DNA of 64,000 nt. Source: Halalkaliarchaeum desulfuricum. Lineage in GTDB: Archaea > Halobacteriota > Halobacteria > Halobacteriales > Haloferacaceae. The notes under the pieces are model-generated. The model saw only the letters and a program-made list of their open reading frames with translations, was not told where the DNA came from and ran no database searches. The stretch's first letter is position 1; each line of letters begins with the position of its first letter. The translations under genes were made by a program, and so were the position numbers. Where the stretch lies: assembly GCF_002952775.1 (NCBI RefSeq), contig NZ_CP025066.1:2666001-2730000 (forward strand), written 5' to 3'. Positions 1 to 64,000 of this stretch are shown here, one piece after another.

Positions 1-1227
1 GCGATCAAGGACAACATCTCCACAGAGGGCGTTCGAACCACCTGCGGCTCGGAGATGCTCGCAGACTACGTGCCACCGTACGACGCCACCGTCGTGGAGC
101 GTGCCCTGGCGGCCGGGGCGACGATGGTCGGAAAGGCGAACATGGACGAGTTCGGGATGGGGACGACGACCGAGACGTCGGCGTTCGGCCCGACGCGAAA
201 CCCTGCCGACACCGATCGCGTTCCGGGCGGCTCCTCGGGCGGGTCGGCGGCGGCGGTCGCGGCGGGGGCTGCCGACCTCGCGCTCGGTTCCGACACCGGC
301 GGATCGGTCCGGTGTCCGGCCGCGTTCTGTGGCGTCGTCGGCATCAAGCCCACCTACGGACTCGTCTCCAGGTACGGACTGGTAGCGTACGCCAACTCCC
401 TGGAGCAGATCGGGCCGATCGCGTCCACTGTCGAGGACACCGCCGCGCTGCTGGACGCGATCGCCGGTCCCGACGAACGCGACGCGACGACCCGGTACGA
501 CGAAATCGACGAGTTCGACCGTCATCCAGCCGAAGCAACTGACTACGCGGCCGCCGCGGACGGCGACGTCGACGGGATGACGATCGGGATCCCGACGGAG
601 CTTTTCGACGGCGCAGACGAACGCGTCGTCGAAACCGTCGATCACGCGATCGGATCCCTCGAGTCGAGGGGCGCAGAAACCGTCGAGGTGTCCCTTCCCT
701 CGGTGGATCACGCGGTACAGGCGTATTACGTTATCGCGATGTCGGAGGCGTCCTCGAACCTTGCGCGGTTCGACGGCGTCAGGTACGGCCATTCGGCGGG
801 TCACGACGGCAACTGGAACGAGACGTTCGCCGAGACGCGGGAGGCGTTCGGCGCGGAGGTCAAACGCCGGATCCTTCTGGGGACGTACGCCCTCTCGGAG
901 GGGTATCACGACAAGTACTACAAGAAGGCCCAGGACGCTCGCGCGTGGGTGAAACAGGACTTCGACGCCGCCTTCGAGGAGGTGGACGTGCTGGCGTCGC
1001 CGACGATGCCGGTGTTGCCGTTCGAACTCGGCGAGAGCCTCGAGGATCCCTTACAGATGTATCTCGCCGACGCGAACACGACGCCAGTCAATCTCGCGAA
1101 CCTGCCCGCCATCTCCGTCCCTGCGGGGACTGCCGACGGCCTTCCGGTCGGGCTCCAGTTCGTCGGTCCACGGTTCGGCGAGGAGACGATCATCCGGGCG
1201 GCAAGCGCCGTGGAAGACGCCGTCTGA
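1..1227 (+). CDS. gatA: Glu-tRNA(Gln) amidotransferase subunit A (5' end outside window)
   Basis: The reading frame is open from base 1, so the N-terminus lies upstream of the window. The visible part is the amidase-signature catalytic subunit of GatCAB, which transamidates misacylated Glu-tRNA(Gln) (and often Asp-tRNA(Asn)) using ammonia freed from glutamine. The glycine/serine-rich stretch PGGSSGGSAAAVAAG followed by GSDTGGSVRCPAAFCG carries the cis-Ser and nucleophilic Ser of the Ser-cisSer-Lys triad; the Lys would be in AIKDN at the very start. The C-terminal NLPAISVPAG and GLPVGLQFVGP motifs are typical of GatA. It ends 38 bp before the convergent trkH gene. gatC is presumably upstream, out of view. 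Confidence 0.95.
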   Translation, partial: AIKDNISTEGVRTTCGSEMLADYVPPYDATVVERALAAGATMVGKANMDEFGMGTTTETSAFGPTRNPADTDRVPGGSSGGSAAAVAAGAADLALGSDTGGSVRCPAAFCGVVGIKPTYGLVSRYGLVAYANSLEQIGPIASTVEDTAALLDAIAGPDERDATTRYDEIDEFDRHPAEATDYAAAADGDVDGMTIGIPTELFDGADERVVETVDHAIGSLESRGAETVEVSLPSVDHAVQAYYVIAMSEASSNLARFDGVRYGHSAGHDGNWNETFAETREAFGAEVKRRILLGTYALSEGYHDKYYKKAQDARAWVKQDFDAAFEEVDVLASPTMPVLPFELGESLEDPLQMYLADANTTPVNLANLPAISVPAGTADGLPVGLQFVGPRFGEETIIRAASAVEDAV

Positions 1228-1265
1228 TCCGTCGTCTCCTTTCAGGTGGTCGACTCGTACTGAAG

Positions 1266-2762
1266 CTACGACTGCCAGTACGATCTGGTCAACAGCACGA
1301 GGACCGGGATGATTTCGATTCGGCCCACCCACATCAACAGGATCATCGCGACCTTGGTCGCGTCCGAAAACGGGTAGTAGTTGTCGAACGGGCCGGCGAT
1401 GCCGAACGCCGGGCCGATGTTGAAGAAGGTCGCCGCCGCCGCACCGAGCGCCTCGAACTCGTCGATCCCGAGTCCGATCCGGGCGCTGTCGACGGCGACG
1501 AAGATCGCGAGTCCGAAAAAGAGCAAGAGGGACAACAAGGTGAACGCGTAGGTGTCCCGGATCGTCTCCTCGTCGACGACCTGACCGCTGAGTCGCACCG
1601 GTCTGATGGCGTCGGGATGTGCCGCAGTAAACAGGTCCCGACGGAGCGCCTTGACGACGATGAGCCAGCGGAGCAGTTTGATCGAACAGGTGGTGGATCC
1701 GGCCATGCCGCCGAGGAACATCAACACGAACAGGACGTGTTTGGCGGCCGGCGACCAGGTGTTGAAGTCGGCGGTCGCAAAGCCGGTCGTCGTCATGATC
1801 GAGACGACCTGGAACGTCGCGTGTCGGAGCCGCTCTTCGAAGGGATACGAGATGGATGGGTCCGTCAACAGCAACAGCACGACAAGCACCACCGTCCCGG
1901 CGAGCACGCCGAGATAAAACCGGAATTCCTCGTTTTCGGCCGGGCGCCCCCAGTCCCCCTGGACGAAGTAGTAGATGAGAATGAAGTTGGTCGCGCCGAT
2001 GATCATAAACGGGATGATCGTCCACTGGGCCGCCGCCGAGAACGCCCCCAGACTCCCCGGCGACGGTGAGAAGCCGGCGGTCGCGACCCCGGTGAACGCG
2101 TGTGAAAGCGCCATGAACGGTGTCATGTTCGGCGCCATCCCCACGAGGTGGAGGCCGTACAGCGATGCCGCACACAGGGCGGTCACCCCGGCGTACAGCG
2201 ACCACAGCGTCCGGGCAGTCTCGGCAATATGCGGCGAGAGTTTGTGAACGTCCTGCGTCCGTGATTCGGTCTCCATCAGCTGAGCCCCACCGATCGACAG
2301 CTGCGACAGTACCGACAGCGCGAGCACCAGGATTCCGAGCCCACCGATCCACTGGATCACCTGACGCCACATCAGCATGGAGTTCGAGTGTGCAGAGAAA
2401 TCCTCGAGAACGGTCGCGCCGGTCGTCGTGATTCCTGACATCGCCTCGAACAGCGCGTCGATCGGCTGGCCGACGACGCCGTTTCCGGCCACCAGAAACG
2501 GGATCGCCCCGACGACGGCCACCGAAAGCCACGCCAGCGCGACCATCAGGAAGGCTTCCCGACCCCCTAGATTTCCTTTGCCGCGAAACTGCTCGAGCCC
2601 GCCCCCGACGCCGAGTGCGACCATGAGCGCGACGACGAACGGCGTCGTCGGTTCGCCGTAGTACACGGCGAGGAGGAGGGGGAACGAAAGCGGCAACGCG
2701 AGCCACTTGAGGATGCTTCCGACCAGCCCCAGACTCGCACGCCAGTTGACCCGGAGTCGCAT
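1266..2762 (-). CDS. trkH: TrkH-family potassium uptake membrane subunit
   Basis: A 498-residue polytopic membrane protein with the four pore-loop repeats of the Trk/Ktr/HKT family. The filter-like segments are TTTGATV, AFTGVATAGFS, MTTTGFATAD and FNIGPAFG, each containing the filter glycine. It should carry K+ (with Na+ or H+) into the cell, a central need of a salt-in halophile. A cytoplasmic TrkA/RCK partner is expected for gating but none is encoded next to it. The ATG at 2760-2762 gives the short basic N-terminus MRLRVNWRASLG before the first membrane helix. It is convergent with gatA and lies just downstream of a minus-strand NUDIX gene. Confidence 0.93.
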   Translation of the reverse strand: MRLRVNWRASLGLVGSILKWLALPLSFPLLLAVYYGEPTTPFVVALMVALGVGGGLEQFRGKGNLGGREAFLMVALAWLSVAVVGAIPFLVAGNGVVGQPIDALFEAMSGITTTGATVLEDFSAHSNSMLMWRQVIQWIGGLGILVLALSVLSQLSIGGAQLMETESRTQDVHKLSPHIAETARTLWSLYAGVTALCAASLYGLHLVGMAPNMTPFMALSHAFTGVATAGFSPSPGSLGAFSAAAQWTIIPFMIIGATNFILIYYFVQGDWGRPAENEEFRFYLGVLAGTVVLVVLLLLTDPSISYPFEERLRHATFQVVSIMTTTGFATADFNTWSPAAKHVLFVLMFLGGMAGSTTCSIKLLRWLIVVKALRRDLFTAAHPDAIRPVRLSGQVVDEETIRDTYAFTLLSLLLFFGLAIFVAVDSARIGLGIDEFEALGAAAATFFNIGPAFGIAGPFDNYYPFSDATKVAMILLMWVGRIEIIPVLVLLTRSYWQS

Positions 2763-2796
2763 CTATCGGTCGAATTCGACACCTCGCGGTTTAGAC

Positions 2797-3285
2797 CTAC
2801 CGCTGCTCGGCGTCGACGCGGGAAACAGTCTCGATCGCGTCGATCCCGAGTTGGGCGACGTCCTCGTCGAGATCGGCCTCCCGAAGCGCAGACCTGTCGT
2901 ACCACTCCCAGCCGTCGGCCGCAACCTCGTCTTCGTCGTTCGGGCTGATCTCTCGGCTCTCGACCCGGGCGAAGTACACGTGGTCCACGTGTTGATGGCC
3001 GACGGTGCCGTCCGGATGGACGTTGATGTCCTCGAGCAGGAGGTGCTGTGGCGTCGGAATCGTCCGGGCAGTCTCGGACTCGTAGATCGGGCCGGTGGTT
3101 ACAAGCGTTGGATCGAGGCCGGTCTCCTCGCGGGCTTCACGCAGCGCCGCCTCGTGAGGGAGTTCGTCGCGATCGATGTGGCCGCCCGGCGGGAGCCACA
3201 GTCCGAGCTTCGGATGCCGGTGCAACGCGGTTGCGCCGCCGTTGACGACGTACACCGTCGCCACGAAGTGGCGGGTCGTCTCCAT
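2797..3285 (-). CDS. NUDIX hydrolase
   Basis: A 162-residue single-domain NUDIX protein. The NUDIX box G-x5-E-x7-R-E-x-x-E-E-x-G is complete around residues 34-56: GGHIDRDE followed by REAREETGL. The metal-binding glutamates are therefore present and the protein is probably an active pyrophosphohydrolase of a nucleoside-diphosphate-linked compound. The substrate cannot be read from the sequence. The ATG at 3283-3285 lies about 23 nt from a TATA-like element, so the transcript is probably nearly leaderless. That TATA element sits in an 18-bp tandem duplication, listed separately. Confidence 0.9.
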   Translation of the reverse strand: METTRHFVATVYVVNGGATALHRHPKLGLWLPPGGHIDRDELPHEAALREAREETGLDPTLVTTGPIYESETARTIPTPQHLLLEDINVHPDGTVGHQHVDHVYFARVESREISPNDEDEVAADGWEWYDRSALREADLDEDVAQLGIDAIETVSRVDAEQR

Positions 3286-3295
3286 GCCGGCCGAT

Positions 3296-3331
3296 AACAG
3301 CGGTGATATAAAAAACAGCGGTGATATAAAA
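3296..3331 (-). repeat. 18-bp perfect tandem duplication carrying the TATA box of the NUDIX gene
   Basis: AACAGCGGTGATATAAAA occurs twice without any gap, at 3296-3313 and 3314-3331. Read on the minus strand each copy contains TTTTATATCACC, a good haloarchaeal TATA-like element. The copy nearer the gene is centred about 23 nt from the NUDIX ATG, so the gene appears to have two tandem core promoters 18 bp apart. The repeat is directly visible; promoter function is inferred. Confidence 0.75.
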
Positions 3332-3373
3332 GGACCGTCGATCAGGCCATCGAGGAATCGGCTCGACGAGCGC

Positions 3374-4348
3374 TCACGGGAGCTGGACTTCCTCTTCGGC
3401 CTCGAGCAGCTCGTGATAGCGGTTCCGGATCGTCACCTCGGAGATGTTCGCGACCTCGCTCACGTCGTTTTGGGTCACCTTCTCGTTTGTGAGAAGCGCC
3501 GCGGCGTACACGGCGGCAGCTGCGAGCCCGACGGGCGACTTCCCGGAGTGGACGCCCTGATCTTTTGCGGTCTTGAGCAGCTGTCGCGCGCGGCGTTCGG
3601 CCTCCTCCGAGAGGCCCAGATCGCTCGCGAACCGGGGGACGTAGCTTTCGGGATCGGCGGGCTGGATCTCCAGTTTCAGTTCCCGGACGACGTAGCGGTA
3701 CGTCCGGGCGATCTCGTCTTTCTCGACCCGCGAGACGGCCGCGATTTCGTCGAGGCTGCGAGGGGTACCGGCCTGGCGTGCGGCCGCATACAGCGCGGCG
3801 GTGGCGACGCCCTCGATCGAGCGGCCGGGCAGGAGGTCTTCATCGAGCGCACGGCGGTAGATGACCGAGGCGGTCTCGCGGACGTTCTCGGGCAGCCCCA
3901 GCGCCGAGGCCATGCGGTCGATCTCGCCGAGCGCCTGCTTGAGGTTGCGCTCCTTCGAGTCGCGAGTGCGGAACCGCTCGTTCCACGTCCGGAGCCGCTG
4001 CATCTTCTCCCGCTGGCGACTCGAGAGGGCCTTGCCGTAGGCGTCCTTGTCCTGCCAGCCGATGTTCGTCGACAGCCCCTTGTCGTGCATCATCTTCGTG
4101 GTCGGCGCGCCGACGCGGCTCTTCTCGTCTTTCTCCTTCGAGTCGAAGGCGCGCCACTCGGGGCCGCGGTCGATCTCGTCGGTCTCGACGACCAGTCCAC
4201 AGTCTGCACATACGGTTTCACCGTGTTCGGTGTCCGTCTCGAGCTGGCCGCCACACTCCGGGCAGGTCACCTGTTCGTCGTCTCGTTCCTCCTCGGTCTC
4301 GCGACGGCGGACGCGGTCGTCCGTGTCCCGTCGGACGTTCTCACTCAT
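3374..4348 (-). CDS. tfb: Transcription initiation factor IIB (TFB)
   Basis: A 324-residue TFB that bridges TBP and RNA polymerase at archaeal promoters. The N-terminal zinc ribbon is CPECGG...CADCG (C29, C32, C47, C50). It is followed by the B-reader/linker region with the GPEWRAF motif and two cyclin-fold repeats at about residues 120-210 and 220-310, the second with ASDLGLSEEAERRARQLL. The ATG at 4346-4348 was chosen over an upstream in-frame extension because the extension has no family similarity and reads through an AT-rich promoter-like region (CTTTTATTTT on the minus strand near 4432-4443). Haloarchaea usually carry several TFB paralogues, so no number is assigned. Confidence 0.95.
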   Translation of the reverse strand: MSENVRRDTDDRVRRRETEEERDDEQVTCPECGGQLETDTEHGETVCADCGLVVETDEIDRGPEWRAFDSKEKDEKSRVGAPTTKMMHDKGLSTNIGWQDKDAYGKALSSRQREKMQRLRTWNERFRTRDSKERNLKQALGEIDRMASALGLPENVRETASVIYRRALDEDLLPGRSIEGVATAALYAAARQAGTPRSLDEIAAVSRVEKDEIARTYRYVVRELKLEIQPADPESYVPRFASDLGLSEEAERRARQLLKTAKDQGVHSGKSPVGLAAAAVYAAALLTNEKVTQNDVSEVANISEVTIRNRYHELLEAEEEVQLP

Positions 4349-4596
4349 ATTTGGATCGGGGTGTTGGAGGTCGAACGGGAGAAGCGGGGCTCCCAGTCGG
4401 TTGACTCCTTGGTAATGAATTGTGTCTGAAGGAAAATAAAAGTACGGGTATTTTGAAAATTTGTTACTGGATATAACTACAAGACGGCGTCGGGGTGATT
4501 TTCGACCCGGAAACACTCCCGGATGTATCCCGTCTGTACGTCGCCTCCAATGCAGGTAGTATATATGGGTTTCGTGGGATCGGATCCGACAGACCC

Positions 4597-5037
4597 TCAG
4601 TGGATCTTGAGTTCTACGCGGCGTCCGTCGGGGTCCCGGACGTACGCGGCCCACGCCCGGCCGTACGCGCCGTATCGTTTCCGCGGCTCGCCGGATTCCA
4701 CCTCTATCCCTCGTTCGCGTAGCTCTGCTAGCAATGCTTCGACCTCCGACCGGGAGTCGATCCGGTCGGAGCGCACGAGCAAACAGAGGTGCTCGCCGCC
4801 GACGTCGAATCCTGCGTTTCTCTCGTCGCCCTCTACTCCTTCGTCACCTTGGTCGGTCGGAACGAGATGGACGTGTCGGCCGCCAGCAACGACGGCGACG
4901 TACGGTACCTCGCCCGCCTCGTACCGGTCCCGGTCGCGGACCGGCATTCCGAGCAGGTCGTGGTAAAACGAAAGCGAGCGTTCCAGATCGGTCACGCGGA
5001 TCGCGACGTGATCCATGTCGACGACATCGATGTCCAT
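4597..5037 (-). CDS. VOC-superfamily (glyoxalase/dioxygenase-fold) protein
   Basis: A 146-residue protein with two paired beta-alpha-beta-beta-beta modules of the vicinal-oxygen-chelate fold. The first is DMDHVAIRVTDLERSLSFYHDLLGM and its partner is GEHLCLLVRS, ending with the diagnostic YVRDPDGRRVELK. The His of MDHVAI, the His of GEHLCLLV and the Glu of RRVELK sit where the metal ligands are found in the family, so a metal-dependent lyase or dioxygenase is likely; the substrate is unknown. The ATG at 5035-5037 gives MDIDVVDMDHVAI; the longer frame upstream overlaps the next gene and looks non-coding. Confidence 0.85.
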   Translation of the reverse strand: MDIDVVDMDHVAIRVTDLERSLSFYHDLLGMPVRDRDRYEAGEVPYVAVVAGGRHVHLVPTDQGDEGVEGDERNAGFDVGGEHLCLLVRSDRIDSRSEVEALLAELRERGIEVESGEPRKRYGAYGRAWAAYVRDPDGRRVELKIH

Positions 5038-5089
5038 GCAGAACTGGGACGGCGGAATCGGCTTAGTGGTTCCGCCGATCGATTGTCTG

Positions 5090-5311
5090 TTACTCGGATT
5101 TCTTGTCGATGTGGTGGACGGCTTCCGGCGAGAGGAGGCGGTCGGTCGGAAGTTCGACCCAGCCGTTCGCAAGGAGACGAACGTTCCCCTCGTGGAGCAC
5201 CGAGTCGGGATCCGCATCGCCGTACACCACGACGTTCTCGTACTCGCGATCCAGGAGGTCTCTGAGATCGACATCCGCGAGGTCGATCGCTGATTCGGTT
5301 GAGACGACCAT
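5090..5311 (-). CDS. Small conserved-looking acidic protein of unknown function
   Basis: A 73-residue acidic protein beginning MVVSTESAIDLADVDL and ending AVHHIDKKSE. It has the amino-acid bias and codon use of a real haloarchaeal gene (Asp/Glu-rich, low Lys, GC-rich third positions) and sits in a 390-bp gap that would otherwise be empty. No family is recognised and no metal or membrane motif is seen. It is 52 bp upstream of the VOC gene on the same strand, so the two may be co-transcribed. Confidence 0.65.
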   Translation of the reverse strand: MVVSTESAIDLADVDLRDLLDREYENVVVYGDADPDSVLHEGNVRLLANGWVELPTDRLLSPEAVHHIDKKSE

Positions 5312-5427
5312 GCAACGACTATCGGCGTACGTTTGTGAATACTTTCTGCCCGGCGAGGGAACGGGGTGGCGACCTCCGAACGCGATAGGGAGAACTAAGA
5401 CGGTTACTACCGATATAGTGAATAACT

Positions 5428-7476
5428 ATGCACCACCCCGGGCCCCCACGGTTTATCGGCGTCGGATCGACGATCAACCTCGCCCCCAGGGATCCCGATC
5501 CTTCGGCGGAGTACGAGTGGTCCGTCGGGAGCGCACCGAAGGGAAGCGACGCGAGCGTGGGACGCGATCCGGTCGAACAGTTTACACCCGACGTCCCCGG
5601 CACCTACGAGATTCGTCTCGACGCACCGGACGGCGAGCACGCGCTCACAGTGCGGGTGTTCCCGACGTCCCGGAAGCCGCCACTACCTGTCGACGATGGC
5701 GATGACGAGACCGAGGGTGACGGTGGCGACGGTGGTGACGGCAGCGCGAGCGGTGTTTTAAGTAGTGGGATAAGTGGTGGGGTGAGTGGCGGGGTGAGTG
5801 GTGGAATAAGTGGCGGCGTGAACGGTCTCTCGGGCGGGGAAGCCGGTCGCTCAGCAGGGGAATTCGCCGACGTTTCCGACGACGTGTTCCACGGCGGCGC
5901 GGGAGGGCGACCCAGACTTCGGCTCGACGGACGGATCGAGGAGGAGGAAGTCGTGCTTTCGGCGACGCCGAAGCCGGCGCCGGGGGCCGACGTTCCTGCC
6001 GGCGGATTCGCGGTCGAGTTCCTCGTCGACGACCGGGACCCGCTGTCGGATTCGGCCCTGACGATCGAGGGCCACGAGGCACGGATCGACCGGGCGGATC
6101 TCCCGGGGTACAGTCGGATCCATGCGGTTGCGGTGGATCCCGCAAACGACACCTACAGCGTGTCGGACGCGGTGGCAATAGCACCGACGGAGGACGGGCG
6201 GGTAGTCGTGGATCGACTCAACGAGCCGCCGGCGTGGAGTCGGTCGATTACGCTGTACGAGATCTACGTCCGGACGTTCGCCGACGGCGACGAGCCGACG
6301 TTCGAGGCGATCACAGACCGGCTCCCGGAACTCGCCGAGTTCGGGGTAGACTGCATCTGGTTGACGCCGGTGCTCCAGAACGACGGGTTCGATCACGGCT
6401 ACAACATCACCGACTTCTTTTCGATCGCCGACGACCTGGGTACCCGGGAGGAGTTCGAGGCGTTCGTCGACGAGGCTCACGACTACGGGATCTCGGTGCT
6501 GTTCGACCTGGTGCTCAACCACTCCGCCCGCGAGCACGAGTTCTTCAGGCGCGCGAAAGCGGGAGATCCGGAGTATCGCGACTGGTACGAGTGGGAAAGC
6601 CAGGAGGAAGACGCCCCGGCCACCTACTTCGACTGGCCGTACATCGCGAACTTCAACTTCGACAACCTCCACGTGCGGCGGCACCTGCTCGACGTCGTCG
6701 ACGAGTGGGCGCCGTCCGTCGACGGGTTCCGGTGTGACATGGCGTGGGCAGTACCCACGAGCTTCTGGCAGGAGATCCGCGACCGGGTGAAGTCCCACGA
6801 CCGCGAGTTCCTGTTGCTCGACGAGACGATTCCGTACGTTCCCGAGTTCCACGAGCTCTGTTTCGACGTCCATTTCGACACCACGCTGTATCACAACCTG
6901 CGGCAGATCGGCCACGGCGAGATGCCCGCCCGGGCGGTGGTGGACGCGATCCGACAACGCGCCGAGACCGGCTTTCCGGACCACGCTGGATTCCTCCAGT
7001 ACATGGAGAACCACGACGAGACTCGATTCCTCGAGGAGTGTGGTCGCCCTGAAACGGAGGCGGCCGCGGGTGCGATCTTCACGCTCCCCGGGATTCCGCT
7101 CCTGTATGCCGGCCAGGAGATCGGCGAGCGAACCCGCCGCGAGACGATTTCCTGGGCGGACACGGACGAGGAGCTCCGGAGCCACTACCGGGCGCTGAAC
7201 GACCTCAGGCGGGAGCGCCCCGCGCTCGGTCCCGGCGGCGCGTTCGAGCCCGTCGAGATCGATGCCGTCCACGACGGCGTGGTGGCGTACGCTCGCGAAG
7301 CTGACGGCGAGCGGCTCGTCGTGGTGTTGAATTTCGCACCGATGCCCGAACACGTCAGTCTTCCCGGCGAGAGGGTCGAATCGATAGATCTCGTGTCGGG
7401 CTCCGACGTCGATACGCCATCGGGGGACCTCCGTGTCGAGAGCGTCGCCGTTGTTTCCGCCGAGAACCAGCGTTGA
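5428..7476 (+). CDS. GH13 alpha-amylase-family enzyme with N-terminal PKD/Ig-like domain
   Basis: A 682-residue glycoside hydrolase family 13 protein. Residues about 1-85 form a beta-rich PKD-like module (EYEWSVGSAPKGS, PGTYEIRLDAPDG). It is joined by an acidic and then Ser-Gly-Gly repetitive linker to a second beta domain and the (beta/alpha)8 catalytic domain from about residue 270. The catalytic residues are visible: nucleophile D437 in GFRCDMAW, acid/base E466 in LLDETIP and D530 in MENHDETRF. No signal peptide is seen, so it is probably cytoplasmic and acts on alpha-1,4-glucans or maltodextrins. It converges on a second GH13 gene with a 13-bp gap, suggesting shared alpha-glucan metabolism. 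Exact specificity is uncertain. Confidence 0.9.
   Translation: MHHPGPPRFIGVGSTINLAPRDPDPSAEYEWSVGSAPKGSDASVGRDPVEQFTPDVPGTYEIRLDAPDGEHALTVRVFPTSRKPPLPVDDGDDETEGDGGDGGDGSASGVLSSGISGGVSGGVSGGISGGVNGLSGGEAGRSAGEFADVSDDVFHGGAGGRPRLRLDGRIEEEEVVLSATPKPAPGADVPAGGFAVEFLVDDRDPLSDSALTIEGHEARIDRADLPGYSRIHAVAVDPANDTYSVSDAVAIAPTEDGRVVVDRLNEPPAWSRSITLYEIYVRTFADGDEPTFEAITDRLPELAEFGVDCIWLTPVLQNDGFDHGYNITDFFSIADDLGTREEFEAFVDEAHDYGISVLFDLVLNHSAREHEFFRRAKAGDPEYRDWYEWESQEEDAPATYFDWPYIANFNFDNLHVRRHLLDVVDEWAPSVDGFRCDMAWAVPTSFWQEIRDRVKSHDREFLLLDETIPYVPEFHELCFDVHFDTTLYHNLRQIGHGEMPARAVVDAIRQRAETGFPDHAGFLQYMENHDETRFLEECGRPETEAAAGAIFTLPGIPLLYAGQEIGERTRRETISWADTDEELRSHYRALNDLRRERPALGPGGAFEPVEIDAVHDGVVAYAREADGERLVVVLNFAPMPEHVSLPGERVESIDLVSGSDVDTPSGDLRVESVAVVSAENQR
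5761..5820 (+). repeat. 12-nt coding minisatellite (five units) encoding SGGV/SGGI tetrapeptides
   Basis: Five consecutive 12-nt units of the form AGTGGYGGGGTG (with AGTAGTGGGATA first) lie in frame and encode SSGI-SGGV-SGGV-SGGI-SGGV at residues 112-131 of the GH13 enzyme. The unit falls between the N-terminal beta domain and the following domain, so it acts as a flexible linker. The repeat differs only by single-base changes, which suggests recent expansion. Confidence 0.85.
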
Positions 7477-7489
7477 CTGCCCTCTCGAA

Positions 7490-9166
7490 TCACCGATTCA
7501 GCGACAGCACCTCGCCTGGTTTGGGGGTTCGCTTGCCCCACTTGTCGGCGCGAATCCAGACGTAGTCGCAGCCGCCGAGGTCGACGGTCAATTCGCCCCC
7601 GTCGACGCGATAGTCGCCCTCCCCGACGATCGCCGTTGAAACGTCCTCTGGGGGTTCGAACGCGCAGGTGACTTCCCTCGGTTCGTCCGCGAGGTTGTGT
7701 GCACATACGAGCAGGTTGTCTCCGTGATCGAAACGGTGGATCCAGACGTCGTCGCGGTCGACGTCGACGACCGAGTAGATCCCGTCGACGATCTCCGGAC
7801 ACTGGCTCCGGGCGTCGACGAGTTGTCTGACCTGCGAAAGCAACGATCCGGGATCGTCCAGTTGGTCGGCGACGTTGACTCGCTCGTAGCTGTACTCGCC
7901 GTCGTCGATGACGGGGTTGTGCACGTTCCCGGGATCGGACGTCGAGAAGCCGGCGTACTCCGAGTCGTCCCACTGCATCGGCGTTCGGACCGCCTCCCGC
8001 TCGTGTAGTGAGGGATCCGACCCCATTCCGATCTCGTCGCCTGCGAGCAACACCGGGACGTCGGGCAGCGACAGCAACATGCTGTGAGCCATCGCCACGC
8101 GGTCAAGATCGTTGTCGTAGATCTCGGCGAGCCGGAGGCGATGGCCGCGTTCGAAGATCCACGAGTCGCCCGCGTCGTCGCCGAACGCCTCGCGGGCGTG
8201 GTGGAACGCCTCCTCGGGGAGCTTCAACAGGTTCCACTCGTCGTGATTGCGCAGGAAGTTCGCCCACTTGCCGACCCCCTCGACGTCGGGGACGATCTCG
8301 TGGGCACGGTAGAGCGGCCAGGTGTCTTCGATCCCGATGGCGTAGGTGAGGTGGGCGTTCATCACGAAGTTGAACTGCAGGTCGAACGCCTCTCCGTCCC
8401 CGAAGTAGTAGGGAAGCTTCTCGGGTTGATCGTCCGCCTCCGCGAGCAGGATCGCTTCGGACTTCTCCTCGCTGACGACCCGTTTCAGTTCCGTGAACAG
8501 TTCGATCGGTTCCTCGAGCGTCCCGCCATCGTGTCCCTTGGGCATCAACATCGGGTGGGCGGCGTCGATCCGGAACCCGTCGGCGCCCTGGCGGAGCCAG
8601 AACCGGAGGACGTCGTGAAATTCCTCCCGGACCTCGGGATTTCGGACGTTCAGGTCGGGCTGGTGGTGGAAGAACTGATGGAAGTAGTGTTCGCCGGCGA
8701 CATCGTCGTACGACCAGACGCCGTCCTCGTGTTCGGGGAAGATGTTGAACGTGTTGTAGGCGTTCTCGACGTCGTCGGTCCACAGGTAGTAGTCACGGTA
8801 TTCCGACTCGGGATCCCGACGGGCCTGCTGGAACCACTCGTGGTCGATCGAGGTGTGGTTGAAGACGAGATCGGTGAGCACACGGATGCCCCGGTCGTGT
8901 GCCCGATCGGTGAACTCGCTGAAGTCCTCGACCGTCCCCAGACGGTCGTCGACGGCGTAGTAGTCGGCGACGTCGTAGCCGTTGTCCCGGAGCGGACTGG
9001 GGTAGAACGGCCGGATCCACAGGCAGTCGACCCCGAGATCGTCGATGTACTCGAGCTTCTCGATGAGTCCCCGGAAATCCCCCCAGCCGTCGCCGTCGCT
9101 GTCGTAGAACGTCTTCACATCGAGCGTGTAGATAGTTGCGTCGTCGAGCCAGGCGGTGTCGGTCAT
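7490..9166 (-). CDS. GH13 enzyme of the trehalose synthase / oligo-alpha-glucosidase type
   Basis: A 558-residue GH13 protein resembling trehalose synthase (TreS)-like and alpha-1,6-glucosidase-like enzymes. It has MTDTAWLDDATIYTLDVKTF at the N-terminus and the FYDSDGDGWGDFRGL calcium-site motif. The catalytic triad is D201 (GFRIDAAHP), E243 (LLAEADDQPEK) and D309 (RNHDEW). RTPMQWDDSEYAGFS is typical of the TreS/oligo-1,6-glucosidase branch. It may interconvert maltose and trehalose, or hydrolyse short alpha-glucosides; the two cannot be separated here. No signal peptide. It is convergent with the PKD-GH13 gene, separated by 13 bp. Confidence 0.88.
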   Translation of the reverse strand: MTDTAWLDDATIYTLDVKTFYDSDGDGWGDFRGLIEKLEYIDDLGVDCLWIRPFYPSPLRDNGYDVADYYAVDDRLGTVEDFSEFTDRAHDRGIRVLTDLVFNHTSIDHEWFQQARRDPESEYRDYYLWTDDVENAYNTFNIFPEHEDGVWSYDDVAGEHYFHQFFHHQPDLNVRNPEVREEFHDVLRFWLRQGADGFRIDAAHPMLMPKGHDGGTLEEPIELFTELKRVVSEEKSEAILLAEADDQPEKLPYYFGDGEAFDLQFNFVMNAHLTYAIGIEDTWPLYRAHEIVPDVEGVGKWANFLRNHDEWNLLKLPEEAFHHAREAFGDDAGDSWIFERGHRLRLAEIYDNDLDRVAMAHSMLLSLPDVPVLLAGDEIGMGSDPSLHEREAVRTPMQWDDSEYAGFSTSDPGNVHNPVIDDGEYSYERVNVADQLDDPGSLLSQVRQLVDARSQCPEIVDGIYSVVDVDRDDVWIHRFDHGDNLLVCAHNLADEPREVTCAFEPPEDVSTAIVGEGDYRVDGGELTVDLGGCDYVWIRADKWGKRTPKPGEVLSLNR

Positions 9167-9237
9167 TCGTTCGAGAAAACGTCGTCGTGGAGAAAGCGCT
9201 TACGGAGACTGAAGGCGAAACCCCCCCGGGGAGAATG

Positions 9238-9651
9238 TCAACCGAGGCGCTCGTCGAGAATCAGTCGCGTTTTGGTGCTTTTCACCTCGTCCATCTCCCG
9301 CGCCTGGGAGATCAGTTCGTTCACTGCGCGAGTATCGACCGCGTCGACGATCAACACGACGTCCTCCTCGCCGGACACCTGCCAGACGTAGTCGACCTCC
9401 GGCCAGTCGGCCATCCGCTCTGACACGCCGGCGGTGTCGACGTCCATCGCCACCGAGATTTCGACCATCGCCTTCACGTTCCCCGTCCGGGTTGTGACCG
9501 TGAACCGTTCGATGATACCCTCCTCTGTCATGCGTTCGACCCGGTTGCGAACGGTTCCTTCGGAGGTACCGACCGACTCTGCGATCTCCGTGTACGGCGT
9601 TCGAGCGTCACGCCGGAGGATGTTCAGGATGCGACGATCGAGGTCGTCCAT
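9238..9651 (-). CDS. Lrp/AsnC-family transcriptional regulator
   Basis: A 137-residue Lrp/AsnC protein. The N-terminal winged HTH (MDDLDRRILNILRRDARTPYTEIAESVGTSEGTVRNRVERM) occupies residues 1-55 and is followed by the RAM effector-binding domain (VAMDVDTAG...DVVLIVDA). It is divergent from carA, with a 97-bp intergenic region that contains the inverted repeat TTACGAA-T-TTCGTAA. It therefore probably regulates itself and carA, linking carbamoyl-phosphate synthesis to amino-acid (for example glutamine) supply. The ligand is not known from sequence. Confidence 0.92.
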   Translation of the reverse strand: MDDLDRRILNILRRDARTPYTEIAESVGTSEGTVRNRVERMTEEGIIERFTVTTRTGNVKAMVEISVAMDVDTAGVSERMADWPEVDYVWQVSGEEDVVLIVDAVDTRAVNELISQAREMDEVKSTKTRLILDERLG

Positions 9652-9682
9652 ACACGAGAGTGTGTCTCCAGCACCTTACCGA

Positions 9683-9697
9683 TTACGAATTTCGTAA
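9683..9697. promoter_or_regulatory. Candidate Lrp operator between lrp and carA
   Basis: A perfect 7-bp inverted repeat TTACGAA-T-TTCGTAA lies 32 bp from the lrp start and about 20 bp upstream of the carA TATA-like element ACTTATTACC (9717-9726). A half-site-like TCTCGTAA overlaps the carA start region. Lrp-family proteins bind short dyads of this sort; binding itself is inferred. Confidence 0.6.
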
Positions 9698-9748
9698 CTT
9701 CGCTTCGAACGACGCACTTATTACCCGGGAGTTCATTCGTTTCTCGTA

Positions 9749-10810
9749 ATGTCGGGCGCCTACCTCGCGCTGGCCGACGGACGCGTGTTCGAAGCACGTT
9801 CCCGTTCGCCGGGGCGTACCCGTGGCGAACTGGTGTTTACGACTGCCTATACGGGGTACGAAGAGTCGCTTACGGACCCCTCGTACGAAGAGCAGATCCT
9901 CACGTTCTCGTACCCCCTGATCGGTAACTACGGCGTCCGAGCGGAGCGGTTCGAGTCCGACCGCGTCCATCCCCGTGCCGCGATCGCCCGCGAATTCACC
10001 GACGAGGTGGCCGCGTGGCTCGCCGATGAGGGCGTCCCGGCGATCGATCACCTCGATACACGCGAACTGGTGACGACCGTCCGGGAGGAGGGGGCGATGC
10101 GGTGCGGGATCGCCGCCGGTCCGGACGCGACGCCGGAGGACGCACGCGAGGAGCTCGCGAACGCAAAGGACATGAGCGAGCACGTGGACATCGGCTCGCA
10201 AGTGAGCGTCTCCTCGAAGACGACGTACCACGGCGGCGGCGAGTACGACGTTGCGCTCGTCGACTGCGGCGTCAAGGGCTCTATCGTCGACTCGCTTACC
10301 GCCCGTGGGGCGGACGTCCACGTCTTCCCGTACGACGCAGACGGGTCCGACGTTGCGGCCGTCGATCCGGATCTCCTGTTCGTCTCGAACGGGCCGGGCG
10401 ACCCGGCGAACTTCCAGCAGGCCCAGTCGCTCGTTGAATCGTTCGTCGGCGACGTACCGATCGCGGGGATCTGTCTGGGACAGCAGATCGTCGCCCGGGC
10501 GTTCGGCGGCACCACCGAGAAGATGCGGTTCGGTCACCGCGGGGTCAACCAGCCGGTCCGTGACCTCCGCACCGATCAGGTCGTGATGACGACCCAGAAC
10601 CACGGCTACACCGTCGACGAAGTCGGCGATCTCGAGGTGACACAGGTGAACGTCAACGACGGTACCGTCGAAGGACTGGAGTGTACGGAGTCGAACGTCA
10701 TCACCCGCCAGTACCACCCGGAGGCCAATCCGGGACCGCACGACTCGCTCGGCTTCTTCGACGACGTACTCGAACTGGGGGAGTGTCGAATCCCCGTTGC
10801 GGCGGATTGA
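9749..10810 (+). CDS. carA: Carbamoyl-phosphate synthase small (glutaminase) subunit
   Basis: A 353-residue CarA that hydrolyses glutamine and passes ammonia to the large subunit for carbamoyl phosphate, feeding arginine and pyrimidine synthesis. The N-terminal CPSase small-chain domain has GELVFTTAYTGYEESLTDPSY and GNYGV. The class I glutamine amidotransferase domain has the nucleophile C242 in GICLGQQ and the His/Glu pair in QYHPEANPGPHDS. The ATG at 9749 follows a TATA-like element by about 28 nt, consistent with a leaderless mRNA. carB is not adjacent within view, being neither upstream nor immediately downstream. Confidence 0.95.
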   Translation: MSGAYLALADGRVFEARSRSPGRTRGELVFTTAYTGYEESLTDPSYEEQILTFSYPLIGNYGVRAERFESDRVHPRAAIAREFTDEVAAWLADEGVPAIDHLDTRELVTTVREEGAMRCGIAAGPDATPEDAREELANAKDMSEHVDIGSQVSVSSKTTYHGGGEYDVALVDCGVKGSIVDSLTARGADVHVFPYDADGSDVAAVDPDLLFVSNGPGDPANFQQAQSLVESFVGDVPIAGICLGQQIVARAFGGTTEKMRFGHRGVNQPVRDLRTDQVVMTTQNHGYTVDEVGDLEVTQVNVNDGTVEGLECTESNVITRQYHPEANPGPHDSLGFFDDVLELGECRIPVAAD

Positions 10811-10826
10811 ACGTCAAGTGACTCTT

Positions 10827-10890
10827 CGACAGGCACGGTTCTCGGCAGGCACGGTTCTCGACAGGCACAGTTCTCGACAGGCACGGTTCT
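10827..10890. repeat. Four tandem copies of a 16-bp unit downstream of carA
   Basis: The unit CGACAGGCACGGTTCT is repeated four times head to tail (10827, 10843, 10859, 10875) with only two single-base differences (G for A in copy 2, A for G in copy 3). A partial fifth unit begins at 10891. It starts 16 bp after the carA stop codon and ends 94 bp before surE. No hairpin-plus-T-tract is formed, so it is not an obvious terminator; a slipped-strand minisatellite is the simplest reading. Confidence 0.85.
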
Positions 10891-10984
10891 CGGTAGCACC
10901 GCTTTTGGTAGCGACGTCTCTCGAACCGAGTTCCCGTCCAGCCGTTCTCGGAGCATCTATCAGCGTTCGGTGACAGCAACGTGT

Positions 10985-11857
10985 ATGACCGAGCTCCTGC
11001 TCACGAACGACGACGGGATCGACGCCCCCGGGATTCGGGCGGTGTACGACGCCCTCTCGACGGAGTACGACGTGACGGTTGTCGCGCCGGCCACGAACCA
11101 GAGCGGCGCCGGCGGCGCTCGAACCTGGTGGGAGAGCACGCTCGAGTACGACGAGCACGAACTCGGATACGCCGTCCGAGGAACTCCCGCCGACTGCGTG
11201 GCGTTCGCGTTCGCTGGCCTCGATCTCGAGCCGTCCCTGGTCGTGTCCGGCTGCAACGACGGGCCGAACATCGGCGCACACATCCTCGGCCGGTCCGGGA
11301 CGGTCGGCGCGGCCCACGAGGCGGCGCTGCTTTCGGTCCCCGGGATCGCGGTGTCGCTGTACGATCTCTCCGATCTACCCCCGACAAACGCCGTGCCGTC
11401 GGTCGACGACTTCGCGGTCGCTGCCGACGTCACCCATCGGCTCGTCGACCGGTGGCTCACGGACGGTCCGATCGAGGGTGCCGACTACCTGAACGTGAAC
11501 GTGCCCGCCCCCGCCTCGGCGCGGAACCTCGGCAGTACCATCGGTGGAACGGATAGATCGGAATCGAACTGGCCGCCGATGCGGTTCACCCGTCCGGCGA
11601 CGGGCTACGACGTGACGACCGTCGACCCGACCGATCCGGAGGTGACTGCACGGGGCGAGGCGGGGATCGAACTCCGCGACCGGTTCTGGCGGTCGTTTTT
11701 GAACCTCGACGTCCCGGATCCGGTGGGTACCGACCGCCGGGCAGCTGTCGACGGCGAAATCTCCATCTCGCCGCTGTCGGTGGGGCGCCCAGTCTCGACG
11801 GACATCGTCGGCGAGACGTTCGCGCTGGAGCGGGACGGTTCCGCCGCGAGCGATTAG
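10985..11857 (+). CDS. surE: SurE-type 5'/3'-nucleotidase
   Basis: A 290-residue SurE phosphatase that dephosphorylates nucleoside 5'- and 3'-monophosphates. The metal site LLTNDDGIDAPGI is at the N-terminus, followed by VVAPATNQSG (the conserved Asn/Ser region), VRGTPADCV and SGCNDGPNIG. The ATG at 10985 was chosen over an alternative start 15 nt upstream because SurE proteins begin a few residues before the TNDDG motif. A TATA-like CATCTATC lies about 30 nt upstream. Confidence 0.93.
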   Translation: MTELLLTNDDGIDAPGIRAVYDALSTEYDVTVVAPATNQSGAGGARTWWESTLEYDEHELGYAVRGTPADCVAFAFAGLDLEPSLVVSGCNDGPNIGAHILGRSGTVGAAHEAALLSVPGIAVSLYDLSDLPPTNAVPSVDDFAVAADVTHRLVDRWLTDGPIEGADYLNVNVPAPASARNLGSTIGGTDRSESNWPPMRFTRPATGYDVTTVDPTDPEVTARGEAGIELRDRFWRSFLNLDVPDPVGTDRRAAVDGEISISPLSVGRPVSTDIVGETFALERDGSAASD

Positions 11858-11935
11858 CCGACGGTCATTCGACGACCGGGACGGTCCGCTGGCGGGACCG
11901 CGAATCCTTTATCGATGGCGCCCCCAGGGACGCAC

Positions 11936-12349
11936 ATGAAGCGGCGCCGGTTTCTCGCGGCCGCGGCGGTGCCGACGGCCGCGGGGCTCGCGGGCTGTTC
12001 GGGCGTGCTGGGGAACGAAGAGTACGACGTCGGGATGACCGCAACCGAGTTCGTCCCGGAGGAGCTGACCGTCGAGGTGGGGACGACCGTGGTGTGGAAA
12101 AACACGAGCGCCCGGGCTCACACCGTCACGGCCTACGAGAACCTCATCCCCGAGAGGGCGGAGTACTTCGCCAGCGGTGGCTACGACGACGAGATGACTG
12201 CTCGGCAGGAGTGGTGGGACGACTACGGCGGGATCATGGAGTCGGGCGACACCTTCTCGTACACCTTCGAGGTGCCGGGGGAATACGGCTACGTCTGTGT
12301 CCCCCACGAAACCGGGGGTATGACGGGCCGCGTTTACGTCGAAGACTGA
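11936..12349 (+). CDS. Halocyanin-like type I copper lipoprotein
   Basis: A 137-residue blue-copper protein of the plastocyanin/halocyanin family. The N-terminus MKRRRFLAAAAVPTAAGLAGC has a twin-arginine signal and a lipobox (LAGC, C21), so it should be Tat-exported and lipid-anchored on the outer face of the membrane. The copper ligands are visible as H62 (ARAHTV), C121, H124 and M129 (CVPHETGGM). It likely acts as a mobile electron carrier. The ATG at 11936 is preferred over ATG 11915 because the latter adds MAPPGTH before the Tat motif. It is convergent with rps3ae (15 bp apart). Confidence 0.9.
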   Translation: MKRRRFLAAAAVPTAAGLAGCSGVLGNEEYDVGMTATEFVPEELTVEVGTTVVWKNTSARAHTVTAYENLIPERAEYFASGGYDDEMTARQEWWDDYGGIMESGDTFSYTFEVPGEYGYVCVPHETGGMTGRVYVED

Positions 12350-12364
12350 TACTGAGTCGGACAG

Positions 12365-13006
12365 TTACTCGTCGACTGCGACGTCTTCGGCGTCGACATC
12401 GACGGAAGCTTCCTCCTCTGCGGCGACTTCCTCGGGACGCGCCTCGAGGGTGAGCTTCTGGATCTCGACCCGGCGAAGCGGATAGATCTCCTTTGCGTCG
12501 CCGTAGATCGCCGAGGAGAGCCGCCCCTCGACGACGCTGTCGACGTACTGTGCGAAGGTGCGGTCTCCGGCGGCCGACTCGACCTGATCGATCATGATCC
12601 GGCGGATCGCCTCCTCCTGGGAGCGATCCGCGCGCTTGGTCGTGAACGCGACCGGCTGGACCTGTAGCCGGTAGTCGTCGGTCGTGAGCACCGTGATCGA
12701 CGCGTCGATCTTCGAGGCGCCACGACGGACGAGCGACCGCAGGTAGTCCCGCGTGAGTTCGTGTTTGACGAACTCCGTGTACGCCGAGTCGGAGCCGACG
12801 TCCGTGATCTTGAACGTCAGCTTCGTGTTGTTCGCGCCGGCGTCGTCGGTGATGTCGCCGAGCGTCGTCTCGATGGTTCGTCCGATGATCATGTCCGATT
12901 CCTCCGCGATGGTTTCGCCGATCTCCGCCCGGTCGAACTGCTCGGGCGCGATCACGGTGTACCACCGCTTGCCTCGTTTCTGCTTGCTTACTGATCGTTC
13001 ACTCAT
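12365..13006 (-). CDS. rps3ae: 30S ribosomal protein S3Ae (eS1)
   Basis: A 213-residue S3Ae/eS1 protein, beginning MSERSVSKQKRGKRWYTVIAPEQFDRAEIGET, with the family motif GRTIETTLGDIT and an acidic C-terminal tail (EEEASVDVDAEDVAVDE) typical of halophile ribosomal proteins. It is the last gene of the cluster rps15-recJ-like-pcc1-rps3ae; its start overlaps the end of pcc1 by 8 nt, so translation is probably coupled. Confidence 0.95.
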   Translation of the reverse strand: MSERSVSKQKRGKRWYTVIAPEQFDRAEIGETIAEESDMIIGRTIETTLGDITDDAGANNTKLTFKITDVGSDSAYTEFVKHELTRDYLRSLVRRGASKIDASITVLTTDDYRLQVQPVAFTTKRADRSQEEAIRRIMIDQVESAAGDRTFAQYVDSVVEGRLSSAIYGDAKEIYPLRRVEIQKLTLEARPEEVAAEEEASVDVDAEDVAVDE

Positions 13007-13337
13007 GATGTGTGTCGTTTGCGTCTGTTTCGTGTCGTATTCGGTCGGTCGATGCGATTCCTGAAACCTGCTCTGCGACGATCACGTTGACCACGTAGTC
13101 GTCCACCGTCGACTGGAGCCCGCCTGTCGTCTCCCGCCGGATGCGTGTCCGGACCACGCCGTCGGATTCGACCCCTTTGGTGTCGACGTCGGCGGTGTTG
13201 TCCGGCGCGATCGCGGCCGCGACCACCGCCGGATCGTCGTGTGCTGTCTCGATCCGCGCGAACCGGCCGTGGTCCCCGCGGTCCCAGTCGGTGTCGGAAT
13301 CGACGTCGGTGTCGGTGTCGGCGGTGTTTCGGGTCAT
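12999..13337 (-). CDS. pcc1: KEOPS complex subunit Pcc1
   Basis: A 112-residue protein matching the small dimerising subunit Pcc1 of KEOPS, which with Kae1, Bud32 and Cgi121 makes t6A37 on tRNA. The visible core is ARIETAHDDPAVVAAAIAPDN and later VRTRIRRETTGGLQSTVDDYVVNVIVAEQV, the two beta-alpha segments of the fold. The first 25 residues form an Asp/Thr repeat (TADTDTDVDSDTDWD). The ATG at 13335-13337 overlaps the stop of the upstream RecJ-like gene by 4 nt, and its stop overlaps rps3ae by 8 nt, so the three genes form one translationally coupled operon. Confidence 0.85.
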   Translation of the reverse strand: MTRNTADTDTDVDSDTDWDRGDHGRFARIETAHDDPAVVAAAIAPDNTADVDTKGVESDGVVRTRIRRETTGGLQSTVDDYVVNVIVAEQVSGIASTDRIRHETDANDTHHE

Positions 13338-14587
13338 AATCGCCCTCTGACGGCGGCCGCGAACTCGGTCGGATCGCCGTCGAACCTTGCGGTCGCGCTC
13401 GCGGTCGTTCCCGAACCGGTACCGTCGAACTCGGCGGCCGCCTCCGAGAATGCCTCCTCGAGCGCCGTCCCGGATGTCCCGGGATCTCGGGTCGCCCCGG
13501 CAGCCGCCCCGCCGGAGCCGTCCGTACCCTGCTGGATCACGACCACAACCGGCTCCGGCGACCGATAGTCGCAAAGCAGCCGGGCGATCGTCGACAACAC
13601 TTCGGGATCGGCGTCGACGCGGGCGAGCAGCGAGCCGTCGTATCGCCCGGTGGTCGCCGAATCGATCGCCCGGTGTGTCCGTCGGGCGTGGTCGCGCCAC
13701 GTCTCGAGGGCGCTCTCGCGGAGTTCGACTGAGTGGTTCGGCCCCTCCGGGCCCTGTCGGTCGAGGGCGAGCGCGATCGCGGTCCCCGGCCGTTCGCTGG
13801 CCAGTACGTCGAGTACCTCGGCGTAGCCCGAAAGCGTCGCGAACGGCCCGTCGGTCGCGTACGGCCGCAACACGGCCTCGATGGCGGTCGCAGCCTCCGG
13901 GATCGCCCCGTCGGCGGTCGCGACCTCGATCGCGAGCAAGGAGGCGACCCGTTCCTTTCGGTCGGTCGCCAGCGTCGTCGCGTCGGCGTCCGCCGCGAGG
14001 CCCCACCGATCGAGGGCGTCTCCGGCCAGATCGGTGTCTCCCGAGAACGGGGCGAGAAACCGCACGGAGTGTGCGAGCCCGTCGGCGAGTTCCCGGACTG
14101 GAAGACCGACGCCGGGTCGCCGTTCGAGGCGGTCGCGTTCCTCCGCGCGATCGAGGATCGCCGCGGTGCCGACGTCGCCGGGAACGGTCCCCGCGGCGAC
14201 CGCGCCCGCGAGTGCGAGCACCGGATCGGGGTCACCCCCGAGTTCCAGCGCCGTCCGGTATGCGGCTGCGCTGGCGGGTTTGCCGTCGGCTGTCGTCGCT
14301 ATTCCGGCGAGAGAGGCGTCCGCGATCGTCGACTGGCATCCCACCACGAGCGTCCGATCGTCCGGGCCGTCGTTCGGAAGTCCCGCCGAAAGCAGGCCGT
14401 CCGGGTCGTCGATCGACCTGACCTGGAACGGGATCCCGGTCGCCCGCGCGGCGTCCGCGAGGAGGCCCGCGGCGGCGATCGCGTCGCCGGAACGGACGGG
14501 AAGCAGCGTCAGGAACGACGCCTCCCGGACGGTAGCGGCGACGCTTTTCGCGTCGGCGGACGGATCGACGGCGTCGGTTTCGGACAT
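13334..14587 (-). CDS. RecJ/Cdc45-like protein, apparently without the DHH motif
   Basis: A 417-residue protein in the position where haloarchaea carry a RecJ-family (DHH/DHHA1-like) gene between rps15 and pcc1. The N-terminal fold SFLTLLPVRSGDAIAAAGLLADAARATGIPFQVRS aligns with RecJ/GAN/Cdc45 phosphoesterase domains, but I see no intact DHH triplet. The usual HxDxD site is replaced by RSGDAIAAAG, and the expected second motif reads VVGCQST. It may therefore be a catalytically reduced, Cdc45-like replisome factor rather than a nuclease. It overlaps pcc1 by 4 nt (ATGA). The ATG at 14585-14587 was chosen as the first start after rps15. Confidence 0.7.
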   Translation of the reverse strand: MSETDAVDPSADAKSVAATVREASFLTLLPVRSGDAIAAAGLLADAARATGIPFQVRSIDDPDGLLSAGLPNDGPDDRTLVVGCQSTIADASLAGIATTADGKPASAAAYRTALELGGDPDPVLALAGAVAAGTVPGDVGTAAILDRAEERDRLERRPGVGLPVRELADGLAHSVRFLAPFSGDTDLAGDALDRWGLAADADATTLATDRKERVASLLAIEVATADGAIPEAATAIEAVLRPYATDGPFATLSGYAEVLDVLASERPGTAIALALDRQGPEGPNHSVELRESALETWRDHARRTHRAIDSATTGRYDGSLLARVDADPEVLSTIARLLCDYRSPEPVVVVIQQGTDGSGGAAAGATRDPGTSGTALEEAFSEAAAEFDGTGSGTTASATARFDGDPTEFAAAVRGRL

Positions 14588-14628
14588 CGGGTGTGGGGGT
14601 ACGGTAGTGGGGGGTGCGGTCGTGTGTG

Positions 14629-15096
14629 CTACTCTTCGAGCATCTCGACAGCGTTCTCGTGTTTGTACTTGAAGTCGTCGTCGAGCTTGTCGCCGCGGTA
14701 GTAGTTGGCCAGGCGACGGATCTTCGCCTCGGTGTTCTGGAGCGCCCGTTTGTTGCTGTGGTCCTGCGGGTTCTCCTGCATGTGCTTTCGAAGGCGGACG
14801 GCGCGTTCCATCAGGTTCCGGAGGTCCTCGGGGAACTCCGGATCGGCGTCGTTCTCCTCGAGGATCTCGGTGAGCTTCTTCCCGGTCGCGAGCTTCACGT
14901 CGGGGACCGGGACGCCTTTGACACCCTCGTCGCGCAGTTTCATGCCGATCTGACTGGGGTCGTACCCCTGGTCTGCGAGTTCGAGGACGCGCTCTTCGAT
15001 GGCGTCTGGTTCGACGTCGCTCCACTCCGGTGGGTCGTCTGCGACGGGCCTGTCCGAACCGGACGAGCCGCGTCGGCGTGTGTGCATTCGTGCCAT
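14629..15096 (-). CDS. rps15: 30S ribosomal protein S15 (archaeal S15P/S13e)
   Basis: A 155-residue archaeal S15. It has the N-terminal extension MARMHTRRRGSSGSDRP shared with eukaryotic S13, the YDPSQIGMKLRDEGVKGVPVPD motif and the C-terminal S15 core (RKHMQENPQDHSNKRALQNTEAKIRRLANYYR). It is the first gene of a minus-strand cluster with recJ-like, pcc1 and rps3ae; the gap to the next gene is 41 bp. Confidence 0.96.
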   Translation of the reverse strand: MARMHTRRRGSSGSDRPVADDPPEWSDVEPDAIEERVLELADQGYDPSQIGMKLRDEGVKGVPVPDVKLATGKKLTEILEENDADPEFPEDLRNLMERAVRLRKHMQENPQDHSNKRALQNTEAKIRRLANYYRGDKLDDDFKYKHENAVEMLEE

Positions 15097-15454
15097 TGTC
15101 TGATTGGAACGCCGGCCGCAGAAGGCGAAACACCGACGTCTCCACGACGGGCTGGTGCGCCCGCCGGGAGCTGTCGGTGCACTTCCGCAATCCCAAGCCC
15201 GTACGGGCGAGTCAGATTTGCGGCCGTGCTGTTCCCGGCTGTGAGAAGGACGTGGAGGGTTTAATGGGTTTCCATCCGCGGCGAGGGGACAGTGGGTGAG
15301 TTGGAGAGAATCACTGCAACACGGTGACCTCGTTTATTTCGATCTCGAGGCACTGAATCGAACGTGAAATAGGGCCTGCGAATGTACTGTGGGGAGTCGT
15401 GGTACCGCGACCCTCGGAAGGGTTATCCCTCGTCCGGCCCTCTGTTTGTTTGTA
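15097..15454. other. Intergenic region between divergent rps15 and cspA (358 bp)
   Basis: No ORF here has coding character. The right end holds the cspA TATA-like element GGGTTATCCC (15420-15429), 26-35 nt before the cspA ATG, giving a probably leaderless transcript. On the left, the rps15 promoter must lie within this stretch; a TTTAATGG element at about 15260 is a weak candidate. Confidence 0.5.
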
Positions 15455-15661
15455 ATGGCAAACGGTAAGGTTGATTTCTTCAACGACACTGGCGGCTACG
15501 GTTTCATCTCGACTGACGACGGCGACCTCGACGACGACGAAGACGTTTTCTTCCACATGGAGGATGTCGGCGGCGAAGACCTCACGGAAGGTACTGAGGT
15601 CGAGTTCGACATCGAGTCCTCGCCCAAGGGGCCTCGTGCGGCGAACGTCGTCCGACAGTAA
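15455..15661 (+). CDS. cspA: Cold-shock domain protein
   Basis: A 68-residue CSD protein with both RNA-binding motifs: RNP1-like GGYGFIS and RNP2-like DVFFHMEDV. Acidic insertions (DDGDLDDDED) replace the usual short loop, a halophile adaptation. It likely binds single-stranded RNA or DNA as an RNA chaperone. The start ATG at 15455 is supported by the family N-terminus MANGKVDFFND and by the TATA-like element 26-35 nt upstream. A hairpin followed by a T-run lies 17 bp after the stop. Confidence 0.95.
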   Translation: MANGKVDFFNDTGGYGFISTDDGDLDDDEDVFFHMEDVGGEDLTEGTEVEFDIESSPKGPRAANVVRQ

Positions 15662-16142
15662 CTGAGACCGAGACACAACTGTCGTTCAAAGCGACAGACA
15701 ACAATTTCGATTTTTCAGAAGGTTGCACGCCCGAGCTGCCGCTATCTGCCCACTCGAACAGATTCCACGTTCGCAGATACCGCCGAACCACGTGCTACAA
15801 TCGCGCCGTCCATCTTTCACGACCTGATTCTGTCCATCAAATAATTATCAGAAACCTGATATAAGATGGAGAGCGCGAGTTCACCACCCCGGATCAAGTC
15901 ACGTTGCCGGCTTCAAACGTGTTCGAGTACATGTCAAGCGATATTTCTCTGTATATGGGATCATGCCGCTGTATATCGGACCCTTCTCGTAGCTCCCCTC
16001 GAAATTGACCATATCCACGGGATGCTGAAAGTAGTCTACGAGGTCGTCCCATACCCGACGCGACCGAGTCAGTCGTTACGGTTACCCCTGAGTCATTTTT
16101 ATATATGTATGAGGGCTTTTCTTACTCGGACAAGTTACTACG
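15662..16142. other. AT-rich intergenic region (481 bp) before the AI-2E-type gene
   Basis: Base composition falls clearly below the surrounding genes and I see no convincing coding frame. It contains the cspA terminator, an imperfect dyad TATCAG-AAAC-CTGATA at 15846-15861, and a strong TATA-like element TTTTTATATATG at 16095-16106. That element is placed to start a transcript about 15-20 nt before the ATG at 16143. Confidence 0.5.
15679..15715 (+). terminator. Candidate terminator of cspA
   Basis: CTGTCG and CGACAG (15679-15684 and 15692-15697) form a 6-bp hairpin with a 7-nt loop, followed after 13 nt by TTTTT at 15711-15715. Archaeal termination depends mainly on T-tracts, so the T-run is the more meaningful part. 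Confidence 0.45.
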
Positions 16143-17186
16143 ATGGATACAGACGATCGTGACCCTTCCTGGTTCACGGAAGAACAAGCGATCGTAGTGT
16201 TCACCCTCGGAATTATCATTCTCGCTGTCCTCGTCATCATGCCGTATCTACAATATATCCTGTTCGGTGTTATTTTCGCGTATCTCCTTTCACCAATCCA
16301 CCGACGGCTGGTGAATCACATTCGGCGTGATCTTTCTGCACTCGTGTTGACTATCATGACTGTAATCGGCGTCGCAATACCACTCGTATATCTCATTGGC
16401 CGGTTGGCACAAGAAGCGTTCGCGGTAGTACAAGCAATTCAGAACGCCGAGCTGGGAGTCACCGAAATCGAAGTGAGACTGCTGGAAATGGGCATCGAAC
16501 TCGATATCCATGCCGTCGTTCGGGCCAATCGTGAGATGATCGAAAGTGCGGCCGAGATGCTTGCCGTACAAATCAGTCAAGCCATTCAGAACCTTCCCAA
16601 TATCTTCATCGGCCTAACCATCACCGTGTTCGTTCTGTTCGTGATGCTTCGTGATGGCGATCGACTCGTGACCTGGGTTCGGGCAACCGTACCGATACGC
16701 AATGAGATCCAGAGCGAATTACATCAAAAAGTAAACCGACTCATGTGGGCATCGATCATCGGGAACGGTGGAGCTGGCCTCATCCAGACATTCGCGCTTG
16801 GCGTCGCCTTCTGGTTCCTTGGTTTTAACAACCTGGTGTTACTCATGGTGTTAACGTTCGTTCTCGCTTTGTTGCCGCTCGTCGGCGCGTTTGCGGTCTG
16901 GCTCCCCCTCGTGGGCTATCTTTTCGTGGTCGGTAGACCGACTGCGGCGGCGATGTTGTTCGTGTTTGGTAGTCTCGTTAGCGTGTCTGATTTTTATACA
17001 CGGCCGATCATCATTGGGCATAGCGGTGCATTGAATTCAGCGGTCATCGTCGTGGGAGTGTTCGGCGGACTGGTGATATTTGGCCCGATCGGATTGCTCA
17101 TCGGTCCGGTCATTCTCGGTGGGTCTAAGATAGCCATCGAGACTCTTGTCCGTGCCCGTGACGAGGATCTCACCGCCGCCGGGTAG
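16143..17186 (+). CDS. AI-2E-family (PerM-like) membrane transporter
   Basis: A 347-residue polytopic membrane protein of the AI-2E/PerM transporter family. Two N-terminal helices (VVFTLGIIILAVLVIMPYL...) are followed by a soluble helical region (residues about 90-150) and then a cluster of helices with VLALLPLVGAFAVWLPLVGYL and the family-typical FGPIGLLIGPVI near the C-terminus. Family members export small molecules or act as ion exchangers; the substrate here is unknown. Codon use is more AT-rich than neighbouring genes (many ATC/ATT/GTA codons and less acidic protein), suggesting recent transfer. Confidence 0.85.
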   Translation: MDTDDRDPSWFTEEQAIVVFTLGIIILAVLVIMPYLQYILFGVIFAYLLSPIHRRLVNHIRRDLSALVLTIMTVIGVAIPLVYLIGRLAQEAFAVVQAIQNAELGVTEIEVRLLEMGIELDIHAVVRANREMIESAAEMLAVQISQAIQNLPNIFIGLTITVFVLFVMLRDGDRLVTWVRATVPIRNEIQSELHQKVNRLMWASIIGNGGAGLIQTFALGVAFWFLGFNNLVLLMVLTFVLALLPLVGAFAVWLPLVGYLFVVGRPTAAAMLFVFGSLVSVSDFYTRPIIIGHSGALNSAVIVVGVFGGLVIFGPIGLLIGPVILGGSKIAIETLVRARDEDLTAAG

Positions 17187-17333
17187 ACCACTCCGGCCCC
17201 GGAGGTCGGCAGTTCCGGATCTGACACTGATCTCCCTGACTCAATCGACCGGCGCCATCGGTAGTCGAAACACGGAGCCGACCACGACAGGTCAGGTACA
17301 CCCCTTATACTGATCTGACCCTTTAACTGGGTA

Positions 17334-19013
17334 ATGACAGATGTTCTCGTAATCGGCGGCGGGATCGGCGGTCTCTCTGCGGCCCACGAACTCGCAGAAC
17401 GAGGGATCGACGTGACCGTGTACGAGGCGAACGATCGATTCGGGGGAAAGGCGCGCTCGATGCCGATCGACGACGGGCCCGCTCCGCTGCACGGCGAGCA
17501 TGGCTTCCGGTTCTTCCCGGCGTTCTATCGGCACGTCGTCGACACGATGGATCGGATTCCGCTCCGGGCTGGGGATGAATTCGCCGACACTGAAGACGGG
17601 CCGACAGTCGCCGACAACCTCGTGGGGACAGAGGAGACGCTGGTCGCGAGCACGACGAGCCCCGGAAACGTCGCAACAGTCGCGACTCCCGAATCGGTCT
17701 CCGAATGGATCGAGACGCTGCGGCCGGCGTTCGTCGACGAACTCCCCCGCGAGGACGTCCGGTACTTGATCGAGCGGTTGCTGTACCTGCTCACGTCCTG
17801 TGACGAGCGCCGGGAGCACGAACTCGACGACGTATCGTGGTGGGAGTTCATCGACGCCGACAACCGATCGGAAGAGTTCCGGGACCGACTCGCGTACGCG
17901 ACCCAGTCGCTCGTGGCGTTGCGACCACAACTCGGCAGCGCCCGGACGATCGGGATGATCTACCTCCAGCTGCTCTTTGGCCAGTTCGATCCCACGCGCC
18001 CGACCGAGCAGATCCTCAACGGCCCGACCAACGAGGCCTGGATCGACCCATGGGTCGAGTACCTCCAGTCGCTCGGCGTGACACTGCACACCGAAAGCCC
18101 GATCGATCGTCTGGAGTTCGACGGCCGGCGGATCACCGGCGCGGTGGTGGCCGAAGGGGCAGCCGCACCGGTGGCCGGAGAGACGGTCACTGCAGACGAG
18201 TACGTCCTCGGGGTGCCAGTCGAGGTGGCCCCCGATTTCGTCACTCCAGAGATGGCCACCGTCGCGCCGGAGCTGGGCCGGATCGCCAACCTCGATACCG
18301 CGTGGATGAACGGCATCCAGTTTTACCTCACGGAGGACGTCGACCTCGTGCGTGGCCACCAGGTGTACGCGGATGCGCCGTGGGCGCTGACGTCGATCTC
18401 CCAGCGCCAGTTCTGGACCGACTACGACGTCGACGCCCGCGGACCCGAAGAGGTCGAGGGCATCCTCTCGGTGATCGCCTCCGACTGGGACACCCCTGGA
18501 CCTCTGTACGGCAAGCCGGCCCGGGAGTGTACGCGCGAGGAGATCGCCGAGGAGATCTGGGCGCAGGTACAATCGCATCTGAACGTCGCGGGCGACACCC
18601 TCACCGACGACATGCTGGTCGACTGGTTCCTGGATCCCGCGATCGTCGAGACCGACGACGGTGTCGAGAACCGATCGCCGTTGCTTATAAACACGGTTGG
18701 CTCGCTGCGGAATCGTCCGACTGCGGACGTGAACATCGCGAACCTCACCATCGCCGCAGATTACGTCCGGACGAACTCGGATCTGGCGTCGATGGAGTCC
18801 GCCAACGAGGCGGGCAGGCGGGCCGCGAACGCGATTCTCGAGCGGTCGGGGTACCGGGGCCGAATGGCCCGGATCTGGGACCTGGCGGAGCCGGCGGTGT
18901 TCGAGCCGTTCAAGCGACAGGACGCGATTCGGTATCGGCTCGGGCTGCCGCATCCGGCCGAGGTCACCCAGTCGGTTCGGGGGTTGACGACGCGGTTGCG
19001 CGGACGGGTGTGA
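17334..19013 (+). CDS. FAD-dependent amine-oxidase/phytoene-desaturase-type oxidoreductase
   Basis: A 559-residue flavoprotein. The N-terminal Rossmann motif VIGGGIGGLSAAHELAERGIDVTVYEAN (GxGxxG plus the ribose-binding Glu) and GGKARS identify the FAD-binding amine oxidase/desaturase superfamily. The C-terminal half ends with FAD-contact-like segments around NLTIAADYVRTNSDLASMESANEAGRRAANAIL. Relatives include hydroxysqualene dehydroxylase and carotenoid enzymes, so a terpenoid substrate is plausible but unproved. TATA-like CTTATACTG lies about 25 nt upstream of the ATG, consistent with leaderless expression. Confidence 0.85.
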   Translation: MTDVLVIGGGIGGLSAAHELAERGIDVTVYEANDRFGGKARSMPIDDGPAPLHGEHGFRFFPAFYRHVVDTMDRIPLRAGDEFADTEDGPTVADNLVGTEETLVASTTSPGNVATVATPESVSEWIETLRPAFVDELPREDVRYLIERLLYLLTSCDERREHELDDVSWWEFIDADNRSEEFRDRLAYATQSLVALRPQLGSARTIGMIYLQLLFGQFDPTRPTEQILNGPTNEAWIDPWVEYLQSLGVTLHTESPIDRLEFDGRRITGAVVAEGAAAPVAGETVTADEYVLGVPVEVAPDFVTPEMATVAPELGRIANLDTAWMNGIQFYLTEDVDLVRGHQVYADAPWALTSISQRQFWTDYDVDARGPEEVEGILSVIASDWDTPGPLYGKPARECTREEIAEEIWAQVQSHLNVAGDTLTDDMLVDWFLDPAIVETDDGVENRSPLLINTVGSLRNRPTADVNIANLTIAADYVRTNSDLASMESANEAGRRAANAILERSGYRGRMARIWDLAEPAVFEPFKRQDAIRYRLGLPHPAEVTQSVRGLTTRLRGRV

Positions 19014-19127
19014 AACTGACGAGTGAGCGCTCAGGTACTCGAGAGAGCCGCTTCTGCCGATTCAAGGGTTAAAAATTAATCACGAACCGATACGGCTGTC
19101 ACAAAAAGTCGCTACGTCGACTCCGTG

Positions 19128-20762
19128 TTACGGGGGTCCACCGCCGGCGCTTTCTGGTCCGCCCTTACCATTACCGCCATCATCTTCGCCATCGAGCAAT
19201 TCGACGGTGTTCAGTGCGTTGATGCGTCCGGCTCCGAGGTCGGAGTCACTCCGTCCGTCCCCTCCCTCCGCGCCCTTTTTGATGGCGCTTTCGACCTGCG
19301 AGGGGTTCGCGTCCGGCGCGAGTTCGCGCACGAGCGCGACGAGGCCGGCAGTGTTCGGCGCGGACATCGACGTGCCAGCCTTCCAGCCATAGGGGGCGCC
19401 CTCGTTGAGAGGTGACGTCGTGGAGAAGACGAGGTTGAACGGGTAGGGCCAGGCAGGACTTTCGAACTCGATTACTTCCGCTACCTCGTCCGGATCGAAG
19501 ACGATGTTTCCGTCCTCGTCGAGCCAGAGTTCGCCTTCGTCGCCCTCTTCGAGCGGGTGTTCGCTCCGACGGAGCGGTGCGCCGGCGAATACCCACTCCC
19601 GGATACCGTAGAGTGTCTTCAGTAGCGTCTCGTACCCGCCGCCGCCGGCGCCGACATCGATTTCGTTCGTCCCGAAATTGGAAAAGAACGCCCGCCCGTC
19701 GTTCGGGGCGAGCGCGCTGATGCTCATCGCGCCCTTCGTGCTGTTTGGAAGCGAGAACAATCCGCTGCGCTGCAGGTCCGTGTCGGCGTTACCGGCGCTT
19801 GCGACGACGACGGTGCCCCGGTTGACAGCCGATCGGACTGTCGTTTCGTATGCTAAACGGATCGTTCGAAGGACCTCGTCCTGATGAACTCGGGGTGGGA
19901 ATGGCGGCGTACCGAGGCTGAGGTTTACCGCGTCAAGGGCCTGTTCGGCACCGAAGTCGATCGCTGCCAGTACGTCACCAGTAGTCGTGGTCAGCCCCCA
20001 GTCAGGATCTTCGTCTTCGTCGCTAAAGTCTTCCCACCAGAATACCCGCTGTGAGACCAGACCAGCATCCGGAGCAATGCCCTGGACCCCGGATCCGAAT
20101 CCTGCGAATCCTTCTTCAGGATCAGCGGCCGCGATTCCGGCGACGTGCGTCCCGTGGCCATGGACGTCTGAAGCGACGTGTTGATCGACTCGCTGGATAT
20201 CGTTCTCCGGATCATTTACCACGATGTCTTCACCGTCTCCCGACAGGGTATCCCCTTCACGGAATAACTGACCCGCATCTTCATCGAGATTCGGAGTCAG
20301 GTCCGGATGCACGTAGTCGACACCGGTGTCGATAATACCGATCTGGGTCCCTTCACCGGTAGCAATGTCGTTCGCGGCCACCGCTTCACTGTTCTGTTTG
20401 TCCCATAAGTTCTCGTACCAGTCCGACTCAACACCGCCGTTCTCACCATTAGCTTCGACTAATTCCGTCTCGGCCGGCTCTTCCAACTCTAACCGAACGT
20501 CGCGGGTAGCACTCTGTACGCCGCGAACTCCATCGAGGTCCGCTGTCGCGCTCTCGGGGCCGTGCACCACCAGCACTTCGCCGCCAGCGAGTTCTTGTTT
20601 GATGTCAAATCCTTCCCGTTCGATCTGATTCGCCGCCCCACGCCCCTGCGTGACGACGACGTACTGTGCCTGTCCCCCACTTGCGCTCGCGTAGCCTGTG
20701 ACGGCCAGCGAGGCGCCGACTGCACCGATACTCTTTAAAAGAGTTCTCCTCGTTTGTTTCAT
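19128..20762 (-). CDS. Tat-exported subtilisin-like serine protease (halolysin-like)
   Basis: A 544-residue S8 peptidase. The N-terminus MKQTRRTLLKSIGAVGASLAV carries a twin-arginine signal. Residues about 32-95 resemble an I9-type propeptide, and the catalytic domain has D145 (IGIIDTGVDY), H203 (HGHGTHVAG), oxyanion N325 (ASAGNAD) and S465 (GTSMSAPN). A stretch of about 80 residues between N325's strand and the serine (GGGGYETLLKTLYG to PLNEGAPYG) is rich in acidic residues and longer than in simple subtilisins. The ATG at 20760-20762 is preferred: a GTG at 20792 lies only about 17 nt from the TATA-like ATATTATAC and would precede transcription start. It probably degrades extracellular protein. 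Confidence 0.9.
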   Translation of the reverse strand: MKQTRRTLLKSIGAVGASLAVTGYASASGGQAQYVVVTQGRGAANQIEREGFDIKQELAGGEVLVVHGPESATADLDGVRGVQSATRDVRLELEEPAETELVEANGENGGVESDWYENLWDKQNSEAVAANDIATGEGTQIGIIDTGVDYVHPDLTPNLDEDAGQLFREGDTLSGDGEDIVVNDPENDIQRVDQHVASDVHGHGTHVAGIAAADPEEGFAGFGSGVQGIAPDAGLVSQRVFWWEDFSDEDEDPDWGLTTTTGDVLAAIDFGAEQALDAVNLSLGTPPFPPRVHQDEVLRTIRLAYETTVRSAVNRGTVVVASAGNADTDLQRSGLFSLPNSTKGAMSISALAPNDGRAFFSNFGTNEIDVGAGGGGYETLLKTLYGIREWVFAGAPLRRSEHPLEEGDEGELWLDEDGNIVFDPDEVAEVIEFESPAWPYPFNLVFSTTSPLNEGAPYGWKAGTSMSAPNTAGLVALVRELAPDANPSQVESAIKKGAEGGDGRSDSDLGAGRINALNTVELLDGEDDGGNGKGGPESAGGGPP

Positions 20763-20882
20763 GTTACCATGCCTTGGTGAGGCAACGTTCACATAGGACT
20801 AAGATAGTATAATATTTGCTAATTCAGGATTGCTATCAGAAACGACCGACACCACTTGGTAGCTCCCGCCCAATTACTATCC

Positions 20883-21926
20883 GTGACCCGAATCGGAATC
20901 GTCGGCGCCGGAAGCGCCGCTGCGGCTGCCACGTTCGTCCTCGACACTGCCCTCAAGGACGCCGAAATCACCGTCCTCGAGAAGTCGGGCGGCGTCTGCG
21001 GACGCGCGGCCACACGCCGGCACGGCGACGTTACCTACGACTACGGCGCCAACTACGTCAAATCCGAAGACGAACGCGTCGCCGACCTCCTCACCGACAC
21101 CCTCGACAGCGAGGGACTCGTCGACATCGTCGAACCCATCTACACCTTCGACGCCGCGGGCGAGATCACGCCGGGGCGGGACCCGGTTGGCCATCGGTGG
21201 TCCTATAAAAACGGTCTCACCCAGATCGCCAAGCGCCTCTTCGCCCGGACCGACGCCACCGTTCACCGCCGGACGCGTGTCGAAACCATCGTCCGGCACG
21301 ATGTCGACGAAACCTGGACGCTCCGGGATGGGGACGACCGCAATTGGGGCCCCTTCGACACGATCCTTTTGAACCCCCCGGCGCCCCAGACTGCCGACCT
21401 CCTGGCTGACGCCCGGTGGGACCACCCGGCTCGGGAGGCGCTCGAGGACGCTGTCCGGAAGGTTCCCTACCGGCCAGTGTGGACCGCGATCCTCGGATAC
21501 GAGTTCGAACTCGACGTCCCGTACTATGCCCTTATCAATACGGACGACGAGCACGAGATCGGCTGGGTCGCACGCGAGGAGTGCAAACCCGGACACGTGC
21601 CGACGGGCGAATCCGTCCTCGTCGTTCAGGCCGGGCCAGACTGGTCGCGCGAACGGTACGACGACCCACCTGACGAGAACGTCGCCGCCCTGACGGCGCT
21701 CACGGCGGACCTGATCGGGGACGATCGCCTCTGCGATCCGGCCTGGACCGACAACCAGGGGTGGCGCTACGCGCTTCCCGACGAGGGCGTCCGCCGGGGG
21801 CCGCTTCGCCGGGCCGAATCCGCGGGGCTGTACTGTGCGGGCGACTGGGTCGCCGGCGAGGCGCGCCTCCACGCAGCACTCGCGTGCGGGTTGGCGGTCG
21901 GCGAGCGGATGAGCTACTCCTTATAA
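20883..21926 (+). CDS. Renalase-like FAD-dependent oxidoreductase
   Basis: A 347-residue flavoprotein. The GTG at 20883 gives MTRIGIVGAGSAAAAATFVL, the expected Rossmann start; a TTG 27 nt upstream adds only an unrelated peptide. Further FAD-site motifs are VLEKSGGVCGRAATRR and, at the C-terminus, GLYCAGDWVAGEARLHAALACGLAVGE. The arrangement matches renalase/NAD(P)-FAD amine-oxidase-like proteins, some of which oxidise isomeric forms of NAD(P)H. The substrate is unknown. It is divergent from the subtilase gene. Confidence 0.85.
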   Translation: MTRIGIVGAGSAAAAATFVLDTALKDAEITVLEKSGGVCGRAATRRHGDVTYDYGANYVKSEDERVADLLTDTLDSEGLVDIVEPIYTFDAAGEITPGRDPVGHRWSYKNGLTQIAKRLFARTDATVHRRTRVETIVRHDVDETWTLRDGDDRNWGPFDTILLNPPAPQTADLLADARWDHPAREALEDAVRKVPYRPVWTAILGYEFELDVPYYALINTDDEHEIGWVAREECKPGHVPTGESVLVVQAGPDWSRERYDDPPDENVAALTALTADLIGDDRLCDPAWTDNQGWRYALPDEGVRRGPLRRAESAGLYCAGDWVAGEARLHAALACGLAVGERMSYSL

Positions 21927-22064
21927 ACCTGGTCGCCAGCAACCTGGGTTGACGTGGCGTCCGCTTCATCCCGGATTAATTCGGCTTAAACGGACGGTCA
22001 CTCCGGTGAATTCAGGTTCGCGGTTTCCCCCTCTTAAGGGGTCGAAGCCGCAGCATCCACGTGC

Positions 22065-22598
22065 ATGAAACCGCAACAGATTCTCACAATAGGTATCGCA
22101 CTGTCGGTGTTGCTCGGCGGTGCAATGGTGCTGGGCGTGGTCGCCGGCGCCGCGACAGGCGATCAGCCGACGAGTGCCTCCGATGTGGAAACGGACGAAG
22201 AAACGCCTGACGAACCGCCCGCGAACGAAACCGACGACACCGCCGACAACGAGTCCGACGCGTACGTAGGTGACGTTCCCGACAACTCCACCCAGATGGA
22301 CCCCGAGGACGCTGACGCCAGCGACGATGTCGTCGACCGCCCCGGCGCTGATGACCGTCCTGACGCCGCCGACGAGCACGCCGGTAACGCAGACGAGAAC
22401 GCCAGTAACGCCGACGGCGTGGGTCCCGCAGACGGGCTCCCCGAGCAGGCTGCAGATCACGTGAGCGAGATCCACGAGACGATCGATTCGTTCCCCGAGA
22501 ACGACTTCGATTTCCTCGGTGACGCTTTGAGCGATCTCCTCTCGAACGGGGACGCAGCTGACGACGGGACAGTTGACGACGCGGCTGCTGACAGCTAA
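22065..22598 (+). CDS. Exported Asp-rich low-complexity protein
   Basis: A 177-residue protein with a Sec-type signal or anchor (MKPQQILTIGIALSVLLGGAMVLGVVAGAA) and a mature region dominated by Asp, Ala, Glu, Asn and Pro, with no cysteine. The run DADASDDVVDRPGADDRPDAADEHAGNADENASNAD is low complexity, and several N-x-S/T sequons could be glycosylated. Residues about 130-160 (AADHVSEIHETIDSF...LGDALSDLL) look helical. No family is recognised; such secreted acidic proteins are common in haloarchaea. A TATA-like CTTAAGG is about 30 nt upstream. Confidence 0.7.
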   Translation: MKPQQILTIGIALSVLLGGAMVLGVVAGAATGDQPTSASDVETDEETPDEPPANETDDTADNESDAYVGDVPDNSTQMDPEDADASDDVVDRPGADDRPDAADEHAGNADENASNADGVGPADGLPEQAADHVSEIHETIDSFPENDFDFLGDALSDLLSNGDAADDGTVDDAAADS

Positions 22599-22687
22599 TG
22601 GGACCGATCCATGAGAGACTCCCGTGAGTAGCGCCCAGAGGAGTCGTCGCTCCATCTGCGCAGATACTTGTATGTCGGAGTCATAAG

Positions 22688-24943
22688 ATGCGGCAATCAA
22701 TCAAATCAATGTCATCATTACCCTCTCGGATGCGAATTCTCCACGTCGACGACGACGTGAACTTCGCTGAGCTGACCGCGACGTTTCTCGAACGCGAAGA
22801 CGACCGCTTCGCCGTCGAAACTGCGACCAGCGCTAGCGAGGGGCTCGAGGTCATCGCCGACACCGAGGTCGACTGTGTCGTCTCCGACTACGACATGCCC
22901 GGCCGAAACGGGATCGAGTTCCTCGAATCGATCCGTGAACGCTCGTCGGAGCTGCCGTTCATTCTGTTCACCGGGAAAGGTAGCGAGGAGGTCGCCAGCG
23001 ACGCAATCTCGGCGGGGGTCACCGACTACCTCCAGAAGGAGCGCGGGACCGACCAGTACGCCATCCTGGCGAACCGCATCAAAAACGCCGTCGAAGGCCG
23101 GCGAGCACGGATTCAACGCGAACGCCAGCTCGACGCCATCGAAACCGCCCAGGAGGGGATCAGCATCCTCGACGCAAACGGGGTGTTCATCTTCGTCAAC
23201 GAGGCGTACGCCGATCTCTACGGCTACGAACGCGAGGAGATGATCGGCGAACACTGGGAACTGATCTATCGGGACGACGATGTCGAGGCGATCCGCGAGC
23301 AGGTGCTTCCGGAAGTCGAACGAACCGGCCACTGGAACGGGATAACGACCGGTCTTCGAGCCGACGGGACCACGTTCGTCGAGGATCACGCCCTGGCGAG
23401 GACCGAACAGGGGGAACTCGTCTGTACCGTTCGTGACGTCTCAACGCAGCGCGAGTACGTCCAGACGATCGAGACGCTGCACGACTCCGCCGAGGAGATA
23501 CTGCGGGCTCAAACCCAGGAATACGTGGCCGAGGTCGTGGTCGAGACGGTGGCAGACGTTCTCGACAGACCGCTCAACGGCGTGTGGATCCACGACGAGC
23601 GGACGGACGTCCTCGAACCGGTTGCCTGGACCGATCGGGCCGACGAACTCGTCGGCGACCCCCCGACGCTGGAATCGGGTCACGGTTCCGCGTGGGAGGC
23701 GTTCGACACCGGCGAGGTCGTCTCCTCGAACTGTGATCTACTGGATGAAACGTCGGAGGAAGCCGAGACGGAGCTTCGAAGTGCGGTCGTCATTCCGATC
23801 GGCACGTACGGCGTACTGACGCTCGGATCGACCGTCGGTGACGGCGTCGACGGCCTCGACGTCTCGCTTTCGGAGCTGGTCTGTCGTTACGCGGAGACAG
23901 CCTTCGACCGGATCGAACGAGAACAGGAGCTACAGCGGTACGAGACGATCATTCAGTCGATATCCGATGCGGTCTATACGCTCGACGACGAGGGACGAAT
24001 CCAGTTCGTCAACGACAGTTACGTGGAGATGAAAGGGATTTCTCGCGAGGAACTCGTCGGGACGAAGATCGACCAGTGGGTCGACGAGGGGGTTCTCGAG
24101 CGGACGAAGCCGGAGTTCGAACGAATCAAAAAGGGGGAGCAAGAGACCGCCCAGATCAAGTACGCGTTCAAAAGAGCGACCGGTGAACGGATCCCCGTCG
24201 AGTTGCGTTTTGCCCCCCTCCCGACGTTCGGCGGCGACGAAACCGGACGCGTCGGCGTCATCCGCGACGTGACCGAGCGAAAACAGTGGGAACGGGAGCT
24301 CGAACGCCAGAACGAACGGCTCGATGCGTTTGCCAGGGTCGTCTCCCACGACCTGAAGAACCCGCTGAGCGTCGCCGACGGCCGGCTCGAACTGGCCCGC
24401 GAGGAGTGTGACAGTGATCACCTCGCGGCGGTCGATGGGGCGCTCGACCGGATGGACGAACTGATCGCCGACCTGTTGACGCTGGCCAAAAGCGGCGAGC
24501 AGGTCAGTGGGATGGAACCGTGCGATCTGGGAGCACTCGTCGACAGTTGTTGGGATAACGTCGACACGAAGAACGCAACGCTACAAAACGAGGTCGATGC
24601 GACGGTTCGTTGTGACCACAGCCGCGTCCAGCAACTCCTGGAGAACCTGATCAAAAACGCCGCGGAACACGGCGGTGAAGACGTGACGATCACAGTCGGT
24701 GATCTCCCGGATACGTCCGGGTTCTACGTCGAAGACGACGGTCCAGGAATCCCGAAACCGGAGCGAAAAAAGGTGTTCGAGAGCGGGTATTCGAACGCGA
24801 ATGGCGGCACCGGATTCGGGCTTGCGATCGTCGACGAAATCGTCGGGGCACACGGCTGGACCGTCCACGTGACGGAAGGGACCGAGGAGGGCACACGCTT
24901 CGAGATTGGCGTTTCGGAACGGATGCCACCCTCCCCCGATTGA
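22688..24943 (+). CDS. Receiver-PAS-GAF-PAS hybrid sensor histidine kinase
   Basis: A 751-residue signalling protein. Domains in order: receiver (residues 15-130, phospho-acceptor D67 in SDYDMPG, conserved K in FTGKGS), PAS (about 145-260), GAF (about 265-410), PAS (about 415-530), HisKA with H554 (VVSHDLKNPLS), and HATPase with NLIKNAAEHGG, DDGPGIP and GTGFGLAIV. It likely autophosphorylates H554 and exchanges phosphate with its own or another receiver. No transmembrane segment is seen, so it is a soluble sensor, possibly redox- or ligand-responsive through PAS/GAF. No output DNA-binding domain or partner regulator is adjacent. The protein could also begin at ATG 22730 (MRILHVDDD). Confidence 0.92.
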   Translation: MRQSIKSMSSLPSRMRILHVDDDVNFAELTATFLEREDDRFAVETATSASEGLEVIADTEVDCVVSDYDMPGRNGIEFLESIRERSSELPFILFTGKGSEEVASDAISAGVTDYLQKERGTDQYAILANRIKNAVEGRRARIQRERQLDAIETAQEGISILDANGVFIFVNEAYADLYGYEREEMIGEHWELIYRDDDVEAIREQVLPEVERTGHWNGITTGLRADGTTFVEDHALARTEQGELVCTVRDVSTQREYVQTIETLHDSAEEILRAQTQEYVAEVVVETVADVLDRPLNGVWIHDERTDVLEPVAWTDRADELVGDPPTLESGHGSAWEAFDTGEVVSSNCDLLDETSEEAETELRSAVVIPIGTYGVLTLGSTVGDGVDGLDVSLSELVCRYAETAFDRIEREQELQRYETIIQSISDAVYTLDDEGRIQFVNDSYVEMKGISREELVGTKIDQWVDEGVLERTKPEFERIKKGEQETAQIKYAFKRATGERIPVELRFAPLPTFGGDETGRVGVIRDVTERKQWERELERQNERLDAFARVVSHDLKNPLSVADGRLELAREECDSDHLAAVDGALDRMDELIADLLTLAKSGEQVSGMEPCDLGALVDSCWDNVDTKNATLQNEVDATVRCDHSRVQQLLENLIKNAAEHGGEDVTITVGDLPDTSGFYVEDDGPGIPKPERKKVFESGYSNANGGTGFGLAIVDEIVGAHGWTVHVTEGTEEGTRFEIGVSERMPPSPD

Positions 24944-25127
24944 TACGACAGAAGGGGACGCGACTGGCAAGGTCCGGAAGGTTGACCCGATGCCCGACCG
25001 GCCGAAACACTGCCGAAGGCACTACTGTGTGTGATGGGACCTTCAATCGGAAATTGATAGCTAAAGGCTGTCTAATCCCGGTTAAAACGCCGGGTTCTAT
25101 TTAGTGTTCGGCATCGAAGATGATGTC

Positions 25128-26366
25128 ATGACTTCGATCCGGGTATGGGCCGTGGCTGGTATCGCCGTGTTGGCAGTCGTCGGGATCGGGGTGATCGCGG
25201 CAGCCGACGGCGGAGCTGCCCAAGACGATGTCGTGGCGTTGACTGTCACCGTCGAGGACCGGGACGGCAACCCCGTCGGCGGTGCAGACCTTACAGCCAC
25301 CTGGGAGGACGGCGAGACGACCGCGACGACCGCGAGCAATGGACGGGCGTTCGTGGACGTTCAACGCGGGGCGGACGTCGAGATCGAGGTCGAACACGAC
25401 GAGTACGTCAGAAACACCCCGCTGCTCGTCGAGAACGCCACCGAACGGGACGTCACTGTCGACGTCGCCAGACAGGGTGGAATAGTCGTGACGACAACTC
25501 ACGACGGCACGCCCGTCGATAACGTCAGCGTCACTGTGCGCAAGGACCGCGTGCGGATCGTCGACGGCGAAACGACGGCCGCCGGCGAGTTCGATTCGGG
25601 AGTGATCGAACAGGGCGAGTACACAGTTTCGGTCGTGAAGCAGGGCTACTTCCAGCAGACGCACGAGATCACTGTCGACGGGGACGTGACCCACGAGTTC
25701 GAACTCCGGCGCGGATCGGTCCTGCTTTCGATCCAACTCGCCGACGACTACTACGAGGAGCCCCGACCCATCGAAGGAGCACAGATCGACGTCGAAGACA
25801 TCGGGACCGTAACGACGTTGAGTGACGGCGAGGCCACAGTCCGCGTTCCCGTCAACGCATGGCTTGCCGTCACTGCCGACAGGGAGGGATACAGTCCCAC
25901 CTCGCAGTCGGTCCGGATACGCGAAGTAAACCGGAACGTCACGATGATGACAAACCGCGAACCAACGCTCACGGTGGAGCCGAGCAACGAGCGGATCGTC
26001 TCCGGCGAGCGTCTGACCGTCACTGTCCTCGACGAGTACGAAGATCCTGCCGAGGGTGCGACGATCCGCGTCGACGGTCAAGACGTCGGCGAAACCGTTG
26101 ACGACGGCACCGCCACGTTCAGGCTTGAGGGACCGAGCCAGCGCGAGATCGTCGCCGTCCGTGACGGAATCGAGTCCGAACCGGTGACGGTCCGGGTTGT
26201 CGCCGATGAAACCCCGACGCCGACGCCTACCGCGACTCCGACGCCCACCGAGACGCCGACGCCCGAACCGACCCCCACCGAAGCCGAAGGCGCCGGGTTC
26301 GGTGTCGCCATCGGGATCGCTGCTCTCGTCGCCAGCCTGCTCGTGTTGCGTCGGTTCGACGACTGA
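25128..26366 (+). CDS. Secreted surface protein with Ig-like/carboxypeptidase-regulatory repeats and C-terminal anchor
   Basis: A 412-residue exported protein. It has an N-terminal signal (MTSIRVWAVAGIAVLAVVGIGVIA) and several beta-sandwich repeats (TVEDRDGNPVGGADLTATW, TTHDGTPVDNVSVTVRK, GAQIDVEDIGTV, VLDEYEDPAEGATIRV). A Thr-Pro rich stalk (TPTPTATPTPTETPTPEPTPTE) precedes a C-terminal tripartite tail AGFGVAIGIAALVASLLVLRRFDD resembling PGF-CTERM sorting signals (archaeosortase substrates), although the canonical PGF triplet is AGF here. It is likely a surface glycoprotein or adhesion component. The ATG at 25128 follows the TATA-like TCTATTTAG by about 28 nt. Confidence 0.8.
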   Translation: MTSIRVWAVAGIAVLAVVGIGVIAAADGGAAQDDVVALTVTVEDRDGNPVGGADLTATWEDGETTATTASNGRAFVDVQRGADVEIEVEHDEYVRNTPLLVENATERDVTVDVARQGGIVVTTTHDGTPVDNVSVTVRKDRVRIVDGETTAAGEFDSGVIEQGEYTVSVVKQGYFQQTHEITVDGDVTHEFELRRGSVLLSIQLADDYYEEPRPIEGAQIDVEDIGTVTTLSDGEATVRVPVNAWLAVTADREGYSPTSQSVRIREVNRNVTMMTNREPTLTVEPSNERIVSGERLTVTVLDEYEDPAEGATIRVDGQDVGETVDDGTATFRLEGPSQREIVAVRDGIESEPVTVRVVADETPTPTPTATPTPTETPTPEPTPTEAEGAGFGVAIGIAALVASLLVLRRFDD

Positions 26367-26530
26367 TTCGGAGCAAGCGAGTTCGGTTGCTGGCTTTTGT
26401 GTGGTGATTTTTATCGTCGTCGTAGCCGTCGGTTTGCTCGACACACATATCCCACATTAAATGATTATAAAATCCCTCATTTTACAGATAAGGAACAATA
26501 ATCCGGGACGGCGAACCGTTATACGGAACC

Positions 26531-28420
26531 ATGCCACAGGGAGGATACGCCGAAAAGCTGGTCGAGGTGAACCTGACCACAGGGGAGATCACGGAACTAC
26601 CGTTTCCCGACGACGACGTGCTGAAAGAGTACGTCGGCTGTTCCGGGCTGGGTCTCCACCTGTTGTACGATCGGATCGAGCCGGGGATCGATCCGCTGGA
26701 CCCGGAGAACCCGATGGTGTTGACGACCGGACCGCTCACCGGGCTCCCGATGGTCCCGGCGGCGACGAACGCGACGATCACGACGCTGAACGGCGACACC
26801 GGATTCACGGCGGGGCGGTCACACTCGCACGGCTGGTTCGGGCCGCGGCTGAAGCGCGCCGGCTACGACGGAATCGTCATAACCGGCAGTGCAGAGGAGT
26901 GGACGTCGCTCGTGATCGAAAACGGGGACATCCAGCTCCGGGACGCGAGAGATCTCGTCGGCGCCGACACCCACGAGACCGAAGACCTGCTCAAGGAGGA
27001 GTTGGGCTACACCACGGAGCTGCCCGGCGAGATGAGTGTGGCCGCGATCGGGCCAGCAGGCGAGAACCTGTGTGACGGGTCGCTCATCGAGAACGACAAG
27101 AACCACTCGTTTTCTCACTCCGGCGTCGGCCAGATCATGGGTTCGAAGAAACTGAAGGCGATCGGAGTGCGGGGGACCGGCGAGGTTCCGATTCACGACG
27201 AAGACCGGCTCCGTGAGGTCACAGAGCAGTGGCACGAGAACCTCGAGGAGAGCACGGTCTATCAGGGGCTGGCGGATGCCGGTATTCCCTCCGGCGAATA
27301 CGAATACCCCAAGGAAACGTCGATGACGGTCGCGAAGAACATGCTCGAGGTGCCGGGTCCCGATCACGAGTGGGGACAAGGGATGTCCGATCACGACATC
27401 GATCCGCGCCCGTGTTTCGGCTGTCCGGTCGGCTGTTCGTACGACTTCGAGTACGTCGAGGGTCCCAACGAGGGGTACGTTGCGACGCCCGCCGGGGGCG
27501 GCGAGAACCTCGAGGGGTCGGCTTCGATCGTCGGCGTCTACGACACCGACTGGGTCCACTACCTCACGGATCAGTGCGACAGGCTCGGATTCGAGTCCAG
27601 CGGCATCGGGGCGTCGATGGCTGTCCTCATCGAGGCGTATCAGGAAGGGTTGATCGACGAGGAGGACACCGATGGGATCGAGCTCGAGTGGGGCGACCCC
27701 GAACTGGTCGAACGCCTCCTCGAGATGGCGGCCCACCGCGAGGGAACGCTCGGTGAAGTTCTCGCCGAGGGCCCCGGCTACGCCGCCGACTGGGCCGGCG
27801 GGGACGCCCACGACCGGGCTATCCACGTCAAAGACTCCGGGATGAACCTCCACGACTGGCGGGCCACCTGGGGGATCATGCTCGGGCAGATCGTCGGCCC
27901 GAGCGCGAGCTGGCCCGCGCCCGGGGCCGACGCGTGGGGTATCCCCCACGACGCCGGCTACGAGGAGTTCCAGGACCCCTTCGACTGGAAGGAAAAGCCG
28001 AAGGACGTCGTCAACACCTGGCCCGTGAAGTACTGGGACGACGCCAACGGCACCTGCTGGTTCGGGACCTGGGGCGTTCCGGATCAGGTCGAACTCTCCG
28101 CGCAGGCGGTTTCAGCGGCGACCGGGTGGGAGTTCACCCGGGAGGACGCTCTCGAGGTTGGGGAGCGGTTGGTCCACTTCGAGCGGGGGTTCGGGGCCCG
28201 TTTCGGCCACACCGCCGAGGACGACCTCGACGTTCCCGACCGCATCGTCGAGGAACCGCCCGAGGGCCTCGGTGCCGGAAAGGAGATGAAAAAGCATCTC
28301 GAGTGGATGGTTCGGGAGGTCTACCGGCTCAACGACTGGGACGAAAAGACCGGAAAGCCGCAGCGCTCCACCCTCGAGGAGGTCGGGCTGGAGAAGGTCG
28401 CAGACGACATCTGGGCGTAG
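26531..28420 (+). CDS. aor: Aldehyde:ferredoxin oxidoreductase (tungsten-type)
   Basis: A 629-residue AOR-family enzyme oxidising aldehydes to carboxylic acids with ferredoxin as acceptor; cofactor W (or Mo) bis-pterin plus one [4Fe-4S]. The cluster ligands are C295, C298 and C302 (CFGCPVGC) and C509 (NGTCWFG). The N-terminal AOR domain shows VGCSGLGLHLLYD and TGPLTGLPMVPA. Length and ligand spacing match the family, so it should be functional. It is cytoplasmic. TATA-like ATTATAAAATCC lies about 60 nt upstream, leaving a short leader that ends in the dyad CCGTTATACGG. No dedicated pterin gene is adjacent. Confidence 0.93.
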   Translation: MPQGGYAEKLVEVNLTTGEITELPFPDDDVLKEYVGCSGLGLHLLYDRIEPGIDPLDPENPMVLTTGPLTGLPMVPAATNATITTLNGDTGFTAGRSHSHGWFGPRLKRAGYDGIVITGSAEEWTSLVIENGDIQLRDARDLVGADTHETEDLLKEELGYTTELPGEMSVAAIGPAGENLCDGSLIENDKNHSFSHSGVGQIMGSKKLKAIGVRGTGEVPIHDEDRLREVTEQWHENLEESTVYQGLADAGIPSGEYEYPKETSMTVAKNMLEVPGPDHEWGQGMSDHDIDPRPCFGCPVGCSYDFEYVEGPNEGYVATPAGGGENLEGSASIVGVYDTDWVHYLTDQCDRLGFESSGIGASMAVLIEAYQEGLIDEEDTDGIELEWGDPELVERLLEMAAHREGTLGEVLAEGPGYAADWAGGDAHDRAIHVKDSGMNLHDWRATWGIMLGQIVGPSASWPAPGADAWGIPHDAGYEEFQDPFDWKEKPKDVVNTWPVKYWDDANGTCWFGTWGVPDQVELSAQAVSAATGWEFTREDALEVGERLVHFERGFGARFGHTAEDDLDVPDRIVEEPPEGLGAGKEMKKHLEWMVREVYRLNDWDEKTGKPQRSTLEEVGLEKVADDIWA

Positions 28421-28671
28421 GGACGTCGTGACCCCGCAGTCGGCGGGGTCGTCTCGAACGATCAGGTAGCTCTCGGCCGGATACGATCCGGGTATCGACT
28501 TGGCTCGTTCGGTCCGGTGAGCGTTCCACGGAAATTTTGACGAGAAAACGCTACCGACGGAGCTTTGAGGGGCCCGAGCTTGCAGACCGGATCCCAGCCG
28601 AGAACCTGTTTCGACCCGGTCAGAAGAGTTATCCTCCCGAGGACACGGTCATAAAAGTAGAGAACAGATCT

Positions 28672-30780
28672 GTGATCGACAACAACACCGAGTTCGATCG
28701 ACGGACGGTTCTCGGCGTCCTGGCCGGGGTGGGGAACGCCGCACTCGCCGGCTGTTCCGGGTTCCAGTCCGAGCCGGACGCCGAAACTACCCAGATCGAC
28801 GAGGATACTGCCCGGGAGTTGGCAGACAGCTTCGCGCCGTCGCTGTACTTCGACGAGTACGAGGAGTGGTACCCGACGGATCCGCGACAGTACACCAGCG
28901 AGCGCGACGGGGACACCGTCGTCCACGGATTCGACGCGGTCGAGGGGTATCACAGCGACTTCGACAGCGAGAGGGAGCCGCCGGAACCGACGGGCTTCTA
29001 CCACGTCGTCGGCTACGAAGACTCGTCGCTCGTCGCCATCCAGTACTGGTTTTACTACGTATTCGACCAGTTCTCCTGTAACTTCCACTGGCACGACTGG
29101 GAAGTGTTGCACGTCTTCGTCGACACGGAGACTGGGGAGCCGCAACTCTACGTCGCAAGCTCTCACTCTCGGGACGTGCCCAACAACGAGTTTCTGGACC
29201 CCGACCCTGACGACGTACCACGGGTGCTGCCGGAGCTGGGTTCGCACTCGTCGACGCTCTCGGTCAACGAGGTTGCCGACAGGTTCCAGCGGTTCGGCGG
29301 CGACGACCTGATCCCGGACGTGACGAACGAGGCGATCGATGGGATCAAAGATCTCGTCGACATCCCGCTCGCCTACGGCCTGCCCAGGGACGAGGGTGCG
29401 CGCTTGCCGATGGTGATTCCCGAGCTCGATGGGATACCACTGTACGAGCACGACGCAGTGCCGTCGTTCACCCGCGAGTCGCTCATCGACGAGAAGCTGA
29501 CGATCCGCTCGCTCGCCGAACTGGAGTCGCCGCCGACCGATATGCCCCTTCGAGAGACGGGACTGGTGTTCGAACACGCCGAACGGGACGGAGACGGTGA
29601 CGGTGACGTCGAGTATGCGCTGCGTCCGACCACCGAGATCGAACACATCAGCGAGTTCACCGGCCCGCAGTTGAGCTTCGAGTTCCCGGTTCCGGAGATC
29701 GTTGAGGATGCGTTTTCACATCACATCTCGACGACGGGCACTCCCTGGGACCAGCCGAGATACGGCAATCCCGCGGCGGACATCACTGCCTCGACACACC
29801 GGGAGGCGCTGGCGAACCGGTATGAAGCGATCGGTGATCCAGGAGTCACCGACGCACTCATCGCACGGGTGACCGATACGACCACGAGCGAAGACGCCCC
29901 GGACGACGAGGGGCTGACGACCGTCGAGATGACCCAGGAGTCAGTCGCGCTGCTCGAAAGCGAGCCCCGGATGCGACCGACGTTTGCCGGTGTGGCGATG
30001 TTCGGAGACGTTGAACCGGGGGAACACCGGTTGACCGTCAACTCGGCCGGCAGCGCACCACACAGCGAGCATCTCGAGGTCACCGAAGACGGCCGCAACG
30101 ACGGCGGCAACGGTGACGACGGCGACGCCGACGGTCACTTCAGGCGGGCGGGCGTCGACGGCGAAGTACCAGTGGTTGCCCGCGACAAGGCCAGACGACT
30201 GGAACTCTCCGACGAGGAGGCCGACGCGGAGGTCGTTCGTACCGCCATCGAGGACGACTTCGCCGGCCGCATCTACGAGTCTGCGGTCGAGGGGCACGAC
30301 ACCGTCTTCGTTCACGAAGGGGGCGCGTACACGACGGAGGTCCGCGACCGTGACGACGAGGTCGGCGCATTCCGGGTCAACCCGGATCCCGGATCGAACG
30401 GGGAGATCCGGATCGACCGACCGGAAACCGGGAAGGCATCGCTCGCGGCGTATCTTGCGGACGTTGCCGAGGAAACACGGGCCTCGGTTGCAGCTGTCGA
30501 GGGAGATGCCGACGGTGCGGAGAACGCTGTTCGGGGTCTCGAACGGGCGCTGGCAGCTGTCGTGGAGGCAGCAGAGATGGCGACGGAACGGGCTCGAGAC
30601 GGAGACCGGGGCGGTGCCGACCAGCAACTCGAGGCGGTTAGAAAGCGACTCGAGACCGTTGCGGATCGGCTCGCCGATGCGAGCGAGGATCTGCCACCCG
30701 AGCTCTCGAACGCGGCGGAAAACCGGCTCGAACAGGCCGACCGTCGCGTCGATCAGGCTCGAACAGCCGAAAAACTTTGA
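28672..30780 (+). CDS. Tat-exported lipoprotein with Vps62/NPP1-like HDWE motif
   Basis: A 702-residue predicted lipoprotein. The GTG at 28672 yields MIDNNTEFDRRTVLGVLAGVG with a Tat motif (R10 R11) and lipobox LAGC (C28); a TTG 135 nt upstream in frame is less credible. Residues about 50-180 contain an aromatic segment QYWFYYVFD followed by HWHDWEVLHVFVD (H141, D142, W143, E144) and YVASSHS. This recalls the metal-binding HDWE signature of NPP1/necrosis-inducing and Vps62-type proteins. The C-terminal 120 residues are charged and helical (ERALAAVVEAAEMATERARD...LERLEQADRRVDQ-like), probably a coiled coil. Function is unknown; a cell-surface or membrane-lipid role is inferred. Confidence 0.6.
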   Translation: MIDNNTEFDRRTVLGVLAGVGNAALAGCSGFQSEPDAETTQIDEDTARELADSFAPSLYFDEYEEWYPTDPRQYTSERDGDTVVHGFDAVEGYHSDFDSEREPPEPTGFYHVVGYEDSSLVAIQYWFYYVFDQFSCNFHWHDWEVLHVFVDTETGEPQLYVASSHSRDVPNNEFLDPDPDDVPRVLPELGSHSSTLSVNEVADRFQRFGGDDLIPDVTNEAIDGIKDLVDIPLAYGLPRDEGARLPMVIPELDGIPLYEHDAVPSFTRESLIDEKLTIRSLAELESPPTDMPLRETGLVFEHAERDGDGDGDVEYALRPTTEIEHISEFTGPQLSFEFPVPEIVEDAFSHHISTTGTPWDQPRYGNPAADITASTHREALANRYEAIGDPGVTDALIARVTDTTTSEDAPDDEGLTTVEMTQESVALLESEPRMRPTFAGVAMFGDVEPGEHRLTVNSAGSAPHSEHLEVTEDGRNDGGNGDDGDADGHFRRAGVDGEVPVVARDKARRLELSDEEADAEVVRTAIEDDFAGRIYESAVEGHDTVFVHEGGAYTTEVRDRDDEVGAFRVNPDPGSNGEIRIDRPETGKASLAAYLADVAEETRASVAAVEGDADGAENAVRGLERALAAVVEAAEMATERARDGDRGGADQQLEAVRKRLETVADRLADASEDLPPELSNAAENRLEQADRRVDQARTAEKL

Positions 30781-30854
30781 TCCCGTCGCTGTACGGTTAA
30801 TCCGTTAGGGAGAAGGCTCGCGGCTTCGCCGCTCGCGTGATCGAGGCTCTCACT

Positions 30855-30892
30855 TCGTTCGAGCCTCGCAGTCCGCCCTCCCCGATTTGAAC
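30855..30892. repeat. Duplicated 3' end of tRNA-Tyr (possible attachment-site remnant)
   Basis: Bases 30872-30892 repeat exactly the 3' end of the tRNA-Tyr gene (30985-31005): the discriminator base, the 3' strand of the acceptor stem and the adjoining T-arm sequence, in the same orientation, 113 bp apart. An inverted repeat GAGGCTC...GAGCCTC lies immediately alongside. Direct duplication of a tRNA 3' end is the mark left by tyrosine-recombinase integration, but no integrase is present. Confidence 0.7.
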
Positions 30893-30984
30893 TCGCCGAG
30901 ACGGTCCTGCTCGCCTCACTCCGTTCGGCTGCGCGGGCTGCGACTCGTCTGCTCAAATCGCATCGGTCGGATTTTCGGAAAAAA

Positions 30985-31058
30985 TCCGCCCTCCCCGATT
31001 TGAACGGGGGGCAAGCCGATCTACAGTCGGCTGCTCTACCAGGCTGAGCTAAGGGCGG
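30985..31058 (-). tRNA. tRNA-Tyr (anticodon GUA)
   Basis: On the minus strand a complete 74-nt cloverleaf can be drawn. The acceptor stem is CCGCCCT/AGGGCGG with discriminator A. It has a D arm (TAGCTCAGCCTGGTAGAGCA), an anticodon stem GCCGA/TCGGC with loop CTGTAGA (anticodon GTA, genomic 31022-31024) and a T arm with GTTCAAATC. No intron is present and CCA is not encoded. A TATA-like element on the minus strand about 30 nt upstream fits archaeal tRNA promoters. Confidence 0.95.
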
Positions 31059-31206
31059 TCACTGTATCGTAGGCACGTCTCACAATTTAAGGGTTCTCAT
31101 TCTCGGCGTCCGAACGACTGTCGGGTCCCGTTTCTCCCGGCGTTCGACATCCGTCACAGGCTCGAACGGTTTTATACGTCGGCTCCGAAAGTCGCAGGTA
31201 ACGCGC

Positions 31207-31986
31207 ATGGCGAACGAAGACGACGGCCGACAGGCGACGTTCGGCTCGGATGGAAGCCTCGAGACCGAAACGCCTCCGGAAGCCACTGGAACGAACGACT
31301 TCGGCGAAGAGAAATCCCCCGACGAAACCGACGGCGGCTACAACCGGTACGCCGTCTCGAGCCTGCTTCAAAAGGCGGTCAGGAGGTCAGACGAGGAGGT
31401 CGCCGCCTGGGCGGCCTGGGAACTCGCCCGCTCGGGGTACGCCTGGAACCTCTGGGACCGGCTCAACCTCTATGTCGTCGAGGACCTCCGGGCCGGCAAC
31501 GAGATCGCCTTGCTGATCGAGCGGTACGAACAGCTCGCAACCGAGCGGTGGGAACCAGACGAGTGGCGGGGCCGGCTGTGTGCGGTCCACGCCGCGCTCG
31601 CGGCCGCCCGTGCGCCCTCGACTCGCGAGAGTTCGAACGCCGACGAGTACTTCCGACGGGTGGCCGACGTCCGGGCGGAGGCCCGGGAGAACGACGAAGC
31701 GCCCGCACACGACTTCCCAGTCGGCGATCTCGAACCCGGGGGCGAGTACGACGTCGCCTTCGATATGCACACCGGCGAAGGAAGCCGTCTCGGGCGGGGG
31801 ACTCGCTTTTTCAAGACCCGGGGGGCGCGTGTCGGCCCGGAGGGCGAAAGCGACCTCAGCGCTCGCTGGCAGCGGCTCGCGATGGTTCTGGACCCCGAAC
31901 GCGACTACTCCGAGGCAGAACTCGATCACGCGGTCGAACCGGTCCATCCGGCCGATCGCTGGGACGAACCCGACGAACTCGATTGA
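31207..31986 (+). CDS. Stand-alone RarA/MgsA C-terminal-domain-like protein
   Basis: A 259-residue cytoplasmic protein with an acidic disordered N-terminus (about 40 residues). It is followed by YAVSSLLQKAVRRSDEEVAAWAAWELARSG and LWDRLNLYVVEDLRAGNEI. These match the pattern of the RarA/MgsA/WRNIP1 C-terminal domain (S-A-x-x-K-S-x-R-G-S-D-x-x-A, then R-R-L-x-x-x-A-S-E-D). Later PAHDFPVG...GEYDVAFDMHTG recalls the P-x-H and Y-x-x-x-H-D segments of that domain. The AAA+ ATPase half, with Walker motifs, is absent. A role in replication-fork maintenance or in binding another ATPase is only inferred. It ends 4 bp from leuB (convergent). Confidence 0.55.
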   Translation: MANEDDGRQATFGSDGSLETETPPEATGTNDFGEEKSPDETDGGYNRYAVSSLLQKAVRRSDEEVAAWAAWELARSGYAWNLWDRLNLYVVEDLRAGNEIALLIERYEQLATERWEPDEWRGRLCAVHAALAAARAPSTRESSNADEYFRRVADVRAEARENDEAPAHDFPVGDLEPGGEYDVAFDMHTGEGSRLGRGTRFFKTRGARVGPEGESDLSARWQRLAMVLDPERDYSEAELDHAVEPVHPADRWDEPDELD

Positions 31987-31990
31987 CTGC

Positions 31991-32965
31991 CTACGAAAGG
32001 CGATCGATCACGGCGTGTGTCACCTCGGCGGTCGACGCTGACCCGCCGAGATCCGGGGTGTGAGGTCCGTCCGACAGCACGCCTTCGACTGCCGTTTCGA
32101 CGGCTTCAGCTTCGGACTCGTGACCCAGGAACTCCAGCATCATCGCCGCCGACAGCAGCGCGGCGGTCGGATTCGCGACACCCTGGCCCGCAATATCGGG
32201 AGCAGTACCGTGAACGGGCTCGAAGACGCCGCGTTCGGGGCCGACGTTCGCCGACGGCAACAGGCCGAGCCCGCCGACGAGCCCGGCCGCCAGGTCCGAA
32301 AGCACGTCGCCCGCGAGGTTCGGACAGACGACGACATCGAACTGAGACGGATCGAGACACACGTGCGTCGCGAAGGCGTCCATCAGCACGGTGTCGGCGG
32401 GCACATCATGCTCGTCGGCCACCTCAAGCACCGTATCGCGGAACAACCCGTCCGTTTCGCGCATCACGTTTGCCTTGTGCGCGACCGTGAATCCCTCCTC
32501 GGCGGCGTACTCGCAGGCGTATTCTGCCAGCCGTTGCGAGGCGTTCTTCGTCACCACTCGAGTGAGCGTCGAGACGTCGTCGGTCAACCGCGCCTCGTGG
32601 CCGGCGTAGACGCCCTCGGTGTTCTCCCGGAGGAACACGAGGTCCGTCTCCGGGCGCAACGCGTCGACCCCGGGATACGCCCTGGCGGGCCGGACGTTCA
32701 CGAACGAATCGACCGCCCGCCGGAGCGGAAGGATGACGTCCGCCGCGGTCTCGCCCGCCGCCCCGAACAGCGTCGCGTCAGCGCTTGCGACCGCCTCGCG
32801 GGTTTCCTTCGGCAGCGCCTCGCCGGTCGCTTCCTTCACAGCGTCGCCGGCGTCGACCTCCCGGAACGCGAACTCGATGTCGAGCGCCTCCAGGACGTCG
32901 ATCGCGGCGGGCACCACTTCCTGCCCGATCCCGTCGCCCGGAACAACGACGATCTCGTCGGTCAC
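31991..32965 (-). CDS. leuB: 3-isopropylmalate dehydrogenase
   Basis: A 324-residue beta-decarboxylating dehydrogenase converting 3-isopropylmalate to 2-oxoisocaproate with NAD. Key motifs are [23 protein letters not shown] (substrate arginine and phosphate region), [12 protein letters not shown] (catalytic Lys), [29 protein letters not shown] (metal Asps) and [18 protein letters not shown] (NAD site). The start is a GTG at 32963-32965 that overlaps leuD by 4 nt. It is the last gene of the ilvBNC-orf-leuCDB operon. Confidence 0.95.
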
Positions 32966-33651
32966 GCCTCGTCCCCCGCATCGTCCCCCGAACCGCGCTC
33001 GCCCGGTACGTGCTCGTCGGGAACGTACGGCAGCGATCGGGCGACCTCCTCGACGGCCTCGCGGTTCGCCGCCATCAGCGCGGTGGTGTCCCACACGCCC
33101 TCGACGAGCGCCTTCCGCTGGGCCTCGTTCACATCGGCGTCCACGACCCGATCCGCATACCGGATCTCCTCGTTCTCGACGTCGATTTCGATCTCGGCGT
33201 CGGGGTGCTCCTCCACGTGCGACTGCAGCCGCCCGATCTCCTCGGCGCTCGCGGTCACGGTCGGAATCCCGAGCGCGAGGCAGTTGCCCGCGAAAATCTC
33301 CGCGAACGACTCCCCGACGACCGCGTCGATCCCCCACCGCATCAGCGCCTGCGGAGCGTGTTCCCGGGAGGAACCGCAGCCGAAGTTGGCGTTTACCACG
33401 AGCACGTTCGCGTCGCGGTAGCGGTCGTCGTTGAACGGGTGATCCTTTTCGTTGTCCTCGTCGTCGAACCGCTGGTCGAAGAAGGAAAACTGGCCCAGCC
33501 CGTCGAAGGTGACGACCTTCATGAACCGGGCGGGAATGATCTGGTCGGTGTCGATGTCGTTGCCACGGACCGGAACGCCGGTGCCCGACACGTCCGTCAC
33601 CTTCTCTGCGGGAGCCTCGCCGTCGGCGAACTCCTCGTGATCGACGCTCAT
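32962..33651 (-). CDS. leuD: 3-isopropylmalate dehydratase small subunit
   Basis: A 229-residue aconitase-swivel subunit that pairs with LeuC to isomerise 2- to 3-isopropylmalate. The substrate-recognition loop [13 protein letters not shown] and the motif [15 protein letters not shown] are both present, as is [12 protein letters not shown]. The ATG at 33649-33651 overlaps leuC by 4 nt. An acidic N-terminal extension of about 20 residues precedes the domain. Confidence 0.95.
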
Positions 33652-35069
33652 GCCGCCGACACCTCCGTCAGTTTCCGCACGTCGGTGACCTCGCCGGTCA
33701 CCGCCGCCGCCGCGACCATGATCGGACTCATCAGGACAGTCCGACCGTCCTTCGATCCCTGTCGTCCGACGAAGTTCCGGTTCGAGGAGGACGCGCTCGC
33801 CTCGTCGCCGACGAGCTGGTCGTCGTTCATCCCCAGACACATCGAACAGCCGGGCTCGCGCCAGTCGAATCCTGCGGCTTCGAACACCTCGTCGAGGCCC
33901 TCCGCCTCGGCAGCGCGCTGGACGCGCTGGCTTCCGGGGACGACCATCGCGCGGACGCCCTCCGCGACGCTTCGCCCCTCGATGATCTCGGCCGCCTCGC
34001 GGAGATCTTTCAGGCGGGCGTTCGTACACGAGCCGAGGAACGCGACGTCGATCGGATAGCCTTCCATCGTTTCGCCGGGCTCGACGCCCATGTGTTCCTG
34101 TGCCCGCCGTGCGGTGTCCTGTTTGTCCTCGGGCAACGACGACGGCTCCGGGATCGGTTCCGAGATCCCGATCCCCTGTCCCGGGGTGGTTCCCCAGGTG
34201 ACCATCGGTTCGATCGCCGAGCCGTCGATGGTGACGACGTCGTCGTACTCTGCGTCTTCATCCGATCGCACCGACTCCCAGTAGGGCTTCAGTTCCTCGA
34301 ACGCGTCCGGGTCGTCGGCGAAGGCGTCCGTCTCTCGGAGCCACTCGTAGGTGGTTTCGTCGGGGTTGACGTAGCCCGCGCGGGCACCCCCTTCGATGGA
34401 CATGTTGCAGATCGACATCCGACCCTCCATGCCGAGGCTCTCGATCGCGTCGCCGGCGTACTCGTAGACGTAACCGACGCCGCCGTCGGTGCCGAGCTCC
34501 CGGATGATCGTCAAGATCACGTCTTTCGCAGTCACAGCGGGTCCGAGTTCGCCGGTCACCTCCACCTTCCGAACTTTCTGTTTCTCCATCGCCACGCAGC
34601 CGGTCGCCAGCACGTCCCGGATCTGTGAGGTACCGATCCCGAACGCGAGCGCGCCGAACGCGCCGTGGGTGGAGGTATGCGAGTCGCCACAGACGATCGT
34701 CATCCCCGGCTGTGTGAGTCCCTGCTCGGGTCCGATCACGTGGACGATCCCCTGATCGCCCGTGTCGGGATGCGAGAATTCGATCCCGGCAGCGCGGACG
34801 TTCTCTTCCAGTTCGGCCATCATCTGCTCTGCGGCGTCGTCCGCGTAGGGACGGTCGCGGTTCCCCGTCGGGACGATGTGATCGACCGTCGCGTGGGTCC
34901 GTTCGGGAAACGCCACCTCGAGGTCGCGTTCCTGCAACATTCCGAACGCCTGCGGGCTCGTCACCTCGTGTACCAGATGGAGGCCGACGAACAGTTGATC
35001 CTGTCCGGTCGGCAGCGTGGTCACCCGGTGGCGATCCCACACCTTGTCGTACAGCGTGCCCTCGCTCAT
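33648..35069 (-). CDS. leuC: 3-isopropylmalate dehydratase large subunit
   Basis: A 473-residue aconitase-family [4Fe-4S] subunit. The cluster ligands lie in [13 protein letters not shown] and [11 protein letters not shown], and the substrate site in [23 protein letters not shown]. The start [16 protein letters not shown] is canonical for LeuC. It lies 1 bp downstream of a small unknown gene and overlaps leuD by 4 nt in the operon. Confidence 0.96.
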
Positions 35070-35070
35070 T

Positions 35071-35355
35071 TCAATCGTCCGATGCCCTCGGATCCTCGGA
35101 TTCGACGACTACGTCCGGTACGCCGGGCACGTCCGGCACGTCGAGGCCGCGCTCCCAGACGTCGGCCACGTCCTCGTTGGGGGATTCGTGATCGATGTCC
35201 GCCATCGTTTTCCGTTCGGATTCCGACGTCGCGTCCCGCGGCTCACCCCCGTCGGCGACGGCCGGACCGCGTCGATACACTGTGCCGAAGGTCTCGCCGG
35301 TGTTCGGGTTCGTGTGGCTCACGTTTGCCATCGTCCGCGTCTCGCGTTCAGTCAT
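35071..35355 (-). CDS. Small acidic protein of unknown function embedded in the leu/ilv operon
   Basis: A 94-residue acidic protein ([31 protein letters not shown]...) between ilvC and leuC. The ATGACTGA overlap of 8 nt with the ilvC stop, and the 1-bp gap to leuC, show it is translated as part of the operon. It has no membrane segment, cysteine or recognisable catalytic motif. The repeated H-T/E-N/S-P-N pattern ([26 protein letters not shown]) suggests two related short modules. Function unknown; its position suggests a role in branched-chain amino acid synthesis. Confidence 0.75.
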
Positions 35356-36421
35356 CCATTGACACCTCCGTTTCTGCTGTCTCGTTCGATTCGTTACCGG
35401 CGTCGTCGCCCCACGCGAACAGCCCGCGGAGCTCGTCGCCGACGGCTTCGATCTCGTGTGCCTTGTCCGCCTGTCTGAGCTGTGTGTACTGGGGTCGCCC
35501 GGCCTGGTTCTCGTTGATCCACTCTCTGGCGAACGAACCGTTCTGTACTTCCTCGAGGACGACGTCCATCTCCTCGCGAACGTTATCGCCGACGATCCGG
35601 TCTCCGCGGGAGAGCCCGCCGTACTCGGCGGTATCCGAGACGGAGTTCCACATCTCCGCGAGACCCCCTTCGTACATCAGGTCGACGATCAGCTTCATTT
35701 CGTTGAGGCACTCGAAGTACGCCATTTCCGGCGAGTAGCCCGCCTCGACCAGCGTCTCGAAACCAGTTTTGACGAGCGAGGTGATTCCGCCACACAGCAC
35801 GGCCTGCTCGCCGAACAGGTCCGTCTCGGTCTCCTCCTTGAACGTCGTCTCGACGACTCCCGCGCGAGTGCAGCCGATCGCGCTCGCGTACGCCAGTACC
35901 TCATCGACCGCCTCCCCGGTCGCGTCCTGGTACACCGCGAGCAGCCCCGGTGTCCCCTCGCCGTTTTCATAGTTTCGGCGGACCAGGTGCCCCGGTGACT
36001 TCGGCGCCACCATCGTGACGTCGACGTCCTCGGGGGGCTGGATCTGGTTGTAGTGGATGTTGAACCCGTGGGCGAACTGAAGGGTATCCCCCGGTTCGAG
36101 GTTTGGCTCGATGTCGTTTTCGTACACCGCCGGCTGCACAGTGTCGGGGACGAGGACGGAGACGATGTCTCCCTGTGCGGCTGCCTCCGCGGTGGTCGCG
36201 ACCTCGAGCCCCTCCGCCTGGGCCGCCTCCCAGGAGGACGACCCCTCCGTTAGTCCGACCACGGCATTGATCCCGCTGTCCGCGAGGTTCCCCGCGTGAG
36301 CGTGCCCCTGGCTCCCGTAGCCGAGTACGGCGACTGTCTTGTCTTCGATGTACGATCGATCCGCGTCTTCGTCGTAGTATACTGTGGTAGTGAACTCGTG
36401 TGCGTCTTCAGTGTCCGTCAT
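35348..36421 (-). CDS. ilvC: Ketol-acid reductoisomerase
   Basis: A 357-residue class I KARI that converts acetolactate or acetohydroxybutyrate to dihydroxy acids using NAD(P)H and Mg. The dinucleotide motif is [21 protein letters not shown] with cofactor loop [11 protein letters not shown]. The knotted C-terminal domain has [13 protein letters not shown] (metal Asp and Glu) and [15 protein letters not shown] 20-residue acidic tail ([21 protein letters not shown]) follows. It overlaps ilvN by 4 nt and the next gene by 8 nt. Confidence 0.96.
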
Positions 36422-37161
36422 CGTGTGTTAACCTCCGTGTTCCGGTCCGCGTTCGCGTTCGTTTCCTCGTCCGATTCGATGCTCCCGTTTCGCTCGCGTT
36501 CGGCGTCCGCCGTCGTCGTCGGTTCGCCCATGTACGCCGGCCGCTCGCCGGGGACGGTGGTCTTCGAGCCGTGCGCCAGCGCCGTCGGTCCGGTCCGGGC
36601 GATCTCGATGATCCCGAACTGGCGGAACGCGTTCACCGCGTCGTCGATCGTCGCTGTGTCGCCGGTGAGCTGGACGGTGATCGTCTCCGGCCCGGCGTCC
36701 TTTGTCGTCCCGTCGTACATCTCCGTCACTGCGTGGACCTTGTCCGGCTCCTCGCCGCCGACCTTCAACAGCGCGACCTCGGTGCTGATCGCGTCGTCGT
36801 CGAGTTCGCCGACAGCGATCACCGGGATCAGTTTGCTCAGTTGCTTTTTGATCTGGTCGATCCCCGGATCCGGCTCCTCGACGGCCATCGTGATCCGGGC
36901 GTGGCCCTCGACGGTCGTCGGCCCGACCGTCAGGCTCTCGATGTTGAACTGCCGCCGCGACACGAGTCCGGAAACCCGCGAGAGGACGCCGGGTTCGTGG
37001 TCGACCAGTGCCGAGATCACTGCCCTGCGGGGCTGTTTTTCCGCCTCGGCTGCAGGATCGATCCGAATTCCCTGCTTGTTCCGTCTCCCCTCGGGGTGCG
37101 GGCGCTCTTCGGGTGCCGGTCCCGGCAGTCCGTCGCGGGGGACGTCCGACTCGCCGCTCAT
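36418..37161 (-). CDS. ilvN: Acetolactate synthase small (regulatory) subunit
   Basis: A 247-residue ACT-domain regulatory subunit. The ACT domain [34 protein letters not shown] starts at about residue 48, with the valine-binding loop region, and is followed by the C-terminal IlvH-type domain ([11 protein letters not shown]...[10 protein letters not shown]). Both ends are extended by acidic, disordered sequence. It gives valine feedback control to IlvB. It overlaps ilvB and ilvC by 4 nt each (ATGA). Confidence 0.94.
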
Positions 37162-38972
37162 AGCTGGTCCTCCGAGAGGGCGAACAGTCCGTTCGCACCG
37201 CCGCTTGGCACCATCGGGTAGACGTTCTCGTCGGGGTCCACGTGGGCGTCGACGACCGACGGGCCGTCGTACGCCAGCGCCTCCTCGACGACCTCCGAAA
37301 CCTCGTCGTAGTCGTCGATCCGGAACCCACGGGCTCCGAACGCCTCGGCGAGAGTGTCGAATTCCGGCATCCAGTTGTAGTCCGAGGCCATGTGTCGTCC
37401 CTCGAAGAAGGCGTCCTGCCACTGCCGGACCATCCCGATGTACTCGTTGTTGAGCACGACGAACGTGACGTCCATGTGCTCTCTGACCGCCACCGACAGC
37501 TCCTGCATCGTCATCAGGAACGAGCCGTCGCCGTCGAAGCAGACGACGTCGCGGTCTGTCTCGCCGGCGTCGTCCAGCGCGACGCGCGCGCCGATCGCGC
37601 CCGGGACGCCGTAGCCCATCGTCCCCAGCCCGTGGCTCGACAGCCAGGTGCGGGGCTCGGTGAACGTCCAGAACTGGGCGGCCCACATCTGGTGTTGGCC
37701 GACGCCGGCGGTGACGACGGTGTCGTCGTCGGTCGCCTCGTCGAACGCTTCGACGACGAACTGCGGTTTGAGCGGTTCGTCCTCGTCGGCCCGGTACGTC
37801 ATCGGATACTCCTCGGTCCACTGCTCGCACTGGTCGCGCCACGCCTCGGCGTCCGGCGGCTGTTGGATCTCCGCACGCAACTGCTCCAGCACCGTACCGG
37901 CGTCGCCGATCAGTGGGTAATCCGCGTAAATGTTCTTCGAGACCTCCGCCGGGTCGATATCGACGTGAACCACCTCCGCCTCGGGGGCGAACGTCTCGAC
38001 GCCGCCGGTGAGCCGGTCGTCGAAGCGGGTACCGACGCCGATCAGCAGGTCCGTGTGCGTGATCGCCATGTTTGCGTAGCCGGTGCCGTGCATCCCCGCC
38101 CACTCCAGACAGAGCGGATCGCCCTCGGGGAAACTGCCGATCCCCGGCATCGTCGTCACGACCGGAACTCCGAGTTCCCGGGCGAACGTCCGGGCCTCCT
38201 CGCTTGCGTCGCCTTTGATGACGCCGCCGCCGAAGAGGCACACCGGCCGTTCGGCCCGCTCGATCGCGCGAGCCGCCGTCTCGACTGCACTCGGATCCGC
38301 CGCGGGATCCGGGTCTGCGCGCGCCGGCGGCTCCGGCGGCGCCGGTTCGCCGTCCGCGTCGCCGAAGCTCACGTCCTTCGGCAGGTCGACCAGGGTCGGC
38401 CCGGGACGTCCCGTGTTCGCGAGCGCGAACGCCTCGCCGACGACGTCACCGACCGTCTTCGAATCCTCGGCGAAGTAGTTGTGTTTCGTGATCGGGGTAG
38501 TGATGCCGATCGTGTCGACCTCCTGGAAGGCATCGTTTCCGACGAACTCCGTGGGGACCTGTCCGGTCAGCGCGAGCATGGCGTCGGAATCCATCGACGC
38601 GTCCGCGATTCCGGTCACCAGGTTCGTCGCGCCCGGTCCGGACGTCGCCAGGCAGACACCGGGCTCGCCGGCGACGATGCCGTACGCGTCGGCCGCGTGG
38701 GCGGCTCCCTGCTCGTGAGCCATCGTGATGTGCCGCACTGACGAGCCGTACAGCTCGTCGTATACGGGCATGATGGCGCCACCCTGAACGCCGAACGCCG
38801 TGTCGACGTTGGCCGCCTCGAGTGCGGCGACGATGGCTGCTGCGCCCGTCTCCGGAACTGTCGAAGTTTCCCGTGTCTCGCCGTCTTCCTCGGTGTTCTC
38901 GCTTCCCCCTGCTTCCGGCGTCTCCGCCTCGGCCGCGCGCTTCCGTTCGGCTGCAGTTGGTGATTCGCTCAT
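37158..38972 (-). CDS. ilvB: Acetolactate synthase large (catalytic) subunit
   Basis: A 604-residue ThDP enzyme making acetolactate or acetohydroxybutyrate. It has VDTAFGVQGGAIMPVYDEL, the catalytic Glu in HEQGAAHAADAYG, the FAD-domain motif GTRFDDRLTG and the ThDP/Mg motif GDGSFLMTMQEL with NNEYIGMVRQWQ. A 45-residue acidic leader (MSESPTAAERKRAAEAETPEAGGSENTEEDGE is its character) precedes the domain. It is the first gene of the ilvBNC-orf-leuCDB operon and is preceded by an unusually long leader region. Confidence 0.96.
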   Translation of the reverse strand: MSESPTAAERKRAAEAETPEAGGSENTEEDGETRETSTVPETGAAAIVAALEAANVDTAFGVQGGAIMPVYDELYGSSVRHITMAHEQGAAHAADAYGIVAGEPGVCLATSGPGATNLVTGIADASMDSDAMLALTGQVPTEFVGNDAFQEVDTIGITTPITKHNYFAEDSKTVGDVVGEAFALANTGRPGPTLVDLPKDVSFGDADGEPAPPEPPARADPDPAADPSAVETAARAIERAERPVCLFGGGVIKGDASEEARTFARELGVPVVTTMPGIGSFPEGDPLCLEWAGMHGTGYANMAITHTDLLIGVGTRFDDRLTGGVETFAPEAEVVHVDIDPAEVSKNIYADYPLIGDAGTVLEQLRAEIQQPPDAEAWRDQCEQWTEEYPMTYRADEDEPLKPQFVVEAFDEATDDDTVVTAGVGQHQMWAAQFWTFTEPRTWLSSHGLGTMGYGVPGAIGARVALDDAGETDRDVVCFDGDGSFLMTMQELSVAVREHMDVTFVVLNNEYIGMVRQWQDAFFEGRHMASDYNWMPEFDTLAEAFGARGFRIDDYDEVSEVVEEALAYDGPSVVDAHVDPDENVYPMVPSGGANGLFALSEDQL

Positions 38973-39467
38973 GCGTTTCCTCCGTTCGGTCGCGTGTCGT
39001 TCGGTTCTTTTCCGTTCGGTCGTGCGTTGTACCGTCGCGTTCCAGTTGTCATCCGTGTTCCGTGTCGTCGTGTAGGGCTCGGTCGGTTCTCGGGTCGCCG
39101 TTCCGGCGTGGCTTCGGTTTCGTGAAAAGCCCGCCGAGAACCCCCGCGGTCTGTCGCGAGGTGCGTAAAACCGCCGTCGCTTGGCGATCGTGCAATACGT
39201 GGATCAGAAGGTGGGTGTGGTGTAGGGGCTAGGCCCCTACAATAATCCGGCCGAGAACGGCTCCCGCGAGGGACCGACCCGAAGCGACCGCTCCGGACGG
39301 AGCGAGCCTGTCGGTGCTGTTCCCTCGCATACACGGTCGGAGAACGTCCGCTCTTAAATGTCTGTCGCGGGCTGCAACGATTGCGCCGTTCCGATCGGGA
39401 CGGAGTCCACCCTGCAGGTCGACCTCGCAGTCGCTTTCCGGGGCGAACGTCGGCCGCGACCGCCATC
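38973..39467 (-). promoter_or_regulatory. Long ilvB leader region (495 bp between leuA and ilvB)
   Basis: The minus strand carries a TATA-like ATTTAAGAG (39351-39359), which would start transcription near 39330 and leave about 350 nt untranslated before ilvB. In that leader lie two perfect hairpins: CGCTCCG-GA-CGGAGCG (39289-39304) and GTAGGGGC-3nt-GCCCCTAC (39222-39240). There is also a repeated GCCGAGAAC...CCCGCG element (about 39127 and 39250). A 27-codon ORF (39052-38969) ends in an ATGA overlap with ilvB but shows no Leu, Ile or Val codons. Haloarchaeal leaders are normally very short, so a regulatory function is likely. Confidence 0.5.
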
Positions 39468-40724
39468 TCAGGCAGTCACCTCGGAGTCCTCGGTGGCCGT
39501 CTCGATGTCTGCGGCCTTCGCGAACCGGACCACGTCGCCGGCGGTGACCTCCCGTTTGTTCGCGGCGTGTTCCTTCACGCGTTTGGTCACCGTCCGCACC
39601 TCCTCGTCGGTCGGCGTGAAGCCGGCCTCCTCCAGGTGCTGTCTGACGGCGTGGGTGCCGGTGTGCTTCCCGAGTACTACCTCACGCTGTGCGCCGACCA
39701 TCTCCGGCGTCATTATACCGGGTTCGAAAGTGTCGCTGTTCTCGATGACGCCCGCGGCGTGGATACCGCTCTCGTGGGCGAACGCGTTCCGCCCCACGAT
39801 CGGCTTGTTCGCGGGCACCGGGATGTCGCTCGCGCGCTCGACCATGCGTGAGACCTCCGTGATTCTCGTCGTATCGATCCCAGTGTCGGCGCCGTATATC
39901 GATTCGGCGGCCATGACGACCTCCTCCAGGGCCGCGTTGCCGGCACGCTCGCCGATCCCGTTGACCGACACCTGTGCCTGACTCGCGCCAGCCTCGAATC
40001 CGGCCAGCGCGTTCGCCGCGGCCAGCCCGAAGTCGTCGTGAGTGTGGACGTCGATCTTTGCGTCGGTGTGCTCACACACCGTGGCGATCAGTTTCCGGAA
40101 CCGGCCCGGGGTCGCGACCCCGCAGGTGTCCGGGATATTGATCCAGTCGGTGCCGGCCTCCGTGACGGCCTCGATCACCTCTATCAGATACGTTTCGTCG
40201 GTTCGCGTCGCGTCCATCGGCGAGAACATCACCTCGACGCCGGCTTCGCGGACGCGCTCGACGCTCTCTACTGCTCGCTGTTTAGCCTCCTCGCGGGAGG
40301 CGTGCATCGAATCCTCGAGTTGGACGTCGCTGGTCGAGACGAACACGTGAACCATGTCGACGCCGGCGTCCAGTGCCGCCTCGATGTCGCCGTCGACCAC
40401 GCGGGCCAACCCACAGGTAGTTGTCTCCGTCGCGCTCGCGATGTCGCGAACGGTTTCGAACTCCGTCTCCGAATTGACCGGGAATCCAGCCTCGATGACC
40501 CCCACGGCCATCTCGTCCAGCGCGGCCGCTATCTCGCGTTTTTCGTCGTTCGAAAAGGACGTACGTGGTGACTGCTCCCCGTCTCGGAGCGTCGTGTCGA
40601 AAATCTGTACTGAATCGAACTCGCCAGTGCTATCTAACGTGCCCTGGAAGAACTCGACCCGCCGGCTTCGCCGACGTGGCCTCCATGTCGTTGGACATTG
40701 TGCTTCTTTCTGAGCGGGGAACAC
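39468..40724 (-). CDS. leuA: 2-isopropylmalate synthase (start frame uncertain)
   Basis: A DRE-TIM metallolyase of 418 codons in this frame that condenses acetyl-CoA with 2-oxoisovalerate. Core motifs are FDTTLRDGEQSPRTSF (metal Asp and catalytic Arg), VHVFVSTSDVQ, SPMDATRTDE, IPDTCGVATP, DVHTHDDFGLA (metal His pair) and NGIGERAGNAALEE. The related citramalate synthase cannot be excluded, but position favours LeuA. The only conventional start in the frame is GTG 40724, which abuts the putative TATA element CTTAAG (40727-40732). The well-placed ATG 40698 is in another frame, so a frameshift near GGCGGGTCG (about 40655) is possible. It precedes the ilvB operon on the same strand. Confidence 0.85.
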   Translation of the reverse strand: MFPAQKEAQCPTTWRPRRRSRRVEFFQGTLDSTGEFDSVQIFDTTLRDGEQSPRTSFSNDEKREIAAALDEMAVGVIEAGFPVNSETEFETVRDIASATETTTCGLARVVDGDIEAALDAGVDMVHVFVSTSDVQLEDSMHASREEAKQRAVESVERVREAGVEVMFSPMDATRTDETYLIEVIEAVTEAGTDWINIPDTCGVATPGRFRKLIATVCEHTDAKIDVHTHDDFGLAAANALAGFEAGASQAQVSVNGIGERAGNAALEEVVMAAESIYGADTGIDTTRITEVSRMVERASDIPVPANKPIVGRNAFAHESGIHAAGVIENSDTFEPGIMTPEMVGAQREVVLGKHTGTHAVRQHLEEAGFTPTDEEVRTVTKRVKEHAANKREVTAGDVVRFAKAADIETATEDSEVTA

Positions 40725-40726
40725 TA

Positions 40727-40757
40727 CTTAAGTATTTCGCTGTCACACAGCGTGACA
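40727..40757 (-). promoter_or_regulatory. leuA core promoter with adjacent perfect inverted repeat
   Basis: On the minus strand GCGAAATACTTAAGTA gives a BRE-like CGAAA followed by a TATA-like ACTTAAGT. Directly upstream is TGTCAC-ACAGC-GTGACA (40741-40757), a perfect 6-bp inverted repeat with 5-nt spacer, next to a second short palindrome AACCGGTT (40757-40764). A regulator bound there would contact TFB/TBP. A second AT-rich element (AATATAAGGAATATAA on the minus strand, 40842-40857) is an alternative, more distal promoter. Confidence 0.5.
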
Positions 40758-40864
40758 ACCGGTTGTACCGTCTCTTGTCGGACCAGTCTGCGCAAAATCG
40801 CAAGACACCGTCGCCCCCCTTCAATGCACTATGTCATTATATTCCTTATATTCTCGTGATTTCG

Positions 40865-40906
40865 AACGTCCGTAGATCCAGTATATATACTGGCTGGACG
40901 GACGTT
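40865..40906. promoter_or_regulatory. 42-bp nested palindrome with TATA-like core
   Basis: Outer arms AACGTCCGT (40865-40873) and ACGGACGTT (40898-40906) are perfectly complementary. After 4 unpaired bases on each side comes the perfect 16-bp palindrome CCAGTATATATACTGG (40878-40893), both centred between 40885 and 40886. The AT core resembles a symmetric TATA box that could serve both directions. It lies 119 bp before the gene at 41026 and 141 bp before the leuA GTG. A run TTTTT follows on the plus strand. Confidence 0.8.
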
Positions 40907-41025
40907 TTTGCGGCGCAAGCGCTCGGAACTCGCTCGCGCGCGGTTCGAGCGTCCGGAGCGACAGCCCCACGGCGTGCGTGCCGACGCGACAGAACGTTTT
41001 TGCTGTCTCTCCGTGAGCCAACGGT

Positions 41026-41319
41026 ATGGGCGAATTCGATCTGGACCTGCGGAACGCGGAAGAACAGCTGGACGCGATGATCGAGAAGGACGGCGTCGTG
41101 GTGCTGGCACGCCTCGACGGGACGACCGAACCCGAAGAGTGGATCGCGGAGGTACAAAGCGGGAAGACGCTCGTGCTCGCGGTGGAGGGGGACCTGAACG
41201 ACCTCGCCGCCGGATTCGCCAGGGAGATCAGGGACATGGGCGGGGAGTTGATGCACTTCCGGGGGTTCCTCGTCGTCACCCCGCCGGGTGTCGATATCGA
41301 CACAGATCGTCTGGGGTGA
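41026..41319 (+). CDS. Small conserved-looking acidic protein of unknown function
   Basis: A 97-residue soluble protein (MGEFDLDLRNAEEQLDAMIEKDGVVVLARLDGTTEPEEW...). The pattern suggests an alternating alpha/beta fold: a strand VVVLARLDG, a helix PEEWIAEV, a strand KTLVLAVEGDL, a helix NDLAAGFAREIRDMG and the strand FRGFLVVTPPG. No catalytic residues or metal ligands stand out, and there are no cysteines. It is divergent from leuA across the palindrome-containing region. I do not recognise a characterised family. Confidence 0.75.
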   Translation: MGEFDLDLRNAEEQLDAMIEKDGVVVLARLDGTTEPEEWIAEVQSGKTLVLAVEGDLNDLAAGFAREIRDMGGELMHFRGFLVVTPPGVDIDTDRLG

Positions 41320-41340
41320 ACGGCTTTCGCCGGCCGGCGC

Positions 41341-41773
41341 TCAGTACGGAAGGAGCGTCAACGCCGCCGCCAAGAACGGGTTCAACAGGTTGGTGTGGCG
41401 AACACGATCGAAAGCACCGTCAAGCTGAGTGCGTACGTGCTGAATATCGTCGCGGAGGTCGGAACGACCCCGTCGAGCACTCCGAGTTCGATGTGACCCC
41501 CGCATTGACTCGAGGGTGGTAGGCGACCACGAAGCCAGTCATTAGAATGAGCACCATCTGCATCGCGAACGTCAAGAACAGCCAGAAGCCGTCGTACCAG
41601 AACAGCACCGTCTCGAACGGCCCGGTCCCCTCGACGACGATCGCCGCCACGTACGCGATGTACGTCAGGATGATCGCGAACAGAAACGGGCTCGGCATCC
41701 AGTGTTCGACCACGCTGGCGAGCCGGTCGCCCAGCCGTTCGAAAGCGCTGCCGTTTGCTGCTGCAGTGGACAT
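41341..41773 (-). pseudogene. Remnant of an AtoE-type short-chain fatty acid transporter
   Basis: The minus-strand frame starting at 41773 encodes about 85 residues that match the N-terminus of AtoE/short-chain fatty acid transporters (FERLGDRLASVVEHWMPSP...FLFAIILTYIAYVAAIVV...WYDGFWLFLTFAMQMVLILMTGFVVAYHP). The frame then loses similarity (VTSNSECSTGSF...). Hydrophobic fragments continue in other frames (TYALSLTVLSIVFA, then TNLLNPFLAAALTLLPY and a stop near 41341). A working member has roughly 440 residues, so most of the gene has been deleted and the rest frameshifted. Confidence 0.75.
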
Positions 41774-41979
41774 CGGACAACGGTTGTCAGGACCGGCACT
41801 TGTGAATTTTCATGTTCTGATACGTTAGTGAAACAGAAAATTTCAACCAGCTTCTGTAACCTGCTTTTTACTGATATAGAATTTATCTATTTATTTAACA
41901 TTACTTCAAATACAGCGGTTCGCTCGAACCGGCTTCCCAAAAGACACGCGTTAAGTGCACTCTCGCGCAACAACGGTTC

Positions 41980-42888
41980 ATGTCGGAGGCAACGGATCTC
42001 GAGGAGCTGGAGCACGGAACGGAACTCATCAAGCGCGGGTTTGCCCGCATGCAGAAGGGCGGCGTGATCATGGACGTGGTAAACCGCGAGCAGGCTCGCA
42101 TCGCCGAGGACGCCGGCGCGGTCGCGGTGATGGCCCTCGAGGCGGTGCCCGCCGACATCCGCAAGCGCGGCGGTGTCGCCCGGATGCCCGATCCCCAAAA
42201 CGTCATCGAGATCATCGACGAGGTTTCCATCCCGGTGATGGGCAAATCCCGCATCGGCCACCGCAAGGAGGCCGAAATCCTCCAGGCGCTCGGCGTCGAC
42301 ATGGTCGACGAATCGGAAGTGCTCACCCCCGCCGACGAGGCCTACCACATCGACAAACGCGCGTTTACCGCCCCGTTCGTCTGTGGCGCGCGCGACCTCC
42401 CCGAGGCGCTGCGCCGGATCAACGAGGGCGCTGCCATGATCCGGACGAAAGGCGAAGCCGGCACCGGCGACGTCAACCAGGCGGTCACACACCAGCGCAC
42501 CATCCAGGAACAGATCCGCACGCTTTCGGGACTCCAGCACGAGGAGCGCGACGCCTGGGCGCGCGAACACGGTGCCCCCCGCGAGCTGGTGCACGAGACG
42601 GCCGAGATGGGCCGACTCCCGGTGGTCAACTTCGCCGCCGGCGGGATCGCCACCCCCGCCGACGCCGCCCTGATGATGCATCACGGCTGTGACGGCATCT
42701 TCGTCGGCTCGGGCATCTTCGGTGCCGAACGCCCCGAACAAATGGGGAACGCGATCGTCGAAGCTGTCACCAACTGGGACGACCCCGACACGCTGGCGGA
42801 CATCGCCACCGACGCCGGCAGCGGCATGCGCGGGGAATCCACCGCCGACATGCCCGAGGAAGAACGCCTCCAGAGTCGCGGTGTCTGA
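41980..42888 (+). CDS. pdxS: Pyridoxal 5'-phosphate synthase lyase subunit
   Basis: A 302-residue PdxS that builds PLP from ribose 5-phosphate, glyceraldehyde 3-phosphate and ammonia. Motifs include [17 protein letters not shown] (catalytic Lys region), [36 protein letters not shown] and [31 protein letters not shown]. Length is normal. The glutaminase partner PdxT is not in view. TATA-like CGTTAAGTG lies about 28 nt upstream of the ATG. Confidence 0.97.
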
Positions 42889-42907
42889 AGGAAAGAGACA
42901 CCGCCGG

Positions 42908-43789
42908 TCAGCGGTCCAGTACCGTCGCTCCGGGGCCGATCTCCGTCTGATACGCCCGCGCATCCACCCCTTCTTCGAGAAAGGCGTCCACCATCGCCGC
43001 GGCGACGGATCGCCGATCGGACGTCCGACAGCAGGCGAGGATAGCGGGACCGGCGCCGCTTACGGTGACGCCGGTCGCACCCGCTTCGAGGGCGGCGTCT
43101 CTGACGTCGGCGTAGCCGGTGATGAGTTCGGCTCGCGCCGGAGTCACCACGGTATCGATCATTCCGTTGCCGACGAGTTCCGGATCGGACCGGCACATCC
43201 CGAGGGTGAGCGTCGACGCCCGCCCGACGGTGTCCACGAGCGATTCGATGTCGACCGTCTCGGGAACCACGCGCCTGGCGTCGCGGGTCGACACCGCGAC
43301 GTCGGGGAGACACGCCACCAGCGGAATCGACGCGTCTACCGACCGGATCCCGTCGGTCGAGGAGACGGTGAATCCGCCGAGCAGTGACGGGGCGACGTTG
43401 TCCGTGTGGGCCGTGCCGGAGACGACCGCCTCGCCCTCGGCGGCGATCGGCACCAGTTCCTCCCGGCTGTTTCCGCGATCGTACAGCCGGTCGAGCGCGA
43501 GCGCCGCGCCGGCGGCCGACGCCGCCGAGGACCCCAGCCCGGACGCCGGACGGACCCCCTTGTCGATGCGGATGTGTGCCGGCGCGTCCAGCGCGTCCGC
43601 GACGGCGCCGACGACGTTCGACTCCGGATCCTCGGGGATGTATTGGGCCCCCGTGCCGGTCACCTCTATTGTCGTCTCCTCGGCGCGTTCGACCGCCACG
43701 ACGTCGGCCGGATGGGACAGCGCCACCCCGAAGACGTCGAAGCCGCTCCCGAGGTTCGCGCTCGTCGCCGGGGCCCGGACCGCGATCAT
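42908..43789 (-). CDS. thrB: Homoserine kinase
   Basis: A 293-residue GHMP kinase phosphorylating homoserine for threonine synthesis. The N-terminal substrate region is RAPATSANLGSGFDVFGVAL, the ATP loop GVRPASGLGSSAASAAGAAL and the C-terminal GHMP motif GVTVSGAGPAILACC. The ATG at 43787-43789 (MIAVRAPATSANLG) is preferred over a GTG 15 nt upstream. It is convergent with pdxS (19 bp apart). Confidence 0.94.
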   Translation of the reverse strand: MIAVRAPATSANLGSGFDVFGVALSHPADVVAVERAEETTIEVTGTGAQYIPEDPESNVVGAVADALDAPAHIRIDKGVRPASGLGSSAASAAGAALALDRLYDRGNSREELVPIAAEGEAVVSGTAHTDNVAPSLLGGFTVSSTDGIRSVDASIPLVACLPDVAVSTRDARRVVPETVDIESLVDTVGRASTLTLGMCRSDPELVGNGMIDTVVTPARAELITGYADVRDAALEAGATGVTVSGAGPAILACCRTSDRRSVAAAMVDAFLEEGVDARAYQTEIGPGATVLDR

Positions 43790-43868
43790 AGCAATCCGTT
43801 CCACAACGCCGGGGAAAAATGTAGCGAACGACTCAATTGACGACCACGTCTGCGGGCAGTCGGGGGTA

Positions 43869-44120
43869 TCAGTCTTCCGCGGTGTACCACAGCACCGGCC
43901 CCACGAGCAACAGGATCAGTCCGAAGAACATGTACCACAGCGGCACCAGGCTCTGTGGCGTCAACGCGAATATCAGTCCGAACGCCGTCACGTTCAACGC
44001 GAGCACTTTCCGTGAACCCAGGGGCAGACTCCCGAGGATCGCCAGTCCGAACACCAGAAGAAGGATCTGCCCGATGTGGTACTCCAGCAGAATGCTGTCC
44101 ACGAACTGCAGGGGAATCAT
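43869..44120 (-). CDS. Small membrane protein, unknown function
   Basis: An 83-residue protein with a hydrophobic segment at about residues 18-35 (IGQILLLVFGLAILGSL) and two more in the remainder (VLALNVTAFGLIFAL and WYMFFGLILLLVGPVLWY), ending in AED. The strong membrane character and good codon use support a real gene. No family is recognised. It sits between thrB and a zinc-ribbon membrane protein on the same strand. Confidence 0.7.
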   Translation of the reverse strand: MIPLQFVDSILLEYHIGQILLLVFGLAILGSLPLGSRKVLALNVTAFGLIFALTPQSLVPLWYMFFGLILLLVGPVLWYTAED

Positions 44121-44212
44121 TACGCACGTATCAGCATACCGTCCCCATTAACGTTCCGCTCCCGGACGAAACGACCGAGGCAGAGACTCGGACCGGCCGA
44201 GTTTTGCGCACG

Positions 44213-45061
44213 TCACTGTGTGGGCTGGCTGGCCTCGGCAACGCCCGGCGGGACGTCGGCTTCGAACAGTCGATCACCACACCCATCGCAGGTCGCCGCG
44301 ACGACATCGTAGCTCCGGCAGCAGGATTCGACGACCCGCTGATCGAGCGAGACGGCGCCGTCACACCGCGGACAGGTGTCCAGGAACAGCCGGAGGCCGC
44401 CGAGCAACTCGCCCCGGTGTGCGACCGGAACCGCGTTCCAGCCATCCCACCGCCGGGCGAACACGTCGGCGCCAGCCATGTCGGCGACGAACGCGGATCT
44501 GGACTCCCAGCGGCCGATACGTTCGTTCCCCAGGTGGGCGACGAACGCGAGCCCGCGCCACTCGAAGCCGAGTTCCCGCCCCTCGAGATCGTCCTCGTCG
44601 ATCTCCAGGAACGCGGCGAGCAGCGCCTCGTCGGTGTCGGCGTCGGCGTACAGTCGGGCCCGGGATATCCACGCCGCGGCGAACTCGGATTCGAGGACGA
44701 AATCCATCGTTTCGGGGTCTTCGACGAGCACTCCTGCCGAGAGCAGCGTCCCCCCGATGTCGATCGAACTGCCGAACGTCTCCGGTGTTGTCGTCTCCTT
44801 GCCGAACCACCGGAGCACGCGAACCGGAAGGAACTGCTTCGTCAACGCTGGCGTCCCGGGAACGAGGTAGCCGCGCAGATAGATCGCTCCGACGGAGACG
44901 ACAGCTACCGCCACGCCCAGCGCCGGCTGGATTACGGCAGCAATGAGAGCCAACACCGCGGCAATCGCGAGGTTGACTATCGTACACGGAAGACATCTGT
45001 TTTCGCCGGTGTACTCCGGTTTCGATAGTCGAGCCACTGTCCGGGAACTGAAATCGGCCAT
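44213..45061 (-). CDS. Membrane-anchored protein with C-terminal zinc ribbon, unknown function
   Basis: A 282-residue protein. The ATG at 45059-45061 gives MADFSSRTVARLSKPEYTGENRCLPCTIVN with an N-terminal CLPC pair, followed by two hydrophobic helices (VNLAIAAVLALIAAVIQPALGVAVAVVSVGAIYL). The cytosolic body ends in a zinc-ribbon-like pair (CPRCDGA and CDGCGD) that also includes a CC dipeptide. The C-terminal Cys pairs probably bind zinc. No characterised family is recognised. Confidence 0.75.
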   Translation of the reverse strand: MADFSSRTVARLSKPEYTGENRCLPCTIVNLAIAAVLALIAAVIQPALGVAVAVVSVGAIYLRGYLVPGTPALTKQFLPVRVLRWFGKETTTPETFGSSIDIGGTLLSAGVLVEDPETMDFVLESEFAAAWISRARLYADADTDEALLAAFLEIDEDDLEGRELGFEWRGLAFVAHLGNERIGRWESRSAFVADMAGADVFARRWDGWNAVPVAHRGELLGGLRLFLDTCPRCDGAVSLDQRVVESCCRSYDVVAATCDGCGDRLFEADVPPGVAEASQPTQ

Positions 45062-45131
45062 ACCTATCGATGGTCGTCTCACCGGGTAGTTATGACGACC
45101 GTACCGACCGGCAGGATCACCGTACCACCGG

Positions 45132-45263
45132 TCAGAAGAGCGCGAAAATGCCGTACGGAACGAGGAACAGCACGACGAAGATAGCCACGAGGATGATGGC
45201 GTAACTCACTATCATCGCGCCGGCCGTCTGCCATGCGTCGTGTTCGAACTGGGAGAGTTCCAT
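45132..45263 (-). CDS. 43-residue single-helix membrane microprotein
   Basis: This minus-strand ORF is too short for normal gene callers. It encodes MELSQFEHDAWQTAGAMIVS followed by one strongly hydrophobic helix (YAIILVAIFVVLFLVPYGIF) and ALF. A soluble acidic N-terminus of about 15 residues plus one helix is the architecture of small respiratory or transporter accessory subunits. It lies 70 bp upstream of the zinc-ribbon membrane protein on the same strand. Confidence 0.65.
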   Translation of the reverse strand: MELSQFEHDAWQTAGAMIVSYAIILVAIFVVLFLVPYGIFALF

Positions 45264-45347
45264 ATCTAACGGTTCGGGGGGTGTCCTATAATAGTGTCGT
45301 CGGACGGCGGCGGTTCGGTGTGCCTGTGTTGCCGCAACCGTCCCGAC

Positions 45348-46631
45348 TCACCTGCCGAATCCCGATTCACTCTCGGTGATCTGCCCGGCGACCCGGGCGG
45401 CGTGCCGGAGCCGCCCCGGGATCCCCGGTCGCTCGGTGAACGCCGTACAGAAGTGGATCCCATCCGGCGGAGTCAACTCGTCGAGCGCTTTCCAGGACCG
45501 GTCGTACGCAGGCATTCCTGGCTCTATCAGGTGAACGTCGATCGGTGTCGCCGGCGAACCGGTGAGCGTCTCGAACTCCCGGGCGATTTCCTCCCCGAGC
45601 GTCTCTTCTGACACCTCGAGCATCTCGGGATAGCTGCCCGGATCGACATAGCAGGTGAACAGCCCGTCCCGATGAAGAAAACTCGAGTTCCAGGTCGTGC
45701 CGCTGATCTTGGATGACTCGTACCACGGCACGAGCGTTCCGATCCCGGGACGATCGAACGCCGACTCCAGATACACCATCGCGATCGGGTTGTAGTTGAA
45801 CCGCTCCAGCGTCTCGGCGGTCCCATCGTCAACTCCCGACAGCAACTCGGCGGCAGAATCCGCCTGCGTCGTGATGACCACCTCGTCGACCGAGGTGACT
45901 CCCCCCGCGGTTGCGATTTCGAATCCGTCGCCGTCGCGGCGGATCTCCGTCACTGGCGTTTCGAGCCGAATCGAGTCGGCGTTCGCCTCGTATAACGCGT
46001 CCGAAAGCGTACCGAGGCCGTCCTCGAACGTACAGATCTCGGGAACCTCCCGTCCGCCGATCAGTTTTCGAATCAGCCACAGCAGAATACTCCCGTCGAT
46101 GCCGGCCCCCCGAAGCGCTTTCCCGAGGGAGTACTCCATCAGCATCTCGTCGGGATCGGTCCCGTAGAGTCCGCTGTACAGCGGCCCGAGGTATCGACGA
46201 GCGGCCTGCCGCCCGAACTTCCGCGTGAGGAACTCCTCGACGGTTTCGCCGTCCCGTGGCGGTTCGGTGAACGGCTCCTTCAGGATCCGGACCTTCCCCC
46301 CGATCGAGAGGAGATCGGTGGTGAACGCCTCCCGAACGGAAAGCGGGACGACCTTCAGCTCCCCGTCGAGGTAGACGTACATCGGCTGGTCGTCGTCGCC
46401 GATCCGGAGTTCCTCGCGCAGCCCCAGTTCGTCGATCAGCCCCGACATCTGTTCTGTGAGACGAAGCCGCTGGGGGCCGAGTTCGAGCACGTGTCCGTCG
46501 ACCTGTCGGCTCCGCATGATACCTCCCGGCTCTTTGCGCGCCTCGAACCCGACAACGTCGACGCCGCGGTTCGAAAGCTCGCGTACCACCGCGAGCCCGG
46601 AGACGCCCGCACCGACGACGCCGACGGTCAT
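45348..46631 (-). CDS. Protoporphyrinogen/coproporphyrinogen oxidase-like flavoprotein
   Basis: A 427-residue FAD protein with GVVGAGVSGLAVVRELSNRGVDVVGFEAR at the N-terminus, GGIMRS and ELGPQRLRLT, characteristic of the HemY/HemG-type protoporphyrinogen oxidase family. The middle segment FLTRKFGRQAARRYLGPLYSGLYGTDPDEM is also typical. Archaeal heme synthesis goes through siroheme (Ahb route), so the true substrate may differ. The ATG at 46629-46631 (MTVGVVGAG) is preferred over an upstream start. It is followed upstream on the same strand by a radical SAM gene. Confidence 0.85.
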   Translation of the reverse strand: MTVGVVGAGVSGLAVVRELSNRGVDVVGFEARKEPGGIMRSRQVDGHVLELGPQRLRLTEQMSGLIDELGLREELRIGDDDQPMYVYLDGELKVVPLSVREAFTTDLLSIGGKVRILKEPFTEPPRDGETVEEFLTRKFGRQAARRYLGPLYSGLYGTDPDEMLMEYSLGKALRGAGIDGSILLWLIRKLIGGREVPEICTFEDGLGTLSDALYEANADSIRLETPVTEIRRDGDGFEIATAGGVTSVDEVVITTQADSAAELLSGVDDGTAETLERFNYNPIAMVYLESAFDRPGIGTLVPWYESSKISGTTWNSSFLHRDGLFTCYVDPGSYPEMLEVSEETLGEEIAREFETLTGSPATPIDVHLIEPGMPAYDRSWKALDELTPPDGIHFCTAFTERPGIPGRLRHAARVAGQITESESGFGR

Positions 46632-46794
46632 CGGCTCCCCCCGAACGCGGTGTGTGACCACAGTGAGACTCCTGTCGAAACCATCTATCGCGAACCTACC
46701 GGCGTCGTACCAATAACCGCTTCGGCAAACGCTGAACAGTTTTTTGAGTGGCGACCGGCGGCGAGCCCCGTGCGACTGTGTGAGAACCCGATCG

Positions 46795-47952
46795 TCAGTC
46801 GTCGGCGACGGCCCACGGACACAGCGGATCGCTCCCGAGCGGGTCTCCGGTGGCGGCGTACGCCCGGGACCGGGAGCCGCCGCACTCCTCGGTGACGGGA
46901 CAGTCGCCGCACGGACCGTTGAACGAGTTGCGATCCCGGAGCTGTTGCAGGGTCGGCGATTCCTGGTAGATCTCCGGAAGCGGGGTGTTCTGTACGTTTC
47001 CAGCCGACAACGGCATGAATCCGGATGGGTACACCTCGCCGGTGTGGCTCACGAACACGAACCCGTTGCCGGCGCCGGTAGAGCCCACCGGACCGCCACG
47101 GACGCCGTCTCGCTCCTGTAACTCGCGGGCGACTCGGCGGTAGAACGGCGCTTCGACGGTGATGAGACGGAAGGGGGCGTCCTGTCCACGGCGGTAGAGC
47201 CACTCCATGACCTCCCGGGCGCGCTCCGGGGACAGTTGTTCGAGTTCCTCCCCACGCCCGACGGGAATCAGGAAGAACACCTCCCACATCGCGGCGTCGT
47301 ACTTCTCGACGAGATCCGCGATTTCCGGGAGGTCCTCTACTGTCGAGGCGGTGACGGTAGTGTTGAACTGGATCGAAACACCCAGATCGCGGGCGTGTTC
47401 TGCCGCCCGGATCGCCGTCTCGAAGGTTCCCTCCTCCCCTCTGAACGCGTCGTGGCTCTCTGCGGTCGCCCCGTCGAGGCTCAGCGCCATGCGTCCGATC
47501 CCGATGTCGGCGAACCGCTCTATGGTCTCCCGATCCAGAAGCGACGTCGTCGCCGGAGTTATCGACGGGGTCACGCCGGCTTCGACCGCGCCCTCGAGAA
47601 GTTCGAAGATGTCGGGGCGTTTGAGCGGGTCACCGCCGGACAGAACCATGAACGGTTGCGGAGAGAACTCCGCGACCTGTTCGAACAGTTCGATCCCCTC
47701 CGCTGTGGACAGTTCGTTCTGGTCCCTGTCCGTGTTCGCCTCCGCACGACAGTGGTCACAGGTGAGATCACACGCCTGGGACACCTCCCAGGTAACAACG
47801 AGTGGTGACTCACTGTAATCGCGGGCGCCGGGATGGCCGTCGGAGTCGGACGACCTGTTTGAATGTGGGTGATCGCTCGAGCCGGAACCCTCCGACTGGT
47901 TCGCGTGGGGATGGCTACTTGAATTTGCGTTTCGTCCGTGGTGAGCGGTCAT
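46795..47952 (-). CDS. Radical SAM/SPASM protein with His-Ser-rich N-terminal extension
   Basis: A 385-residue radical SAM enzyme. The [4Fe-4S] motif is C61-x3-C65-x2-C68 (CDLTCDHC), with the SAM-binding GGDPL region (VLSGGDPLKRPDIFELL). The C-terminal SPASM-like cluster site is GPCGDCPVTEECGG...DPLC. The first 45 residues (MTAHHGRNANSSSHPHANQS...) are rich in His, Ser and Asn and probably disordered or metal-binding. The family (AhbC/AhbD, PqqE-like) works in heme or peptide maturation; pairing with a PPOX-like flavoprotein on the same strand suggests tetrapyrrole chemistry, though this is inferred. The ATG at 47952 is preferred to GTG 47973. Confidence 0.82.
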   Translation of the reverse strand: MTAHHGRNANSSSHPHANQSEGSGSSDHPHSNRSSDSDGHPGARDYSESPLVVTWEVSQACDLTCDHCRAEANTDRDQNELSTAEGIELFEQVAEFSPQPFMVLSGGDPLKRPDIFELLEGAVEAGVTPSITPATTSLLDRETIERFADIGIGRMALSLDGATAESHDAFRGEEGTFETAIRAAEHARDLGVSIQFNTTVTASTVEDLPEIADLVEKYDAAMWEVFFLIPVGRGEELEQLSPERAREVMEWLYRRGQDAPFRLITVEAPFYRRVARELQERDGVRGGPVGSTGAGNGFVFVSHTGEVYPSGFMPLSAGNVQNTPLPEIYQESPTLQQLRDRNSFNGPCGDCPVTEECGGSRSRAYAATGDPLGSDPLCPWAVADD

Positions 47953-48006
47953 TGTTCGAGAATACGGTTCCACGGGAAAGTGAATAACCCCTTATTTACC
48001 GGATAT

Positions 48007-48519
48007 TTAAGTACTGCCGGCTCTGGAGGCGGCTCGGCGCGCCAACAACCCGCCCGCGAAGATGGCGAAAAAGCCGAGCAGAAATGCGGCAGGCTGGACG
48101 ACGAGTCGTTGCAGCAAAACGACGGTTCCGTCGGATTCGATCGTTCGGGTCCACAGTTCGTACGTTTCCCCCTCGCGTTCGATCAGATAGAACCCGTTCT
48201 CCGGCGACGGGTTCTCGGGGTACGCGAACCGCTCGATTCGGTCGTCCGGATCGGTGACGGAAACCTCCCGGCTCTCGCGGGCGGCGTCGAACAGCTCCCG
48301 GGCGTCGGGTGGGAGCTGTTCGTATGCGATCGGATCCGTTCCGTAATCGGGAGTCGAGGCGTCGGCCGGCTGAACCGTGTGGACGTACTCTGTGCTCGGC
48401 TGTCCGACCGAGACGGGTAGATAAAACGGGTTCGCCATGAGGCCCACACCGACGACGAGGCAAACGACCGCCAATAACGCGTCGCGCCCGCGGGTCGACC
48501 CCTCGTCGGATCGTGCCAT
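48007..48519 (-). CDS. Two-helix membrane protein, unknown function
   Basis: A 170-residue protein with a hydrophobic segment near the N-terminus (DALLAVVCLVVGVGLMANPFYL) and a second at the C-terminus (FLLGFFAIFAGGLLARRAASR). Between them is an acidic extracellular-looking domain (QPSTEYVHTVQPADAS...YPENPSPENGFYLI). It lacks cysteines in the loop and no family is recognised. It is 54 bp upstream of the radical SAM gene on the same strand and divergent from a quinone oxidoreductase. Confidence 0.65.
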   Translation of the reverse strand: MARSDEGSTRGRDALLAVVCLVVGVGLMANPFYLPVSVGQPSTEYVHTVQPADASTPDYGTDPIAYEQLPPDARELFDAARESREVSVTDPDDRIERFAYPENPSPENGFYLIEREGETYELWTRTIESDGTVVLLQRLVVQPAAFLLGFFAIFAGGLLARRAASRAGST

Positions 48520-48664
48520 AACTGGAGTAGAACCCGGGGACAAATGGCTCTTGGCTTGTCCACCGGCTGGTCGAACGACGGCGTCTGAAAGCGGTGTTCG
48601 GGCGATACGTCGGATACAGGATTTCGGGGGCGGGTTTATGGTACTCCGTGTCGATTCGTTTCTC

Positions 48665-49630
48665 ATGCGCGCAGTTCGCTTTCACGAACACGGTGGACCG
48701 GACGTACTGCAAGTAGACGACGTCGAGCGCCCGGAGGCGACGGGTCACAGCGTCGTAATCGAAGTGGCGGGAGCCGGCGTGAATCCCGTCGACACCTACT
48801 TCAGAGAAGGATCGTACGAACCGTTCACGCTGCCGATGATTCCCGGAGTCGATGTCGCGGGGACGGTCGCGGAGACATCCGAATACGTGGACTCCGTCGA
48901 GGTGGGGGACCCGGTGGTTGCGACGGGCCTCGGGAACGATCGGTACGGTGGGTACGCCGAGTACGTCGCGGTTCCGGAAAGTCGGCTCGCGGTGTTGCCC
49001 GAAAGCGCGGATCTCGTGGCGGCCGGCGGGATGGGCGTGGCCGGCGTCACGGCCTGGCGAGCCTTGATCGACCACGCCGGGCTCGAACCGGGCGAGTCGT
49101 GCCTGATTCACGGCGGCTCCGGCGGCGTCGGCCACGCGGCAGTGCAGATCGCCGCCGCGGCTGGCGCCCACGTCGTGGCCACGGCCGCATCCGAGTATCA
49201 CGATCGAGTCGCCGCGCTCGGGGCGGACGTCGTCCTCGATTACGATCGCGACGACCTCGCCGACGCGGTCGTGGGGGCGGCGGTCGGGGACGGCGTCGAC
49301 GTCATCCTCGATCATCGGCTGGACGACTACCTCCAGTTCGACGCCGAGGTCGCCGCAACGGGCGCCAGGCTGGTCGGCATCGGCGAGAACGACCCGTCGG
49401 TCGGCTTCTCGCAGTCGTCCGCCGCACGGGGCAAGGATCTGCAGGCGACGTTCATGAGCATGTTCAACACGCCCCGGCTCGCGGATCCGCTCTCGCGGCT
49501 GACGACGCTCGTCGGCGCCGGGGACTTGGAAACGTCGGTCGCCCGGACGTACGACCTCGAGGACGCAGCAGAGGCGCAACGAGCGGTGATGGAAGATTCG
49601 TTCCTCGGCAAAATCGTGTTGATCCCGTGA
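48665..49630 (+). CDS. Zinc-independent quinone oxidoreductase (MDR superfamily)
   Basis: A 321-residue medium-chain dehydrogenase/reductase lacking the catalytic and structural zinc cysteines, i.e. of the NADPH:quinone reductase type. It has GPDVLQVDDVERP, VNPVDTYFREG, PGVDVAGTV, the Rossmann motif LIHGGSGGVGHAAVQIAAAAGAHVVATAAS and a long NADPH domain. The ATG at 48665 (MRAVRFHEHGG) is 28 nt after TATA-like GGTTTATGG. Precise quinone or enone substrate unknown. Confidence 0.9.
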   Translation: MRAVRFHEHGGPDVLQVDDVERPEATGHSVVIEVAGAGVNPVDTYFREGSYEPFTLPMIPGVDVAGTVAETSEYVDSVEVGDPVVATGLGNDRYGGYAEYVAVPESRLAVLPESADLVAAGGMGVAGVTAWRALIDHAGLEPGESCLIHGGSGGVGHAAVQIAAAAGAHVVATAASEYHDRVAALGADVVLDYDRDDLADAVVGAAVGDGVDVILDHRLDDYLQFDAEVAATGARLVGIGENDPSVGFSQSSAARGKDLQATFMSMFNTPRLADPLSRLTTLVGAGDLETSVARTYDLEDAAEAQRAVMEDSFLGKIVLIP

Positions 49631-49718
49631 GCGTTACTGGCTGACTGATCGCTGATACGTACGTTTCGGGACCGCCACGAGCGGTGACCTTTTGATTCTC
49701 CCCGACGAGCGCCCCACA

Positions 49719-51044
49719 ATGTCGAAGGGCTGGCTGTACGCCTGGGGACTCGGTTCGATTGCGCTGGGGGGCGCGTCGTTGATCGTCCCGCTGTACATCG
49801 TCGCCCTCGGTGGGACGGCGTTCACGCTGGGGATTCTCGCGGCGGTCGCCGCGTTTGTCGGCGTTCCGGCAGCACTCGTCTTCGGACGGCTCGCCGACAG
49901 AACCGGAAAGCGTCGGCTGTTCGTGCTCGGCGCACTGGGGCTGGTGACGGCGATGCTTCTGCTCATGCCGACGGTCGGGTCGATCGCCGTGGTCGTGGCG
50001 GCAAACGGGGTAATCTGGTTCGCCTTTGCGGCGGCGACCCCCGTTTTGACGCTGTTTGCGGTGGCCGACGCTCCCCCCGCCTCCTGGAGCACCCGGATTG
50101 CGACCTTGAACAAGTACCAGGGTATCGGATGGGCGTTCGGACTCCTTTTGGGCGCCGTGTGGACGGGGACGGCCGAACGGCTCCTCTCTCCGGGGTGGGT
50201 GTTCGACGGCTTCTTTCTGCTCACGGGGCTTTGCGCCGGGATCGGGCTGATCGTCGGCGCGCGAACGTTCCCGGCCGACCCCGGCACTCGACGGGAGACG
50301 GGGGAAGGCCGAACGGAGGACGACCCGAGAATCACGGGTGCCCGAGTACGGCGGGCGCTTCGGCGATCGAACCGGTACAGCGTACGGACAGTGACGTTCC
50401 CGTTCACCCCGATGCGAACCGACTTCCGAGGACTCCGGTTCGATCGTCTCGTAGAGCGCTTCACGACCGAGCTCGCGCTGTACTTCAGCGCGGTGTTCGT
50501 CTTCTTCGCCGGTTTCTCCGGCTTCTTTGCCCCGCTTCCGGCGTTTCTCGCCGACACCGGCTTCACGTCCGGCGAGATTTTCGTCCTGTATCTCGTCTCA
50601 GGTGTCGGTTCGGCGCTCGCATTCGGAACTGCCGGCCGGCTCGCCGCCCGGTTCGATGCCGGGGCGTTACAGGCGACTGGTCTCGTCGTCCGCGGGGCCG
50701 CGATTCCGGCCGTCGCGCTCGTCGGGCTGGCGTTCGGTGCGTCGCCGGTGAGTCTGGGGACGACTGCCGCCGTGTTCGCCGTGATCGGGCTCACCTGGGC
50801 GGTCATCGCCGTCACCGGAGGGACGCTTGTCACACGACTCGCTCCGATGACGGTCCGGGGTGAGGCGCTGGGCGTGTACGCCGCCCTCGGGGCGCTCGCC
50901 GGTGGGTTCGGCAGCATCGTCGGCGGCTATCTCGCCGCGATCGACTACCTCCTCGCGTTCGGGATCGCGGGTGTGCTCGTGGTCCTCGGGGCGGTGATCG
51001 TGCTCGCGATTCGCCGACGGGCGGGCTATCTGACCCCGCGGTGA
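49719..51044 (+). CDS. Major facilitator superfamily transporter
   Basis: A 441-residue membrane protein with a repeated 6+6 helix pattern and the MFS loop motif VFGRLADRTGKRRLFVLGAL between helices 2 and 3 (G-x3-D-R-x-G-R-R type). A long charged central loop (TRRETGEGRTEDDPRITGARVRR...) separates the halves. It has no recognised substrate motif. The ATG at 49719 is chosen over TTG 49692 because it gives a short cytoplasmic start (MSKGWLYAWGLG). It is co-directional with the quinone oxidoreductase, 88 bp apart. Confidence 0.88.
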   Translation: MSKGWLYAWGLGSIALGGASLIVPLYIVALGGTAFTLGILAAVAAFVGVPAALVFGRLADRTGKRRLFVLGALGLVTAMLLLMPTVGSIAVVVAANGVIWFAFAAATPVLTLFAVADAPPASWSTRIATLNKYQGIGWAFGLLLGAVWTGTAERLLSPGWVFDGFFLLTGLCAGIGLIVGARTFPADPGTRRETGEGRTEDDPRITGARVRRALRRSNRYSVRTVTFPFTPMRTDFRGLRFDRLVERFTTELALYFSAVFVFFAGFSGFFAPLPAFLADTGFTSGEIFVLYLVSGVGSALAFGTAGRLAARFDAGALQATGLVVRGAAIPAVALVGLAFGASPVSLGTTAAVFAVIGLTWAVIAVTGGTLVTRLAPMTVRGEALGVYAALGALAGGFGSIVGGYLAAIDYLLAFGIAGVLVVLGAVIVLAIRRRAGYLTPR

Positions 51045-51078
51045 ACGTCCCGCATGACTCGCAGTCGATTTACAGGGA

Positions 51079-52590
51079 TCAGCCTTTGATGTTGCAGACG
51101 GGGTACGTCCGGACCACTTTGTCGCCGATCCCCAGTTCGTCGCTCACCCGGACGACCTCGTCGACGTCCTTGTAGACGCCGGGTGCTTCCTCGGCGATCG
51201 TCGCCCCGGACTCTGCCTTCACGTAGATCTGGTTCATCTCCTCGAGGTCGTCCTGGACGTCGCCGCCCCAGAACTCCTGTTTCGCCTGGGTTCGGGACAT
51301 CAATCGGCCGGCTCCGTGGGCGGTCGAGCCGAACGTGAGTTCCAGGGAGCGATCCCCGCCCCGGAGGACGTACGATCCCGCGCCCATGCTCCCGGGGATG
51401 ATCACGGGTTGACCGACGTCGCGATACGCCGACGGGACCTCGGGTCTCCCGGCGGGGAACGCCCGCGTGGCACCTTTCCGGTGAACGTACAGCTCTCGAT
51501 TCTCGGTGTCGACGGCGTCCGGGGAGTCGTTGGGCACGGCGGTCCCGTTTGCGTCGACGGACACCTCGTGGACCTCCTTTTTGCCGATGTTGTGGGCGAC
51601 GTCGTAGAGGAGATCCATTTCGAGAGTCTCCCAGCTATCACCGAAGACGCGCTCGAAGACCCGGCGGGTCCGGTGGGTGATAAGCTGCCGGTTCACCCAC
51701 GCGAAGTTGATCGCCGCGCACATCGCCCCGTAATACTGTTCTGCGAGCTCCGAGCCGGCGGGTGCGGCCGCGAGTTCCTTGTCGGGAAGCTCCGCGAGGA
51801 GGTCGCCGTGTCGCTTTTCGATCTTCCGGAGGTAGTCCGTACAGACCTGGTGCCCCAGTCCGCGGGAGCCACAGTGGATCAACACGACGATCTGGTTCTC
51901 AGTGAGCCCGTAGGCGTCGGCGACGTCCTCCCGGTAGACGTCCGTCACACGCTGGACCTCGAGGAAGTGGTTTCCGGAGCCGAGGCTGCCGATCTGGTTT
52001 TTCCCGCGGTTCTTCGCCTCCGCGGAGACCGCACCGGGATCCGCGTCGGGACGCATTCCCTCGTCCTCGCAGTGGCGGAGGTCATCCTCGACGGCGTAGC
52101 CGTGCTCGAGCGCCCAGTCGACGCCCCGATCGAGCACCTCGGTTACGGTGTCGACGTCCGTTTCCACGACGCCGCCGCCACCCAGTCCGGAGGGGATGTT
52201 CGCGAACAGCGCGTCGACGAGTTCCTCCTCTTTGCCCTCGATATCCTCGTAGGTGAGGTTGGTCTTCACCATCCGAACCCCGCAGTTGATGTCGTAGCCG
52301 ATCGCCCCCGGCGAAATGCAGCCGTGTTCGGCGTCGATCGCGCCGACGCCGCCGACCGGGAAGCCGTACCCCTGATGGCCGTCGGGGAGACAGACGGCGT
52401 GGGAGGTCATTCCGGGGAGTTCGGTGGAGTTCCGGAGCTGTTCGAGCGTCTTGTCGTCGCTGATCTCCTCGAGCAGCGGCTCGCTTGCGTACACGCGAGC
52501 CGGCACGTTCATATCGCCTTCGCGGGGCATTTCCCAGACGTGTTCCCGCACCTTTTCGAGCGTGACGTCGCCGAACTCGCGAGTGGTCAT
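51079..52590 (-). CDS. rtcB: RNA-splicing ligase RtcB
   Basis: A 503-residue GTP-dependent 3'-phosphate RNA ligase for tRNA exon joining. Diagnostic segments are CLPDGHQGYGFPVGGVGAID, GAIGYDINCGVRMVKTNLT (Mn-binding Cys), GSLGSGNHFLEVQ, LIHCGSRGLGHQV, AINFAWVNRQLI, HNIGKKEVH and GSTAHGAGRLMSRTQAK (the histidine that is guanylylated). The ATG at 52588-52590 gives MTTREFGDVTLEKVREHVWEMP; the frame upstream is less conserved. Convergent with an MFS gene and divergent from the Cys-rich HTH regulator. Confidence 0.96.
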   Translation of the reverse strand: MTTREFGDVTLEKVREHVWEMPREGDMNVPARVYASEPLLEEISDDKTLEQLRNSTELPGMTSHAVCLPDGHQGYGFPVGGVGAIDAEHGCISPGAIGYDINCGVRMVKTNLTYEDIEGKEEELVDALFANIPSGLGGGGVVETDVDTVTEVLDRGVDWALEHGYAVEDDLRHCEDEGMRPDADPGAVSAEAKNRGKNQIGSLGSGNHFLEVQRVTDVYREDVADAYGLTENQIVVLIHCGSRGLGHQVCTDYLRKIEKRHGDLLAELPDKELAAAPAGSELAEQYYGAMCAAINFAWVNRQLITHRTRRVFERVFGDSWETLEMDLLYDVAHNIGKKEVHEVSVDANGTAVPNDSPDAVDTENRELYVHRKGATRAFPAGRPEVPSAYRDVGQPVIIPGSMGAGSYVLRGGDRSLELTFGSTAHGAGRLMSRTQAKQEFWGGDVQDDLEEMNQIYVKAESGATIAEEAPGVYKDVDEVVRVSDELGIGDKVVRTYPVCNIKG

Positions 52591-52737
52591 ATTTAAATCT
52601 CCGCCTCCAACTCCCAATAGCGTTACGGCGCTTTCGGTCACCCTCTCGGTCACGCCTCTCTCGTCTCTCTCGATGGGTTCTCTGCTCGTTCTCGTGGACA
52701 CTAAACCACGGTAGCCACCAAATGAAGGGTTTCGACA

Positions 52738-52755
52738 ATCATATTTTTATATGAT
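52738..52755. promoter_or_regulatory. Palindrome overlying the TATA box of the Cys-rich regulator
   Basis: ATCATAT-TTTT-ATATGAT is a perfect 7-bp inverted repeat with a 4-nt spacer. Its centre is 37 nt before the ATG at 52784 and it contains the TATA-like element TTTTATATGA, so a protein bound here would block or assist TFB/TBP. The regulator's own gene is the obvious target. Confidence 0.55.
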
Positions 52756-52783
52756 GAAACTAACCACCCAACGTGGGACGACC

Positions 52784-53506
52784 ATGAATTCAACACCTCC
52801 CCGATCCGGCGAAATCAACGACGCCGACCAGTCGTTGCGAGCCCGGTTGCGGATCACGCCGGATCCGGATCTGAACTGCGGTATCCTCGAAAGCGGAACA
52901 GAGGGTACTGTCGTTGCTCGCAACGAGGTGTGCATCGATCCGAGCTGCGCTGACGGCTGCGAGTGTCGCGCGGAACTGGAGATTGTCGACGACGAAATCG
53001 AGGTTCGGGATTTCGTCGCGAGCTCGGTCGACGAAGAAGCCTGCGTCTGTCCGGTGTTTCGAGAACGTGACTGCACCGCCAACATCGAATCGTACAAGAA
53101 CGATTTTCTGTACGTGTCGATCACGGTACCCTCACGTGACGTCCTCTCGGACATCGTGGCGACGCTACGGGAGCGTGGTGCGTCCGTCAGCCTCGAGCGG
53201 ATACAGTCGCTGTCGAGTGAAGAATCCGAAGGACGGACCGTCGAACTCGATGTCAGCACGATAACCAAAAAACAGCGGGAGGCTATCGAGATGGCCGTGG
53301 AGGCGGGATACTACGACTACTCCACTGAAAAGGCGGAATTGGAGGAACTTGCAGCGGAGTTGGACATTTCCCTGTCGGCGTTTACACAGCGACTTCGAGC
53401 GGCCGAATCGAAACTCGTCCGGGAACTGTCGATTGCGGACGGTTTCGAGTTTCGTAACGAGCCTGGTTCTACGGACACGCAGAAGTCTTCAACGCGAGTC
53501 GACTGA
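52784..53506 (+). CDS. Cys-rich Bat/DmsR-like HTH transcriptional regulator
   Basis: A 240-residue regulator. The C-terminal HTH-10 (bacterio-opsin activator type) domain is KKQREAIEMAVEAGYYDYSTEKAELEELAAELDISLSAFTQRLRAAESKL (about residues 162-211). The N-terminal half has eight cysteines (C32, C50, C55, C59, C61, C87, C89, C97) in NEVCIDPSCADGCECR and ACVCPVFRERDC, suitable for an Fe-S or redox switch. Haloarchaeal DmsR regulates anaerobic respiration and is of this type; position beside a Mo-oxidoreductase operon makes that role likely. The ATG at 52784 follows a TATA box centred about 37 nt upstream; ATG 52751 is inside that box. Confidence 0.85.
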   Translation: MNSTPPRSGEINDADQSLRARLRITPDPDLNCGILESGTEGTVVARNEVCIDPSCADGCECRAELEIVDDEIEVRDFVASSVDEEACVCPVFRERDCTANIESYKNDFLYVSITVPSRDVLSDIVATLRERGASVSLERIQSLSSEESEGRTVELDVSTITKKQREAIEMAVEAGYYDYSTEKAELEELAAELDISLSAFTQRLRAAESKLVRELSIADGFEFRNEPGSTDTQKSSTRVD

Positions 53507-53597
53507 CGAGCGGAGTTTCTGGGGTGCGGCCAGTTCCCGCCGAACGCGTTTCGTTGGTGTGATCCGTACCGTGCTTTGATCTCGAACTGCGGGGGAA

Positions 53598-53626
53598 GCG
53601 GTTTCCGTATAGAAACCTGAAACCGC
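53598..53626. terminator. Inverted repeat between convergent regulator and Mo-oxidoreductase genes
   Basis: GCGGTTTC (53598-53605) and GAAACCGC (53619-53626) form a perfect 8-bp hairpin with a 13-nt loop. It sits 8 bp past the end of the molybdopterin subunit and 91 bp past the regulator, so it could end either transcript. No T-run follows, so intrinsic termination is uncertain. Confidence 0.35.
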
Positions 53627-53634
53627 ACGTCAGA

Positions 53635-56316
53635 TCAGCGCTTTTCGACGTCTACACGGATGTCACCGTAGTAGACCGAACTTCCGCTCAGGCGGTCGTA
53701 CTCCGCAGGAATGATGTTGTTGTTGTGACTCCCCCGGGGAGATTCGCCGAATTCCGCTGCGGCGACTGTACCGTAGGCCCAGTGCCCATTTCCGTAGGGC
53801 TTACCAACTGTGCCCGGTCGGATTCCTTCCCACAATTTCGCGGTGCCGTCGATCTCACCGGTCGGCGAACTGATGCGGATTTCGTCTCCATCTCGGATGC
53901 CGAGTGCGTCGGCGTCCCGTGGATTGATCAGCGTGTAGTCCTCCTCCGGTTCCGAACCTGGATCGATGTCGCCGAACTCGTGTTTCCACGTACAGTTCGC
54001 CGAGCGGCCCTCCCTGTTGAGACCCGACTTGTAGTCGACGAACTTGAACGGATACTCGTCCTCGTCGCCGACCTCGTACGGTTCCTCGTAATGGGGGACG
54101 AAAGCGTGGCGGTCGCCGTCTGTGCGTGCCTGGTATTTGCAAACGTCGAGTACGGTATCGACGTCGGTGTCGTGCCGATCGGCGTGTGATTCCAGCCCGC
54201 CTTTCAGCGTTTCCGAGTAGAACTCGAACCGGCCAGTGTCCGTCGAGAACTCGCCGCCCTCCGAGGGCCACCGGTGTCTGTACTCCCACTTGTCAGTGTG
54301 CCAGATTCCGCGGTTACGGAACGTCTCCCAGCCGTCGATCTCCTCGCCGAGATCGTGATCGATCCCGGGATCCCATATCGGCTGGGTTCGGATCTTGATG
54401 GCGTTTCGGGAGAACGCCTGGGCACGCTTTTCTCGTGCGGTGAAGTCGTCCCCGGGAATCTCCTCGCGTACCGTCCGGCCCGTCTCCGGATCGGGAAACT
54501 CGCGTTCGAAGAACTCGAGCATGTTGTCGAACCCTCGATCGGCGAGCGCTTCCGCGATCAGGTACGGCACCTCCGTCTCGTCCGTCTTGACGTCCCACGT
54601 TCGACCGTTCTCGAGGACATCCTCTGGATCGTCCGGATCGTCTGCCAGCACAGGTTGCATCAGATTGATCGAGCGGTATCTCTGGCCGTCGCTCTGTAGT
54701 TGGCCCCACCGCTCGAACTGGTGGTGAGTGGCGGGGAGCACGATGTCGGCGAACCACGCCGTCTCGCTGGGATGGGTTTCGATGGTCGCGTGGAACGGAA
54801 TCTTCTCGAGCGCCTCCAGCCAGCGCTGGTTTTCCGGGTTGGAGAACGCGAAGTTGTTCCAGTACGAGATCAGTACCTCGATCTCGTTTGGATCCTCGTC
54901 GAGGATGCCGTCCGCAGCGTTGTTGGTCACGACACCGCCGCCGGATTCGGCGTTGTTCAGTGCAGGGAACTCCAGGCGCCCACGCTGATCGATTTTCTCG
55001 TGGGCGAGTCCCTGTTCGGCGATTTCGTCGACGTACTCGTCCGGACCCGGGAGTCCCTGAACAGCCGACTCCGGGGCGAACAGGGTGCCACCGCGGTTTC
55101 CGACAGAGCCGACGAGGCCGTTGAGAACGTGTACCGCCATCGCGGTGTAGGTGCCTCGAACCTGCATGCTCGGTCCGCCGCCGAGCCAGGAGATGGCGTG
55201 TGGGCGCGCTTCCCCGAACCGTTGGGCCACGCGCTCGATCTGTTCCACCGGAACGCCGGTTACGTCATGGGCCCATTCCGGCGTTTTGTCCTTCAGTTCG
55301 AGGTTCCACCACTCGACGAGCCCGTGGACGTTCTCGCTCTCATCGAAGGCATCCGGTTCGATCTCCTCGCCCGATTCGAACTGGTTTACGCCGTCGTGGA
55401 AATCACCGACGAACTCTCTGTACCACAGTCCATTCGTCAGGAGGACGTGCGCAATGGCGGACGCCAGTGCGCCGTCGGTGCCGGGTTCGATCGGGAGCCA
55501 CTCGTCGGATTTGGTGGCCGTCGACGACAGCCGAGGATCCACGACGGCCGCCTCCCCCTGATCGAGCAGTTCACCGAACGCCCGCATGTAGTGGGACACC
55601 TGTCGGTTTGCCGAAACTGGATCGGCACCCCAGGCGATCAAGTACTCCGTTTCAGTGACGTCGTACTGTCTGTAGGCCCACTCGCCCTCGGTGAACATCG
55701 GACCGGCCTTCTCGGCTTCCGCACAGATCGCACTGTGAGAGATGTTGTTCGGCGATCCCACGAGCTGTGGCACGTGGCTGTAGAGGATCGGGCGCAGGTA
55801 GGTGTACCGCCCCCTGGTGATCATGAACTTGTGGGTCTCCTCCGTTTCTCGAAGGTCCATGATGCGATCTGCGATCTCGTCGATCGCTTCCTCCCAGGAG
55901 ATCGGTTCGAACTCCGGATCCTCGTCGGGACCTTTCTCCGGATTGGTCCGCCGCAACGGTTGTTTGATCCGGTCCGGGTCGTATAACTGCTGGATCGAGA
56001 GGTCCTGACGGGGACAGTCATTGTTCCCGTGAACCTTCGACCGCCGGTTGCCCTGTGATTTGAGCGCCCGGCCGCTCTGTTCGTCGACCAGAATCTGCGC
56101 GGAACACCAGGAGGTACAGCCGGCACAGGTACTGGGCCGCCAACTTCCGGAGTGTTCCACGAGCTGTGTGCGCGCGTCTTCTGCGGCAGACAGTGTGTTC
56201 AACTGGACTCCGATTCCGGCAGCGGCTGCTCCAACAGCCCCCGCTTTCATGAACCCTCGTCGATCGATTGCCGGCCCCGTGCTGTCGTTGCTGTCGTCGG
56301 AAACGTTCTTGCTCAT
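53635..56316 (-). CDS. Tat-exported Mo-bisPGD oxidoreductase catalytic subunit (PsrA/PhsA/TtrA-like)
   Basis: An 893-residue molybdopterin oxidoreductase. The N-terminus has a Tat signal (R19 R20 in DRRGFMKAGAVGA). The N-terminal [4Fe-4S] site is C64-x2-C67-x3-C71...C101 (CAGCTSWC...NDCPRQ). The likely molybdenum ligand is C198 in HSAICAEAEKAG, where DMSO reductases have Ser. A Cys ligand places it with polysulfide/thiosulfate/tetrathionate or arsenate-type enzymes. C-terminal molydop-binding motifs include LINPRDADALGIRDGDEIRISSPTGEI. It would act outside the membrane as a terminal reductase or an oxidase; the substrate is not determined. ATG 56316 is chosen; it begins 4 nt after the upstream gene's stop codon. 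Confidence 0.85.
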   Translation of the reverse strand: MSKNVSDDSNDSTGPAIDRRGFMKAGAVGAAAAGIGVQLNTLSAAEDARTQLVEHSGSWRPSTCAGCTSWCSAQILVDEQSGRALKSQGNRRSKVHGNNDCPRQDLSIQQLYDPDRIKQPLRRTNPEKGPDEDPEFEPISWEEAIDEIADRIMDLRETEETHKFMITRGRYTYLRPILYSHVPQLVGSPNNISHSAICAEAEKAGPMFTEGEWAYRQYDVTETEYLIAWGADPVSANRQVSHYMRAFGELLDQGEAAVVDPRLSSTATKSDEWLPIEPGTDGALASAIAHVLLTNGLWYREFVGDFHDGVNQFESGEEIEPDAFDESENVHGLVEWWNLELKDKTPEWAHDVTGVPVEQIERVAQRFGEARPHAISWLGGGPSMQVRGTYTAMAVHVLNGLVGSVGNRGGTLFAPESAVQGLPGPDEYVDEIAEQGLAHEKIDQRGRLEFPALNNAESGGGVVTNNAADGILDEDPNEIEVLISYWNNFAFSNPENQRWLEALEKIPFHATIETHPSETAWFADIVLPATHHQFERWGQLQSDGQRYRSINLMQPVLADDPDDPEDVLENGRTWDVKTDETEVPYLIAEALADRGFDNMLEFFEREFPDPETGRTVREEIPGDDFTAREKRAQAFSRNAIKIRTQPIWDPGIDHDLGEEIDGWETFRNRGIWHTDKWEYRHRWPSEGGEFSTDTGRFEFYSETLKGGLESHADRHDTDVDTVLDVCKYQARTDGDRHAFVPHYEEPYEVGDEDEYPFKFVDYKSGLNREGRSANCTWKHEFGDIDPGSEPEEDYTLINPRDADALGIRDGDEIRISSPTGEIDGTAKLWEGIRPGTVGKPYGNGHWAYGTVAAAEFGESPRGSHNNNIIPAEYDRLSGSSVYYGDIRVDVEKR

Positions 56317-56320
56317 GATA

Positions 56321-57160
56321 TCAGTCCCCCAGTCCGGCATCGCCTTTGCCCGGTTCGTAGCTGCCGCCGTTGTACTCTCGGACGTACTTCACCTTCGGTT
56401 CCGTCCCTTTCTCGGGTTTGAGCACCTCTCCGCCGCCGTATTTGCCGAGGATATCGCTGACCTTCGATTCCGGATCGTTCAGGTCGCCGAAGATCCGGGC
56501 GTCCGTCGGACACTCCTCGACGCAGGCGGGCAATTCGTTTTCTCGCAAACGGTGGATACAGAAGTTACACTTCTCGACGATGCCCCTGTACCGGGTCGGA
56601 TGTTCGGTATCGTCGACCTCGCGGTTCGGGTTGTAGTACGCCGGGGCGTCCTCGTCGATATCCAGTTCCTCCTTGAGTTCGGCCGGCGACGCGGTTCCCC
56701 CTTCGATGGCCGACTCGTCGTCCCGCCATCGTGGATGAGGATCTTCTTTATTGAAGAAAATCTCGTCGTACGGACAGTTGATCATGCAGTACTTGCAGCC
56801 GATACACTGGTCCGGATTCTGAACCGTGATTCCGCCCGGCCCCTTCTCCAGGGCGGTTGTCGGACACCCCTCGGCACACGGGGCGTCACGACACTGATTG
56901 CACAGGGTAGGAACGTACTCGTAGCTGACATTGGGGAACTCCCCCTCGGTCCGGGTTATCCGGCTGGAGTAGGCGACCCCCTCCTGCAGGTTGTTCTCGA
57001 GCTTGCAGGCGATGTTGCACCCTTCACAGCCGACACAACGCTGGAGGTCGATGACCATTCCCAGATCGACGTCCCGATCCTCCAGATCCGTCTGGTCCAG
57101 TTCGGCCTGCATTACCCTGTCGAGTGACGCAAGCTCCTCGTTCGTCGACGTTTCAGTCAT
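56321..57160 (-). CDS. Four-cluster ferredoxin-type electron-transfer subunit
   Basis: A 279-residue protein of the DmsB/PsrB/TtrB class. Sixteen cysteines in four groups (CVGCEGCNIACK, CNQCRDAPCAEGCP, CIGCKYCMINCPY, CNFC...CVEECP) should bind four [4Fe-4S] clusters and pass electrons between the NrfD-like membrane subunit and the Mo subunit. No Tat or Sec signal is present, so it is probably co-exported with the catalytic subunit. The ATG at 57158-57160 (MTETSTNEEL) overlaps the NrfD-like gene by 8 nt; an ATG at 57166 is also possible. Confidence 0.93.
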   Translation of the reverse strand: MTETSTNEELASLDRVMQAELDQTDLEDRDVDLGMVIDLQRCVGCEGCNIACKLENNLQEGVAYSSRITRTEGEFPNVSYEYVPTLCNQCRDAPCAEGCPTTALEKGPGGITVQNPDQCIGCKYCMINCPYDEIFFNKEDPHPRWRDDESAIEGGTASPAELKEELDIDEDAPAYYNPNREVDDTEHPTRYRGIVEKCNFCIHRLRENELPACVEECPTDARIFGDLNDPESKVSDILGKYGGGEVLKPEKGTEPKVKYVREYNGGSYEPGKGDAGLGD

Positions 57161-58400
57161 CGTCATCACCCTTCATGGGACCGCCCGTGCAACTACTCAT
57201 GTCTGTTTGCGCGAATTCCGGGATGATATCCAATGCAAACCATCGCATTCCGATCGTATAGACGAGTCCACAGAGGGCCACGGCGAAGACGACGAGCGCC
57301 CCCTCGACGAGCGATGGAGAGTAGCTCGCGATCGGATACTCGTATCCCGGGTCGGCAACCAGGGCGACGACCTGCCCACCGACGACGAACTCGTAGCGGG
57401 TGACGAACACTCCCACGATTACCGCCGCTGCGCTCGCAAATACGCCGTTTATCGTCCGGGTTTTCGGGTACGCCAGCAGTCCGAGTGGCACGACGAGTCC
57501 AACGAATATTCCCACTCCCCAGTAGATTGGCGCAAACGATCCAAGGAGCATCTGCTGGTATGCCATAGCCACTGTATCGCTCGTTGCCGTCAGACCGTAG
57601 ATTCCCTTGAGAAATGCAAAAAGCAGCGTCAACCCGACGAGCGCACCGAGTCCCACCGCTACCGGTCGAGTCATGAACTCCTCGAGTTCAATACACATGC
57701 TCTCGTCTCTGATCTTGAACTCCGCGATAACGACGAACGCAACCAGCGCGAGGCCGGACGTAATGGCTGTCAGCAAGAAGTACAGTGGGGCGAAAATACC
57801 GCCCCAGTACGGTCGGGATTCGACCATGCCGAAGATGTACCCGGCTCCGAGTATCACGCCCAGAGCGACGATGAAACTTATCACACCGACCGCCTCCATA
57901 ACCGGAGCGTCGACAAAATTGTCCAGCTCCATCAACACCGCAAGCAGCACGAGCACGGCGATCAACGAACCGGCGAACAGGACGACCCACCAGATCGGCG
58001 ATGACAGGTTCGCGTTGAGGAACGCGTGAACGAATGGTCGTTCTGGACGACCCAGGGAGATGGTGATGCTGAACAGACCGGCAGTCACCGCCGCGATTCC
58101 GACGAAGATGCTCCGCTTCAGGACGATTTCAGCACCTCGAACGTGGAAAATAAGTGCAAGACTGACGACGCTGATAACGATCCCGGCACCCATCAACAGG
58201 AAGAACTCGTACGTCGAAACCAGCAAGCCCCACGGGAACTGGTCGGTGATTCCAAACGTGACGGCACCGACACTCAGGGCCTGATAGATGCCGTAAAGCC
58301 CGATCACCAGGCCTGCTCCGATTATAGCGTACCAGGCGTACTCGAGAGGCGATGTCGACTGTGGCCCCAGATCAGCGGCACGCCCCGTTTCTCCGCTCAT
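57153..58400 (-). CDS. NrfD/PsrC-like quinone-interacting membrane subunit
   Basis: A 415-residue integral membrane protein with about ten helices, matching the NrfD/PsrC quinol-interacting family (PWGLLVSTYEFFLLMGAGIV, TISLGRPERPFVHAFLNANLSSPIWW, YWGGIFAPLYFLLTAITSG). It should exchange electrons between the quinone pool and the iron-sulfur subunit. It is the first gene of the three-subunit operon and its ATG (58398-58400) overlaps by 4 nt the stop of a 30-codon ORF. A cytoplasmic tail with CTGGPMKGDDDD ends it. Confidence 0.93.
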   Translation of the reverse strand: MSGETGRAADLGPQSTSPLEYAWYAIIGAGLVIGLYGIYQALSVGAVTFGITDQFPWGLLVSTYEFFLLMGAGIVISVVSLALIFHVRGAEIVLKRSIFVGIAAVTAGLFSITISLGRPERPFVHAFLNANLSSPIWWVVLFAGSLIAVLVLLAVLMELDNFVDAPVMEAVGVISFIVALGVILGAGYIFGMVESRPYWGGIFAPLYFLLTAITSGLALVAFVVIAEFKIRDESMCIELEEFMTRPVAVGLGALVGLTLLFAFLKGIYGLTATSDTVAMAYQQMLLGSFAPIYWGVGIFVGLVVPLGLLAYPKTRTINGVFASAAAVIVGVFVTRYEFVVGGQVVALVADPGYEYPIASYSPSLVEGALVVFAVALCGLVYTIGMRWFALDIIPEFAQTDMSSCTGGPMKGDDDD

Positions 58401-58489
58401 GGCTTTCCCCGTTCCTCGGGCGGATTGTGTTGTGTATATTTCACATAACCGCCCACGTTTATACACCCTTTCGAACTGTTATCAGACAT
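58397..58489 (-). CDS. Short upstream ORF (30 codons) ATGA-coupled to the NrfD-like gene
   Basis: On the minus strand ATG 58489 starts MSDNSSKGCINVGGYVKYTQ...PPEERGKP, a 30-residue peptide whose stop overlaps the NrfD-like start (ATGA). A Shine-Dalgarno-like GGTGA lies 6-10 nt upstream of its ATG, and a TATA-like ATTTATATCA at 58551-58560 would start transcription near 58530. It is hydrophilic and no family is recognised. It may be a real small protein or a translational leader that couples ribosome entry to the Mo operon. Confidence 0.5.
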   Translation of the reverse strand: MSDNSSKGCINVGGYVKYTQHNPPEERGKP

Positions 58490-58492
58490 TGT

Positions 58493-58560
58493 CTTCACCA
58501 CTATGTTGTTGGGTAACACGCAGTGGTGGCCCTGTTGCTTAATGGTGAAGTGATATAAAT
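58493..58560 (-). promoter_or_regulatory. Mo-oxidoreductase operon promoter with repeated TGGTG elements and SD-masking hairpin
   Basis: The minus strand has a TATA-like ATTTATATCA (58551-58560). Beside it CTTCACCA (minus strand, genomic 58543-58550) has a perfect inverted partner TGGTGAAG (genomic 58493-58500). In the leader, CACCACT and AGTGGTG (58522-58528 with 58496-58502) form a 7-bp hairpin with a 19-nt loop that covers the SD-like GGTGA of the 30-codon ORF. The repeats are visible; regulator binding and RNA folding are inferred. Confidence 0.5.
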
Positions 58561-58683
58561 AGGGGTGGCAAAGTATGCGTTCAGACGCATCCAGCAATTC
58601 CGCTCATATATATCGCAACTCGTCACCGTATGCCAACCGCGGAACCTCGACGTGTATTCTCCACCAGTCACCAACAGACCATG

Positions 58684-60192
58684 TTAATCGTCAGCGACCG
58701 CCGCGTCGGGTCGATACTCCTCGCTGATTTTCTTCCATTTGTCCGTGCGGAACCGCCAGTAGTTGATCGCCGCCGGCACTGCGGTCTCGGCGACGAACGC
58801 CAGATACAGCCCCCACAGCCCGATGGCGGGCACGTCGATCGGGGGCGTGATCGCCCCGAGAACCGGAACCGTGACCGCCGGCACCGACAGCCCGACTGCG
58901 CCGAGATACGCGAGTGGAATCGACACGCCGAACATACCGAGCAACTGGCTCAGGAACGTTATCCGGGTGTCGCCGCTGGCGTCGAGCAGACCCGCAGCGG
59001 AGCTTTTCACCCCCTGGAATACGACCGCGAAACTCGCTGCATACACGAGGTTGATCGCGATCGGGATCTCGCCGCTCGCTGGATCGTCGGCGAACAGCAC
59101 CACGATCTGTTCGGCGAAGACGGCGACCAGTAGCGCAGACACCAGATACGTCGCCACCGAAAACCGGGTGATATCTCGGCCATAGGCGGCGGCTTCCGTT
59201 TCGTCGTTCTGCCCGAGCGCCTGGCCGACCAGACTGGACGCCGCCAGCCCGAAGCCCCAGCCGGGCGTGTTCATCACGCCCCAGATCCGCCGGGCGATCA
59301 CCCACGCGGCGACGGTGTTTTCCCCGAAGATGTCGAGGATCCCGAGCATCGGGAACTCGGCGGCCGTCCAGACGAGGTTGCGCAGTCCGACCGGCGTTCC
59401 GATCTCGACGAGGTCACGGATCATCCCAGGTTCGGCCCACTTGCCGGTCGCAGAAATGCGAACGGGGAACGGGACGATCCCTGGCAACCCACCGAGCAGC
59501 AGCCCGACGACGAACGCCGCCGTGATCGCCACGTTCGAAAGCACCGTCCCGAGCGCCGCGCCGGCGACGCCCATGCCGAACCCGAAGATGAACACCGCGT
59601 TGAGGGCGATGTTCGCCACCGCCCCGCCGGCCCGCACCAGCATCGCCGTGTAGGCGTCGTCACAGCCGACGAGCACGCGGCTCCCGACGAGGTTCAACCC
59701 CGCAAAGGGGATGCCGAGCCCGACGATCTTGAGATACGTCGCCCCCTCCCGGATCGCCGCCTCGTTGCCCGTGAGAAGCGAGATGAACTGTTCGGGATAC
59801 GTCCAGAACATCGCAGAAAGCGGTAGTGTGAGGACGACGACGAGCAGCGTGCTCGACCGGACGGCCCGACCCAGTTCGCCCCACGCCTGCGCGCCGTACC
59901 GCTGGGAGACCAGCGCGATCGTCCCGCCCGCAACTCCACCGCCGATGGCGAACGCGAACCCCCAGAACGGGCTCGCGAACCCGACGCCCGCGACAGCAGA
60001 GGTCCCCACCGCGACGCCGACCATCGCGACGTCGACGGCGTTTTTCGACATCCGGGCGATCCCGGTCACGACGCGGGGCCAGGCGAGTGCAGTCGTCTTT
60101 ACTGCCCGTTCGCGGTCGATCAACCCGAGCTTCGCCAGCCCGAGTCCGATCCAGAGAATGACCAGCCGGACGGGATTCGGCAGCCGGGACAT
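58684..60192 (-). CDS. MATE-family multidrug efflux transporter
   Basis: A 502-residue protein with twelve hydrophobic segments in two homologous halves, of the MatE fold (NorM/DinF type): AVDVAMVGVAVGTSAVAGVGFASPFW in the first half, TPVGLRNLVWTAAEFPMLGILDIFGENTVAAWVIARR in the second. It likely exports organic cations in exchange for Na+ or H+. It starts with ATG 60192 (TTG 60195 also possible) and overlaps the TetR stop codon by 1 nt, so the pair is translationally linked. Confidence 0.92.
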   Translation of the reverse strand: MSRLPNPVRLVILWIGLGLAKLGLIDRERAVKTTALAWPRVVTGIARMSKNAVDVAMVGVAVGTSAVAGVGFASPFWGFAFAIGGGVAGGTIALVSQRYGAQAWGELGRAVRSSTLLVVVLTLPLSAMFWTYPEQFISLLTGNEAAIREGATYLKIVGLGIPFAGLNLVGSRVLVGCDDAYTAMLVRAGGAVANIALNAVFIFGFGMGVAGAALGTVLSNVAITAAFVVGLLLGGLPGIVPFPVRISATGKWAEPGMIRDLVEIGTPVGLRNLVWTAAEFPMLGILDIFGENTVAAWVIARRIWGVMNTPGWGFGLAASSLVGQALGQNDETEAAAYGRDITRFSVATYLVSALLVAVFAEQIVVLFADDPASGEIPIAINLVYAASFAVVFQGVKSSAAGLLDASGDTRITFLSQLLGMFGVSIPLAYLGAVGLSVPAVTVPVLGAITPPIDVPAIGLWGLYLAFVAETAVPAAINYWRFRTDKWKKISEEYRPDAAVADD

Positions 60193-60839
60193 CAACCCTG
60201 CCGGTCGGGATCGTCGAGCGTTTCCTCGATCGTTGGGAGGTCAGCCTCCTCGGTAAGGATCGGTTCGATGACCCGTTCGAGGAGTTCCTCGACGACGGTC
60301 CGGGTGTAGCTGTCGTTCTCCTCGCCGAGCGTGATCTGCCGGGTTCTGGCGCCATCCAGTGTCGCGACAAGAAGCGCAGCGGTCCGTTCGGGATCGACCG
60401 GCTCGAAGACGCCCTCCTCGATCCCGTCTTCGAGGATGTCGATCACGGTGGTCCGCAGGAGCCGGTCGCTCCGGACGAGCCGTTCGCGGATCCGGTCGTT
60501 GAACGCCCCCTGCGACCGCATTTCCAGAAGCGCGAGGTGAAACGCCTCCCGGTCCTCGTCGCCCGGCGCGAAGACGAATCGGGCCAGAAATTCCATCAGC
60601 CGTTCGCCCGGCGGGTCGGTCGACCGACACTCCAGGCGCTGTTCGTACGAATCGAGCAGATCGTCGAGAAACGCGACGAGTAGATCCTCCTTCGTGTCGA
60701 AGTGGTAGTGCAAAAGCGACTTGCTCTTCGAAGACTCGTCGGCGATGTCTTGCATCGTCAACTTCGCGTACCCGTGTTTCCGCAGGGCGCGGTCGACGGC
60801 CTCGAGTATTTCCTCGTCAGTTGCCGATTCCCGACCCAT
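60192..60839 (-). CDS. TetR/AcrR-family transcriptional regulator
   Basis: A 215-residue repressor. The N-terminal HTH is ILEAVDRALRKHGYAKLTMQDIADESSKSKSLLHYHFDTKEDLLVAFLDDLLDSYE (about residues 10-65), followed by a helical ligand-binding domain. Its own start codon overlaps a near-perfect palindrome, and the next gene is a MATE exporter, so it most likely controls both, responding to the exported compound. Confidence 0.93.
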   Translation of the reverse strand: MGRESATDEEILEAVDRALRKHGYAKLTMQDIADESSKSKSLLHYHFDTKEDLLVAFLDDLLDSYEQRLECRSTDPPGERLMEFLARFVFAPGDEDREAFHLALLEMRSQGAFNDRIRERLVRSDRLLRTTVIDILEDGIEEGVFEPVDPERTAALLVATLDGARTRQITLGEENDSYTRTVVEELLERVIEPILTEEADLPTIEETLDDPDRQG

Positions 60840-60858
60840 TGACTGACTGGTCAGTTAA
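60839..60858. promoter_or_regulatory. Palindromic TetR operator at the tetR start
   Basis: ACTGAC-TG-GTCAGT (60842-60855) is a perfect 6-bp inverted repeat with a 2-bp spacer; outer bases extend it to TTnACTGAC-TG-GTCAGTnAA. It overlaps the last base of the start codon and the first bases upstream, where a bound repressor would block transcription or initiation. This spacing and symmetry are usual for TetR operators. Confidence 0.7.
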
Positions 60859-60930
60859 CGACGCCAAAAGGTCTTTCGGACCGGTCCAAAGTCCGGAGCA
60901 CTTTCAGTCTGGCCGGCCGTGGTCGGACGC

Positions 60931-61668
60931 ATGTACCTCGGCGTCGACGGCTGTCCTGACGGCTGGATCGCAATAGTGTACGACGTCGACGAGTACGCAG
61001 GATCAGGACTGTACACTCACGTCGAAGCGCTTTACGAAGATTACGGGGAGGAGGCCGAAAGTATCCTGGTCGACGTCCCGATCGGCCTCCGGGAGCACTC
61101 GAACAAAAAACGCCCCTGCGATGTGGCCGCCCGGCGGCTGCTTTCCCCCGATCGTCACGCCAGCGTCTTCGCCCCGCCGGTCCGGGCGGCAGTTCACGCC
61201 GACAGCTACGAAGCGGCCAAACGCATCCAGGAGGAGCGCACCGACGGCAGCCTCGGGGTCCAGTCGTGGGGAATCGCCGACGGGATCGCACAGCTGGACC
61301 GGTTCCTCCGGGAGACGCACTCCGATGCGGTCGACATCGTCCGGGAGGCCCACCCCGAAGTCGCGTTCTGGGCACTCGCCGGGGAGGAGGCGACCGAGTA
61401 CTCGAAAACGGGACAACCAGCGGCCGCGTTCGTCGAGCGCGTCGACCGGCTCGAGGCGATCGATCCGGACGTTTCGGCGCATCTCCGGAGAGCCGGCAGA
61501 GATCTCGATGCCGAGGTGGGAGTCGACGATCTCGTCGACGCGTTCGCACTCGCAGTGACGGCCAGCCCGCTCACTGGTGATCTCCGGACGCTTCCCGACG
61601 AATGGCCCGACGACGATCCGGGGGATCCGGCGGGGCTTCCGATGGAGATGGTGTACGCCCGGCCGTGA
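60931..61668 (+). CDS. DUF429-family protein (RNase H-like fold)
   Basis: A 245-residue protein. The ATG at 60931 gives MYLGVDGCPDGWIAIVYDVD, the first strand and metal-type Asp of the RNase H-like fold used by DUF429 proteins. It continues with ILVDVPIGL and, near the C-terminus, DLVDAFALAVTA, where a further Asp pair lies. A nuclease-like active site is therefore possible but not established. It is divergent from the TetR gene, with the operator between them closer to tetR. Confidence 0.85.
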   Translation: MYLGVDGCPDGWIAIVYDVDEYAGSGLYTHVEALYEDYGEEAESILVDVPIGLREHSNKKRPCDVAARRLLSPDRHASVFAPPVRAAVHADSYEAAKRIQEERTDGSLGVQSWGIADGIAQLDRFLRETHSDAVDIVREAHPEVAFWALAGEEATEYSKTGQPAAAFVERVDRLEAIDPDVSAHLRRAGRDLDAEVGVDDLVDAFALAVTASPLTGDLRTLPDEWPDDDPGDPAGLPMEMVYARP

Positions 61669-61822
61669 CGCCTGCGACTCCTCCACACCCGACTGAACCA
61701 CAGACCTTTCATCAGTACCGGACGAAGGAACGAAAGTGAACGGATCACCGCGGAACCATCAACTCCGGTCACGGGGTACTGGACACCCGAGCGACCGCGG
61801 ATTCGGCAGTCCCGAACGGTTC

Positions 61823-61827
61823 CGGAG
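61823..61827 (+). promoter_or_regulatory. Shine-Dalgarno sequence of the Pit permease
   Basis: GGAGG lies 6 nt before the ATG at 61834. It complements the 3' end of 16S rRNA and supports this start over others. The messenger must therefore have a leader, unlike most genes in the window. Confidence 0.6.
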
Positions 61828-61833
61828 GCGAAC

Positions 61834-63036
61834 ATGACCATGGCGTTCTGGGTGCTCGTCGTCCTCGCGACGGTGACCGGGCTGTTCATGGCATGGTCAC
61901 TTGGTGCCAACAGCAACTCGCCCCCGTTCGCGCCGGCGATCGGCGCCAACGCCGTCTCGACGATGCGTGCGGCGTTCCTGATCGGAATCCTCGCGGCCGC
62001 CGGCGCGGTCACCCAGGGGGGAAGTATTTCCGAAACCGTCGGAACCGACCTCATACTGGGGACGACTATCACCCCGCTGGCGGCGACGACGGGACTACTC
62101 GTCGCCGCGACGTTCATGACGTTCGGCGTCTATTCGGGGTATCCCGTCCCGGCGGCGTTCGCGACGACCGGCGCGATGGTGGGGGTGGGCCTCTCGCTGG
62201 GCGGCGCTCCCGCGTTCGAGACGTACCGTCGGATCGGAACGTTCTGGCTGCTCGTCCCGCCGGTGTCGGGCGGACTCGCGTACCTGACTGCGACACTCCT
62301 CCGCCGGGACGACGTCCCCGAAACCGTCGGCGTTCCCCTGCTGGCGGCGGTCGTCGCAGCAATTCTCGCACACATCCGGCTCGGGGTGATTCCACATCCC
62401 GATCGCGCCCAGGGATCGGTTGCGGAGTTCGCGTCGCACGCGCTCGGTAGTCCGAGTATCTTCGGCGTCGATCCGGCACTCGGGGTCGTCACCGTCGTCT
62501 TCGCCGCAGTTGGATTCCTATACATTCGGCGGAAGGTGTCCGCGTCCGTCGATCGGGGGATCAGGTCGTTCCTCCTCGTCCTCGGCGGAATCGTCGCGTT
62601 CAGCAGCGGCGGGAGTCAGGTGGGGCTGGCGACCGGTCCACTGGAGGAGTTGTACGGGGTCGAACTCGGTCTTCCGGGGATCGTGTTGTTGACAATCGGG
62701 GCCATGGGGATCCTCGCCGGGGCGTGGATGGGGGCCCCACGACTGTTGCAGGCCACCTCCCGGGAGTACGCCCAGCTGGGCGTGCGACGTTCGATCGCGG
62801 CACTGGTTCCGGGGTTCATCATCGCGCAGGCCGCGATCGCGCTCGGGATTCCGATCTCCTTTAATAACATCATCATCTCGGGCGTGATCGGCGGCGGGCT
62901 GGCCGCCGGGGCCGCCGGCGTCTCCCGCAAGAAGATCGGGGTGACGATAACGTTCTGGCTGCTCACACTGGCATCGTCGATCGGGATCGGGTTCGGGCTG
63001 TATCGGCTGTTTTCGACGCTCCTGGGGATCCAGTGA
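61834..63036 (+). CDS. Inorganic phosphate permease, Pit family
   Basis: A 400-residue polytopic protein with the two PiT signature segments: GANSNSPPFAPAIGANAVSTMRAAF and, in the second half, VPGFIIAQAAIALGIPISFNNIIISGVIGGGLAAG. These carry the phosphate-binding residues of Pit-type Na+/H+:phosphate symporters. A Shine-Dalgarno GGAGG lies 6-10 nt before the ATG at 61834, unusual for this largely leaderless genome and evidence for the chosen start. A UspA gene follows convergently. Confidence 0.92.
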   Translation: MTMAFWVLVVLATVTGLFMAWSLGANSNSPPFAPAIGANAVSTMRAAFLIGILAAAGAVTQGGSISETVGTDLILGTTITPLAATTGLLVAATFMTFGVYSGYPVPAAFATTGAMVGVGLSLGGAPAFETYRRIGTFWLLVPPVSGGLAYLTATLLRRDDVPETVGVPLLAAVVAAILAHIRLGVIPHPDRAQGSVAEFASHALGSPSIFGVDPALGVVTVVFAAVGFLYIRRKVSASVDRGIRSFLLVLGGIVAFSSGGSQVGLATGPLEELYGVELGLPGIVLLTIGAMGILAGAWMGAPRLLQATSREYAQLGVRRSIAALVPGFIIAQAAIALGIPISFNNIIISGVIGGGLAAGAAGVSRKKIGVTITFWLLTLASSIGIGFGLYRLFSTLLGIQ

Positions 63037-63069
63037 GCGACACCGACCCGGTCAGTGCCGGGGCGTGAG

Positions 63070-63501
63070 TCACTGAACAACCGTTACGGGAACTGGCGAT
63101 TCGCCGGTGACGGTGGTTGCGACGGTTCCCAACAACCGACGAACGACGCCGGTTCGCGGCCCGCCGTGACTCCCCATCACCACCTGATCCACGTCGGAGC
63201 CCTCGATGTACGCGAGTATCGTCTCCGCCGGATCGCCGGTCTCGATTGCCGTTTCGACCGTCCGATCCGCGGCCTCGGCCCGAACCCGGGCGCGTTCGAT
63301 CAACCGTTCGGCACGCTCGTTGGCCTCCTCGAGCCGCGACATCTCGGGTTCGAGGATTCCGCCTTCGCTCATCTTCACGTCGATCGGCGTCACGACGTTC
63401 AGCACGGTGATTCGACAGTCGAATACATCGAGGGCGTAAACGAGCGCGTCGGCGGCTAATGGTGAACCGTCCAGCGGAACGAGCACGTGTGATGGCGTCA
63501 C
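63070..63501 (-). CDS. UspA-type universal stress protein
   Basis: A 143-residue single-domain Usp. The GTG at 63499-63501 gives MTPSHVLVPLDGSPLAADALVYAL, and the ATP-binding signature near the C-terminus is VVMGSHGGPRTGVVRRLLGTVATTVTGESPVPVTVV (G-x2-G-x9-G-S/T type). Such proteins bind ATP and are induced under stress or starvation. It is divergent from the SRAP gene, with an overlapping promoter region (ATATAAG on the minus strand at about 63528-63534 gives an almost leaderless mRNA). Confidence 0.88.
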   Translation of the reverse strand: MTPSHVLVPLDGSPLAADALVYALDVFDCRITVLNVVTPIDVKMSEGGILEPEMSRLEEANERAERLIERARVRAEAADRTVETAIETGDPAETILAYIEGSDVDQVVMGSHGGPRTGVVRRLLGTVATTVTGESPVPVTVVQ

Positions 63502-63574
63502 TACTGTCCTGTTTGGGGGGCTTCTTCTTATATTCGACGTGGTGATTAACCGTGTCCTCCACGAATAGGTCGCC

Positions 63575-64000
63575 ATGTGCGGACGGAACTCACTGTTCGT
63601 CCCGCGGGAGCAGTTGGAAGCGCGGTTCGACGCCGAACTCGTCGCCGATGGTGGGTACGAACCGCGATACAATATCGCCCCCGGAGACAGCCTGGAAGTG
63701 ATCACGGCCGAAGCCCCGGACGAGATCGATCGGTATCGCTGGGGAATCGTTCCGCCCTGGAGCGATAGTCCGGGTCGCGGAGAACTCCTGATCAACGCCC
63801 GAAGTGAAACAGTCGCCGAGAAGCCGACGTTTCGGGACGCGTGGAAAGCGCGTCCGTGTCTCGTCCTCTCGTCCGGATTTTACGAGTGGCAGTCGACGGC
63901 TGGGGGATCGAAACGGCCGTATCGGATCCACCGGGACGGGGACACCGTGTTCGCGATGGCGGGGCTGTGGGAGCCCCCCGACGCCCGGGAGGACAACGCA
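63575..64000 (+). CDS. SOS-response-associated peptidase / HMCES-type protein (3' end outside window)
   Basis: The reading frame is open to the end of the window, giving 142 visible residues. It begins MCGRNSLFVPREQLEARF; the Cys2 of SRAP/HMCES/YedK proteins is exposed after Met removal and forms a thiazolidine crosslink with abasic sites in single-stranded DNA. The second motif is LLINARSETVAEKPTFRDAWKARPCLVLSSGFYEWQ (catalytic Asn, Arg and Glu), and PRYNIAPGDSLEV is also conserved. The catalytic His is beyond the window. It likely shields abasic sites during replication. Confidence 0.92.
   Translation, partial: MCGRNSLFVPREQLEARFDAELVADGGYEPRYNIAPGDSLEVITAEAPDEIDRYRWGIVPPWSDSPGRGELLINARSETVAEKPTFRDAWKARPCLVLSSGFYEWQSTAGGSKRPYRIHRDGDTVFAMAGLWEPPDAREDNA

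Follow-up and report, generated by a model that had tools for sequence, protein, structure and literature searches.

A short upstream reading frame of conserved position before arr-like operons of haloarchaea, with a probable role in translational coupling

The window, a stretch of 64,000 nucleotides from the Halalkaliarchaeum desulfuricum genome, carries a minus-strand arrC-arrB-arrA-like operon encoding a membrane anchor of the NrfD type, an Fe-S subunit and a molybdoenzyme whose nearest match is ArrA (the labels arrC, arrB and arrA denote position and similarity, not proven activity), and a short open reading frame (ORF) leads into it. Comparison of this operon with its orthologues showed that the position of the small ORF is conserved, that the peptides are dissimilar, that a promoter element is shared and that SD-like motifs are enriched. 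As termination-reinitiation at ATGA is proven in Haloferax (PMC6728339), the best reading, to which we assign a probability of roughly 0.55, is that the small ORF is a translationally coupled upstream ORF (uORF) that would deliver ribosomes to the arrC-arrB-arrA mRNA and whose peptide would be irrelevant. The features discussed are collected in Table 1.

Table 1. Features of the arr-like operon and its leader (positions in the window)
Feature	Position	Strand	Basis
arrA-like molybdopterin subunit with Tat signal, 901 aa	53635..56340	-	NF041714 1070 bits, under cut-off 1600
arrB-like 4Fe-4S subunit, 281 aa	56321..57166	-	NF041715 281.6 bits, under its cut-off of 450
arrC-like NrfD/PsrC membrane anchor, 415 aa	57153..58400	-	PF03916 E 3.4e-28
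30-codon upstream ORF, MSDNSSKGCINVGGYVKYTQHNPPEERGKP, ATGA overlap with arrC start at 58400	58397..58489	-	sequence; positional counterpart in 8/8 operons
Octamer copy 2, TGGTGAAG, carries SD-like GGTGA of small ORF	58493..58500	-	sequence; no counterpart pair in relatives
Hairpin CACCACT...AGTGGTG over SD-like motif	58496..58528	-	predicted -14.3 kcal/mol; not conserved in seven relatives
Predicted transcription start, ∼25–30 nt below TATA box	58528..58534	-	expected from archaeal promoter spacing
Shared promoter element TTTATATCACTTCACCATTAAG, TATA box and stretch just downstream	58538..58559	-	ungapped 22-nt motif, 7/8 leaders
Octamer copy 1, CTTCACCA, between TATA box and predicted start	58543..58550	-	sequence; inside shared promoter element
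DmsR-like HTH_10 regulator, Cys-rich, convergent with operon	52751..53506	+	PF04967 E 6e-15; PF24277 26.5 bits vs cut-off 27

A small ORF of conserved position upstream of arrC

Protein searches yielded seven orthologous operons in six other haloarchaeal genomes, with arrC 40–55% and ArrA ∼70% identical. A scan of genome contigs matched only distant bacterial NrfD proteins, which were left out of the comparison, and in one congener of the source organism, sought for a codon-level selection test, the region was absent. The comparison set comprised eight operons (that of the window and these seven), among which one pair is congeneric (G112/G408), another pair comes from a single genome and one operon (G185) is represented by pieces only; given these two pairs, the operons do not count as wholly independent. 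The arrC start could be recognised in most of the eight by a similar MSxS beginning. All eight contained an ORF of 27–41 codons whose end falls in the range −24 to +4 relative to the arrC ATG, and in each the stop of the small ORF and the start of arrC overlap or lie within ∼30 nt of each other. The ATGA-coupled ORF stack described in an earlier, sequence-only reading of this DNA is present, running from 58489 to 58397 with ATGA over the NrfD start, and the search for the small ORF in other haloarchaeal operons that the same reading had proposed found a positional counterpart in all seven relatives.

An ATG-started small ORF was present in seven of the eight operons, compared with 1.3 expected, and one started by either ATG or GTG in all eight, compared with 2.1; neither count was reached by any of 2,000 dinucleotide shuffles of the leaders in which the arrC start was held fixed. 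Among control genes with a free upstream region, drawn from 464 kb of the own genome and from relatives with crude gene calls (acidic ORFs, first ATG), such an ORF was found in 10% of 128 (own genome) and 13% of 186 (several genomes). Exact ATGA coupling to an ATG-started ORF of 25–45 codons occurred in six of the eight operons, compared with 14% of ATGA-start controls. The limits on ORF size and end were chosen after inspection of the data; under looser limits the controls rise to 26% (ATG) or 45% (ATG or GTG), and seven of eight stays unlikely even against the generous-limit rate of 26%. Exceptions within the set were G112, where the best ORF is not unique, G408, where 4 nt separate its end from arrC, and G185, where it starts with GTG. 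As the leaders have strongly diverged despite their shared ancestry, a frame not under selection should by now have been lost. The small ORF does exceed chance, though only through comparison with the relatives. In the G054 leader (L063, ∼5095–5255), a possible chain of two ORFs was seen, a 16-codon frame ending in ATGA on the start of a 41-codon ORF.

SD-like matches were enriched over the set both before arrC (35) and before the small ORF (34), compared with 25.4 (0 of 400 shuffles); the match before the arrC of the window is weak, at only 4 nt. Enrichment at both starts speaks against the alternative that the frames are chance openings in a leader that is retained on other grounds, such as transcriptional regulation, with arrC started independently. 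In its favour, roughly half of the control genes begin with ATGA and so have a stop provided at no cost; this alternative would also accommodate the missing coding signature, the higher background under liberal limits and the fact that two further arr-like clusters are without an ORF of this size: the second one in the own genome has a coupled ORF of only 16 codons, and in that of G268 no coupled small ORF was found. We nonetheless consider it rather unlikely, since such ORFs are far more frequent than in control genes or in shuffles with a fixed arrC start, and since SD-like matches are enriched at both starts.

Peptide and proposed coupling

What is kept across the operons is the start, the open frame and the stop position of the small ORF. 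No alignment was found among the eight peptides, although the ArrA proteins are ∼70% identical. GC content by codon position is flat in the small ORFs (0.59/0.58/0.58), whereas it is ∼0.63/0.45/0.80 in arrC, and the pI of the peptides is mostly neutral to basic, which differs from haloarchaeal proteins in general. Even in the congeneric pair (G112/G408), DNA similarity in the small ORF is only partial and gapped. The lack of peptide conservation and the flat codon-position GC suggest that selection probably does not act on the product as a protein. A functional small protein, for example one that joins the respiratory enzyme as an accessory subunit or helps it to mature, would suit an ORF that is placed for cotranscription, kept in all operons and provided with an SD-like motif at its start, but dissimilar peptides next to a well-conserved ArrA, the absent codon signature, the atypical pI and the gapped similarity between congeners make it improbable.

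Attenuator leader peptides of the trpL type are also short ORFs before an operon, and in this the arr small ORF resembles them. Unlike them, it is without repeated regulatory codons and directly overlaps the structural gene. A terminator-like structure was sought on the coding (minus) strand after the small ORF and not found; with this and the overlap with arrC, we discarded an attenuator leader peptide as a candidate.

Transcripts in this organism group are mostly leaderless. A promoter at ∼58559 would give a leader of ∼130 nt before arrC, and the role of this leader would be to carry the short uORF. Ribosomes would translate the small ORF, terminate at its TGA within ATGA and, aided by an SD-like stretch in the ORF, reinitiate at the arrC start that overlaps it, which would bring them onto the arrC-arrB-arrA mRNA; what the peptide is would be without importance. 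We infer from the comparison both translation of the small ORF and a dependence of arrC on it.

Precedent for such coupling comes from Haloferax, where all nine gene pairs tested, with ATGA or similar close spacing, strictly depend on upstream translation, and where SD motifs are used for reinitiation (PMC6728339). The conserved position of the small ORF together with this precedent argues for the claim of the sequence-only reading that coupling into the operon may run through the small ORF. The Haloferax volcanii ATGA pairs and the arr case are alike in the ATGA overlap, a candidate SD-like motif within the upstream frame and the haloarchaeal hosts; they differ in that the former join two ordinary protein genes (PMC6728339), whereas the arr upstream frame has ∼30 codons and no sign of selection as a protein. 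Coupled short upstream ORFs as such are already discussed in the literature, and a short ORF that merely delivers the ribosome to a coupled gene is a recognised general proposal (PMC12548453). The arr small ORF shares with that proposal the shortness, the stop/start overlap and the apparently irrelevant peptide; the proposal is general, with mycobacterial and biotechnological examples, whereas in the arr case the position is conserved across haloarchaeal respiratory operons.

The way in which haloarchaea start translation on long-leader mRNAs is of interest because SD motifs in such leaders proved non-functional for de novo initiation in Haloferax (PMC3986360). A tentative generalization, for which we would give somewhat less than even odds, is that haloarchaea keep dedicated, peptide-unconstrained uORFs for the sole purpose of bringing ribosomes, through termination-reinitiation, onto respiratory mRNAs with long leaders, SD-driven leader initiation being unavailable; arr-like operons would be a conserved example and the leader a tuning point. 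An ORF conserved in place and not in peptide offers a simple, direct test of archaeal ribosome delivery by coupling, and this test case sits on the operon for an arsenate-reductase-like respiratory enzyme.

Promoter element, hairpin and octamers

The TATA box noted in the sequence-only reading (TTTATA at 58559–58554, minus strand) is supported as part of a promoter element that related operons share in position, upstream of the ORF. The log-likelihood of the shared element was 74.2, higher than in any of 60 sets of upstream regions drawn at random from haloarchaea (55 ± 3, maximum 61); the leave-one-out score of the window site was matched by 3% of control upstream regions. The promoter of the second arr-like cluster in the own genome resembles the element as well, scoring second of 157 upstream regions. 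As the motif is weak by leave-one-out once the TATA columns are removed, a regulator site within the shared element is only a suggestion. Upstream of arrB in G268 (L101), TATAAATACCCCCCTGTATACCGTGGG looks by eye like the CTGTAT-GTGG of G305 and G054 with shifted spacing; the scored best site for the motif there is another, weaker one.

From the position of the shared motif, the transcript is predicted to begin near 58530, before the ORF, which would leave octamer copy 1 outside the transcript. TATA-like sequences also occur within the small ORF of the window, TATAAA at ∼−63 and AATATA at ∼−40 of the arrC start, and may mark a second transcript start in this organism only. Transcription of arrC from such an internal promoter, giving a short-leader mRNA that bypasses the ORF, has little to recommend it, as no TATA-like site lies close to arrC in the seven relatives and the upstream promoter element is shared.

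The sequence-only reading had further proposed control at two levels, by a regulator bound at two octamers and by a hairpin that, unless opened, conceals the SD motif of the small ORF. The stem that it described over GGTGA is present (arms CACCACT at 58528–58522 and AGTGGTG at 58502–58496, with GGTGA at 58499–58495 partly inside) and folds well when isolated. Its stability depends on the frame, with z −3.7 for 40 nt selected to contain the hairpin, z −1.0 for 66 nt and P 0.1 in a fixed 60-nt frame, which makes the hairpin borderline with respect to chance. No shared structure emerged when the eight leaders were folded at both starts, and the leader matched no Rfam family up to E 1. The G054 leader has a strong local hairpin of its own, unlike that of the window.

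The octamer inverted pair likewise exists as described, with its copies 42 bp apart, and occurs in exact form only once in the own genome; an 8-bp inverted pair at 3–60 nt spacing also turned up in 11% of the shuffled versions of this stretch and in 22% of the own genome's 164-bp tiles, so that the pair is at chance level. None of the relatives retaining the operon and the ORF has it. Only copy 1 falls within the shared promoter element, and copy 2 is the SD-bearing stretch beside the start codon; as one octamer contains the SD-like GGTGA, stem and octamer are not independent features. We rejected the pair as a conserved operator for its uniqueness to the own genome, its absence from relatives and its chance-level frequency.

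Control at two levels would thus be very improbable, even though its features exist and copy 1 sits closely downstream of the TATA box, a possible site of action for a repressor: inverted 8-bp pairs are common by chance, one copy contains an SD-like motif, pair and stem are missing in every relative with operon and ORF, and leader SD motifs do not drive initiation in Haloferax (PMC3986360). Neither gating of translation by the stem nor binding of a regulator at paired octamers is supported by these results, and of the conservation that had been expected in relatives, that of the small ORF's position held and that of stem and octamers did not. With the pair at chance level and absent elsewhere, and the hairpin unexceptional and unshared, the octamers and the hairpin are most likely incidental or lineage-specific. 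The Cys-rich protein named as the regulator is real, a DmsR-like HTH_10 protein, but a related one was found near the operon in G305 and G185 and not in most of the other relatives' stretches examined. No result connects the protein with the octamers, and a link between it and this promoter would be a guess from proximity.

The operon and its surroundings

In subunit make-up the operon is like respiratory arsenate reductase ArrAB(C), which among solved structures and models is also closest to the arrA-like subunit. The best structure match of that subunit is ArrA 6cz7 (E 8.5e-280), which we take to be the Shewanella protein, and the best model matches of the arrB-like and arrA-like subunits are ArrB and ArrA. 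Unlike curated ArrA and ArrB, both score under the family cut-offs, and arsenate is a putative substrate. The operon of the window stops directly after arrA (53506–53635), and genes of the TorD/NarJ and NUBPL types are missing beside it; in relatives with a long enough contig, genes for a TorD/NarJ-type chaperone and a NUBPL-type ATPase come after arrA (families checked in G305). The second ArrA/ArrB-like cluster in the own genome (L100, contig positions 2836000–2855000, cluster at 6877–11882) is without arrC, has its own TorD-type gene and an HTH_10-like reading frame nearby, and encodes an ArrA 64–67% identical to that of the window. Upstream of the window operon, on the same strand, lie genes for a MATE exporter and a TetR-type regulator (58684–60839).
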